Shown one piece after another: positions 1 to 44,503 of a stretch of DNA of 44,503 nt; position 1 is the first letter of the stretch; every line of letters starts with the position of its first letter. Origin of the DNA: Fusobacterium sp. IOR10 (GTDB lineage Bacteria > Fusobacteriota > Fusobacteriia > Fusobacteriales > Fusobacteriaceae); the NCBI RefSeq assembly GCF_010367435.1, contig NZ_WJWY01000016.1:1-44503 (forward strand). The letters are read 5' to 3'. The translations under genes were made by a program, and so were the position numbers. The notes under the pieces were generated by a model. It saw only the letters and a list, made by a program, of their open reading frames with translations, did not search any database and was not told the DNA's origin.

Positions 1-27
1 CATCCTTTCTTTTGGTGTCGCAACTTA

Positions 28-56
28 ATTGTAACGGATTTTTTTATTTGTCTCAA
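28..56 (-). promoter_or_regulatory. Promoter for a gene off the left edge
   Basis: Read on the minus strand, TTGAGA (51-56) is followed after 17 nt by TACAAT (28-33). This is a good sigma-70-type promoter facing left, so a leftward gene probably starts just beyond the window. It is divergent from nudC. Confidence 0.5.
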
Positions 57-162
57 TTTTTTTTTGCAAAAAATAAAGGCATTAGTATTTTTACAAATAC
101 CAACACCAAATATTATAGACCCATTTTTCTGTAAGATCATTAGATAAAGGAAGGTTTACATT

Positions 163-930
163 ATGGAGTTATACATATATACAGGGAATAAATTAATGAG
201 AAAAGTTAATGATAACAATCTCATTGTTCCATCAGAAAAGGAATTTTCAATTGACAGGGATTTTAAGTTTCAACCATTTAAATTAAATGATAAAATAGAC
301 AGTTATCTTGTTGAATTAGATAGCTTTGAAACTCCTCCAGATGGATATATCTTTGATGATATTAGAAATTGCAGAAAATTTTATAAAGAAGAAACTTATT
401 CTAAAGCTATTCAAGCTAAGGCAATATTAAACTGGGATAGAACCCATAGATATTGTGGAGTATGTGGGGAAGAACTCCCTTCTATGAAGGAAGATAAATC
501 TAAACTTTGCCCAAATTGCAGACAATTATTATTTCCAGAGATAGCTTGTGCTATAATAGTTGGAATAACTAAGGGAGATAAACTTTTACTAGCTCATAAC
601 ACTAATTTTTTAAAGGACAGATATAGTGTAATCGCTGGTTTTGTTGAACTTGGAGAAACCCTTGAAGAAGCTGTTAGAAGAGAAATTAAAGAGGAAGTAA
701 ATATAAATGTTAAAAACATAAAATATTTTGGATCACAGTCTTGGCCATTTCCTAGTTCTATGATGTTTGGTTTTACTGCTGAATATGAAAGTGGAGAAAT
801 AACCCCTGATGGATTGGAAATTCAAACAGGAGATTGGTTCTCCAAGGATAATATCCCTCATATTCCACCTCATGGAAGTATTTCTAGAGAAATAATTGGT
901 CATTGCCTAAATCTTAAAGAAAATAATTAA
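163..930 (+). CDS. nudC: NAD+/NADH pyrophosphatase, Nudix family (NudC)
   Basis: Hydrolyses NADH or NAD+ to NMN(H) and AMP; NudC enzymes also remove NAD caps from RNA 5' ends. The 255-residue protein has the family's order: an N-terminal domain, a zinc ribbon (Cys98, Cys101, Cys116, Cys119), then a Nudix box at about residues 159-181 with the REIKEE core. The NADH-specific signature SQSWPFPSS follows at 191-199 and separates NudC from other Nudix enzymes. The ATG has a GGAAGG Shine-Dalgarno about 8 nt upstream. It is a single-gene unit ended by a strong hairpin and divergent from whatever lies left of the window. Confidence 0.93.
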   Translation: MELYIYTGNKLMRKVNDNNLIVPSEKEFSIDRDFKFQPFKLNDKIDSYLVELDSFETPPDGYIFDDIRNCRKFYKEETYSKAIQAKAILNWDRTHRYCGVCGEELPSMKEDKSKLCPNCRQLLFPEIACAIIVGITKGDKLLLAHNTNFLKDRYSVIAGFVELGETLEEAVRREIKEEVNINVKNIKYFGSQSWPFPSSMMFGFTAEYESGEITPDGLEIQTGDWFSKDNIPHIPPHGSISREIIGHCLNLKENN

Positions 931-932
931 AT

Positions 933-963
933 AAAAAGGACCGTTATAAAAACGGTCCTTTTT
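933..963. terminator. Bidirectional intrinsic terminator between nudC and alsT
   Basis: A 13-bp perfect stem (933-945 with 951-963, core GGACCGTT/AACGGTCC) has a 5-nt loop, a T run to the right and an A run to the left. It can therefore stop nudC transcripts and the converging glsA-alsT transcripts. Confidence 0.93.
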
Positions 964-1004
964 TTAGGGTAATATCTATAATTGAGATAAGCTTTATTTA
1001 ATAA

Positions 1005-2399
1005 TTAATCTTCCCAACATTCAGCATGTTTTAAGCCAGGTATTGAACTTGCTTTGAATACAGGATCCAAACCTTTTTTCTTTTGAACTTGATAATCTTT
1101 TATTACAGCAAATGCAATTTTTGAAAGGGATAATATAGTTACCAAATTCATTATTGCCATTAATCCCATAAATAAATCTGCAAGGTCCCAAACAATTTGG
1201 ATTTTAGCAACGCAACCAAACATAACCATTGCAACAACTAATATTCTATAAGCTCTTAGCCAATGTTTATTGTCAGAACTTATAAAATCAATATTTGTTT
1301 CACCATAGTAATAGTTTCCTATAACTGAAGAGAAGGCAAACATTAAAATACAAACTGCTATGAAGATAGCTCCCCATGGTCCAACTTGAGATACAATTGA
1401 ATCTTGAGTTAATTGAATACCATTAACATTTCCATCATTGTAGAATCCTGAAATTAATATTATAAATGCTGTGGCAGAACAGATTACTATTGTATCTGTA
1501 AATATTCCAAGAGCATGAATAAGTCCTTGTTTAACTGGGTGAGAAACATCTGGTGCTGCAGCTGCATTTGGAGCACTACCCATTCCAGCTTCATTTGAGA
1601 ACAATCCTCTCTTTATACCTTGCATTATTACAACTCCAAATAATCCTCCTGCAGCTTGTTTTAATCCAAAGGCACCTGATATAATCATTGAGAATATAGT
1701 AGGAATCATTGTAATATTTTTTATTATTATAAATAATGCAACTATAATATAAGCAACTGCCATTATAGGAACTAAAATTTCAGAAACACGAGCTATTCTT
1801 TTTACACCACCAAAAATAATTATTGCTGTTGCAACTGTTAAAACTATTCCAACATGTACTCTACTAATATTAAAGGCTTTTTCAAATGCAAAAGAAATAG
1901 TATTAGCTTGAACTGAATTAAATATTAATCCATAAGTTATAGAAATTAATATTGAGAATGTGATACCCATCCATCTTTTTCCCAAAGCTTTTTCCATATA
2001 ATAAGCAGGTCCACCTCTAAAATGACCTCCATCTTTAACTTTATATACTTGAGCTAAGGTACATTCAACTAAACTTGAAGCAGCTCCAATTAAGGCAACT
2101 ATCCACATCCAGAAAACTGCTCCAGGACCACCTATTGCAATAGCTATTGCAACTCCTGCTAGGTTACCAGTTCCAACACTTGATGCTATTGATATACAAA
2201 AAGCTTGGAAAGATGAAACTCCGCCTTCTTTCTTTTTTGATCCACCACCTAAAAGTCTAAACATTTCCCCTATCATTCTAATTTGAATAAAACCTGTTTT
2301 AAATGTAAAATAACTTCCTGCTGCTAATAATAATCCAATTAAAATATAAGACCATAAATACGTGTTAATCGTCCCCACAAAACTTCCTAAAAACTCCAT
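1005..2399 (-). CDS. Sodium:amino acid symporter, AGCS family (alanine or glutamine)
   Basis: A 464-residue polytopic membrane protein of the alanine-or-glycine:cation symporter family. Hallmarks are GTGNLAGVAIAIAIGGPGA (about 77-95), HFRGGPAYYMEKALG (about 126-140) and the KRGLFSNEAGMGSAPNAAA segment (about 263-281). It lies 39 bp downstream of glsA on the same strand with its own GGGGG Shine-Dalgarno, so the two form an operon. Bacillus subtilis has a comparable pair, glsA-glnT, in which the AGCS member carries glutamine. Glutamine is therefore a likelier substrate here than alanine, but the sequence alone cannot settle it. Confidence 0.9.
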   Translation of the reverse strand: MEFLGSFVGTINTYLWSYILIGLLLAAGSYFTFKTGFIQIRMIGEMFRLLGGGSKKKEGGVSSFQAFCISIASSVGTGNLAGVAIAIAIGGPGAVFWMWIVALIGAASSLVECTLAQVYKVKDGGHFRGGPAYYMEKALGKRWMGITFSILISITYGLIFNSVQANTISFAFEKAFNISRVHVGIVLTVATAIIIFGGVKRIARVSEILVPIMAVAYIIVALFIIIKNITMIPTIFSMIISGAFGLKQAAGGLFGVVIMQGIKRGLFSNEAGMGSAPNAAAAPDVSHPVKQGLIHALGIFTDTIVICSATAFIILISGFYNDGNVNGIQLTQDSIVSQVGPWGAIFIAVCILMFAFSSVIGNYYYGETNIDFISSDNKHWLRAYRILVVAMVMFGCVAKIQIVWDLADLFMGLMAIMNLVTILSLSKIAFAVIKDYQVQKKKGLDPVFKASSIPGLKHAECWED

Positions 2400-2438
2400 A
2401 TAATCCCCCTTAATTTTTATTTTTTGTAATACTTTCTT

Positions 2439-3353
2439 TTAGAATATTGTTAAATTTAATTCCTTAGATAAATATTCAAGTAATGCAACCCCTGCTATTG
2501 AATTTCCTTTAGAGTCAAGGGATGGCCCAAATACCCCTATACCCATTTTTCCTGGAACAACTGAAAGTATTCCTCCTCCTACACCACTCTTTGAAGGCAC
2601 TCCAACTCTCAGAGCAAATTCTCCAGAACTATCATACATTCCACAAGTAACCATAAGAGTTTTCACTATTATAGCTATTTTCGGAGTTATAACTTCTTCT
2701 CCATTACTAAGCTTTCCATTGTTAGCAATAAATAATGCTATTTTACTTAAAGTTTTAGCAGTTACCTCTATAGAACATTGCTTAAAATAAACATCTAAAG
2801 CATCTTCCACATTCCCTTCAATAACCCCTTCACCTTTCATAAAATAAGCCATTGCTCTATTTCTATTTCCAGTATCAGATTCTCCACAATAAATTTTATA
2901 ATTAACATCCAATGTTTCATCTTCAGCTATTTTTCTCATAAAATTAAGTAATCTTGAAAACTTATCCCTTGCATCTTTTCCCTTTATCATAGAACTAATA
3001 ACTATAGCCCCTGCATTTATTAAAGGATTGTATGGCTTTTTAATTATTGAAGTTTCCAATTTCTTAATTGAATTAAAGGGATCTCCAGTAGGTTCCATCC
3101 CAACCTTTGAAAATACATATTCCTCTCCATTGTCAAGTATAGCTAACATTAATGAAACTATCTTTGAAATACTTTGAATTGTAAATTTCTCTTCATAGTC
3201 TCCAGCCTTATACTCTGCTCCATCAACAGTCATAACATAAACTCCTAAAGCGTCCTTTCTAGCCTTATCCAATTCTGGAATATAAGAGGCTACCTTTCCA
3301 TTCTTTGTATGATGAATGTTGTTTTCAATTAAAATTTTTAATAGATCTTGCAT
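2439..3353 (-). CDS. glsA: Glutaminase (serine-dependent, beta-lactamase fold)
   Basis: Deaminates L-glutamine to glutamate and ammonia in the cytoplasm. The 304-residue protein has the expected family length. The SxxK catalytic pair is Ser61/Lys64 in TIQSISK, followed by the NAGA motif at 113-116 and the C-terminal SGVGGGILSVVPGKMGIG stretch at about 256-273. The start is the first ATG, with GGAGAT upstream. It is the first gene of a two-gene operon with the AGCS symporter, which suggests glutamine import and breakdown. A promoter about 140 bp upstream faces it from the hydrogenase intergenic region. Confidence 0.95.
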   Translation of the reverse strand: MQDLLKILIENNIHHTKNGKVASYIPELDKARKDALGVYVMTVDGAEYKAGDYEEKFTIQSISKIVSLMLAILDNGEEYVFSKVGMEPTGDPFNSIKKLETSIIKKPYNPLINAGAIVISSMIKGKDARDKFSRLLNFMRKIAEDETLDVNYKIYCGESDTGNRNRAMAYFMKGEGVIEGNVEDALDVYFKQCSIEVTAKTLSKIALFIANNGKLSNGEEVITPKIAIIVKTLMVTCGMYDSSGEFALRVGVPSKSGVGGGILSVVPGKMGIGVFGPSLDSKGNSIAGVALLEYLSKELNLTIF

Positions 3354-3424
3354 ATTATCTCCTTTCTAGTATATATTATTTAAATAATTATCTCAGATAC
3401 AACAACTTTAAAAATAATTTTAAA

Positions 3425-3447
3425 AATGTGTTTTTTAAAAACATATT
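3425..3447. repeat. AT-rich hairpin in the glsA 5' untranslated region
   Basis: A near-perfect inverted repeat (AATGTGTTTTT at 3425-3435 and AAAAACATATT at 3437-3447). On the minus strand a T run follows it, so it could be a weak attenuator between the glsA promoter and gene. It is low in GC, so the stability is doubtful. Confidence 0.3.
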
Positions 3448-3493
3448 AATCTGAAATAGCTTATAATTGAATCGAATTAATCTCCTCTATCTA

Positions 3494-3522
3494 AGAATAC
3501 CCTATTTAAAACAGTATGTCAA
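3494..3522 (-). promoter_or_regulatory. Promoter of glsA-alsT
   Basis: On the minus strand, TTGACA (3517-3522) and TATTCT (3494-3499) are separated by 17 nt. Initiation near 3487 would give a leader of about 134 nt. Confidence 0.5.
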
Positions 3523-3627
3523 TAAATTTTGTCTGTTTATTAGGTTTATACTCACACAAATTTTATATGCACAATCATTCATGATATATATACTTAAAAC
3601 CACAAAAATCATTAACTTCAATGTTGA

Positions 3628-3681
3628 AATTGAGCATATACAAAATATATGGAGCCCTATATATTTTGTATATGCTCAATT
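3628..3681. repeat. Perfect 23-bp inverted repeat between glsA and hydrogenase promoters
   Basis: Left arm 3628-3650 and right arm 3659-3681 are exact reverse complements (AATTGAGCATATAC... with ...GTATATGCTCAATT), separated by 8 nt (GGAGCCCT). It overlaps no convincing gene. It lies just upstream of the hydrogenase -35 box and upstream of the divergent glsA promoter. No poly-T tract follows, so it is not a standard terminator. A dyad operator, a processed or cruciform-forming element, or a remnant mobile element are possible; the function is unknown. Confidence 0.9.
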
Positions 3682-3685
3682 CATG

Positions 3686-3714
3686 TGGACGTATCTTGTA
3701 AAAAAGTGTATAAT
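3686..3714 (+). promoter_or_regulatory. Promoter of the hydCBA hydrogenase operon
   Basis: A perfect -10 TATAAT (3709-3714) is preceded after 17 nt by TGGACG (3686-3691), a 4/6 match to the -35. The -35 begins immediately after the 23-bp inverted repeat, which would suit control by a factor bound there. Confidence 0.6.
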
Positions 3715-3725
3715 AATGTATCTAA

Positions 3726-3763
3726 TGTTTCTTTTTTAATATCTAACACATTAAAAAAGAACA
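3726..3763 (+). promoter_or_regulatory. Leader hairpin at the 5' end of the hydrogenase mRNA
   Basis: TGTTTCTTTTTTAAT (3726-3740) pairs with ATTAAAAAAGAACA (3750-3763), 14 bp with one bulged T and a 9-nt loop. It starts a few nucleotides after the predicted transcription start and ends about 11 nt before the GGGAGG ribosome binding site. It may stabilise the mRNA or modulate its translation. Confidence 0.45.
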
Positions 3764-3787
3764 ACTAAGCAAAAGGGAGGAATATGG

Positions 3788-4273
3788 ATGATTTGTAAGG
3801 ATAATGTAGGGTTTAAAGAATTAGATGAATATATTTCTTCTTTGGAAGATAAACAAGGCTCTCTAATAATAATTCTTCATAGGGCTCAAAAAATTTTTGG
3901 ATATATACCTGAAGAAATTCAAGAATTTATAGGAAGAAAAATTAACATGCCTGTTGCAAAAATATATGGAGTTGTAAGTTTTTATAACTTTTTTTCTATG
4001 AAACCTAAGGGAAAATATCAAATTTCTGTTTGCACAGGTACTGCTTGTTATGTTAGAGGAGCTGATAAAGTTTTAGAAGCAATAAAAAAAGAATTAAATA
4101 TTCAAGTGGGAGAAGTTACAAAGGATGGAGTTTTTTCCCTTGATTGTCTAAGATGCGTTGGAGCTTGTGGTTTAGCCCCAGTTATCATAGTTGGGGAAGA
4201 AGTTCATGGAAAGGTGAAACCTAATGAAGTGAAAAATATTTTAGTTTCATATCTTGCTAAAGAAAAACAATAA
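3788..4273 (+). CDS. hydC: NADH-dependent [FeFe] hydrogenase subunit, NuoE-like [2Fe-2S] protein (HydC)
   Basis: The 161-residue thioredoxin-fold [2Fe-2S] subunit of a multimeric hydrogenase, homologous to NuoE of complex I and to HydC/HndA. Cluster ligands are visible in SVCTGTACYVRG (C-x4-C) and in DCLRCVGACGLAP (C-x3-C). It passes electrons between the flavin subunit and the rest of the complex. The start is chosen at 3788 because the ATG at 3784 runs into a stop after four codons; GGGAGG lies at 3775-3780. It is the first of three genes, followed after 16 bp by hydB, and belongs to the soluble bifurcating type. Confidence 0.92.
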   Translation: MICKDNVGFKELDEYISSLEDKQGSLIIILHRAQKIFGYIPEEIQEFIGRKINMPVAKIYGVVSFYNFFSMKPKGKYQISVCTGTACYVRGADKVLEAIKKELNIQVGEVTKDGVFSLDCLRCVGACGLAPVIIVGEEVHGKVKPNEVKNILVSYLAKEKQ

Positions 4274-4289
4274 TATTTAGGGAGGAAGA

Positions 4290-6074
4290 ATGGAAAAGAA
4301 AAAAATATTAGTCTGTGGGGGAACAGGTTGTCTATCATCTAAGAGTAATCTAATTAAAGAAAACCTTGAAAAATATATTTCTCAAAATAAATTAAGTGAT
4401 GATGTTGAGGTTGTTCTTACAGGATGTTTTGGTTTTTGTGAAAAAGGTCCAATTGTAAAGATAATACCTGAAAACACTTTTTATGTGGAGGTTAAACCAA
4501 CTGATGCAGAGGATATAATTAAGTTAGATATAATGAAGGGAATGAAAATAGCTAGAATTTTATATAAGGATCCTAAAACTAATGAAGTTATTTATAATTC
4601 AAAAAATATGGAATTTTATAAAAAACAAGAAAGAAGGGTCTTAAAAAATTGTGGAATAATAGATCCTGAAAATATAAAAGACTTTATTTCAAATGATGGT
4701 TATATGGGAATAAAAAAAGTTATAACATCAATGGGAGCTAATGATGTTGTTAATGAAATCACTAAATCTGGGCTTAGAGGAAGAGGGGGAGGAGGATTTC
4801 CAACTGGAATAAAATGGAAGGTTGCATTTTCAAATGACTGTGAAGAAAAATATGTTGTTTGTAATGCTGATGAAGGGGATCCTGGAGCATTTATGGACAG
4901 GGCAATTCTCGAAGGAGATCCCCATTCAGTAATAGAAGGTATGCTTATTGCAGGATACGCCATTGGTGCTGAAAAGGGTATGGTTTACATTCGAGCTGAA
5001 TATCCACTAGCTATCCAAAGATTGACCAAAGCTATTAAAAGTGCTGAAAAATTTGGATATTTAGGTAACAACATATTAGGAAGTAATTTCAACTTTCATA
5101 TAGAATTAAAATTTGGTGCTGGTGCCTTTGTTTGTGGAGAAGAAACAGCATTAATTCAATCTATGGAAGGAAAAAGAGGGGAACCAACTTCTAAACCCCC
5201 TTATCCTGCTGAAAGGGGATATAAAAATAAACCTACTATAGTTAATAATGTAGAAACCCTTGTAAATATTCCTAGAATTATTTTGCATGGTAGTGATTGG
5301 TTTAGAGAGGTTGGAACAAATAATTCTCCTGGAACTAAGGTATTTGCCCTTGCAGGAAAAATAAATAATGTTGGTCTTGTGGAGGTTCCCATGGGAACAA
5401 CATTGAGAGAAATTATTTTTGAAATTGGTGGAGGCATAAAAGATGGAAAAAAATTCAAAGCTGTTCAAACAGGTGGTCCTTCTGGAGGATGTTTAACAGA
5501 AAAGGATTTAGATACATTAATAGATTTTGATACTCTAAAGGAAAAAGGTTCTATTATGGGATCTGGTGGAATGATAGTTATGGATGAAGACGACTGTATG
5601 GTTGGAGTAGCTAAATTCTTCCTAGAATTTACTTTAGATGAATCTTGCGGAAAATGTACCCCTTGTAGAATAGGAAATACTAGGTTATATGAATTATTAG
5701 ATGGAATCACAAAGGGAAGAGGAACATTACAAGATTTGGAACATTTAAAAGAACTATCTGAAGCAATTAAAGATACTTCTTTATGTGGATTAGGACAATC
5801 CTCACCAAATCCAGTATTATCAACTTTAAAACAATTTCCAGATGAATATTTAGAGCACGTTCTTGAAAAAAAATGTCGTGCTGGTGTATGTGAAGATATA
5901 GTGACCTATGTTATTAATAATAATTGTGTAGGGTGCACTGCTTGCTCTAGAGTTTGTCCCACTAATGCAATTAAAGGGGAAATTAGAGAAAAACATAGAA
6001 TTGACAATGAAATTTGTATTAAATGTGGCGCTTGTTATGAAATTTGTAAATTTAAAGCAATTGACAAAATATAA
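4290..6074 (+). CDS. hydB: NADH-dependent [FeFe] hydrogenase flavoprotein subunit, NuoF-like (HydB)
   Basis: The 594-residue subunit binds FMN and NAD(H) and is the likely site of electron bifurcation or confurcation. An N-terminal thioredoxin-like [2Fe-2S] domain (Cys9, Cys14, Cys46, Cys50) is followed by the NuoF core. This core shows the glycine-rich GLRGRGGGGFPTGIKWK loop and AGAFVCGEETALIQSMEGKR. After an SLBB region comes the 4Fe-4S motif SCGKCTPCRIGNTRL, and at the C-terminus two ferredoxin clusters (CVGCTACSRVCP and CIKCGACYEIC). The domain order matches HydB/HndC. The gene has a GGGAGG site and lies between hydC and hydA. Confidence 0.95.
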   Translation: MEKKKILVCGGTGCLSSKSNLIKENLEKYISQNKLSDDVEVVLTGCFGFCEKGPIVKIIPENTFYVEVKPTDAEDIIKLDIMKGMKIARILYKDPKTNEVIYNSKNMEFYKKQERRVLKNCGIIDPENIKDFISNDGYMGIKKVITSMGANDVVNEITKSGLRGRGGGGFPTGIKWKVAFSNDCEEKYVVCNADEGDPGAFMDRAILEGDPHSVIEGMLIAGYAIGAEKGMVYIRAEYPLAIQRLTKAIKSAEKFGYLGNNILGSNFNFHIELKFGAGAFVCGEETALIQSMEGKRGEPTSKPPYPAERGYKNKPTIVNNVETLVNIPRIILHGSDWFREVGTNNSPGTKVFALAGKINNVGLVEVPMGTTLREIIFEIGGGIKDGKKFKAVQTGGPSGGCLTEKDLDTLIDFDTLKEKGSIMGSGGMIVMDEDDCMVGVAKFFLEFTLDESCGKCTPCRIGNTRLYELLDGITKGRGTLQDLEHLKELSEAIKDTSLCGLGQSSPNPVLSTLKQFPDEYLEHVLEKKCRAGVCEDIVTYVINNNCVGCTACSRVCPTNAIKGEIREKHRIDNEICIKCGACYEICKFKAIDKI

Positions 6075-6097
6075 TATTAGGAGGGCAAATTAAAATT

Positions 6098-7855
6098 ATG
6101 AGAATGATCAGATTAAAAATAGACGATAAAGTTGTTATAGCTCCTGAAGATACTACTATATTAAATGCTGCTTTAAGTGCTGGAATAGAAATCCCTCATT
6201 TATGCTATATGGAAATGAAAGAAATTGGATATAAAAATGACTGCGCTTCTTGTAGAATTTGTGTAGTTGAAGTTAAAGGAATGAATAGACTTTTACCCTC
6301 TTGTAAAACTCCTATTTCAGAAGGAATGGAAGTTGTAACTAATTCTCTTAAAGTAATGCAAAAAAGAAGAATAGTTCTTGAACTAATGCTTTCAAATCAT
6401 CCTAAAGATTGTTTAATATGCGGAAAAAATGGAAATTGTGAATTACAAAAACTAGCTATTGAATTTGGTCTTAGAGAAATGAGATTTAAAGGAAAGGAAG
6501 CAAAACATGACAAACAAGTTTCAGTTGCAATTACAAGGGATATAACAAAATGTATAATGTGTAGAAGATGTGAAACTATGTGTGAAGAAATTCAAAATTG
6601 TGGTATCTTAACAGGAATTGACAGGGGATTTAATGTAATTGTAAATACTGCTTTTAATAGAAATTTAATTGATACTAATTGTACTTTCTGTGGACAATGT
6701 GTTGCTGTGTGTCCTGTTGGAGCTTTATACGAAACTGACTACACCTTTAACTTAATTCAAGATTTGATAAATCCAAATAAAAAAGTTATTGTTCAAGTTG
6801 CCCCTGCTGTAAGAGTTGCCCTAGGGGAATTATTTGGGCTTCCTGTTGGAACAGATGTAACAAAAAAAATGGTTGGAGCTTTGAAAAAATTAGGATTTCA
6901 TGCTGTTTTTGATACAAACTTTGCTGCAGATGTTACTATATTAGAGGAAGCAAGTGAGCTAAAATATAGACTAGAAGAATTTTTAAAAGGAAATAAAAAT
7001 ATAAAACTTCCATTATATACTTCATGCTGTCCTTCTTGGATTAGATTTGCAGAATTAAACTATCCTGAACTTTTGGATAATTTATCCACAACTAGATCTC
7101 CTCAACAAATTTTTGGTTCCATTGCTAAAAATATATGGGCACCTAAAAACAATATAAAAAGAGAAAATCTAATATGCGTCTCAATTATGCCTTGTACTTC
7201 TAAAAAATATGAATGTACAAGAAGTGAGTTTTCTAAAAATGGGAACCCTGATGTGGACTATTCTCTAACAACAAGAGAATTAGGAAGATTATTAAAGCAA
7301 TACAATATAGATCTCCCTTCTCTACATGATAAAGATTTTGATAATCCCCTTGGAGAATCAACTGGAGCTGCTGAAATATTTGGTAGATCTGGGGGAGTTA
7401 TGGAAGCTGCAACTAGAACTTTATATGAATGGGTAACTAAAGAAAAACTAAAAACTTTAGATTTCATTCCCCTTAGAGGATTTGAAGAAGTTAGAACAAC
7501 TAGTGTAAAGGTTAAAGGAATAGATTTAAAACTTGCTGTTGTTCATGGTCTTGGAGCTGCTAGTAAACTTATTGAAAAAATTAAAAATGGAGAGGAAAGT
7601 TTTCATGCTATTGAGGTTATGGCATGTAAAGGAGGATGTATTGGTGGAGGGGGACAACCTTATCATCATGGAGATTTTAGTATTATTGAAAAAAGAGGAG
7701 AAGCTGTACAAAATTTAGATAATCATAGTAAAACAAGAGAATCTCATAAGAATAAATCTGTTATTAATCTTTATAAGGAGTCTCTTGGAAATCCCTATGG
7801 TGAAAAATCTCATAAATTACTCCACACTACTTATGTTAATAGAAAAAACAAATAA
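6098..7855 (+). CDS. hydA: [FeFe] hydrogenase catalytic subunit (HydA)
   Basis: Catalyses reversible H2 formation at the H-cluster. The 585-residue protein has an N-terminal [2Fe-2S] ferredoxin (Cys36, Cys49, Cys52, Cys69) and a His-ligated 4Fe-4S motif (H101-x3-C105-x2-C108-x5-C114). Two 4Fe-4S clusters follow (CIMCRRCETMC and CTFCGQCVAVC). The H-domain has all three signatures: L1 TSCCPSW (308-314), L2 MPCTSKK (364-370) and L3 MACKGGCIGGGGQP (508-521). The C-terminal small-subunit-like tail is present, so the enzyme looks intact. With HydB and HydC it should couple H2 to both ferredoxin and NAD(H). No HydE, HydF or HydG maturase lies in the window. Confidence 0.97.
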   Translation: MRMIRLKIDDKVVIAPEDTTILNAALSAGIEIPHLCYMEMKEIGYKNDCASCRICVVEVKGMNRLLPSCKTPISEGMEVVTNSLKVMQKRRIVLELMLSNHPKDCLICGKNGNCELQKLAIEFGLREMRFKGKEAKHDKQVSVAITRDITKCIMCRRCETMCEEIQNCGILTGIDRGFNVIVNTAFNRNLIDTNCTFCGQCVAVCPVGALYETDYTFNLIQDLINPNKKVIVQVAPAVRVALGELFGLPVGTDVTKKMVGALKKLGFHAVFDTNFAADVTILEEASELKYRLEEFLKGNKNIKLPLYTSCCPSWIRFAELNYPELLDNLSTTRSPQQIFGSIAKNIWAPKNNIKRENLICVSIMPCTSKKYECTRSEFSKNGNPDVDYSLTTRELGRLLKQYNIDLPSLHDKDFDNPLGESTGAAEIFGRSGGVMEAATRTLYEWVTKEKLKTLDFIPLRGFEEVRTTSVKVKGIDLKLAVVHGLGAASKLIEKIKNGEESFHAIEVMACKGGCIGGGGQPYHHGDFSIIEKRGEAVQNLDNHSKTRESHKNKSVINLYKESLGNPYGEKSHKLLHTTYVNRKNK

Positions 7856-7904
7856 AAAATGTACCTTCAATTATTAGATAAAACTAATTTTGAAGGTACA
7901 TTTT
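7856..7904. terminator. Bidirectional terminator between hydA and the alarmone synthetase
   Basis: A 15-bp perfect stem (7856-7870 with 7890-7904, core GTACCTTCAA/TTGAAGGTAC) has a 19-nt loop and T-rich flanks on both strands. It separates convergent operons. Confidence 0.9.
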
Positions 7905-7909
7905 ATTTT

Positions 7910-8680
7910 TTATTTATACTTGTTGTCAGCTTCTATATTGTCATTCATATGAGGGGGAACTACTTTAGGTTTTAATTCTTTTATAAAAGTTCCCATTTCA
8001 TCTGCACTACCTACTATTCTATTAAAAATACTTAAATAATCATTTAAAATAGGATTATCCTTATCATAGGGATATCTTATAATGTGATCAATTTCACTCC
8101 AAGCCTCTTCAAATACAGTCCTTACTTGAACCTCAACAAAAGTATCTATTTTTGAATCCTCAATATTTACCTCTATTAAATAATGTACTGACCTGTAACC
8201 ATGAGGTCTAATTATAATTTCACAGTGAAGGTCTTCCATATCTCTTTTTAGGACATCCATGTCAAAATCCCCTGGTCTAACATTTATCTGGGGAGTTTCT
8301 GCAAGTCTCCAAGTATTTATAATTTCATTGTGAATAAATATCCAATCATTTTTAAATAAATGCAGTATTCTAACCCCTATAAGGTCTGTTACTATATCCC
8401 TATAGTTACTAACATCTATTCCTTGAGAAACATATTTTTTCCCTTTTCTTATAATTTTTTCTATAAGGTGAGTTGGCTTTTTCACTCTACGTCTAACTGA
8501 GTGAACACTTTCCTTATCAATTAACTTAAAAATAAAGTCATCTGCTGTTTTTTCTAAATAGGGAATAATTTTAATATAATCATCATATATTTCTTCTAAC
8601 ACTTCCCACTTTAAGCCAGTGGAATTAAAATAATTTTGATTGATTGAAAATTTCTTAAAAAACTCATCTCTATCTAACAT
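7910..8680 (-). CDS. Small alarmone synthetase-like protein (RelA/SpoT synthetase domain)
   Basis: A 256-residue protein with a (p)ppGpp synthetase domain and no HD hydrolase, TGS or ACT domain. Visible motifs: RRVKKPTHLIEKI (63-75), VTDLIGVRIL (97-106), HGYRSVHYLIE (160-170) and VEVQVRTVFEEAWSEIDH (182-199). The Gly-Tyr substrate motif and the ExQxRT motif are kept, so it looks catalytically competent. The ATG at 8680 is preferred over a GTG at 8686 because AAGGAG sits just upstream of it. It overlaps the upstream unknown gene by 11 bp, indicating translational coupling. Such domains make pppGpp or ppGpp in stress, and relatives act as toxins in antiphage modules; which applies here is open. 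Confidence 0.85.
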   Translation of the reverse strand: MLDRDEFFKKFSINQNYFNSTGLKWEVLEEIYDDYIKIIPYLEKTADDFIFKLIDKESVHSVRRRVKKPTHLIEKIIRKGKKYVSQGIDVSNYRDIVTDLIGVRILHLFKNDWIFIHNEIINTWRLAETPQINVRPGDFDMDVLKRDMEDLHCEIIIRPHGYRSVHYLIEVNIEDSKIDTFVEVQVRTVFEEAWSEIDHIIRYPYDKDNPILNDYLSIFNRIVGSADEMGTFIKELKPKVVPPHMNDNIEADNKYK

Positions 8681-9701
8681 CTCCACTCCTTAACTTCTTC
8701 AATGTTACAACACATTTTTTCTTTCTACTAACAATTTTATCCTCTCTAACTTCCCAAGAACCTATAGGTTCTAAAATGTCTATTGTCTCTTCAATGGATA
8801 TTTTGTTATTAAAAGGAAGAATTCTTTTAATTCTCAAAGAATCTGAAATATTTACTTTTCTATCCTCTAATAATTTAGAATTATCTATCTTTAGATTGCA
8901 CCAAGTATTAAATGTGGAAGTTTTATTTAACATTCCCATTAGATTCAATTTATAAAAAACATTATCAACATCTAATAGTTTATTCATTTGTATCTTAAAT
9001 TTATTCTTTTTAGATAAAGTGAAGATTTCCAAAACAGTTTTTATTTTTACTAGCTCCACCCAATTTTCAATTTCTAATTTTCCAAAAAGTAATTTCACAT
9101 TAAATACAATAGGTACCCCTGAAAATATTTTATCTAGAATTTTTAAAACCTCAATACTACGTATATGATTTAGTCCTTTGCTCATTTCATAGAAAAAATA
9201 TTCATTTGTAGCTTCAATTGTATCATTTTTCAAAATAACACTGAAGCCTAACTTAAATTCTCTATTTTTAATTTCTAAATATGTTAGTTTATCATTGGAA
9301 AAAGAATTAATATAACAAGGAATTGAATACTCTCCTATTCTAATATTCGTATGTCCAACAACAACAGAATTTCCAAATTCAATATTCTTTGGTAAATTTC
9401 CTGATTTCAAAGGAAATCTATATAAATTTGATGATGAACATCTAATTTCAAGTGCTGTTTCTATGAATAAACCTTCTTCCCTAGCATCAAATTCAATGTT
9501 TTTAGGATTAATAATCTCTTCCTCTGGAACTTTTTCACTAACAATATTTTTTTCAATAATATCTTCATTTGCATTTTCTTCCTCTACAACCTCTTCATTA
9601 ACAGTTTCTTTTTTAATGATATCTTCTTTTACTTCATTTGAATGGGATAATAGGGAAAATTGTTCCTCTTTTTTTTCAATGCCATCATTTGTAGTCTCCA
9701 C
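8670..9701 (-). CDS. Unknown protein with acidic linker; probably the 3' part of a frameshifted fusion with the SIR2-like ORF
   Basis: Not recognised. It starts with a highly acidic, Glu/Asn/Ile-rich degenerate segment (about residues 9-75), which looks like a linker rather than an N-terminus. A folded region of about 260 residues with many hydrophobic strands follows. The only plausible start is a GTG at 9701 with no Shine-Dalgarno. The frame stays open upstream into the SIR2-like gene, which lies in the other frame. An A8 tract there (9764-9771 on the plus strand) would join them by a -1 shift into one protein of about 639 residues. The 3' end overlaps the alarmone synthetase start. Confidence 0.6.
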   Translation of the reverse strand: METTNDGIEKKEEQFSLLSHSNEVKEDIIKKETVNEEVVEEENANEDIIEKNIVSEKVPEEEIINPKNIEFDAREEGLFIETALEIRCSSSNLYRFPLKSGNLPKNIEFGNSVVVGHTNIRIGEYSIPCYINSFSNDKLTYLEIKNREFKLGFSVILKNDTIEATNEYFFYEMSKGLNHIRSIEVLKILDKIFSGVPIVFNVKLLFGKLEIENWVELVKIKTVLEIFTLSKKNKFKIQMNKLLDVDNVFYKLNLMGMLNKTSTFNTWCNLKIDNSKLLEDRKVNISDSLRIKRILPFNNKISIEETIDILEPIGSWEVREDKIVSRKKKCVVTLKKLRSGDVR

Positions 9702-9754
9702 AATATGTTCTTTTTCACTGGCTTTAGAAACAATTGCTTCTGTATCGGAAACTA

Positions 9755-10588
9755 CTACAGGGATTTTTTTTCTAAAATCACATTTTTGTCTCCCAATGGA
9801 AATAATCTTTCCATGTTTATCTCACTACTGTCTTCTAAAAAAAAATGTAACCCTTTAAAAAATTCATATTCATTTGAAACAAGTAACTTTATTTTATATT
9901 TATTAAAAAATTCTATAATTTTAGGATTTAATATGGACTTAGAAGTGATAAAATACATTGGTTTAATTTCATCTAGACAGTCCTTTAATAAGAATTCTAT
10001 AAATTCAAAAAAATCAGAATCTTCTAAATCTACTCCTAAAAAAATAGAATTTCTAATCTTTAATTCATATCTAATACTATCCCAAAATATTTTGTAAAAT
10101 GGAAGTAATTTTAACTTTCTAAAATCTTGTTTTGTTATAACACAAGATTCTAAATTGAATAAATCTCCAAATACCTTATATAATCTTATTTTACCATTTG
10201 GAGAATCTAAATAACTAAAGGGAGTAACTTTAAACACATTTTTATTTTCTTCAAATGAACAATCATAATTTGTATTTATTATGGAAGCAACAACATTTGA
10301 ATTAACTAAAGATTCTAAAAATATTTGATTTCCTTTTTTATATTCATATATTCCCTGTAATTTTTTTAGTAGACAATCTCGAGTACTAATTACATCGTCA
10401 ACAAAGCATTGACTAACTTCAAAAAGAGAACAACTATCTTTTATTTCACCTAAATTCTTGAATTTAAATTGATTTGTAAGAATTGATGAAAGATTTGCTC
10501 TGCTTGGTAAGTCACTGGATTGTTGAAAAAAATTTCCAGTAAATATATTAAGTTTTTTCTCTAAATCAAGTTTTTCAAAAAAGCTCAT
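9755..10588 (-). CDS. SIR2-like domain protein (apparently degenerate NAD site)
   Basis: The 277-residue frame resembles the SIR2-like (SIR2_2) family. It has an N-terminal IFTGN...SSDLPS segment (15-29) at the place of GAGxS...GLPS, then NTNYD (105-109) like the family's TTNYD. Next come YKVFGDL (137-143) like KxHGD, VITKQDF (150-156) and FLGVDLEDSDF (183-193). Phe140 stands where the catalytic His is expected, and the glycine loop is altered, so NADase activity is doubtful. It starts at an ATG with GAGAGGT upstream and is first in a minus-strand operon. It ends two codons after an A8 slippery run. The family call rests on motif order only. Confidence 0.6.
   Translation of the reverse strand: MSFFEKLDLEKKLNIFTGNFFQQSSDLPSRANLSSILTNQFKFKNLGEIKDSCSLFEVSQCFVDDVISTRDCLLKKLQGIYEYKKGNQIFLESLVNSNVVASIINTNYDCSFEENKNVFKVTPFSYLDSPNGKIRLYKVFGDLFNLESCVITKQDFRKLKLLPFYKIFWDSIRYELKIRNSIFLGVDLEDSDFFEFIEFLLKDCLDEIKPMYFITSKSILNPKIIEFFNKYKIKLLVSNEYEFFKGLHFFLEDSSEINMERLFPLGDKNVILEKKSL
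9764..9771 (-). other. A8 slippery tract, possible -1 frameshift site
   Basis: On the minus strand the zero-frame codons GAA AAA AAA contain the heptamer A-AAA-AAA, a classical -1 slippery sequence. The zero-frame stop TAG follows two codons later (9755-9757). Slipping back one base enters the frame that continues uninterrupted to 8670. Confidence 0.6.
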
Positions 10589-10624
10589 ATAATACCTCTC
10601 TTATAAATTTATTTACTCAATATA

Positions 10625-10653
10625 AGTATATACTAAAAATGAAAAATTCTCAA
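10625..10653 (-). promoter_or_regulatory. Promoter of the SIR2-like/alarmone synthetase operon
   Basis: On the minus strand, TTGAGA (10648-10653) and TATACT (10625-10630) are 17 nt apart, about 40 nt upstream of the SIR2-like ATG. Confidence 0.6.
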
Positions 10654-10674
10654 TTAAAAATTGAAAAAATAAGG

Positions 10675-10680
10675 TATAAT
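10675..10680 (+). promoter_or_regulatory. -10 box of the cardiolipin synthase promoter
   Basis: A perfect TATAAT lies about 60 nt upstream of the chosen cls start; no good -35 is seen. The divergent promoter on the minus strand is only 20 nt away. Its position argues against the longer cls reading frame beginning at 10639. Confidence 0.45.
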
Positions 10681-10740
10681 ATAAATATATATATTAAAAT
10701 ATTTGCATATTATAACACAAAAAATATTTTGGAGGAAATT

Positions 10741-12186
10741 ATGTTTTTAGAAATAGGAAGCTATATATATATTATAAATATAATATTTGCAGCAATCGTT
10801 TTATTTTTTGAAAGAAAACGTCCTGTCTATACATTACTTTGGATACTTATTTTGCTTTTGACTTCCTATGTGGGATTTATTGCTTATTTGTTTTTTGGAC
10901 TAAAACTATATAAAAAAAGAAAAGTTAACAAGTTTTATAAAAGAACTTTTTTCAAGGAAATTTATACTAATAATAACTACAAAATTAGATTAGTTGAAAA
11001 AAGAAAGGAACTTGTTAATTATATTATAAAAACTGTAGGTAATAAGGTAACATATTGTAATACTGTATTATTTTACAAAGATGGAGATAAATTTTTTAAA
11101 AATATGATATCAAATATTAAATGTGCTAAAGAAAGTATTAATATGGAATATTATATCTTTAATGATGATGAATTTGGAAAAATTATATATGATGAATTAG
11201 AAAAAAAAGCTAAAGAGGGGGTTAATGTTAAAATAATCATTGATGGAATTGGTACCCAAAAATTAAAAAGAAATCGTAAAAAATCTTTGGAAAATAGTGG
11301 GGTTATTTTAAAAATATTCTTTCCATCTCATTTCCCAATATTTAGATTTGGAACTTTAAGAGCAAATTATCGTAACCATAGAAAACTATGTATTATTGAT
11401 AGTTTAACACTTTATACAGGTGGTTTTAATATTGGAAAAGAATATGTTGGACATAGCAAATTTGGATATTGGAGAGATACAGGGTGTAGAATAGAAGGTG
11501 AAACTGCAATTGATGCTGATAGAGATTTTTATATCTCTTGGAACTTTTTACAAAAAGAACCTTTAGATTTTAAAGAAATTGATAAATCTTTAAGAAAAAA
11601 AGCTAATGAAATGGTTGATAATATTAAAGACTATGACATTAATGCTATTCAAATAATCAGCAGCGGGCCAAACTATCAAACTAGAACAATAAGAGATGCA
11701 TTTATATCTATGATTACAAATGCAAAAAGAAGTATCTATATTGAAACACCTTATTTTGTACCAGATGATTTAATACTAGATTGTTTGAAAATTGCCCTTG
11801 CTTCTGGAATAGAAGTGAAAATTATTATTCCTTCCTTTGGAGATCATTTGTTTGTTTATTGGGCTAATCAAGCTTCAGTTATTGAACTTATTGAAAATGG
11901 AGCAGAGGTTTATAAATATCAAAATGGATTTTTTCATAGCAAACTTGTTATTATAGATAATGAAATAGCTGCCATTGGTAGTGCTAATTTTGACTATAGA
12001 AGTTTTTATCAAAATTTTGAAATAAATTTCAATATTTATGATATTGAACTAATTGGATATTTAAGACAGTTATTTTATGAAGATATCCATGACTCAATTA
12101 TTTTAAACTGTGAGGATTTAGAAAATAGAAAAACTTCAGAAAAAGTTAAGGAAGCTATTATAAAGCTAATATCTCCCATAATATAA
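10741..12186 (+). CDS. cls: Cardiolipin synthase (phospholipase D superfamily)
   Basis: Condenses two phosphatidylglycerol molecules to cardiolipin at the inner membrane. From the ATG at 10741, which has GGAGG 8 nt upstream, the protein has 481 residues, typical of bacterial Cls. The frame is open back to 10639, but that start precedes the -10 box and lacks a ribosome site. Two N-terminal membrane helices (first about 45 residues) are followed by two HKD catalytic motifs. These are NHRKLCIIDSLTLYTGG in the middle and FHSKLVIIDNEIAAIGSANFD near the end. The PHP gene follows after 13 bp, probably co-transcribed. Confidence 0.93.
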   Translation: MFLEIGSYIYIINIIFAAIVLFFERKRPVYTLLWILILLLTSYVGFIAYLFFGLKLYKKRKVNKFYKRTFFKEIYTNNNYKIRLVEKRKELVNYIIKTVGNKVTYCNTVLFYKDGDKFFKNMISNIKCAKESINMEYYIFNDDEFGKIIYDELEKKAKEGVNVKIIIDGIGTQKLKRNRKKSLENSGVILKIFFPSHFPIFRFGTLRANYRNHRKLCIIDSLTLYTGGFNIGKEYVGHSKFGYWRDTGCRIEGETAIDADRDFYISWNFLQKEPLDFKEIDKSLRKKANEMVDNIKDYDINAIQIISSGPNYQTRTIRDAFISMITNAKRSIYIETPYFVPDDLILDCLKIALASGIEVKIIIPSFGDHLFVYWANQASVIELIENGAEVYKYQNGFFHSKLVIIDNEIAAIGSANFDYRSFYQNFEINFNIYDIELIGYLRQLFYEDIHDSIILNCEDLENRKTSEKVKEAIIKLISPII

Positions 12187-12199
12187 AGGGTGTGATTTT

Positions 12200-12946
12200 A
12201 TGAAATTAAAAAATTTAAACAAATTTTTCGCTGAGTTTTATACAGAACGGGGAAAGGAAGTTACTCTACTAGACCTTCACATGCATACAACTTATTCTGA
12301 TGGATTTATAACAGGTAAGGTACTTATGGATTTCTTAAAGGATAAAAATTATTTGATTTCTGTAACTGACCATAATGCCATTGGAGGAAACATTCTTCTT
12401 AGAAAATTAGGAATAAGAGTTGTTCCAGGAATTGAATTAGGATGTATTGATGGTTTTGAATTATTAGTTTATTTTAAAAGTGAAGATGATCTCATTTATT
12501 TTTATAAATTTTATGTGGAACCAAATAAGAATAGATTTAGAATGGCTAAAACAGATAAGGATGTTTTCTATTATTTAGAGGTACTAAAAAAATTTAAATG
12601 TTATATTTCCATTCCACATATAGCAGGTATTGCCCAAAAGAATTTTGTTAGAAATAAAGATTATATATATGATGTTATTTCTAAAGTTAATGCTATTGAA
12701 ATTCATAATAATGCTCTTCCTGCTTCTAGAAATAAAATAGCCAAAAATCTTCAAACTAAATTTAAAAAAGATCTTACTTTTGGCAGTGATGCTCATTTTA
12801 TAAATGAAGTTGATAAATTTTGCAATTTAATTAATCAAATAAAATACAAATTTGATCTCCTAGAATCCATTGATAAAATTAAACTTTTAATGGGTCTAGG
12901 AAAAAAACATCTGTTTTATATGATACATAGAGCTCTGGAAAAATAA
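12200..12946 (+). CDS. PHP-domain metal-dependent phosphoesterase
   Basis: A 248-residue protein with a PHP fold like that of histidinol phosphatase and the DNA polymerase III PHP domain. Metal-binding motifs are LHMHTTYSDG (about 25-34), TDHN (about 53-56), the His in SIPHIAG and GSDAHF near residues 196-201. It is a stand-alone phosphoesterase whose substrate cannot be read from the sequence; related proteins hydrolyse 3',5'-nucleoside bisphosphates or oligonucleotides. It follows cls closely with a modest AGGGTG ribosome site. No terminator separates it from the tRNA promoter downstream. Confidence 0.8.
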   Translation: MKLKNLNKFFAEFYTERGKEVTLLDLHMHTTYSDGFITGKVLMDFLKDKNYLISVTDHNAIGGNILLRKLGIRVVPGIELGCIDGFELLVYFKSEDDLIYFYKFYVEPNKNRFRMAKTDKDVFYYLEVLKKFKCYISIPHIAGIAQKNFVRNKDYIYDVISKVNAIEIHNNALPASRNKIAKNLQTKFKKDLTFGSDAHFINEVDKFCNLINQIKYKFDLLESIDKIKLLMGLGKKHLFYMIHRALEK

Positions 12947-12952
12947 AATCTC

Positions 12953-12981
12953 TTTTCAAAAACCTAAAAATGGTGTATAAT
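12953..12981 (+). promoter_or_regulatory. Promoter of tRNA-Arg(CCT)
   Basis: TATAAT (12976-12981) lies 17 nt after TTTTCA (12953-12958), a 4/6 match to the -35, and 12 nt before the tRNA 5' end. Confidence 0.6.
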
Positions 12982-12993
12982 ATTCCTTGTCAT

Positions 12994-13070
12994 GATTCTG
13001 TAGCTCAGTTGGATAGAGCGACGCCCTCCTAAGGCGTAGGTCATGCGTTCAATTCGCATCAGAATCGCCA
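12994..13070 (+). tRNA. tRNA-Arg (anticodon CCT)
   Basis: A 77-nt cloverleaf with encoded CCA. The acceptor GATTCTG pairs with CAGAATC, the D arm is GCTC/GAGC and the anticodon stem ACGCC/GGCGT carries loop CTCCTAA. The T stem is ATGCG/CGCAT with loop TTCAATT. The anticodon CCT reads AGG, which is a rare codon in such AT-rich genomes. Confidence 0.97.
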
Positions 13071-13083
13071 TAAAGAATATTTT

Positions 13084-13111
13084 ACTGCTAATATACTCTA
13101 ATATTGGCAGT
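13084..13111 (+). terminator. Terminator of tRNA-Arg(CCT)
   Basis: ACTGCTAATAT (13084-13094) pairs with ATATTGGCAGT (13101-13111) with one G-T pair and a 6-nt loop, followed by TTTTT. Confidence 0.85.
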
Positions 13112-13177
13112 TTTTTATTATTGTTTAAAAAATTTAGAGTTTTTTCAAACAAAGTACCAAAAAATTTGTCATTCAAC

Positions 13178-13206
13178 TTTACAAATCCCTCTAAATATAT
13201 TATAAT
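13178..13206 (+). promoter_or_regulatory. Promoter of the mreC-led gene cluster
   Basis: TTTACA (13178-13183), 17-nt spacer, TATAAT (13201-13206): an 11/12 match to consensus about 34 nt before the mreC start. Confidence 0.7.
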
Positions 13207-13239
13207 TTAAGATAGATTAATTAAATTGGAGCTGGATGT

Positions 13240-14043
13240 ATGAGAATGAGAAAAAAAAGAAGAACCATTATGGGATGGATATATTTTTTTATAATTTTTT
13301 TATTTATAATTTTTTTTCTAAGGGGTGTCGTTCTCTTTAGTTTTAAAAAAATAAATATGCTTTTATTACCTGTTCAAAGCAAAATCTATACTACTAGCGT
13401 TGGAACAAGGGAAACATTTGAAATTTTAACTAAGTATAAGGAAATATTCAAAGAAAATTTAGACCTTAAAAAAAAGTTAGCTTTGGTAGAATATCAAGAT
13501 GAACTACTAAAAAAGATAACTGATGAAAATGAAAGACTTAGAAAAATATTAGAAATAAAAAAAGAAACTAAATACAAAACTGTTGTTGGAAAAGTCAGTT
13601 TCCAAAGTATACAAGAATTGTATAACACATTTTCCATAAAACTTGGAACAGAAGATGGTATTAAAGTTGATATGCCAGTTTTAGTGGACAAAACTCTTGT
13701 GGGGAAAATAGTTGAAACTTCTTCAAAATATTCTAAAGTAAGAATGCTCACAGCTAAAGATTCATATGTAAGTTGTTTAGGAGAAAATAAAATTCTTGGA
13801 ATTCTTAGTGGAAATACAGGGGATACACTTTATTTTAAAACAACATCCTCTTTAGAGTCCAATTTAAAAGTTGGAGAGGAAATATACACATCTGGAATAA
13901 GTGATATATATCCTAAAGGTCTCTATGTTGGAAAAATTGAAAATGTTATTTCAGAAAATAACGGACTTGAAAAAATTTATGAAATTAAAAATGATTTGGA
14001 TATATTTAATTTAAATGAAGTTATTGTAATTACAGGAGAATAA
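13240..14043 (+). CDS. mreC: Rod shape-determining protein MreC
   Basis: A 267-residue bitopic membrane protein. Its order is short basic N-terminus, one transmembrane helix (about residues 11-31), a coiled coil (about 65-105, ending NERLRKILEIKKE) and then the two beta domains. These contain GTEDGIKVDMPVLVDKTLVG and a C-terminal VGEEIYTSGISDIYPKGLYV motif, characteristic of the family. It scaffolds the elongasome outside the membrane, but neither mreB nor mreD is adjacent here. An ATG two codons later (13246) could also serve. It is the first gene of a long co-directional cluster. Confidence 0.9.
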   Translation: MRMRKKRRTIMGWIYFFIIFLFIIFFLRGVVLFSFKKINMLLLPVQSKIYTTSVGTRETFEILTKYKEIFKENLDLKKKLALVEYQDELLKKITDENERLRKILEIKKETKYKTVVGKVSFQSIQELYNTFSIKLGTEDGIKVDMPVLVDKTLVGKIVETSSKYSKVRMLTAKDSYVSCLGENKILGILSGNTGDTLYFKTTSSLESNLKVGEEIYTSGISDIYPKGLYVGKIENVISENNGLEKIYEIKNDLDIFNLNEVIVITGE

Positions 14044-14048
14044 ATTAT

Positions 14049-14606
14049 ATGATAAAAAAAATCTCAATACTATTTTTCATTATATTTACATTTAGTTTCT
14101 CTAAGTATAATGATATCAATAATATTAAAAATTTAACCATGCAAGTTGAAGAAACAACTGTACAAAATAAAGAAAAAACAAAGAAAACTTATTTAATTAA
14201 GTACATATTTCCTGATAAACTTAGGAAAGAAATGTTAGAACCTAAATCCCATAGAGGAGAGATTTTTATTTATAAAGATAATAAAAAAATAACTTATCTA
14301 CCTATATTTGATGAAAAAATAGAAGAACAAGCTAGTATTGATGAAAATATGATCAGTGAATTTATTAAATTATTTCAACGTACATATGACAAAAGTTCTT
14401 CCTTTAAAGAAAAATATAATACCTCTAAAAATCTCATAATAAAAAAAGATAATTTAAATATTAAAATTCTTAAATTTAATGTCTTTTCAAATTACAGAAT
14501 TCCAATAGAAATGGAAATATATGACAATGACATCTTTGTAGGTACATTAAAGTTCTCTGATGTTATAATAAATTCAGGTATTTCCAAGAAAGAATTTGAT
14601 ATATAA
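14049..14606 (+). CDS. LolA-like exported protein (outer membrane lipoprotein-sorting fold)
   Basis: A 185-residue protein with a signal peptide (MIKKISILFFIIFTFSFS, no lipobox cysteine). The mature region resembles the LolA/LolB-like fold: a strand-rich YLIKYIFPDKLRKEMLEPK early on, then KKITYLPIFDEKIEE and a C-terminal strand with IPIEMEIYDND. It probably acts in the periplasm as a lipoprotein or lipid carrier. It lies 5 bp after mreC and its TAA shares a base with the recO ATG (TAATG), so translation is coupled. The family assignment is by overall pattern, not by catalytic residues. Confidence 0.6.
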   Translation: MIKKISILFFIIFTFSFSKYNDINNIKNLTMQVEETTVQNKEKTKKTYLIKYIFPDKLRKEMLEPKSHRGEIFIYKDNKKITYLPIFDEKIEEQASIDENMISEFIKLFQRTYDKSSSFKEKYNTSKNLIIKKDNLNIKILKFNVFSNYRIPIEMEIYDNDIFVGTLKFSDVIINSGISKKEFDI

Positions 14607-15322
14607 TGACAGAACTACTTAAATTAGAAGGTGTTGTTATTAATAAATTTGACATTAAAGAGTCAGACAGATTTCTTAAAATATTTACCCCTAATATGGG
14701 GAAGGTTGATGTTTTAATTAAAGGTATTAAAAAAAGTAAAAATAGAGATAAAATTGCTGCAGATGTTCTCTCCTATTGTAAAATAATAGCCTATAAAAGG
14801 AATGAAAATTTTGTAGGTAGTTCAATTGAACTAATAGAAGATTACGAATTTATAAGAAAGGATCTTGATAAAGTTGGAGTTGTTTTATACATATTTTCAA
14901 TTTTAAATAATATATTAAATGACTGGGAGCAAAGTAGTGAATTATTTCAATTTCTTTGCAAAAGTTTGAAATATATAAACAAGGAATCTGAAAAGTATAA
15001 ATATATGACTTTACTCCTTTGTTTTATGGACAAGGTCATAAGTTTAGAAGGTGTATCTTATATACTAGAAAATGGTAAGAATTTTTCAATTGAACATTCT
15101 TATGTTGGAAAAATAGAATATCCAAATAGTTTTCTATTATCTGAGGAAGAATATGAAATTATTTTAGCAATAAGAAATCGTAAAATAAAAAATTTGTTAA
15201 ATAATAAAATTGATATTAAATATTTGTTTAATATTTTAAAAATTTATGAAAAATATTTAAATCATCATTTAGAAATAAATTTAAATGTAAAAAATTATAT
15301 TTTGGAGGAAATAACATGGTAG
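14606..15322 (+). CDS. recO: DNA repair protein RecO
   Basis: A 238-residue RecFOR-pathway protein that loads RecA onto SSB-coated DNA and anneals strands. The N-terminal OB-fold begins LLKLEGVVINKFDIKESDRFLKIFTPNMGKV in the typical way and is followed by LIKGIKKSKNR. The C-terminal helical region includes LCFMDKVISLEGVSYIL. The four zinc-ligating cysteines of many Gram-positive RecO proteins are absent. It starts by TAATG overlap with the upstream gene and ends overlapping the EIIA gene by 7 bp. Confidence 0.88.
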   Translation: MTELLKLEGVVINKFDIKESDRFLKIFTPNMGKVDVLIKGIKKSKNRDKIAADVLSYCKIIAYKRNENFVGSSIELIEDYEFIRKDLDKVGVVLYIFSILNNILNDWEQSSELFQFLCKSLKYINKESEKYKYMTLLLCFMDKVISLEGVSYILENGKNFSIEHSYVGKIEYPNSFLLSEEEYEIILAIRNRKIKNLLNNKIDIKYLFNILKIYEKYLNHHLEINLNVKNYILEEITW

Positions 15323-15786
15323 ATATAGTTAAAATAACTGACTATATGTCAGAAGATTTAATAAAGCTTAATTTAGAAAGTAAAACAAAGGACGGTATTT
15401 TAAATGAACTGTCAGAGTTGATGATTAAATCTTCAAATATAAAGGATAAAAATACTATAAAAAAAGCTTTAACTGAGAGAGAAGAATTAGGTAGTACTGG
15501 GATTGGAAAAGGAATTGCTATACCACATGCTAAAACTAGTGGAGCTTCAAAATTAACTGTTGCCTTTGGAATAAGTGAACATAAAATAGATTTTGATTCC
15601 ATTGACGAAGAAGGAGTTAATATATTTTTTGTATTTGCTTCTCCTATTGAAGATAGTAAAATATATTTAAAAGTTTTAGCAAGAATTTCAAGATTAATCA
15701 GAAGTGAATCTTTTAGAAACAAATTAGCAAACTGCAAAGATCCTTCTTCTGTTATCAGGTGCATAGACGAAGAAGAAAAAATATAA
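15316..15786 (+). CDS. PTS EIIA type-2 domain protein (fructose/PtsN-like)
   Basis: A 156-residue stand-alone EIIA domain of the mannitol/fructose/nitrogen type. The phosphorylated histidine is His71 in GIAIPHAK, preceded by ELGSTGIGKG, both signatures of PTS_EIIA type 2. No EIIB or EIIC is nearby, so it may be regulatory like PtsN (EIIA-Ntr), or serve a permease encoded elsewhere. It is translated from an ATG with GGAGG 8 nt upstream inside the end of recO, within the housekeeping cluster. Confidence 0.85.
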   Translation: MVDIVKITDYMSEDLIKLNLESKTKDGILNELSELMIKSSNIKDKNTIKKALTEREELGSTGIGKGIAIPHAKTSGASKLTVAFGISEHKIDFDSIDEEGVNIFFVFASPIEDSKIYLKVLARISRLIRSESFRNKLANCKDPSSVIRCIDEEEKI

Positions 15787-15807
15787 ATTTATTTTAGGAG
15801 GTAAATT

Positions 15808-16269
15808 ATGAGATGCCCTTTTTGTAATAGCGATAATACTAAAGTAGTTGATAGTAGAGATTTTATAAATGGAAATTCCATTAAAAGAAGAAGAGAATGT
15901 CTCCATTGCAAAAAAAGATTTACAACATATGAAAAAGTTGAAGAAAGAGACATCTACGTAATAAAAAAAGATCAAAGTAGAGAAAAATTCAATAAAAACA
16001 AACTAATTAGAGGACTATCCATTGCCACTGTTAAGAGAAATATCAGTCAAGATCAAATTGAAGAATTTGTTATTGATGTTGAAAGAACATTACAAAACTC
16101 CTTAACAAGTGAAATTAGTACCAAAGAATTAGGAGATATTATTATGAGCAAATTAAAAGAAATTGATGAAGTTGCCTATGTGAGATTTGCCTCTGTTTAT
16201 AAAGATTTTGCTGATATTAAATCTTTTATAAAAATTGTAGAAGAAATTGAAAAAAATAAATCAAATTAA
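15808..16269 (+). CDS. nrdR: Transcriptional repressor NrdR
   Basis: A 153-residue ATP-cone repressor of ribonucleotide reductase genes. The N-terminal zinc ribbon has Cys3, Cys6, Cys31 and Cys34 with the invariant RRRRECLHCKKRFTTYE-type stretch (here KRRRECLHCKKRFTTYE). The ATP-cone follows from about residue 49. Length and ends match the family exactly. It has an AGGAGG ribosome site. No nrd genes are in the window; its position between EIIA and fmt is simply within the cluster. Confidence 0.96.
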   Translation: MRCPFCNSDNTKVVDSRDFINGNSIKRRRECLHCKKRFTTYEKVEERDIYVIKKDQSREKFNKNKLIRGLSIATVKRNISQDQIEEFVIDVERTLQNSLTSEISTKELGDIIMSKLKEIDEVAYVRFASVYKDFADIKSFIKIVEEIEKNKSN

Positions 16270-16290
16270 TTAATTTAGAAAGGACTAAAT

Positions 16291-17235
16291 ATGAGAATTT
16301 TGTTCATGGGAACTCCTGATTTTGCAGTTCCTTGTTTAGATATATTAAATAAAGAACACGAAGTTATTGGGGTATATACTAAGGTTGATAAGATAAATCA
16401 CAGGGGAAGAAAAATTGAATATCTCCCTGTTAAAAAGTATGCTTTGGAAAATGATTTGAAAATTTTTCAACCAAATAGATTAAAAGATGAAAATATTATA
16501 CAGGAAATTCGTAATATGAAACCTGATTTAATAGCTGTTGTTGCATATGGAAAAATTATTCCAACTGAAATTATTGATATTCCTAAATATGGAATTATAA
16601 ATGTTCACTCATCTTTACTTCCTAGATTTAGAGGAGCTGCTCCTATAAATGCAGCTATTATGGCTGGGGATAAAAAAAGTGGAGTTACAGTTATGTACAT
16701 TGCAGAGGGTCTTGATACAGGAGATATTATTTTAGCTAAAGAAACTCCAATCTATGAAAAGGATAATTTTGAAACTCTTCATGACAGACTTAAAGATTTA
16801 GCTGCTGAAGCTATTGTTGAAGCTGTTAGTTTAATTGGAGAAGGAAAAAATAATAGAATAGCTCAAGATGATTCCAAGGCAACATTTGTAAAGCCATTTA
16901 AAAAGGAAGATTTAGTTATTAACTGGAATCAAAATGAAGAAGAAATATACAATTTTGTAAGGGGAATTAGCCCTGTACCTTGTGGTTTTTCAATTTTAAA
17001 TGATAAAATCATGAAAATATACGAAGTTGAAAAAAATAATAAAATATATGAAGATGGTGTTACTGGAGAAGTAGTTGGAAAGGTAAAAGGAAAAGGTCCT
17101 GTTGTAAAAACAAAGGATGGATCTGTTATTATTACATCTGCTAAACCTCAAAGTAAAAAAAGACTTTCTGGGGCTGACTTATTAAACGGTAATTTTATAA
17201 AAATTGGAGAAATATTTAAAGGAGTTGAACAATAA
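16291..17235 (+). CDS. fmt: Methionyl-tRNA formyltransferase
   Basis: Formylates initiator Met-tRNA using 10-formyl-tetrahydrofolate. The 314-residue protein has the N-terminal formyltransferase domain with MGTPDFAVPCLD at the start. Next come NVHSSLLPRFRGAAPINAAI and GLDTGDII, covering the catalytic Asn-His-Asp set. The OB-like C-terminal domain begins around residue 205. It is followed without a gap by folD, which supplies the one-carbon folate pool from which its formyl donor derives. Confidence 0.96.
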   Translation: MRILFMGTPDFAVPCLDILNKEHEVIGVYTKVDKINHRGRKIEYLPVKKYALENDLKIFQPNRLKDENIIQEIRNMKPDLIAVVAYGKIIPTEIIDIPKYGIINVHSSLLPRFRGAAPINAAIMAGDKKSGVTVMYIAEGLDTGDIILAKETPIYEKDNFETLHDRLKDLAAEAIVEAVSLIGEGKNNRIAQDDSKATFVKPFKKEDLVINWNQNEEEIYNFVRGISPVPCGFSILNDKIMKIYEVEKNNKIYEDGVTGEVVGKVKGKGPVVKTKDGSVIITSAKPQSKKRLSGADLLNGNFIKIGEIFKGVEQ

Positions 17236-18084
17236 TTGACTATACTAGATGGAAAGAAAATTTCAAATGCTATTTTAGAGGAATTAAAAGAAAAAGTTGC
17301 TAATCACAAAGAAAATATAGGAAAAGTTCCTGGGTTAGCTGTTATAATTGTTGGAGAAAATCCAGCATCTCAAATATATGTTCGTTCAAAGGTTAAAGCT
17401 TGTGAGAAAGTTGGAGTTAAAAGTACAAAAATAACTTTTCCATCAAATATAAGTGAAGGGGAATTATTGAGTAAAATAGACGAATTAAACAAAGACTCTT
17501 CTATAAATGGAATATTAGTTCAACTACCTTTACCAAAACATATGGATGAAAATAAAGTTTGTAATGCCATTGCAACTGAAAAGGATGTGGATGGATTTAA
17601 ACCTGAGAGTTTAGGGAAACTATTTATAGGTGAAAATGATGGATATATTCCATGTACCCCCCAAGGAATAATGTATCTACTTGAACAAACAAATATAGAT
17701 TTATATGGAAAAACAGCTGTTGTAATAGGAAGAAGTAATATTGTTGGAAAACCTGTTGCAGGTTTACTAATAAACAAAGGAGCTACAACTACTGTTTGCA
17801 ATAGTAGAACTAAAAATCTTACTGAAAAACTAAGAGATGCTGACATAATTGTTGCTGCTCTAGGTTCTCCTAATTTTGTTACAGGGGATATGGTAAAAGA
17901 TGGTGCAATAATAATTGATGTTGGAATAAACAGAGTTGACAAAAAATTATATGGAGATGTTAATTTTGAAGAAGTATCTAAAAAAGCCTCTTATATAACA
18001 CCAGTTCCTGGTGGAGTTGGACCTATGACTATTGCAATGTTATTAAAAAATACTTTAAAATCGTTCGAAAAGGGGGAAAAATAA
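17236..18084 (+). CDS. folD: Methylenetetrahydrofolate dehydrogenase / cyclohydrolase
   Basis: Bifunctional enzyme converting 5,10-methylene-THF to 10-formyl-THF. The 282-residue protein carries ENPASQIYVRSKVKACEKVG with the catalytic Lys, QLPLPKHM and KDVDGF. The Rossmann motif is GRSNIVGKPVAGLL, and the C-terminal signature is PVPGGVGPMTIAMLLKNT. The start is a TTG directly after the fmt stop; GGAG inside the end of fmt lies about 11 nt before it. Close coupling with fmt makes metabolic sense. Confidence 0.95.
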   Translation: MTILDGKKISNAILEELKEKVANHKENIGKVPGLAVIIVGENPASQIYVRSKVKACEKVGVKSTKITFPSNISEGELLSKIDELNKDSSINGILVQLPLPKHMDENKVCNAIATEKDVDGFKPESLGKLFIGENDGYIPCTPQGIMYLLEQTNIDLYGKTAVVIGRSNIVGKPVAGLLINKGATTTVCNSRTKNLTEKLRDADIIVAALGSPNFVTGDMVKDGAIIIDVGINRVDKKLYGDVNFEEVSKKASYITPVPGGVGPMTIAMLLKNTLKSFEKGEK

Positions 18085-18087
18085 AAT

Positions 18088-18561
18088 ATGGGTAGAAAAA
18101 AGAAAGGGGAAATAAAAAACGAAACAAAAAAAGAATATTATATAGTTGATAAAAGAATATTACCTACTTCAATTCAAAATGTAATTAAAGTAAATGATTT
18201 AATTCAAGAAACTAAAATATCTAAATATGAAGCTATTAAAAAAGTTGGATTAAGTAGAAGTACTTATTATAAGTATAAAGATTATATTAAACCATTTTTT
18301 GAAAGTGGTCAAGAAAAGGTCTTTAGTATTCATTTAGCCTTAACTGATGAACCTGGAATTTTAGCTAGGATTTTAGATGTTATTGCAGGACACAATATGA
18401 ATGTTTTAACTATCATGCAAAATATTGCTATTGATGGTATTGGTAGAGCAACTATAACTGTTCAAACTACTGAAAATGTTTTAAGACAAATTGAAGGTAT
18501 GCTTGAAATTATTAGTGAAATAGAGGGCGTAAAAGAACTTAGAATAATTGGAAGCAACTAA
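18088..18561 (+). CDS. ACT domain-containing protein (UPF0735/PheB-like)
   Basis: A 157-residue protein with a short basic N-terminus and a helix-turn-helix-like segment (ETKISKYEAIKKVGLSRSTY, about 50-69). A C-terminal ACT domain follows, LTDEPGILARILDVIAGHN (about 90-108). This matches the UPF0735/PheB family seen in Firmicutes and Fusobacteria. ACT domains usually bind amino acids, so a ligand-responsive regulator is plausible, but no function is proven. It lies 3 bp after folD. Confidence 0.85.
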   Translation: MGRKKKGEIKNETKKEYYIVDKRILPTSIQNVIKVNDLIQETKISKYEAIKKVGLSRSTYYKYKDYIKPFFESGQEKVFSIHLALTDEPGILARILDVIAGHNMNVLTIMQNIAIDGIGRATITVQTTENVLRQIEGMLEIISEIEGVKELRIIGSN

Positions 18562-18591
18562 AAACAAAAGATGTAGAAAGGAAATATAATA

Positions 18592-19044
18592 ATGAAAAAT
18601 ATAAATTTAGAACTGATAGAAAAATTAGCTGATAAAATAAATGAAAATTCTTTAAAGGAAATCTCCATTGAAAAGGGAGATGAAAAAATAACTTTAAAAA
18701 AAGAAGTTATGAATAATTCTGTAGTATATACTAGGGAGAATGTTAATAAAAAGATGGATTCTACAACTCCTAAAAATATAACTACAAAGAAGGAAAAAGA
18801 AGTAATTAACGGAAACATAATACTAGCTCCTACAGTTGGAACTTTTTATGGTTCGCCATCTCCAGGTAAAGCTCCATTTATAAACGAAGGAGATCAGGTG
18901 CAAGTTGGTGATCCTGTATGCATTATAGAAGCTATGAAAATGATGAATGAAGTAACTTCTAATTTTAATGGTAAAATTGTTAAAATTCTTGTGAAAGATG
19001 GTGCAGTGGTACAAAGAGGAGATCAACTTTTTGTTGTTGAATAA
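18592..19044 (+). CDS. accB: Biotin carboxyl carrier protein of acetyl-CoA carboxylase
   Basis: The 150-residue BCCP carries biotin for malonyl-CoA synthesis. The C-terminal lipoyl/biotinyl domain contains EAMKMMNEV with biotinyl Lys116, and the thumb-like insert TFYGSPSPGKAPFINEGD typical of AccB rather than of decarboxylase BCCPs. The middle is a Lys/Thr-rich linker. The start ATG has GAAAGGA upstream. accC and accAD are not adjacent, which is unusual compared with accBC operons. The CorC-like gene follows after 23 bp. Confidence 0.9.
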   Translation: MKNINLELIEKLADKINENSLKEISIEKGDEKITLKKEVMNNSVVYTRENVNKKMDSTTPKNITTKKEKEVINGNIILAPTVGTFYGSPSPGKAPFINEGDQVQVGDPVCIIEAMKMMNEVTSNFNGKIVKILVKDGAVVQRGDQLFVVE

Positions 19045-19067
19045 ATTAAGGAAGGTGTATTTGTCAA

Positions 19068-20366
19068 TTGGAGACATTTCATGATTTGATTTTACTTATA
19101 ATATTAATAATATTTTCTGGAGTTTTTTCTGCTTCAGAAACTGCATTAACTGCTTTTAAAAGCATTTCTTTAGAAGAAATAAATTACAAAAATCCTAAAA
19201 AAGGAAAAATGTTAAAAGAATGGTTGAGAAGACCAAACGAAATGTTAACAGCTCTCCTTTTAGGAAATAACATTGTAAATATTTTAGCAACATCCCTTGC
19301 CACTACTTTTATTACTCAATTACTAAAAGATAAGGGAATGGCTAATTCCAAAGGTATGTCAGTTTTTATTTCTACAGCTGTTATGACTATTATCATATTA
19401 ATATTTGGAGAAATCACACCTAAGATTATTGCTAAAAACAATTCTTCAAAAATATCTAGTAAAGTAATTAAATCAGTTTATATATTATCTAAAATAACTA
19501 AACCATTAATCTTTATTTTAACTGGAATATCTAAACTAATCAGTAGAATTCTTGGAATTGAAATAAATGATGAAATGATTATGATAACAGAAAAAGATAT
19601 TATCTCTTACATTAATGTTGGAGAAGCTGAAGGTATAATTGAAGAAGAAGAAAAAGATATGATTGAATCTATGGTTACTTTTGGAGAAACTTCTGCAAAG
19701 GAAATTATGACACCTAGAACATCAGTTTTTGCCATTGAAGGTAATAAAACTATTAATGAAATTTGGGATAATATAACTAAATTAGGTTATTCTAGAATTC
19801 CTGTATATAATGAAGTTTTAGAAGATATAATTGGGTTATTATATGTTAAAGATTTACTAAATGCTGTAAAAGATGGTAAAATAGATCATCCTGTTAAGGA
19901 ATTTGTTAGAAGTGCATTTTTTGTGCCTGATACAAAACCAATTTTAAAAATATTAGCAAACTTTAAAGATAGTAAAGTTCATATGGCAATAGTTATTGAT
20001 GAATATGGTGGTGTTGTTGGAGTAGTTACAATAGAAGATGTTATTGAAGAAATCTTTGGAGAAATTAGAGATGAATATGATAAGGAAGAAGATTCAATAA
20101 AGGATTTAGGTAATGGTACTTATGAAATAGATGCTAAACTAGATATTGATGCCATTAATAAGGAGTTAGATCTAACTCTTCCAATTTCAGAGGACTATGA
20201 AAGTTTGGGAGGATTAGTTTTAAACGAATTAGATGAAATGGCTAAAGTTGGAGATCTTGTTATTTTAGAGGAAATTGAATTAAAAGTTAAGGAAATTAAA
20301 AAAACCAGAATATCAAAAATTATCTTGAAAAAAAAAGGGGATAAGGAGCAATGCCTAGAAAATTAA
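19068..20366 (+). CDS. CNNM/CorC-HlyC family membrane protein with CBS pair
   Basis: A 432-residue protein. The N-terminal CNNM (DUF21) membrane domain has about four helices and the SASETALTA motif (residues 21-29). A CBS pair lies at about 205-325 (including TPRTSVFAIEG and HMAIVIDEYGGVVGVVTIED), and a CorC_HlyC domain at about 340-425. Such proteins are linked to Mg2+ or Co2+ efflux and, historically, to haemolysins. The start is a TTG with GGAAGG about 12 nt upstream; no ATG exists earlier in the frame. It overlaps the next gene by 16 bp. Confidence 0.88.
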   Translation: METFHDLILLIILIIFSGVFSASETALTAFKSISLEEINYKNPKKGKMLKEWLRRPNEMLTALLLGNNIVNILATSLATTFITQLLKDKGMANSKGMSVFISTAVMTIIILIFGEITPKIIAKNNSSKISSKVIKSVYILSKITKPLIFILTGISKLISRILGIEINDEMIMITEKDIISYINVGEAEGIIEEEEKDMIESMVTFGETSAKEIMTPRTSVFAIEGNKTINEIWDNITKLGYSRIPVYNEVLEDIIGLLYVKDLLNAVKDGKIDHPVKEFVRSAFFVPDTKPILKILANFKDSKVHMAIVIDEYGGVVGVVTIEDVIEEIFGEIRDEYDKEEDSIKDLGNGTYEIDAKLDIDAINKELDLTLPISEDYESLGGLVLNELDEMAKVGDLVILEEIELKVKEIKKTRISKIILKKKGDKEQCLEN

Positions 20367-21010
20367 AAAGTTATTTTTATGCTGGATCAATAGTTATATT
20401 ACCTATATTATTAACTGTTTTTATTATTAACTGGATGATAAATTTTGTTGTTTTATTATCTAGCAAATCATTTACAGTTAAGCTAATATCTGAATTTGTC
20501 AATAAATTTGGCTACTCAGATATTAATGAAATAAAATATATAATATATTTATTTTATGTTTTAAGTATTATTCTATTTATAATTTTTGTAGGCTATATCA
20601 CAAGAAATATTTTAGGAAGAAAGATTGCTTCTGCCATTAACAATATAATGTGTAAACTACCCATAATTAGACATATTTATACTACTATTAGTCAAATTGT
20701 TAATTTAATCTCATCAAATAAAAACACAAGCTATAAGAAAACTGTATTAATTGAATATCCTAGAAAGGGAATATTTAGTATTGGATTTTTAACTTCAGAG
20801 CATAATCCATTAATAGAAAATGTAGTTGGAGAAAAGATGTATAATATTTTTGTTCCAACTTCACCTAACCCAACATCTGGAATGTTTATCTCAATGAAAC
20901 AAACAGATGTTCATATTTTAGATGTTAAAATAGAAGATGCTATTAAATTAGTTATTTCGGGAGGAGTTTTAATTCCGGGGATGGAGAGTAAACATGAAAC
21001 TAACAAATAA
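20351..21010 (+). CDS. DUF502 family membrane protein
   Basis: A 219-residue protein with two N-terminal transmembrane segments (about residues 10-40 and 62-85) and a soluble C-terminal part. It has the DUF502 signature near PIIRHIYTTISQIVNLI and FVPTSPNPTSGMFI. The function is unknown. It starts from an ATG with AAGGAG inside the end of the CorC-like gene, and its end overlaps the TPR lipoprotein by 17 bp, so all three are probably translated together. Confidence 0.85.
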   Translation: MPRKLKSYFYAGSIVILPILLTVFIINWMINFVVLLSSKSFTVKLISEFVNKFGYSDINEIKYIIYLFYVLSIILFIIFVGYITRNILGRKIASAINNIMCKLPIIRHIYTTISQIVNLISSNKNTSYKKTVLIEYPRKGIFSIGFLTSEHNPLIENVVGEKMYNIFVPTSPNPTSGMFISMKQTDVHILDVKIEDAIKLVISGGVLIPGMESKHETNK

Positions 21011-21839
21011 AATCACATTACTTTTAGTTTCAACTTTAATTATAGGTTGTTCCTCAGTTGATTCTAAAAAACTTAAACAAGCAGAACATTCCCTTTTAAA
21101 AGGCATGAACTATGCAAGGGAACAAAAATATACTGAAGCTTTAAAAGAATATGATAAAGTCCTACACATAGACTCTAATAATTTTTATGCTCTAAAGGAA
21201 ACAGCTAGAGCTAATGCTATTTTAAAAAATTATAAAGAATCTATTTCATTTTATAAACAAGCTCTAAAAATTAATGAAAAAGACGTTAATTCTTTAACAG
21301 GAATATCATATGTCTACTATCTAACTGAAGATTTTTCAAAGGCTTTAAAATACATTAAGCAAATCCCATTAGATGAGTTAACTGTTGATACTAAACTATT
21401 TAAAGGTTTACTATTATTTAAAAATAATGATGAACAAGAGGGTGTTTTTGAATTTGAAGAAGGATTTAGTCAAATTGACCATTTTGATAAGGAATATGCT
21501 AGTATCTATATGACTTTACTTAACAAAGAAAAGCAAGTTGAAAAAATGAGAATATTCTTAGAGGAAAATAAAAACAAATATTCTAACAATGAAGATTTTG
21601 TAATTTTCTTTGCAGAAAGTGTAGAGAATTATTTTTATGAATTTGATATAGCTGAAGAAATGTTAAAAAGATATATTGCAACCTATGGAGGAAATGATAA
21701 TTTATATGTTGCCTTGGCTAAAACTATCTATAATGGGCAAAAAACAAAAAATTCAAAACGTGAAAAAAAACAAAATTTAAAAGATATTGAAAAACAAAAT
21801 AATACTACAATAAAGGGAAGGTTGAGAAAATCATTATGA
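20994..21839 (+). CDS. TPR-repeat lipoprotein
   Basis: A 281-residue protein. The signal peptide ends in a lipobox, LIIGC, with Cys19 as the predicted lipidated residue. TPR helices follow from about residue 32 ([20 protein letters not shown], then [15 protein letters not shown] and [14 protein letters not shown]). The C-terminus is Lys/Asn-rich and probably disordered. It is likely an envelope-anchored scaffold; no partner is identified. Its stop overlaps the apt start by 4 bp (ATGA). Confidence 0.85.
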
Positions 21840-22351
21840 ATTACAAAGATTATATAGCATCAATAGTAGATTATCCTAAAAAAGGAATTATATTTAGAGA
21901 TATCACTACATTTATCTCTAACGGAGAGGCTTTTAAAGCTTCTATAAACGATTTTTCAAAATACGCTAAAGACAAGGGTGCTGATGTAATTGTAGGTCCT
22001 GAATCAAGAGGATTCATATTTGGATGTCCTGTTGCTTGTGAACTTGGAATAGGATTTATACCTGTTAGAAAACCAGAAAAATTACCTAGAGAGGTAATAA
22101 GCTGCAGTTATGAATTGGAATATGGAAACAATGTTTTGGAAATGCATAAAGATGCAATAAAAAAAGGTCAAAAAGTTGTTATTATTGATGACTTACTAGC
22201 AACTGGTGGAACTATTGAAGCAGTTATTAAAATGATTGAAAAGTTAGGTGGAGAAGTTGTTGGAATTGGATTTCTAATAGAATTAGAAAATGAATGTAAT
22301 GGTAGAGATAAACTTAAAGGTTATGATGTTATCTCTCTTATAAAATATTAA
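21836..22351 (+). CDS. apt: Adenine phosphoribosyltransferase
   Basis: Salvages adenine to AMP with PRPP. The 171-residue protein has the typical start ([19 protein letters not shown]), the PESRGFIFG loop and the PRPP-binding signature [13 protein letters not shown] (about 117-129). The length is exactly that of the family. It starts within the stop of the TPR gene and is followed by rel; apt-rel adjacency is widespread and links purine salvage with alarmone metabolism. Confidence 0.97.
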
Positions 22352-22377
22352 ATTTCTATTTGGGGAAAGGGAAGCTT

Positions 22378-25727
<3,350 letters not shown>

Positions 25728-25732
25728 AAAAC

Positions 25733-25771
25733 AAAAAAATCCCTTTAAATATAGAAATAGGGGATTTTTTT
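25733..25771 (+). terminator. Terminator of the mreC-to-tgt cluster
   Basis: AAAAAAATCCC (25733-25743) pairs with GGGATTTTTTT (25761-25771), closing a 17-nt AT-rich loop. The T run supports rho-independent termination. Confidence 0.8.
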
Positions 25772-25775
25772 TATG

Positions 25776-25974
25776 TGTGTGTACATTCTTTTAACGGTGT
25801 TTTACTTTCCCTGCAATAGCTAAATTAGCCTATCAAAGGATTGAAATATAAAACATCTGTATATATGTTACCTTATTTTATATAAAAAAGCAAGATTTAT
25901 TTTCTAGCTTTTTTCTTCATTAATATATATAATACCTAATAAAAGACTAACTTCCAAAAAATGGCTCTCAACAT
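25776..25974. other. Non-coding stretch with a terminator-like hairpin
   Basis: No convincing reading frame is seen. AAAAAAGC (25884-25891) and GCTTTTTT (25907-25914) form a hairpin with T runs on both strands; it could be a backup terminator for tRNA-Arg(TCG) read leftward. The rest is AT-rich without recognised signals. Confidence 0.4.
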
Positions 25975-25983
25975 AAAAAAAAA

Positions 25984-26003
25984 CAACTACTTAAGAGCAG
26001 TTG
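25984..26003 (-). terminator. Terminator of tRNA-Arg(TCG)
   Basis: On the minus strand CAACTGCT pairs with AGTAGTTG (one mismatch), followed by a run of nine T (25975-25983 on the plus strand). It sits about 20 nt past the tRNA 3' end. Confidence 0.8.
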
Positions 26004-26023
26004 CCCAGGTTGAAGCCATTCTA

Positions 26024-26100
26024 TGGCGCTCCCAATAAGATTCGAACTTATAACCCTCTGATTCGAAGTCAGATACTCTATCCAATTGAGCTATAGGAGC
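26024..26100 (-). tRNA. tRNA-Arg (anticodon TCG)
   Basis: A 77-nt minus-strand cloverleaf with encoded CCA. Acceptor GCTCCTA/TGGGAGC (one G-T pair), anticodon stem TCTGA/TCAGA with loop CTTCGAA, and T stem ATAAG/CTTAT with loop TTCGAAT. Anticodon TCG belongs to the CGN family of arginine codons. Confidence 0.97.
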
Positions 26101-26109
26101 ACACTATAA

Positions 26110-26138
26110 ATAATATCATATAAGATTATTAAATACAA
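26110..26138 (-). promoter_or_regulatory. Promoter of tRNA-Arg(TCG)
   Basis: On the minus strand TTGTAT (26133-26138), 17 nt, then TATTAT (26110-26115), ending 10 nt before the tRNA 5' end. Confidence 0.55.
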
Positions 26139-26161
26139 GCAGTAAAAAAAATTATATCCAA

Positions 26162-26190
26162 TTGTATTAACCATAAAAATAAACTATACT
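26162..26190 (+). promoter_or_regulatory. Promoter of the binding-protein/ABC operon
   Basis: TTGTAT (26162-26167), 17-nt spacer, TATACT (26185-26190). The -10 hexamer is repeated directly (TATACTATACT). No clear Fur-type palindrome was seen. Confidence 0.55.
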
Positions 26191-26219
26191 ATACTTAATA
26201 AACTTAAAAAGGAGAAGAC

Positions 26220-27107
26220 ATGAGAAAATTTAAAAAAATATCTATATTATTATTATTTCTTTCCTTTGGACTTTCTTCATTTTCAATGAAGTTGGAAAAT
26301 AATAAATATTTTGACAATTATGGTAACCATATTAAACTAAAAAAATATAAACGTATAATAATTACAGATCCATCTTGTGTTGAAATTTTTTATTTAATTG
26401 GAGCTGAAGATAGAATTGTAGGTATAGCTAAAACAAAAATAAGTAAAATGTGGCCAAGTGAAAAAATTAAAAATCTTGAATCTGTGGGAACTATATCTAG
26501 GCCTTCAATTGAAAAAATAATTAAACTAAAACCTGATTTGGTCATTTTAAATGTAATGTCCCAAAGAATTGTCGATACTTTGAAAGAACAAAATATTCCA
26601 TTTGTTGTGGAGAGAGCAACTAATTTTCAGGAGATTTTTACAAAAATTAAAGCATATGGAAAAATAACTGGAAATGATGAAAGTGCACAGTTATTAATAA
26701 AAGAAAAAAAAATTCAATTAAATAAAATAAAAGAAAAAATTTCTAAACATAAAAAAGAGAAAAGGGGATTAGTTCTATATTCAAATTCCCCTCTTCTAGC
26801 CTATAACTCAAAGAGTATACCTGGAGAAATTATGAAATTATTTAATATTAAAAATTTGGGAAATACCGCCCTTGGAAATACCCACATTATCTCAGCTGAT
26901 TATATTTTAGAAAAAAATCCTGAAATTATTATTTGTACTATGAAAATTAGGAATGTTGAAACTTTAATAAAGAGAAATCCCTATCTTAAATATACAGATG
27001 CCTATAAAAATAATAGAATATATATATTTGAATCAAGGGAAATACTAAGAGGTAGTCCTAGAATTATTGATAATTTAGATGAAATATACGAGGTGTTATA
27101 TAAATGA
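26220..27107 (+). CDS. Periplasmic metal/siderophore/cobalamin-type binding protein (TroA-like)
   Basis: A 295-residue exported protein with a signal peptide ending near SSFS (residue 22), without lipobox. The mature part has the helical-backbone metal-receptor pattern: KRIIITDPSCVEIFYLIGAEDRIVGIA, then the IEKIIKLKPDLVI and AYGKITG segments of BtuF/FepB-like proteins, and a C-terminal NPEIIICTM. It should capture an iron complex, cobalamin or similar ligand. Its stop overlaps the next gene by 4 bp. Unusually, that gene is an exporter-fold ABC protein, and no BtuC-type permease is present. Confidence 0.8.
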   Translation: MRKFKKISILLLFLSFGLSSFSMKLENNKYFDNYGNHIKLKKYKRIIITDPSCVEIFYLIGAEDRIVGIAKTKISKMWPSEKIKNLESVGTISRPSIEKIIKLKPDLVILNVMSQRIVDTLKEQNIPFVVERATNFQEIFTKIKAYGKITGNDESAQLLIKEKKIQLNKIKEKISKHKKEKRGLVLYSNSPLLAYNSKSIPGEIMKLFNIKNLGNTALGNTHIISADYILEKNPEIIICTMKIRNVETLIKRNPYLKYTDAYKNNRIYIFESREILRGSPRIIDNLDEIYEVLYK

Positions 27108-28822
27108 AAGTAAAAAAATTAATTTTAAAATACTATAAAAAAGAAAAGAAATTATTGGTTATATTTATAATATTTAATTTACTTGTAACATTCCTAGACT
27201 TAACTGCACCTTTGGTAGTTAAAAAAATTATAGATACAGCTATTCCAAATAAAAATTTAAATATGATTTCTTATTTATCTCTTATGGTTTTGGCCATGTA
27301 TGGGATTAGAACTGCCTTTGCAATTGTTTCATTTAGTAGAGGTCAGCTTATGGGAAATAGAATTAAATTTCACATGAGAAATGATTTGTTTTCCCATATG
27401 CTTAAACAATCCACTGAATTTTTCAATAAAAAAGAAAAAGGTGAATTAATAGCTAGAATAACAAGTGACTTGGAAAATTCATCATCTTTACTTTATAGAG
27501 GACTTCAAGATTCTATTTCTGCAGGGGGAGCTCTAATAGGTAGTTTTTTCCTTATGCTCTTCTTTAGTCCAATATTAACTTTAATTATTTTTGCACCTTT
27601 TCCATTTGGATTTTTATTTGTATATTCTAAAAATAGAAAATTAAAATCAGGTTATAGAGAAATAAGAAAAAATAATAGTAATTTCACTAGCACTACCTAT
27701 GAATTACTTAGAGTTATATTTTTCTTAAAGGATAACGTTCTTGAAAACTATGCTGAAAACAAATTTCGAGAAAGTAATAACAACCTTTTAATGGCAGAAA
27801 AAAGAAATTATTTAAATGTTGGGATTTTTATGTCTGGAGTAACATTTTATGTTCATTTAACTCAAATAATTTTAATAGGTTTTGGAGGATATTTATATAC
27901 ACAAAACAAAATCACAATTGGTATTATTATTTCTTTTTTACTTTTAGTTGATAGATTCAAAATTTCTCTAATTAAACTTGCAGGTCTTACAGATAATTAT
28001 CAAAAGGGAATGTCTGGTATAAATAGGCTGAACAGTATGTTAGATACAGATTATACCATTCTTAATGGTACTAAAAAAATTACTTCTCCCTTTGAAGTTC
28101 TTACTTTTAAAAATGTTTCCTTCTCATATGGAAATGAAAACATTTTAAACAATCTTTCCTTTAGTATTAGAGCCAAGGAAAAGATAGCTATTGTTGGGAA
28201 AAGTGGAATTGGGAAATCAACTATTTTAAATTTGATTAAAAAAAATTACTTACCTGATTCAGGAGATATTTTTATTAACAACATTAATTACAAGGATATG
28301 AGCAAAAAAAATCTTTTAAATATAATGGGAATATTAAATAATTCAGAAAATATACTCTATGAAACAGTTGAAAAAAATATTTCCATTGTAAAAAATAAAA
28401 GTACCTATGAAAATATAGTTGAAGCTTGTAAACAAGCATACATTGATGAAACAATTGAAAAATTACCTAAAAAATATAAAAGTATCATGGGAAATAAGGG
28501 AACTATAATGAGTACTGGTCAAAATCAAAGAATTTCCTTTGCTAGACTATTCTTAAAAAAACCAGAAATTATACTACTAGATGAAGCAACCTCTGGATTA
28601 GATAGAATTTCTGAGAAAATAATTATAAATAATATTTTAAATTTTTTAAAGGAAAAAACAGTTATCTTTGTTACACATAGACTAGATATTATTAAGAATT
28701 TTGACAGAATCTTAGTTTTTAATGAAAATGGAATTGTTGAAGATGATAATTTTGAAAAATTAATTGAAAAACATGGGGAATTCTACACTTTATATAAAAA
28801 GAATAATATTAAGGAAAATTAA
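27104..28822 (+). CDS. Exporter-fold ABC transporter (fused membrane and ATPase domains)
   Basis: A 572-residue half transporter. Six membrane helices lie in residues 1-310, then a nucleotide-binding domain with Walker A GKSGIGKST, a signature reading STGQNQR instead of LSGGQxQR, Walker B IILLDEATSGLD and the H-loop in VTHR. It should homodimerise. Coupling by ATGA to a binding protein suggests it could be an importer with exporter fold, as known for YbtPQ-type siderophore systems; otherwise it is a lipid or drug exporter. The altered signature motif deserves note. Confidence 0.85.
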   Translation: MKVKKLILKYYKKEKKLLVIFIIFNLLVTFLDLTAPLVVKKIIDTAIPNKNLNMISYLSLMVLAMYGIRTAFAIVSFSRGQLMGNRIKFHMRNDLFSHMLKQSTEFFNKKEKGELIARITSDLENSSSLLYRGLQDSISAGGALIGSFFLMLFFSPILTLIIFAPFPFGFLFVYSKNRKLKSGYREIRKNNSNFTSTTYELLRVIFFLKDNVLENYAENKFRESNNNLLMAEKRNYLNVGIFMSGVTFYVHLTQIILIGFGGYLYTQNKITIGIIISFLLLVDRFKISLIKLAGLTDNYQKGMSGINRLNSMLDTDYTILNGTKKITSPFEVLTFKNVSFSYGNENILNNLSFSIRAKEKIAIVGKSGIGKSTILNLIKKNYLPDSGDIFINNINYKDMSKKNLLNIMGILNNSENILYETVEKNISIVKNKSTYENIVEACKQAYIDETIEKLPKKYKSIMGNKGTIMSTGQNQRISFARLFLKKPEIILLDEATSGLDRISEKIIINNILNFLKEKTVIFVTHRLDIIKNFDRILVFNENGIVEDDNFEKLIEKHGEFYTLYKKNNIKEN

Positions 28823-28826
28823 TATA

Positions 28827-28868
28827 AAAGCCTTCTATTAAGTTTAAATAAAACCAATAGAAGGCTTT
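28827..28868. terminator. Bidirectional terminator between the ABC gene and the GNAT gene
   Basis: AAAGCCTTCTATT (28827-28839) pairs perfectly with AATAGAAGGCTTT (28856-28868) around a 16-nt loop; it separates convergent genes. Confidence 0.85.
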
Positions 28869-28870
28869 CC

Positions 28871-29314
28871 CTATAATTCTAATTTCATTTTTATATGTTC
28901 TATTCCCTCTTCAATATACATTTCTGTAATTGCTACAAACCCCAAAGACTCATAAAATTTCTTTAAATAAAATTGAGCTGAAATAATTATTTCCTTTTCT
29001 TTCAATTGATTTTTTATATAATCAATAGCTCCCTTTAATATTTTTCTTCCTAGTTGTCTCTTTCTTTCTGACTCTATAACTAAAACCCTACCAATTGAAA
29101 CACTTTTATATGAAACACCAGCTTGTATAATTCTCAAATATCCTATAATTTTATTTTCTTCCTTTAACATTAAATGCCAAGAACTATAATCTTTTCCATC
29201 TGCATCATTATATAAAATCTTTTGTCCTACTACAAAAACTTCTCCTCTTGCTCTTAATATTTCATATAACTCTATGCTTGTTAGATCTTGAAATTTTTTT
29301 ATTACCATTTCCAT
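28871..29314 (-). CDS. GNAT N-acetyltransferase (ElaA-like)
   Basis: A 147-residue acetyltransferase similar to ElaA. The N-terminus has LRARGEVFVVGQ, followed by a YLRII strand, then the acetyl-CoA loop IGRVLVIESERKRQLGRKIL and the C-terminal KKFYESLGF motif. The ATG at 29314 is preferred over upstream ATGs because TTAGGAGGA lies just before it, within the codons of the longer frame. The substrate is unknown. It is a single gene with its own promoter. Confidence 0.88.
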   Translation of the reverse strand: MEMVIKKFQDLTSIELYEILRARGEVFVVGQKILYNDADGKDYSSWHLMLKEENKIIGYLRIIQAGVSYKSVSIGRVLVIESERKRQLGRKILKGAIDYIKNQLKEKEIIISAQFYLKKFYESLGFVAITEMYIEEGIEHIKMKLEL

Positions 29315-29343
29315 TTTTATTCCTCCTAAATAATTCATCATTA

Positions 29344-29372
29344 ATTTTATAATTTTTTAATTGAAAAGTCAA
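29344..29372 (-). promoter_or_regulatory. Promoter of the GNAT gene
   Basis: On the minus strand TTGACT (29367-29372), 17 nt, TAAAAT (29344-29349). Confidence 0.5.
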
Positions 29373-29382
29373 TGATTTACCT

Positions 29383-29411
29383 TTGAGTTTCAATACTCTA
29401 AATGTTATAAT
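29383..29411 (+). promoter_or_regulatory. Promoter of the TolC-MacA-MacB-type operon
   Basis: TTGAGT (29383-29388), 17-nt spacer, perfect TATAAT (29406-29411), about 42 nt before the transcription unit's first start codon. Confidence 0.65.
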
Positions 29412-29459
29412 ATTCTTTAGCAGTTACTTTAATCTTATGGGATAAAAAAGGAGTTACCT

Positions 29460-30719
29460 ATGAAAAGAAAAGCAATCTTATTTTTCATGATTTCTATTTT
29501 AAGTTTTAGTGAAGATTTAACCCTAGACACTATGCTAAATAATATTTCAACAAATTCCTATGAAAAAAATATTTATAATATAGATACAAAAAAAAATAAA
29601 GTCAACCAAAAATTTTATACCCTAGATAATTATAATGGAATTACAGGTAGTTCAAAAAACACTTATCTTAGGGAAGATAGAACATATAAAACAAGTGGAA
29701 CTATTTCCTATGGAGATTTTTATATCAATGGTTCAAAGGAAGAAAATGAAGAATCTGAACTAATTTTAGGTATTAACAAGAATATTAAGGATATGATTTA
29801 TTCAGAAAATGATAAAAATTTAAATAATAATAATCTTGATAAAAAAATTAATAAACTAGAATACCTTAAAAATATTGAAACTAAAAAATTGAACTTAGTT
29901 GATCTATACAGGGATTATAAAAATATAGAGTTTGAAATAATAGCTAAAACCAACGGAGTAAAAACTTTAGAAAACGAAGAAGAAATATTAAAAAAATCCT
30001 TTAAACTAGGTAAAAGTCCTAAAATAGATCTCAAATCTGCAACTATAAACAGATTAAATTTAGAAATAGAATTAAAATATTTGAAAAAAAACAAAGCTAA
30101 AATAGAAGAAAGATTTTTATATGATTTCAAAATAAATGTAGCAGGAAACACCCTAATGAATATACCTAAAAAAACTGATGTCTTGGACAAATTTCTAAAT
30201 AATATTGGAAATAAGGATTTGGATATTTTAAAAATTCAAAAAAACAAAATAAAAGAAAATATAAATTATTTGAAATATGACAATAAGTACCCTGATATAT
30301 CAATAGGTTTAGAACATGATTTTGGATCTAAAGAGGAATCCATTAAAGAAAATAGAATATTTTTAGAAATATCTAAAGATTTATTTTACTATGACAATGA
30401 TTTGGAAAATGAAAAATATAATTATCAGAGAAAAATGTTAACTATATCTGAAGAAACTGACAAAAGGAATTCAGAAATTTTAAAAACTAAGGAAGAATAT
30501 GATAATTTACTCATGGAATATCAAGTTAATAAAAACAAAGCTAATTTAGAAAAGAATAAGTATGATATTAAAAAGTTAGAATACAAACTTGGAAAAGTAA
30601 CATATTTAGATTTAATTGATAATTTTAACGACTATTTAACATATAAAATTAATGCTGAAAAATCAAAAAATAATTTAAACGCATATATCTATAAAATTAT
30701 AATTAGAGGAGACATATAA
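29460..30719 (+). CDS. TolC-family outer membrane efflux protein
   Basis: A 419-residue exported protein with a short signal peptide (ending near SILSFSEDL). It has long Lys/Glu/Asn-rich helices typical of the TolC tunnel. Paired internal halves are seen in FKLGKSPKIDLKSATINRLN and YKLGKVTYLDLIDNFNDY, which match the repeated 'Y..G......L' element of the family. It forms the outer membrane duct for the following adaptor and ABC genes. The next gene begins immediately after its stop. Identity is divergent and the assignment leans on context. Confidence 0.78.
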   Translation: MKRKAILFFMISILSFSEDLTLDTMLNNISTNSYEKNIYNIDTKKNKVNQKFYTLDNYNGITGSSKNTYLREDRTYKTSGTISYGDFYINGSKEENEESELILGINKNIKDMIYSENDKNLNNNNLDKKINKLEYLKNIETKKLNLVDLYRDYKNIEFEIIAKTNGVKTLENEEEILKKSFKLGKSPKIDLKSATINRLNLEIELKYLKKNKAKIEERFLYDFKINVAGNTLMNIPKKTDVLDKFLNNIGNKDLDILKIQKNKIKENINYLKYDNKYPDISIGLEHDFGSKEESIKENRIFLEISKDLFYYDNDLENEKYNYQRKMLTISEETDKRNSEILKTKEEYDNLLMEYQVNKNKANLEKNKYDIKKLEYKLGKVTYLDLIDNFNDYLTYKINAEKSKNNLNAYIYKIIIRGDI

Positions 30720-31829
30720 ATGAAAGTAAATAAAAAAATGATTGTCACATTTGTAATTGTTGCTATTTTCAGTGGAGGACTTTTCTTTAAATTAAACTCT
30801 AAAAATAAAAACTTAAAAACTTATGAAGTATTTAAAATTAAAATTGGAAATGGAAAGGGATATATTAATGCTTCTGGAAAAGTTGAAGCAAATGATACTA
30901 AAGATGTTTTTGTTGATAAAAAACTAAAGGTTGATCAAGTGTTTATTCAAGAGGGAGATTTTGTGAAAAAGGGTCAATTACTTATGACCTTTGATGAAAC
31001 CCAAAGAAATAATATTAAGAGAAACTTAGAAAGAAAAAAAATTCAATTAAACAAACAAAAAAGAAATCTAAAGATAATTAAAGGACTATTTGAAATAGGA
31101 GGAAGTTCAGTAAATGAAGTTAAGGATTTAGAGGAAGATATTCAATTATTAGAAATAGATATTGAAGAGTATAATGAAGATTTATCCAAAACTGCTGAAA
31201 AGATATTAAGTCCTGTAAGTGGTACTATTTCTTCTTTAAAAGCTCAGGAAAATTATCTTGTTGATACTGATCAAGCTCTTTTGAAAATTATGGATCTATC
31301 AAATATTAAAATAGTCTTAGAAATACCTGAGTATGACATTAAAGATATTAAAATTAATCAAGAATTAATACTGAAACCAGAAGTTTTTGAAAATAAAAAA
31401 GAATTTAATGGAAAAGTAACTAAAATAGCTAAAATTTCAAAAACCTCATCAATAACATCTGAAAACATTGTGGAAGTGGAAGTTAAACCCCTTGAAGATA
31501 TCCCTGATATTGTTCCAGGGTTTAAAGTTTCTGCCACTATATATTTAGAAGAAAATAAAAATAAAATTCTTATACCAAAAACCTCAATTCTAGAAGAAAA
31601 CAATAAATACTATGTCTTTTCCACTGATGAAGATGGAGTTTTATCTAAAATATATATTGAAATAAAATCCATTGATGGAGATAAAGTTATTGTTTTAAAT
31701 GGGCTAAAAGAAAATGATGAAATTCTTAAAACTCCCTTTGAAAATTTAAAAGTTGGAGATAAAATTCTTACTTCTGAAGAATCTAAAGGGGATGATAAAA
31801 ATGATAATAGAAGTTCGAAATCTAAATAA
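30720..31829 (+). CDS. Periplasmic adaptor (membrane fusion) protein, MacA/HlyD-like
   Basis: A 369-residue protein with one N-terminal membrane helix (about residues 6-24), a biotinyl-lipoyl half with GYINASGKVEANDTK and VFIQEGDFVKKGQLLMTFD, and a coiled-coil hairpin (about 98-150). The second lipoyl half is ILSPVSGTISSL, followed by beta-barrel domains. It bridges the MacB-like permease to the TolC-like duct. It abuts the TolC gene and overlaps the ATPase gene by 29 bp. Confidence 0.88.
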   Translation: MKVNKKMIVTFVIVAIFSGGLFFKLNSKNKNLKTYEVFKIKIGNGKGYINASGKVEANDTKDVFVDKKLKVDQVFIQEGDFVKKGQLLMTFDETQRNNIKRNLERKKIQLNKQKRNLKIIKGLFEIGGSSVNEVKDLEEDIQLLEIDIEEYNEDLSKTAEKILSPVSGTISSLKAQENYLVDTDQALLKIMDLSNIKIVLEIPEYDIKDIKINQELILKPEVFENKKEFNGKVTKIAKISKTSSITSENIVEVEVKPLEDIPDIVPGFKVSATIYLEENKNKILIPKTSILEENNKYYVFSTDEDGVLSKIYIEIKSIDGDKVIVLNGLKENDEILKTPFENLKVGDKILTSEESKGDDKNDNRSSKSK

Positions 31830-32481
31830 ATATTATAAAAATGGAGAAAACTCTTTGCACGCTCTAAAAGATTTGTCATTTAGTATAGAAAAGGGAGAAT
31901 TTGTGGCTATTATGGGAAGTAGCGGAAGTGGAAAATCTACCATGATGAATATTTTAGGATGCCTTGATAAGGAATTTAGTGGAACGTATATTTTAGATGA
32001 TATTAATGTTTCTTCAATAAAAGAAGATAGATTATGTAAAGTTAGAAATTTAAAGATCGGTTTTATTTTTCAAGCATTTAATCTCCTTCCAAAATTGTCA
32101 GCTCTAGAAAATGTAGAACTTCCTTTAGTTTATGCTGGAATTCATAAAAGCATTAGAGAAAAAAAAGCAAAAGAAGTTTTAGAAAAAGTAGGACTAGGTG
32201 ATAGAATGTATCATAAGCCAAATGAATTATCTGGAGGTCAGAAACAAAGGGTGGCAATTGCTAGGGCTATAGTTAATGACCCTGCAATAATATTAGCTGA
32301 TGAACCTACTGGAAATTTAGATAGTGTATCTGAAAATGAAATTATGAATTTTTTTAAAGAATTAAATGATCAAGGAAAAACTATAATAATAGTAAGTCAT
32401 GAGCCTGAAGTTGCTAAATTTTGTAAAAGAATACTTTTGTTTAAAGACGGTGAAATTATAAAAGATGGTGAGAGCAAATGA
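31801..32481 (+). CDS. ABC transporter ATP-binding protein, MacB/LolD type
   Basis: A 226-residue ATPase with Walker A MGSSGSGKST, Q-loop FIFQAFNLLP, signature LSGGQKQR, Walker B IILADEPTGNLDS and the switch His in IIVSHE. The ATG at 31801 has AAAGGGG upstream; an in-frame ATG at 31753 would overlap the adaptor much more and has no ribosome site. It powers the mechanotransmission-type permease encoded next, with an ATGA overlap. Confidence 0.93.
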   Translation: MIIEVRNLNKYYKNGENSLHALKDLSFSIEKGEFVAIMGSSGSGKSTMMNILGCLDKEFSGTYILDDINVSSIKEDRLCKVRNLKIGFIFQAFNLLPKLSALENVELPLVYAGIHKSIREKKAKEVLEKVGLGDRMYHKPNELSGGQKQRVAIARAIVNDPAIILADEPTGNLDSVSENEIMNFFKELNDQGKTIIIVSHEPEVAKFCKRILLFKDGEIIKDGESK

Positions 32482-33704
32482 ATTTCTTAGAAAGTTTTAA
32501 AAGTGCTATAAAAAGTTTAACAGGTAATAGAGCTAGATCTTTTTTAACTATGCTAGGAATTATCATAGGAATAACTTCTGTTATAACTATGTCTGCAATA
32601 GGTAAAGGTGGACAAGAGAGTATTACAGGTAAATTAAAAGAAGGGGGCTATGGAAAATTTACAATATTTGTTGATAAAAAGGCAAAGGACTTTAGATGGA
32701 AATATCTTTTTGATGATGTTCTAGTTGAAAAATTAAATAACAGCAATTATTTTAAAAATGTAACTCCCTATGTGAGGGATAGAATGTACTCTAAAATTAA
32801 AGATAATTTTAGTAGAGTTTGGTTTACTGGGTCCACCCCTGCTGTTGAAGATATTGATAAGGTTGAAATGCTTTCTGGAAGAAATTTTTTAAGTTTTGAG
32901 TATAAAAATGCTGAAAAAGTTGCTATAATTGATGATATAACAGCTAAAAATTTATATGGTTCAATTGATAATGCTCTTGGAAAGGAATATTATCTTTTTA
33001 AAAATAGAAAATCTGCAGGTATTCCCTATGAAATTGTAGGAGTTTATAAAAATCCTTTTAAAGGTTTTGCCAATGCTCTTGGGGGACTTAGAATACCTAG
33101 GTTTATTAGATTTCCATTATCAACCTATGATAGAATCTATAATTTAGATAATTCTAGTTCCTATGAAGAACTGCTTATTGAAGCAAAAGATCCAGAAAAA
33201 TCACAGGAAAGCATGGTTAAATCAAAGGAAATACTAGAGGAAATTACTGGAGTTAAAGATTTATATGAAGTTGAGGCTCTTGCTAAGGGTTCTTCATCCT
33301 TTGATAACATCCTTAGTACCCTTAATATATTTGTAACTTTTGTAGCTGGAATTTCTCTTTTTGTAGGGGGAATTGGAGTTATGAACATAATGCTTGTTAG
33401 TGTTATTGAAAGAACAAAGGAAATTGGAATAAGAAAATCTATTGGAGCTACTAATAAAGATATTCTTCTTCAATTTTTAATAGAGTCCATTATACTAACA
33501 GGACTTGGAGGAATTATTGGAATCTTTTTAGGATTTGTTTTAGGAGAACTAATTGGAAAAGTAATTGGGATAACCCCTTTATTCTCCTTTAGCTCAATTA
33601 TTACATCCCTTATTGTTTCAACTTTTATAGGAATTATTTTCGGTGTTATACCTGCAAAAAAAGCTGCTGAATTAAACCCAATCGAAGCTCTTAGAGCTGA
33701 ATAA
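32478..33704 (+). CDS. ABC transporter permease, MacB/FtsX family
   Basis: A 408-residue protein with an N-terminal helix (RSFLTMLGIIIGITSVITMS, about 21-40), a large periplasmic MacB_PCD domain, then three C-terminal helices (FtsX domain). The segment IGVMNIMLVSVIERTKEIGI is diagnostic, and it ends at PAKKAAELNPIEALRAE. With the ATPase, adaptor and TolC-like protein it forms a complete tripartite system. Substrates of such systems include macrolides, peptides and siderophores; none can be chosen here. Confidence 0.93.
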   Translation: MNFLESFKSAIKSLTGNRARSFLTMLGIIIGITSVITMSAIGKGGQESITGKLKEGGYGKFTIFVDKKAKDFRWKYLFDDVLVEKLNNSNYFKNVTPYVRDRMYSKIKDNFSRVWFTGSTPAVEDIDKVEMLSGRNFLSFEYKNAEKVAIIDDITAKNLYGSIDNALGKEYYLFKNRKSAGIPYEIVGVYKNPFKGFANALGGLRIPRFIRFPLSTYDRIYNLDNSSSYEELLIEAKDPEKSQESMVKSKEILEEITGVKDLYEVEALAKGSSSFDNILSTLNIFVTFVAGISLFVGGIGVMNIMLVSVIERTKEIGIRKSIGATNKDILLQFLIESIILTGLGGIIGIFLGFVLGELIGKVIGITPLFSFSSIITSLIVSTFIGIIFGVIPAKKAAELNPIEALRAE

Positions 33705-33715
33705 AAGGAGTGATT

Positions 33716-34888
33716 ATGGAAAATTTTAAATATTACACACCAACTAAAGTTATCTTTGGTAAAGATACAGAAAAAGAAATTGGAAATCTTTTAAAAGAAT
33801 TTAATGGTAAGAAAATCTTGATTCATTATGGAGGAGGAAGTGTTGTTCGTAGTGGTTTACTTGCTAAAGTAAAAAACTATCTAAAAGAAAGTAATATTGA
33901 TTACATAGAATTAGGAGGAGTAAAACCTAATCCTAGGTTGTCCCTTGTTAAAAAAGGAATAGAACTTGGGAAAAGAGAAAACATTGATTTTATATTAGCT
34001 ATTGGTGGAGGAAGTGTTATAGATTCTGCTAAGGGAATAGGATATGGAATGATGATTGACTATGACGTTTGGGATTTGTATTCTAAAAATAAATTTTCAA
34101 ATAACTGTATGCCAATTGGAGTTATACTAACAATGGCTGCAGCTGGAAGTGAAATGAGTCCTAGTAGTGTTATTACAAATGAAGAAGGGTGGCTAAAGAG
34201 ATCCTTTAGTATTGACAATGCTAGACCTAAATTTGCTATATTAAATCCTGAATTAACTTATACATTACCTAAATATCAAAGTGCCAGTGGAATCGTTGAT
34301 ATTATGATGCATACTATGGAAAGATATTTTTCTCCAACTGGAAATATGGAAATAACTGATGAAATTGCTGAAGGATTAATCAGAACAGTTATAAGAAACG
34401 CTCCTATAATTATGGAAAATCCAGCAGATTATGAAAGTAGAGGTGAAATTATGTGGGCTAGTTCCCTTGCACATAATGGTCTTACTGGATGTGGAGGCAC
34501 TGGAGACTGGTCTTCTCATCAATTGGAACATGAGTTAGGTGGGATCTATGATGTGGCTCATGGAGCTGGACTGTCTGCTATTTGGGGTTCTTGGGCTAGA
34601 TATGTTTTTAAAGAAAATCCAAAAAGATTTGCTCGTTTTGCAAATAAAATATTTAATATAGAAAATATTGGAGATGAAAATACAGCTCTTTTAGGAATAG
34701 AAACAATGGAAAAATTTTATAAAAGTATAGATATGCCAACTAATTTAAAAGAATTAGGATTAGAACTATCCCTTGAAGAAATTAAAATTTTAGCTAATAA
34801 ATGCAGCTTTAATGGCAAGAGAACCATTGGTTCATTTAAAGAATTAACTGAACAAGATATGTTTGAGATTTATAATAATGCAAAATAA
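33716..34888 (+). CDS. Iron-containing alcohol dehydrogenase (butanol dehydrogenase-like)
   Basis: A 390-residue group III alcohol dehydrogenase of the NADH-dependent butanol dehydrogenase type (BdhA/YqdH-like). NAD-binding region: AIGGGSVIDSAKGIG. Metal ligands are in VDIMMHTMERY, HQLEHELGG and VAHGAGLS. It reduces aldehydes in fermentation. The ATG at 33716 has AAGGAG 6 nt before it and is preferred to the GTG at 33710. It lies 11 bp after the MacB permease and may be co-transcribed, though it is unrelated in function. Confidence 0.92.
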   Translation: MENFKYYTPTKVIFGKDTEKEIGNLLKEFNGKKILIHYGGGSVVRSGLLAKVKNYLKESNIDYIELGGVKPNPRLSLVKKGIELGKRENIDFILAIGGGSVIDSAKGIGYGMMIDYDVWDLYSKNKFSNNCMPIGVILTMAAAGSEMSPSSVITNEEGWLKRSFSIDNARPKFAILNPELTYTLPKYQSASGIVDIMMHTMERYFSPTGNMEITDEIAEGLIRTVIRNAPIIMENPADYESRGEIMWASSLAHNGLTGCGGTGDWSSHQLEHELGGIYDVAHGAGLSAIWGSWARYVFKENPKRFARFANKIFNIENIGDENTALLGIETMEKFYKSIDMPTNLKELGLELSLEEIKILANKCSFNGKRTIGSFKELTEQDMFEIYNNAK

Positions 34889-34897
34889 TTGTAAAAG

Positions 34898-34923
34898 AGC
34901 CCTTCAATTAAAATTGAAGGGCT
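34898..34923. terminator. Bidirectional terminator after the alcohol dehydrogenase
   Basis: AGCCCTTCAATT (34898-34909) and AATTGAAGGGCT (34912-34923) form a 12-bp perfect dyad with T-rich flanks on both sides, between convergent genes. Confidence 0.85.
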
Positions 34924-34952
34924 TTCTTATAAATTTATTATTTTTTAGGAAT

Positions 34953-35423
34953 TTATTTTAAATTATATTTCTCTAAATTTTCAACTCTTTTAGCTCTTTG
35001 GCTTACACCAATTATTCCCATCTTATCAATGGATCCTCTTAATTTCAATGTATCATTATCCACTAATTTAGCGCTTCCATGATAAAGTTTCCCATGCCAA
35101 GAATCGTAAACCCAACCACCTTTTAGTTTCCCATTTTTTTCATATAGTTCCCCAACAATTTTAAGACCCATTACCTTTCTACTTTTAACCCTTAATTCTT
35201 TATTCGGATTGTTTCTATCATATTGCTCGATTCCTTCCATCTTATCCCCTTTAGGATAGACAAAATCTTTTAACCAAACAACATGACCCACATATTCTTC
35301 ACTTGCTTTTTTATCTATTTTTATAATGAACTTTCCTTTTGGCATCATCCAATATCCTTCATATCCAGATTTTCCAAAGGAAATTGTACCTAATAAAAAT
35401 AATAAACCTATTATTTTTTTCAT
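34953..35423 (-). CDS. DUF2147 family exported protein
   Basis: A 156-residue protein with a signal peptide (MKKIIGLLFLLGTISFG) and a beta-rich body with EGYWMMPKGKFIIKI, HVVWLKDFV, VMGLKIVGEL and GGWVYDSWHGKLYHG. These are the recurrent elements of DUF2147 periplasmic proteins. The function is unknown. The ATG at 35423 has AAAGGAG upstream and is favoured over a GTG at 35429. The isoprenoid-synthase-like gene is 16 bp upstream on the same strand, so they may share a transcript. Confidence 0.82.
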   Translation of the reverse strand: MKKIIGLLFLLGTISFGKSGYEGYWMMPKGKFIIKIDKKASEEYVGHVVWLKDFVYPKGDKMEGIEQYDRNNPNKELRVKSRKVMGLKIVGELYEKNGKLKGGWVYDSWHGKLYHGSAKLVDNDTLKLRGSIDKMGIIGVSQRAKRVENLEKYNLK

Positions 35424-35439
35424 AATCACTCCTTTTTTA

Positions 35440-36420
35440 TTAATTAAACTTATTTTTTAACATTGACCATAATTTTTTTAATCCCCTTATTTCAAATAAA
35501 GATTTTAAAATGCTGATTCCTAATTTTCTGTTTATAGGATAACCTATAGCTTCTAGATCTTTAAAACTTTCCAAAGCATATTCTAAAATTTCAACTAAAT
35601 ATTCCACTGTGAATTTATTTTGAAAAATATCTATATCACTAGCTTCCTTTTCATTAATTTTATATTTTTCCATAAAAAAAGCAATACCTAAATTTATTTT
35701 TCTATTTTCATAATCTTCCTTCATATCACATAGATCATCTAGCCCTTGAAGAGATAGTCCTAATTTATATAAAGAACCTAAACAAACATCTATTTTTTCA
35801 TCAGTTTCTAAATATTTAGGAGCTATCAATCCTATTTTTAAAAGTTGTCCTCCTATTCCACTGTGAACTTCATTAAAAATATATTTATAACTTGGATAAG
35901 AATCATATAAAGAACAATCTCTCAGTCCTTCACTTTTTGCTATAATATGAATTCCTTCTAAAATTTTAGAACTTACATCTATTTTTTCCTTATCTAGGTC
36001 ATGTAATATATCTTCTAAGTTTTTATAAAGCAATAACATTAACAATGTATTTTCTGTTGTATGTTCACTTATTCCATTTAAAAATATTGCTCCTTTTTTT
36101 TCATTATCAATAATATTATCTGTACAAGTAATAATCCCTCTAAGATAAAATATACATTGACCATATTTAATTTTATTCTCATTTTTTATATTTAAAAATT
36201 CTATTAAACTTACCATAAACAAAGTAAAGAAATTCTTTTTCACATTATCTTTCATTGATAATTTTTTCATCTCAATATCTTTATAAAATGATATATTTGA
36301 TATATCCCCTTCTATTTCATTTGTAATTAAAGAATATATTTTATTGGAAGTTTTAAACAAATCTTTTAATTCCTTTTCTACTTTTTTTGAATTTATATTT
36401 TTTGTGATTGTTTCTATCAT
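35440..36420 (-). CDS. Class I isoprenoid-synthase-like protein
   Basis: A 326-residue, wholly helical protein with two aspartate-rich motifs at the spacing of a class I terpenoid fold: DNIIDNE (101-107, first motif) and LDDLCD (227-232, a DDxxD). This suggests Mg-dependent diphosphate chemistry on an isoprenoid. Overall similarity to ordinary polyprenyl diphosphate synthases is low, and the usual chain-length region before the first motif is not recognisable. The ATG at 36420 has GAGAGGG close upstream; earlier ATGs lack one. The product cannot be predicted. Confidence 0.65.
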   Translation of the reverse strand: MIETITKNINSKKVEKELKDLFKTSNKIYSLITNEIEGDISNISFYKDIEMKKLSMKDNVKKNFFTLFMVSLIEFLNIKNENKIKYGQCIFYLRGIITCTDNIIDNEKKGAIFLNGISEHTTENTLLMLLLYKNLEDILHDLDKEKIDVSSKILEGIHIIAKSEGLRDCSLYDSYPSYKYIFNEVHSGIGGQLLKIGLIAPKYLETDEKIDVCLGSLYKLGLSLQGLDDLCDMKEDYENRKINLGIAFFMEKYKINEKEASDIDIFQNKFTVEYLVEILEYALESFKDLEAIGYPINRKLGISILKSLFEIRGLKKLWSMLKNKFN

Positions 36421-36451
36421 AGTCCCTCTCTTTTCCATTATTAATATACTC

Positions 36452-36457
36452 ATTATA
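36452..36457 (-). promoter_or_regulatory. -10 box upstream of the isoprenoid-synthase-like gene
   Basis: TATAAT on the minus strand, about 30 nt before the chosen ATG. The -35 position (TAATTA) is weak. Confidence 0.4.
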
Positions 36458-36513
36458 ACATACTTATTGGTAATTAATTAAAATAAGTATTAGCTTTTTT
36501 ATTTAAAATGCAT

Positions 36514-36519
36514 TATAAT
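36514..36519 (+). promoter_or_regulatory. -10 box upstream of the coiled-coil gene and coaBC
   Basis: A perfect TATAAT, 35 nt before the chosen ATG at 36554; no convincing -35 is seen. Confidence 0.4.
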
Positions 36520-36553
36520 TATTATAGTGATACAATTTTCAAAGGAGGATTAT

Positions 36554-37291
36554 ATGGGATTATTTGACGGACTTTTTAAAGAAAAATCATGTACTGTTAA
36601 TAATGAAAAAGAACTTACTGAAATTAGTAGTCTAAAGGAATTAATAACTAGTCAAAATTTAGAAATTGAAAAATTAAAATTAGAATTACATAATTTGAAA
36701 AATACAACTTTATCCCCAAAACAAGTTTATATTATGGAAAAGAACTTAAAATCTTCTAGGGAAGCTAACACTCTTTTAGAACAAGAAATATTAGAGCTAA
36801 AGAAAAAAAATTCCTATGATGCTATTTCCCATAATCAAATTTATAACAATCTAATTAATAATAATTTCATTTATAAACTAGGAATAGAAAATTTTTTTAA
36901 AACTATTAAATTTGAAGAAGTTCGTAATTTTTTAAAAAATAATAATATTTTATTTATTCAAGATATGAAATCTCTTCCTTCTCTTAAAGAACTTTTGAAA
37001 ATTAAAAATGGAGATTTAGCTTTGGAGAAATATGAAAATTTAAAAAAGGGAATTGTTCCATGGGATTTAAGAGTATTCCTGTGTAAAGGGGACAAGGTCC
37101 ATAAAATATATAAAAACAAAAGAAAATTTATAACTTACCTTAATAAACATAATATTGAATTTATGGATGACATGAATGATTTTGATTTTGAATCATTAAT
37201 TGTTAAAGGAGGCTTTCCAAAGAAAGCTGTTGAGGAATTTAAAATCTTAACAAATGACTATTTTAATGAATTTAAATTAGAAAATAATTAA
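36554..37291 (+). CDS. Unknown coiled-coil protein with two related C-terminal helical units
   Basis: Not recognised. The 245-residue cytoplasmic protein has a predicted coiled coil at about residues 18-85 (Leu/Glu/Lys heptads such as EIEKLKLELHNLKN). Two similar segments follow, FEEVRNFLKNNNILFIQDMKSL (near 118-139) and KFITYLNKHNIEFMDDMNDF (near 197-216), suggesting a duplicated helical domain. There is no signal peptide or catalytic motif. The ATG at 36554 has AAAGGAGG upstream; the longer frame from 36527 has no ribosome site. It lies 17 bp before coaBC and is probably co-transcribed. Confidence 0.7.
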   Translation: MGLFDGLFKEKSCTVNNEKELTEISSLKELITSQNLEIEKLKLELHNLKNTTLSPKQVYIMEKNLKSSREANTLLEQEILELKKKNSYDAISHNQIYNNLINNNFIYKLGIENFFKTIKFEEVRNFLKNNNILFIQDMKSLPSLKELLKIKNGDLALEKYENLKKGIVPWDLRVFLCKGDKVHKIYKNKRKFITYLNKHNIEFMDDMNDFDFESLIVKGGFPKKAVEEFKILTNDYFNEFKLENN

Positions 37292-37308
37292 AAATTAGGA
37301 GTATGAAA

Positions 37309-38496
37309 ATGAAAAATATTTTAATTGGAGTTTGTGGTGGTATTGCTGCTTACAAATCTGCTAACATAGTTTCAAAATTAAAGAAAAAAGGATATAATGT
37401 TAAAGTTATTATGACTAAAAATGCAACAGAAATAATAGCTCCCCTTACTTTGGAAACTCTTTCTAGAAATAAAGTTTTTGTTGATATGTGGGATAAAAAC
37501 AGAGGATATGAAGTTGAACATATTTCCCTTGGTGAATGGGCTGATCTTTGTCTTATTGCCCCTGCCACTTATAATATTGTAGGTAAAATTGCAAATGGAA
37601 TAGCTGATGATATGTTATCTACTGTTATATCTGCTTGTACATGTGATAAATTTATTGCTCTTGCAATGAATGTTAATATGTATAACAATCCTATTCTAAA
37701 GGATAATATTGAAAAATTAAAAAAATATAACTATCATTTTATAGATTCTGATGAAGGATTTTTAGCTTGTAACACTAATGCTAAAGGTCGTTTAAAAAAT
37801 GAAGATGATATTGTTAATATTATTGATAATTATTTTTTAAGTAAAAAAAGAAAAAAATTACTTACAGGTAAGAAACTCCTTCTAACAGCTGGAAGGACTG
37901 AAGAACCTTTGGATCCTGTTAGATATTTTAGTAATAATTCAAGTGGAAAGATGGGATATTCCATAGCTGAGCAAGCTGTTAAATTAGGAGCTAAAGTTAC
38001 TTTAATCTCTGGACCTACTGATCTTGATGTTCCCAAGGGATTATCTGAATTTGTACAAGTTAAAACAGCTAAGGAAATGTACGAGGCTGTTTTAAAAAGA
38101 TTTGATGACACAGATATTGGAATTGCATGTGCTGCAGTTGCAGATTATAAACCTAAAGTGTGTTCTGATCAAAAAATAAAGAAAAATACTGATGAGCTTG
38201 TTATTGTCCTAGATAAAAATCCAGATATTCTTTATAATATGGGCCTTAGAAAAGATAAACAGATTTTAGTTGGATTTGCTGCTGAAACTGAAAATATAAT
38301 TGAAAATGCAACTAAAAAACTTAAAAAGAAAAACCTTGATATGATAGTTGCAAATAATGCCCATAATATGAAAAGTTCTAATAATGCTGCTACATTTATA
38401 AAAAAAGACGGAAGCATGAAAGAATATGAACAAAAACCTAAAATTGATCTTGCTTTTGATATTTTAACAGAAGTATCAAACATAATAACTAAATAA
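37309..38496 (+). CDS. coaBC: Bifunctional phosphopantothenoylcysteine synthetase/decarboxylase
   Basis: Two consecutive steps of coenzyme A synthesis. The N-terminal flavoprotein CoaC half has GVCGGIAAYKS, the His in EVEHISLGEWAD and the PATYNIVGKIANGIADD and MNVNMYNNP loops. The CoaB half starts near residue 185 with LLTAGRTEEPLDPVRYFSN and includes NKNPDIL-type (LDKNPDIL) and VGFAAET motifs. 395 residues is the usual length. The ATG at 37309 is preferred because AGGAG (37297-37301) overlaps the spacing needed by the ATG at 37303. Confidence 0.95.
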   Translation: MKNILIGVCGGIAAYKSANIVSKLKKKGYNVKVIMTKNATEIIAPLTLETLSRNKVFVDMWDKNRGYEVEHISLGEWADLCLIAPATYNIVGKIANGIADDMLSTVISACTCDKFIALAMNVNMYNNPILKDNIEKLKKYNYHFIDSDEGFLACNTNAKGRLKNEDDIVNIIDNYFLSKKRKKLLTGKKLLLTAGRTEEPLDPVRYFSNNSSGKMGYSIAEQAVKLGAKVTLISGPTDLDVPKGLSEFVQVKTAKEMYEAVLKRFDDTDIGIACAAVADYKPKVCSDQKIKKNTDELVIVLDKNPDILYNMGLRKDKQILVGFAAETENIIENATKKLKKKNLDMIVANNAHNMKSSNNAATFIKKDGSMKEYEQKPKIDLAFDILTEVSNIITK

Positions 38497-38503
38497 AAAA
38501 TTA

Positions 38504-38532
38504 TTGACATATTTCATTAACTACTATATTAT
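38504..38532 (+). promoter_or_regulatory. Promoter of the TSCPD gene
   Basis: Consensus TTGACA (38504-38509), 17-nt spacer, TATTAT (38527-38532), about 30 nt before the start codon. Confidence 0.75.
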
Positions 38533-38562
38533 ATTAGAAATTAATAGTAAAGGAGTTTACAT

Positions 38563-38808
38563 ATGAAATTTTATAAAACAACAGGAACTTGTTCTAGAGA
38601 AATTGGAATAATTGTTAAGGATGACATTATTGAAAAGGTTGAATTTGTAGGTGGCTGTGATGGTAACACTAGTGGTCTTTCTAGTCTTTTAACAGGAATG
38701 AAAATAGATGATGTTATTAATAGATTAAAGAATATTACTTGTAAAACTAAACCAACTTCTTGTCCAGATCAACTTGCTCAAATATTAGAAAAAAATTATA
38801 TTAAATAA
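38563..38808 (+). CDS. TSCPD domain protein (TIGR03905-like)
   Basis: An 81-residue protein with YKTTGTCSREIGIIV at the start, VEFVGGCDGNTSGL in the middle and KTKPTSCPDQLAQIL at the end, the TSCPD motif. This small family is related to a domain found at the C-terminus of some ribonucleotide reductases; its function is unknown. Cysteines at 9, 33, 60 and 68 could bind a metal or cluster. It has its own consensus promoter and terminator, so it is monocistronic. Confidence 0.85.
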   Translation: MKFYKTTGTCSREIGIIVKDDIIEKVEFVGGCDGNTSGLSSLLTGMKIDDVINRLKNITCKTKPTSCPDQLAQILEKNYIK

Positions 38809-38810
38809 CG

Positions 38811-38838
38811 ATAAACCCCTTTTCTTAAAGGGGTTTAT
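38811..38838. terminator. Bidirectional terminator after the TSCPD gene
   Basis: ATAAACCCCTTT (38811-38822) pairs with AAAGGGGTTTAT (38827-38838), with a 4-nt loop. It overlaps the end of the convergent flavin/ferredoxin gene. Confidence 0.88.
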
Positions 38839-39496
38839 TTATTGCATTCCTTGGACAAACTAAGGAACAAGAACCACATTCATCACAATATTTTGAGTTT
38901 ATTGAGTATTTTTCTCCTGGAACAATTGCTCCAAAGGAACAAATTTTTTCACATTTTCCACATGCAATACATTTTTCCTTATTTACTACTAAACCTGCTT
39001 TAAGATACTCCATTCCACCAAAAGAAAAGCTCTTTCTTTTTATTTTATGAGTAAACTTTTCCTTAGCAAAATCATAATTATAAACCTCTCCTTTAAATTT
39101 ATACAAAACAAAGGTTGTCATATTTGGATATCTTTCAATATCCATTACCATTGGATTAAATTTCTTGTCCTTTAATGCTTTTTTCTTAAGTTCCTCAAGG
39201 GAAATCTCTCTTACGTGCCCACTTACCCTTATAAAAAATCCTGGTGGAAAATCAGAAAGTCCATTTTCATCATGGGTAACTGGAACAGTTTCTGATACCA
39301 GTGAGCAAACTGCTACTTTTTTGTTTTCAATTAATTGCTTATAAAAAGATTTTACCTTCATTGTTTGAAAATAAATTCCCTCTCTATCATATGTTAAAAA
39401 ATGTGCTATTCTAATTTCTGGAAAATCATTGTTAATAGTTGCAAAACTATAAGAATGAACTTTCTCAAATGATTCAAAAATTTCTTTTATTTCCAT
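38825..39496 (-). CDS. Pyridoxamine 5'-phosphate oxidase-like flavoprotein fused to a 2[4Fe-4S] ferredoxin
   Basis: A 223-residue fusion. Residues 1-130 form a PNPOx-like split barrel (SYSFATINNDFPEIRIAHF, then EGIYFQTMKVKSFYKQL), which usually binds FMN or F420. A C-terminal ferredoxin follows with CIACGKCEKICSFGAI and CDECGSCSLVCPRNAI. It may be an iron-sulphur flavin reductase of unknown substrate. The ATG at 39496 follows GGAGGG directly; the ATG at 39508 lacks a site. It starts 12 bp after the ABC ATPase gene and looks like the last gene of that operon. Confidence 0.85.
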   Translation of the reverse strand: MEIKEIFESFEKVHSYSFATINNDFPEIRIAHFLTYDREGIYFQTMKVKSFYKQLIENKKVAVCSLVSETVPVTHDENGLSDFPPGFFIRVSGHVREISLEELKKKALKDKKFNPMVMDIERYPNMTTFVLYKFKGEVYNYDFAKEKFTHKIKRKSFSFGGMEYLKAGLVVNKEKCIACGKCEKICSFGAIVPGEKYSINSKYCDECGSCSLVCPRNAINKPL

Positions 39497-39508
39497 AAAT
39501 CCCTCCAT

Positions 39509-40234
39509 TTAAATATTTATACCCTTTAGAAAAAAATTTAATTCTTTAGTTGCAGGGTTGTTTAATTTGTCTATTTGTCCATGCTCTAATATTTTCCCCT
39601 TGTCTAAAAAAATAAAATAATCTGCGAACTTTTTTAAAAAATCCATTTCATGAGTTACAAATATAAACTCAACTCCTAAATTTTTTAACATCTCAATACT
39701 TTCTAATACTTCCTTTGTTAAAACTGGATCCAGTGATGCTGTTGGCTCATCTAGAAATACTAATTCAGGATTACCTGCTAATGCCCTAGCTATTGAAGCT
39801 CTTTGAGCCTGTCCTCCTGAAATATTCCTTGGTTTCTTATTCTTTATTTCCTCTAGAAAAAAATCCCTTAATAAACCATTGGTAATTGCATTGGACCTTT
39901 CTCTAGAAAAAGATCTTGCTTTTTCTAAAACTAAGTTTATATTTTCTTCTACTGTTAAATGAGGAAATAAATTATGATTTTGAAAAACAACACCTATTTT
40001 TTTTTGATATTCTTTAATATTTGTCCTTAGCAAACTTATATCGTTTACCCTTATACTACCATAATCTGAAAATTCTATTCCTGAAAGTTGTCTAAGTAAA
40101 GTTGATTTTCCACACCCAGATTCTCCTATAATTCCCAAAACTTTTATATTACTAACAGAAAAATTTAAATCACACAATATCTTTTGATTTTGATAACTTT
40201 TTACTAAATTTTCTATGTTAATTTTCAAATTCAT
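39509..40234 (-). CDS. Polar amino acid ABC transporter ATP-binding protein
   Basis: A 241-residue ATPase of the GlnQ/HisP type: Walker A GESGCGKST, Q-loop VVFQNHNLFPHLT, a signature reading ISGGQAQR, Walker B LVFLDEPTASLDP and the His in VTHEMDF. The ATG at 40234 has AAGGAG upstream. It overlaps the end of the permease gene by 17 bp. With the substrate-binding lipoprotein and the permease it forms a complete amino-acid importer with a single homodimeric permease. Confidence 0.93.
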   Translation of the reverse strand: MNLKINIENLVKSYQNQKILCDLNFSVSNIKVLGIIGESGCGKSTLLRQLSGIEFSDYGSIRVNDISLLRTNIKEYQKKIGVVFQNHNLFPHLTVEENINLVLEKARSFSRERSNAITNGLLRDFFLEEIKNKKPRNISGGQAQRASIARALAGNPELVFLDEPTASLDPVLTKEVLESIEMLKNLGVEFIFVTHEMDFLKKFADYFIFLDKGKILEHGQIDKLNNPATKELNFFLKGINI

Positions 40235-41027
40235 ATCTCCTTCCAATTTTATTTGCCAATAAAGATAATGGGATCGTAATACTTAAATACATTATCCACA
40301 TTATTATATACCCTTCAATAGCAGCATAATTTTTATTTGAAATCACTGTTATCATATATGAAATTTCAGTAACTGAAATTATTTTTAACAATGCTGAACC
40401 CTTTATGATACTTGAAAAATTATTAATTAATAGAGGTATTAATGGCTTTATCATTTGAGGAATAATTATATATTTATATTTTGTATAAAAATTGAAATTA
40501 TACAACTCCATAATTATCTTTTGTTCTTTACTTATAACAGCTGATCCAGCTTTATAAGAATTAGCAATATAAGGAGTCATATAAAAAGATAAAGCTACAA
40601 TACCTAAAATTAATTTGTTTGTAATCTTAATTCTTACACCAAAAACATAAACAACTAAAAATATCATTACTATTAAAGGAGTTCCTAAGATTATTTCTTT
40701 AACTATATTTATAAAAGTATTCAAAAATATATTCTTGTTTTCCATTAAAATATAAAATACAAAACCAGATATTAAACTTATAAATAAAGTTATTATACTT
40801 ATTATTAATGTTATTTTAAAACCTCTTAACAGTTTTGAATACTGATATAAAATAAGATTATAATTTGGATGGTCACTTACATTTAATATAATCTTAAAAA
40901 ATATAAGAACAATCAAAAGATAAGCACCTAATTTACTCAGGTTTTTCAACAATATACTTAAATCCAAGTTTCTTATTTTTAAAGTATTCCCTAATGACTT
41001 TGTCATACTTAATTTCAAGCTGTTCAT
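40218..41027 (-). CDS. Polar amino acid ABC transporter permease
   Basis: A 269-residue permease of the HisM/GlnP type, with the family element LLRGFKITLIISIITLFISL, about five helices and the EAA-like loop around KAGSAVISKEQKIIMELYNF. The chosen start (41027) has GGGTGG upstream and overlaps the binding-protein gene by 95 bp. That is long for an operon, so a start nearer 40950 (a TTG) or the ATG at 41045 is possible. An additional N-terminal helix precedes the usual first motif. The stop is certain; the start is not. Confidence 0.82.
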   Translation of the reverse strand: MNSLKLSMTKSLGNTLKIRNLDLSILLKNLSKLGAYLLIVLIFFKIILNVSDHPNYNLILYQYSKLLRGFKITLIISIITLFISLISGFVFYILMENKNIFLNTFINIVKEIILGTPLIVMIFLVVYVFGVRIKITNKLILGIVALSFYMTPYIANSYKAGSAVISKEQKIIMELYNFNFYTKYKYIIIPQMIKPLIPLLINNFSSIIKGSALLKIISVTEISYMITVISNKNYAAIEGYIIMWIMYLSITIPLSLLANKIGRRYEFEN

Positions 41028-41772
41028 ACATGCCACCCTTTTCATATAATTTTTCTATAAATTCATTTGATTTATCTAACAACTCTTTATTTCCTTTTTT
41101 TACAACAAAACAAGATGTAGAATAATCCTTTATTCCTAAATAAACTTCTGTTGTTTTCTTATTAGCAAGATGATTCCCTATAATTGTGTAGCTTCCAACC
41201 ATAACATTAGAACTTCCATTAATTATCTCTTCCATAGCAGTTCCTATTTCTGTAGCTTCTATAACATCTCCACCATATTTATAAGGTATATCAACTCCAA
41301 TAGTTCCACTTAATCCAATACATTTTATTCCTTTTAATTTGAAAAATTTATCTGGACTAATATTATCTGAAATATTATTTTCATCATAAAATTTTTTATT
41401 AACTAAGGCCATTGTTCTTCCATACCTGTATCCTTTAGAAAAATCCATTTTTACTTTTCTTTCTTTGGTTACAGACATATCACTAATTAATATATCTGTT
41501 TCTTCACTATCCAAAGAAGCTGATAGCATTGAGAAATCTGTATTTACTATTTCCACTTTTCTCCCTAGATATTTTCCAAATGCATAGGCTAAATCAACTT
41601 CAAATCCAGCAGGATCACCTGTATCATCTATATACATAAATGGTGGATATTTTAAATCTATACCCACTCTAAGGATATTATTTGATTTTTTTTCCCTTCC
41701 ACAACCTGTAAATAGAAAATTCAAACTGAAAAATAATCCTATAAAAAATATACATTTTATTTTTCTTAACAT
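40933..41772 (-). CDS. Amino acid-binding lipoprotein (extracellular solute-binding family 3)
   Basis: A 279-residue lipoprotein with a signal peptide and lipobox LFTGC (Cys24). The mature part has the family 3 signatures ILRVGIDLKYPPFMY, GFEVDLAYAFGKYLGRKVE and ILISDMSVTKERKVKMDFS. It delivers a polar amino acid to the permease encoded immediately downstream. The C-terminus overlaps the permease frame. It is first in a four-gene minus-strand operon, and the AraC-type gene is divergent. Confidence 0.92.
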   Translation of the reverse strand: MLRKIKCIFFIGLFFSLNFLFTGCGREKKSNNILRVGIDLKYPPFMYIDDTGDPAGFEVDLAYAFGKYLGRKVEIVNTDFSMLSASLDSEETDILISDMSVTKERKVKMDFSKGYRYGRTMALVNKKFYDENNISDNISPDKFFKLKGIKCIGLSGTIGVDIPYKYGGDVIEATEIGTAMEEIINGSSNVMVGSYTIIGNHLANKKTTEVYLGIKDYSTSCFVVKKGNKELLDKSNEFIEKLYEKGGMYEQLEIKYDKVIREYFKNKKLGFKYIVEKPE

Positions 41773-41801
41773 ATAGTATCTCCTTTTTCTTAATTTATAT
41801 T

Positions 41802-41830
41802 ATTATACACATTAATATTTATAATTTGAA
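41802..41830 (-). promoter_or_regulatory. Promoter of the amino acid ABC operon
   Basis: On the minus strand TTCAAA (41825-41830), 17-nt spacer, TATAAT (41802-41807), about 30 nt before the binding-protein start. Confidence 0.6.
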
Positions 41831-41872
41831 TATTATTTTACGCCTAAAAAATGCAAAAACAAGACTTTGATG

Positions 41873-41901
41873 TTGAATAAAAAAAACATATGTATTATAA
41901 T
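41873..41901 (+). promoter_or_regulatory. Promoter of the AraC-type regulator
   Basis: TTGAAT (41873-41878), 17 nt, TATAAT (41896-41901). Back-to-back with the ABC promoter, 42 bp apart, leaving room for a shared operator. Confidence 0.6.
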
Positions 41902-41923
41902 ATTAGTGTGGAGGGTGAGATAT

Positions 41924-42805
41924 ATGAAAGTAAAAAATATAAGCTATCGAAATCCAAAAAACAAGAATAATTCTGATTTGGAAATATTAAGAATTAGACA
42001 TTTTTTTGAAACACGACCTCAAAAAATGTTAGAAACTGATGTTCGTCTTAATTTTTGGATTTTACTATATATTACTAAAGGAAATGGAGTACATTATATT
42101 GATTTTAAAAAATATCCTTATAAAGCAGGAGACTTAATAATTATTGAACGTCATCGTGTTCATTCCTTTAAAGTGAATAATAATGTGGAAGGTTATGTTA
42201 TTAATTTAAATGAACCTTTCTTTTTTGAAGATGGTGAAAATAATAATATGGATTTACTTGCATTTTTTGAAACTCCCTATGAAAAACCTATTTTATCCAT
42301 AGATATGTCAAAAATTTCAACTAACAAAATTCTTATAGATTTAGTTTACAAAGAGTATTGTAAAAATCATGATTATTCTTCAAAAAATCTTATTCGTTCA
42401 CTGTTTAAAAGTTTTATTTTTTCATTATATTTAGAAAAAAAAGATAAAATTATTAATTCTTCCACTATAGAATATAAATATTACAATAAATACCGTGAAC
42501 TTATCGAGCTAAATTTTAGAAATTTAAAAACAGTTAACAACTATTCTAAACTTATAGGAGTTAGTGTTAAAACAATAAATATGGCATGTAAAAAATGTGC
42601 TGATATAAGTGCTAAACAACTTTTAATAAATAGGGTTATACTTGAAGCTAAACGTCTTCTTGTTAAAGGTGATATGAAAATATATGAAATTTCATATTAT
42701 TTAGGTTTTAATGAACCTGCTAACTTTTCAGCATTTTTTAAAAAACATACAGGTATGAGTACCAATGATTTTAAAGAAGTCATTAAATTAAAAAAATATA
42801 AATAA
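41924..42805 (+). CDS. AraC-family transcriptional regulator
   Basis: A 293-residue regulator with an N-terminal cupin sensor (NFWILLYITKGNGVHYIDF, YPYKAGDLIIIERHRVHSF) and two C-terminal helix-turn-helix motifs (near LKTVNNYSKLIGVSVKTI and YEISYYLGFNEPANFSAFF). The family's K.HTGMSTNDFK ending follows. The start at 41924 is supported by GGAGGGTGAG. A frame open from 41867 would begin upstream of the promoter. It is divergent from the amino acid ABC operon and may regulate it; the ligand is unknown. Confidence 0.9.
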   Translation: MKVKNISYRNPKNKNNSDLEILRIRHFFETRPQKMLETDVRLNFWILLYITKGNGVHYIDFKKYPYKAGDLIIIERHRVHSFKVNNNVEGYVINLNEPFFFEDGENNNMDLLAFFETPYEKPILSIDMSKISTNKILIDLVYKEYCKNHDYSSKNLIRSLFKSFIFSLYLEKKDKIINSSTIEYKYYNKYRELIELNFRNLKTVNNYSKLIGVSVKTINMACKKCADISAKQLLINRVILEAKRLLVKGDMKIYEISYYLGFNEPANFSAFFKKHTGMSTNDFKEVIKLKKYK

Positions 42806-42819
42806 TTTTACTGTTAAAT

Positions 42820-42848
42820 ACGCCCTAAGCTATTATAGCTAAGGGCGT
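42820..42848 (+). terminator. Terminator of the AraC-type gene
   Basis: ACGCCCT pairs with AGGGCGT, and inside them AGCTA with TAGCT, with one A-A mismatch and a TTA loop; TTCTTTTT follows. Confidence 0.85.
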
Positions 42849-43046
42849 TCTTTTTATATTAAAAAGATAGTTTATCCCATGCTCTCAATTAAAAATCTCA
42901 AAATTTATAAAAATTAATGTCCTAATTTTATATAGAAAAATAAAGCAATATAATCTAAAATAACCCAATATATTTAAAAATTAAATATAAAAATTATAGA
43001 AAAACACTGTAATCTTATCCCGATGTATAAATATTTTAAATTCTAT
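42849..43046. other. AT-rich non-coding stretch upstream of the asnA promoter
   Basis: No reading frame, tRNA or strong hairpin is seen. A/T tracts just before the -35 could act as an UP element. Confidence 0.4.
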
Positions 43047-43075
43047 TTGACAATTGCATCAAAATAATATATAAT
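43047..43075 (+). promoter_or_regulatory. Consensus promoter of the asnA attenuator transcript
   Basis: TTGACA (43047-43052), exactly 17 nt, TATAAT (43070-43075): a 12/12 consensus match. Transcription should start near 43082, 26 nt before the leader peptide. Confidence 0.85.
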
Positions 43076-43107
43076 CTTATGCATATTAAGAAAGACGGAG
43101 GTGGCAT

Positions 43108-43185
43108 ATGAAAAGATATATTATTTTAGCAATTATAAACAACAATAATAATAATGGCAATATGTCGGGATTTGAACTTACTTAA
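43108..43185 (+). CDS. Asparagine-rich leader peptide of the asnA attenuator
   Basis: A 25-residue open reading frame behind a strong GGAGGTGG site. Codons 11-16 are six consecutive Asn codons (two AAC, four AAT), with another Asn at codon 18, and it ends in ...MSGFELT. Asn codons are what asparaginyl-tRNA limitation would stall on, and the gene downstream makes asparagine, so ribosome-mediated attenuation is strongly implied. The peptide itself probably has no other function. Confidence 0.88.
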   Translation: MKRYIILAIINNNNNNGNMSGFELT

Positions 43186-43298
43186 TGTTTTATAACATTT
43201 TGAGGGCAAATCCATTTTATCTTGTTTAATTAAAGATTAAAATTTATGCCCTAATTAACTTGTTAATTCGAATCATTTGGGGTAGTACTCAAATGATT
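43168..43298 (+). promoter_or_regulatory. Attenuator region: competing pairings before asnA
   Basis: Segments seen: GGATTTG (43168-43174, inside the leader) complements CAAATCC (43207-43213). AGGGCA (43203-43208) complements TGCCCT (43247-43252). AATTAA/TTAATT flank a CTTG loop (43253-43268). The first two pairings share bases 43207-43208 and compete. A ribosome stalled in the Asn run would leave 43168-43174 free, changing which downstream structure forms. The exact antiterminator is inferred, not calculated. Confidence 0.65.
43271..43298 (+). terminator. Attenuator terminator between leader and asnA
   Basis: AATCATTTG (43271-43279) pairs perfectly with CAAATGATT (43290-43298), with a 10-nt loop and a T run directly after. 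It lies upstream of the asnA ribosome site, so its formation would block asnA transcription. Confidence 0.85.
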
Positions 43299-43330
43299 TT
43301 TTTTATTTAAATTTTAAAGGAGTGACTATT

Positions 43331-44290
43331 ATGAAAAAATGTATTATACCAAGTGGATATGAAAACAAACTAAGCTTATTTGAAACTGAAGTAAGTATTA
43401 AAAAAGTTAAAGATTTCTTTCAGCACGCTCTAGCTTATGAATTAAACTTAACTAGAATTTCTGCACCTCTTTTCCTTAGTGATACTTCTGGACTTAACGA
43501 CAACTTAAATGGATATGAAAGACCTGTAGGTTTTGATATTAAAACTATTCCTGGAGAATTCTCTGTTGTTCATTCCCTTGCAAAATGGAAAAGGATGGCA
43601 TTGAAAAAATATGAATTCCCTATGCACGCTGGACTTTACGCTGATATGAATGCTATTAGAAGAGATGAAGATGAATTAGATCCTTTACATTCTATTTATG
43701 TTGACCAATGGGATTGGGAACTTATAATAAAAAAAGAAGAAAGAAACTTAGAGTTTTTGAAAAAAATAGTTAAACGTATTTTTAGATCACTTCAAAAAAC
43801 TGAAAAATATATTAACAGAGAATATCCTCTTCTTAGTGAAAAATTACCTGAAGACATATTTTTTATCACTTCTCAAGAGTTAGAAGATGCTTATCCTGAT
43901 TTAACACCTAAAGAAAGAGAAAATGTTATTGCTAAAGAACATAAAGCTGTTTTCATTTCTCAAATTGGTAAAATTTTAAAATCTGGAATAAAACATGACG
44001 GTAGAGCACCTGACTATGATGATTGGGATTTAAATGGAGATTTAATTGTATGGTATGAACCATTACAATGTGCTTTAGAATTAACTTCTATGGGAATTAG
44101 AGTTAGTGAAGAATCCCTTGCAAAACAACTTACTATAGCTGGAGCTGAAGATAGAAGAGAATTACCTTTCCATAAAGCTCTTCTTAACAAAGAATTACCT
44201 TATACAATAGGTGGAGGAATTGGACAATCTAGAATTTGTTTATTCTTCTTAGAAAAAATTCATATTGGAGAAGTTCAAGCGTCTGTTTGA
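43331..44290 (+). CDS. asnA: Aspartate-ammonia ligase (AsnA), ending at a TGA in place of a conserved Trp
   Basis: Makes asparagine from aspartate, ammonia and ATP; class II aminoacyl-tRNA synthetase fold. Recognisable segments: [77 protein letters not shown] and [15 protein letters not shown]. The ATG at 43331 has AAAGGAG upstream. The frame stops at TGA (44288-44290) after HIGEVQASV. In the family, VQAGVWP-type sequence follows with Trp at that codon. The frame continues PKEMIDHYKEHGIKFL to a TAA at 44339-44341, which fits a normal C-terminus. The product is therefore 319 residues if terminated and 336 if read through. Confidence 0.92.
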
Positions 44291-44341
44291 CCAAAAGAAA
44301 TGATTGACCATTATAAAGAACATGGAATTAAATTTTTATAA
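44288..44341 (+). other. In-frame TGA and intact 16-codon tail of asnA
   Basis: TGA followed by C (TGAC) is a leaky stop context. The 16 codons after it remain in frame and conserved-looking, ending with TAA. A single G-to-A change from TGG would explain it, as would a base-calling error or functional readthrough. Confidence 0.75.
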
Positions 44342-44400
44342 TTATATGTGTTAATACTTTAATTTTTTAACTTTAATTTTTGCTTTTAGGAGGTATTTTA

Positions 44401-44503
44401 ATGAATAACATGCTAGAAATTTTTGGAACAAATCACTTTTCTGAAATAGAATTGAAAAGTCGAATTCCTGCTTCTATTTTTAAGGAGTTTAAGGCTGTTC
44501 AAA
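44401..44503 (+). CDS. glnN: Type III glutamine synthetase, N-terminal fragment (cut by the window)
   Basis: The reading frame starts at an ATG with AGGAGG 8 nt upstream and runs off the right edge after 34 codons. It reads MNNMLEIFGTNHFSEIELK, then a segment like the IFG.N.F....M..RLP...Y start of type III glutamine synthetases (GlnN/GlnA3). It lies 60 bp after the asnA tail with no terminator between, so it is probably under the same attenuator. The fragment is short; confidence is moderate. Confidence 0.68.
   Translation, partial: MNNMLEIFGTNHFSEIELKSRIPASIFKEFKAVQ

Follow-up and report, generated by a model that had tools for sequence, protein, structure and literature searches.

A putative Asn-codon leader-peptide attenuator upstream of asnA in Fusobacterium sp. 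IOR10

Results

The asnA locus and its upstream region

The window (the whole 44,503-nucleotide stretch analyzed here, contig C16) belongs to a genome of 2.03 Mb (G000) that is 99.9% complete, and its GC content is 27%. The relatives of this genome share their order with a family in which a named Leptotrichiaceae bacterium has a near relation (AsnA identity of 80% between L062 and L028), as expected if the genome belongs to Fusobacteriaceae. All features of the window described below lie on the forward strand. Close to its end, we found asnA (43331-44290), which encodes an aspartate--ammonia ligase and was recognized by TIGR00669 (331.6 bits, cutoff 292.8) and PF03590. The gene ends at an in-frame TGA (44288-44290), 17 codons early in a frame that otherwise runs to 44341, and the last 17 residues are thereby lost, as expected of a decaying duplicate or an assembly error. 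The same codon is TGG (Trp) in all seven other copies compared, namely the second genomic copy and six from relatives, and an alternative genetic code is therefore not supported. Behind asnA, the start of a type III glutamine synthetase gene was found (44401-44503, cut by the window end); its N-terminus is the same as that of the gene behind asnA in the relative G006, which matches PF12437 (GSIII_N).

Upstream of asnA, a sigma-70-type promoter (TTGACA-17-TATAAT, 43047-43075) matches the consensus at 12 of 12 positions and lies where the preliminary description of this DNA had placed it. It is followed by a Shine-Dalgarno sequence (GGAGG, 43097-43101), which is also kept before the leaders of relatives, and, after a spacing of 6 nt, by the ATG of a leader peptide ORF of 25 codons, MKRYIILAIINNNNNNGNMSGFELT (43108-43185), with counterparts in 33 genomes. 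As had been claimed, the leader contains six consecutive Asn codons and a seventh: the putative regulatory codons are codons 11-16 and, after one Gly codon, codon 18 (43138-43161). In a shuffled window, five consecutive Asn codons would be expected 0.04 times, and runs of six occur three times in the 2.03 Mb on both strands; two of these are asnA leaders, and the third is out of the Asn frame within its gene. This rarity, the mixed AAC and AAT codons of the run and its conservation rule out a mere AAT repeat of an AT-rich genome.

An intrinsic terminator separates the leader from asnA (43270-43304). Its 9-bp perfect core (12 pairs counted) and eight T bear out the terminator of the preliminary description, and it is the sole terminator-like site in 42500-44503, where 0.3 would be expected. 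The locus thus combines a short ORF with a Shine-Dalgarno sequence and tandem cognate codons with a terminator ahead of the biosynthetic gene, as is characteristic of attenuators. No known Rfam leader family matched the locus at gathering score, and a T-box was ruled out, as the RF00230 covariance model had no match in the window.

Five RNA segments with alternative partners

Between the Asn run and asnA, we identified five segments, A to E. Segment A (GGATTTG, 43168-43174) lies within the leader ORF and is fully complementary to CAAATCC (43207-43213) in segment B. Segment B, GGGCAAATCC (43204-43213), can pair with A or C, as judged from complementarity, homologue helices and covariation. Segment C, ATTTATGCCCTAA (43242-43254), can pair with B or D; it was defined by homologue helices, constrained folding, duplex shuffles and covariation. 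Segment D (43270-43287) comprises the 5' arm and loop of the terminator and was found by terminator prediction, duplex shuffles and covariation, while segment E (43288-43304), the 3' arm and T run, came from terminator prediction and covariation. The candidate antiterminator is formed by D 43277-43284, which is pairable with C 43247-43254. Of the competing pairings claimed earlier, the A:B complement is exact, but B:C and C:D had been missed.

A second copy of asnA in the same genome is intact and likewise preceded by an Asn leader and a terminator (L003, contig C41, 7092-8316). The two leader-asnA copies share 94% DNA identity over 1283 bases, beginning within the promoter, and their terminator stems differ by a paired change from T-A to C-G. 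The relative G006 likewise has two asnA copies, which differ from each other.

Conservation of the leader before asnA

Relatives were searched for the Asn run and the terminator, a test set in advance by which the proposed attenuator stood or fell; both recurred before asnA, and the stems covaried. AsnA was present in 47 of the 61 genomes of the family, and 33 of these 47 had an Asn-rich leader preceded by a Shine-Dalgarno sequence before the gene. These 33 genomes represent seven genera: seven of seven in the genus of the window, 11 in g4 (one leader being cut by a contig end), six each in g12 and g13, and one each in g2, g5 and g10. The sequence examined showed no Asn leader in the remaining 14 asnA-bearing genomes of the family.

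Nearly every Asn leader of the family was followed by a terminator before asnA. The leader at L138 (G080) was not: it retains its Asn run, segments B to E and the terminator are gone, and only 36 nt remain to asnA, which reflects either a natural deletion or an assembly collapse. In G070 (L145 / L113), the Asn leader and terminator are intact, and asnA lies about 720 bp farther on. Longer Asn-rich leaders of 30-49 aa with up to 22 Asn were found before asnA in other genera (L017, L019, L027, L029, L116-L121, L123 and L140), where the downstream layout is another one. The downstream layout of the asnA leaders of g4, g10 and g2 differs from the five-segment one.

Outside the family, an Asn leader before asnA was not found in the second family of the order. 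Among 80 named asnA loci, mostly from Firmicutes, a scan by match position gave no convincing Asn leader, and T-boxes at gathering score preceded asnA at six of them.

Covariation and spacing of the segments

Fourteen asnA-leader homologues could be well aligned, and the alignment revealed four helices: A:B, B:C, C:D and D:E. As B is common to A and C, and D is common to C and E, the combination A:B with C:D excludes the combination B:C with D:E. For the former, which was counted jointly, standard pairs occupied 93.3% of the cells, falling to at most 50% when the strands were slid, and four pairs were changed on both sides; for the latter, the corresponding values were 93.9% and six pairs. C:D alone showed 92.7% standard pairs, with both-side changes in terminator-loop columns, including 162-164. 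Because these columns sit in the loop, the covariation of C:D is no by-product of the terminator stem.

The position of A relative to the coding sequence was also fixed. Measured from where the last Asn codon starts, the core of A (xTTTG) lay 11 nt away in 13 of the 14 homologues and 10 nt away in L024. The stop codon followed this core after 10-13 nt in every one of the 14, while the codons at the N-terminus of the peptide drifted. A ribosome usually covers about 15 nt ahead of its P site. With this footprint and the fixed spacing, A would therefore stay free when the ribosome stalls in the Asn run and would be covered once the ribosome reaches the stop codon.

This arrangement bears on how the attenuator would work. 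At first sight, the leader, codon run and terminator resemble a trp or his leader, and the same attenuator might follow the classical four-segment logic, in which the stalled ribosome masks segment 1 and segment 2 then pairs with segment 3, with termination predicted in the absence of leader translation. We consider this version improbable. The control codons do not lie in segment 1 as in the classical scheme; they lie upstream of A. A, the partner of B, follows the Asn run at a constant distance and is covered only when the ribosome has reached the stop codon, and the terminator is overlapped by C:D, not by B:C. The analogy with the his, trp and leu leaders drawn in the preliminary description is loose, because a stalled ribosome masks segment 1 in trp and his, whereas here a stall would expose A.

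Folding of the leader RNA

Constrained folding was performed on the RNA before E is made (pre-E) and on the full RNA, with A exposed or masked (the values for B exclude L012 and L024). With A exposed, the pre-E RNA of most homologues gave A:B at about 0.6-0.9 and C:D at about 0.3-0.8. With A masked by a ribosome at the stop codon, B:C rose and C:D was near zero in most homologues. The two copies of the present genome differed under masking: the C41 sister copy discriminated well (B:C 0.87, C:D 0.02), and the window copy discriminated weakly (B:C 0.53 in the full RNA, C:D still 0.57 in the pre-E RNA). At equilibrium, the terminator D:E was favored in every folded state (0.95-0.98), and antitermination would therefore have to be kinetic, decided during RNA synthesis. 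Folding with and without a ribosome footprint, which had been suggested as a check, thus gave the expected change in pairing in most homologues, but not clearly in the window copy, and the terminator won all equilibrium states.

In duplex tests, which treat related sequences as independent, the C:D duplex of the window copy was not stronger than its shuffles (p=0.21), and C:D was without support in genus g12. By computation, a mutually exclusive antiterminator is nevertheless found at a position where a ribosome could decide its formation, weakly so in the window copy.

Codon-swapped leaders before other genes

A covariance model built from the asnA leaders was used to search 98 genomes of the phylum. 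R1 matches lying antisense to asnA elements arose from the mirror image of the stems and were discounted. The weak non-asnA matches that were fetched proved to be leaders with other codon runs that fit their genes. In the genome of the window, these included a His-run leader, MKKSILKKLNLNINNLTLQFHIHHHHREKGLQ, with the same hairpin and terminator layout before hisZ (L172, contig C6, about 28240-28460, reverse strand), a His-codon leader before an amino-acid ABC transporter (L173, contig C4) and a Trp-Trp leader before trpS (L174, contig C14). In relatives, we found an Ile leader before ilvD and leaders with Met runs ahead of metN and O-acetylhomoserine sulfhydrylase (L161, L163-L165, L167, L168 and L170); the latter are apparent Met-codon attenuators. 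The His class and the other classes had not been used in defining the model. Compared with dinucleotide shuffles, A:B and C:D reached p<0.05 in 10 and 11 of 14 His leaders, respectively, and each in 14 of 18 leaders of the other classes; the sequences are kin, and the p-values are not independent.

Relationship to the trpB motif

Narunsky et al. 2024 (PMC11109978) proposed the trpB motif (RF04312) as an orphan riboswitch candidate and did not rule out attenuation. The motif occurs with amino-acid genes in Firmicutes and Fusobacteria, and its model contains no leader ORF; it consists of a P1 hairpin and a terminator, and the right shoulder of P1 holds an antiterminator sequence (PMC11109978). 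The layout of the asnA element is the same: B:C corresponds to P1, D:E to the terminator and C:D to the antiterminator of the right shoulder. In score, the asnA elements are unlike the members of the family, reaching at most 31.5 bits against a gathering score of 59. Other leaders of Fusobacteriaceae reached up to 52.4 bits, which is also below this cut-off, and the His leaders were matched below it by RF04312 across the B:C hairpin and terminator. As every match is below the cut-off, the link rests on layout and a weak score, not on formal membership.

Sub-threshold matches to RF04312 were found in 46 of the 98 genomes of the phylum. At all 30 RF04312-like family loci that were fetched, we found a leader with a codon cluster, which agrees with the function of every gene that could be named: His codons precede hisZ or an amino-acid ABC transporter, Trp codons precede trpX, and Trp, Tyr or Phe codons precede DAHP synthase. 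Pro-codon leaders were seen before the Na+/proline symporter gene putP at L190, L198 and L202, under sub-threshold matches. In Firmicutes, covered by 30 genomes taken from the named loci, about 14 of the 19 RF04312 matches, all sub-threshold, lay behind His, Trp, Tyr or Phe leaders. Five matches, L213, L219, L221 and L222 (all with E > 0.001) and L215, had no matching leader and are probably due to chance. Since leaders with such codons precede all of the fetched family matches and most of those in Firmicutes, the trpB motif is, as judged from these sequences, probably an attenuator too.

The published status of RF04312 as a strong riboswitch candidate (PMC11109978), together with the shared hairpin and terminator layout, could also suggest that the asnA element is a metabolite-binding riboswitch with an incidental leader ORF. 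We regard this as very unlikely. The codon run varies with the gene (Asn, His, Met, Trp, Pro or Ile) while the hairpin layout stays constant, such a leader accompanies each fetched RF04312-like locus of the family, and the homologue alignment (A1) has no conserved aptamer-like core besides the coding run and the pairing segments. A constitutive terminator next to a small ORF that is there by chance or serves a separate function would account for the terminator being the favored end state in all folds, but is barely credible given that the non-terminator pairings covary, the spacing from ORF to segments is fixed and the codons match the genes.

Discussion

We conclude, with a probability of roughly 0.87, that the region between the promoter and asnA acts as a ribosome-mediated transcription attenuator, sensing charged Asn-tRNA to control asnA and probably the downstream glutamine synthetase gene as well. 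From the parts, their spacing, conservation and covariation and the match of codon to gene, all read from the sequence, we infer stalling, its timing and the resulting switch as follows. RNA polymerase would transcribe the leader while a ribosome translates the leader ORF. When Asn-tRNA is ample, the ribosome would reach the stop codon and cover A, so that B:C and the D:E terminator form and transcription ends. When Asn-tRNA is scarce, the ribosome would halt in the Asn run with its front edge short of A, and A:B would form. C would thereby be released and would pair with D, the 5' arm and loop of the terminator, before E exists, leading to readthrough into asnA. The preliminary description had proposed that a stall frees 43168-43174 to pair with 43207-43213 and so ends termination. 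The direction of this proposal fits, but A:B itself never touches the terminator and would act through the freeing of C.

We also consider it likely that a single, codon-swappable class of attenuators exists in Fusobacteriaceae and Firmicutes, in which a stall exposes the first segment, complete translation masks it, and readthrough is the default without translation. The asnA switch would be the Asn version of this class, and RF04312 would be its downstream half, the leader ORF of which, carrying His, Trp, Tyr, Phe or Pro codons, would have been overlooked. For the orphan RF04312, with more than 900 members, this offers a testable answer: sensing of charged tRNA rather than of a small-molecule ligand.

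Ribosome-mediated attenuation is a known kind of regulation, which the asnA switch would extend to asparagine synthesis. In the open literature searched, which leaves most subscription journals outside and gives no proof of priority, no Asn-codon leader attenuator of asnA and no leader attenuator in Fusobacteria was reported. As far as this search goes, what is new is the specificity for Asn at asnA, the occurrence in this phylum, a layout that exposes A upon a stall, and the identity proposed here for the trpB motif. Attenuators were likewise recognized by comparative genomics in the hisS leader peptides of Bacilli (PMC2965389) and the cysS uORF of Rhodobacterales (PMC8632094); these concern other amino acids, and the two reports contain no Asn case and do not mention asnA.

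The T-box leaders (RF00230) before asnA of Firmicutes resemble the asnA switch in sensing tRNA charging and acting by antitermination, but they bind tRNA directly and involve no translation, unlike the asnA leader. The amino-acid operon leaders of Proteobacteria (trp, his, thr, leu and phe; RF00506, RF00512-RF00514 and others) share with it the Shine-Dalgarno sequence, the short ORF with tandem cognate codons, the competing RNA stems and the intrinsic terminator ahead of a biosynthetic gene. The asnA leader differs from these in its Asn codons and target gene, its phylum and its five segments. In particular, its control codons lie upstream of A, and a stall would expose A rather than mask segment 1 as in trp and his. 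With five segments, termination is therefore predicted to require translation of the leader, and the default would be opposite to that of trp: without translation, no termination.
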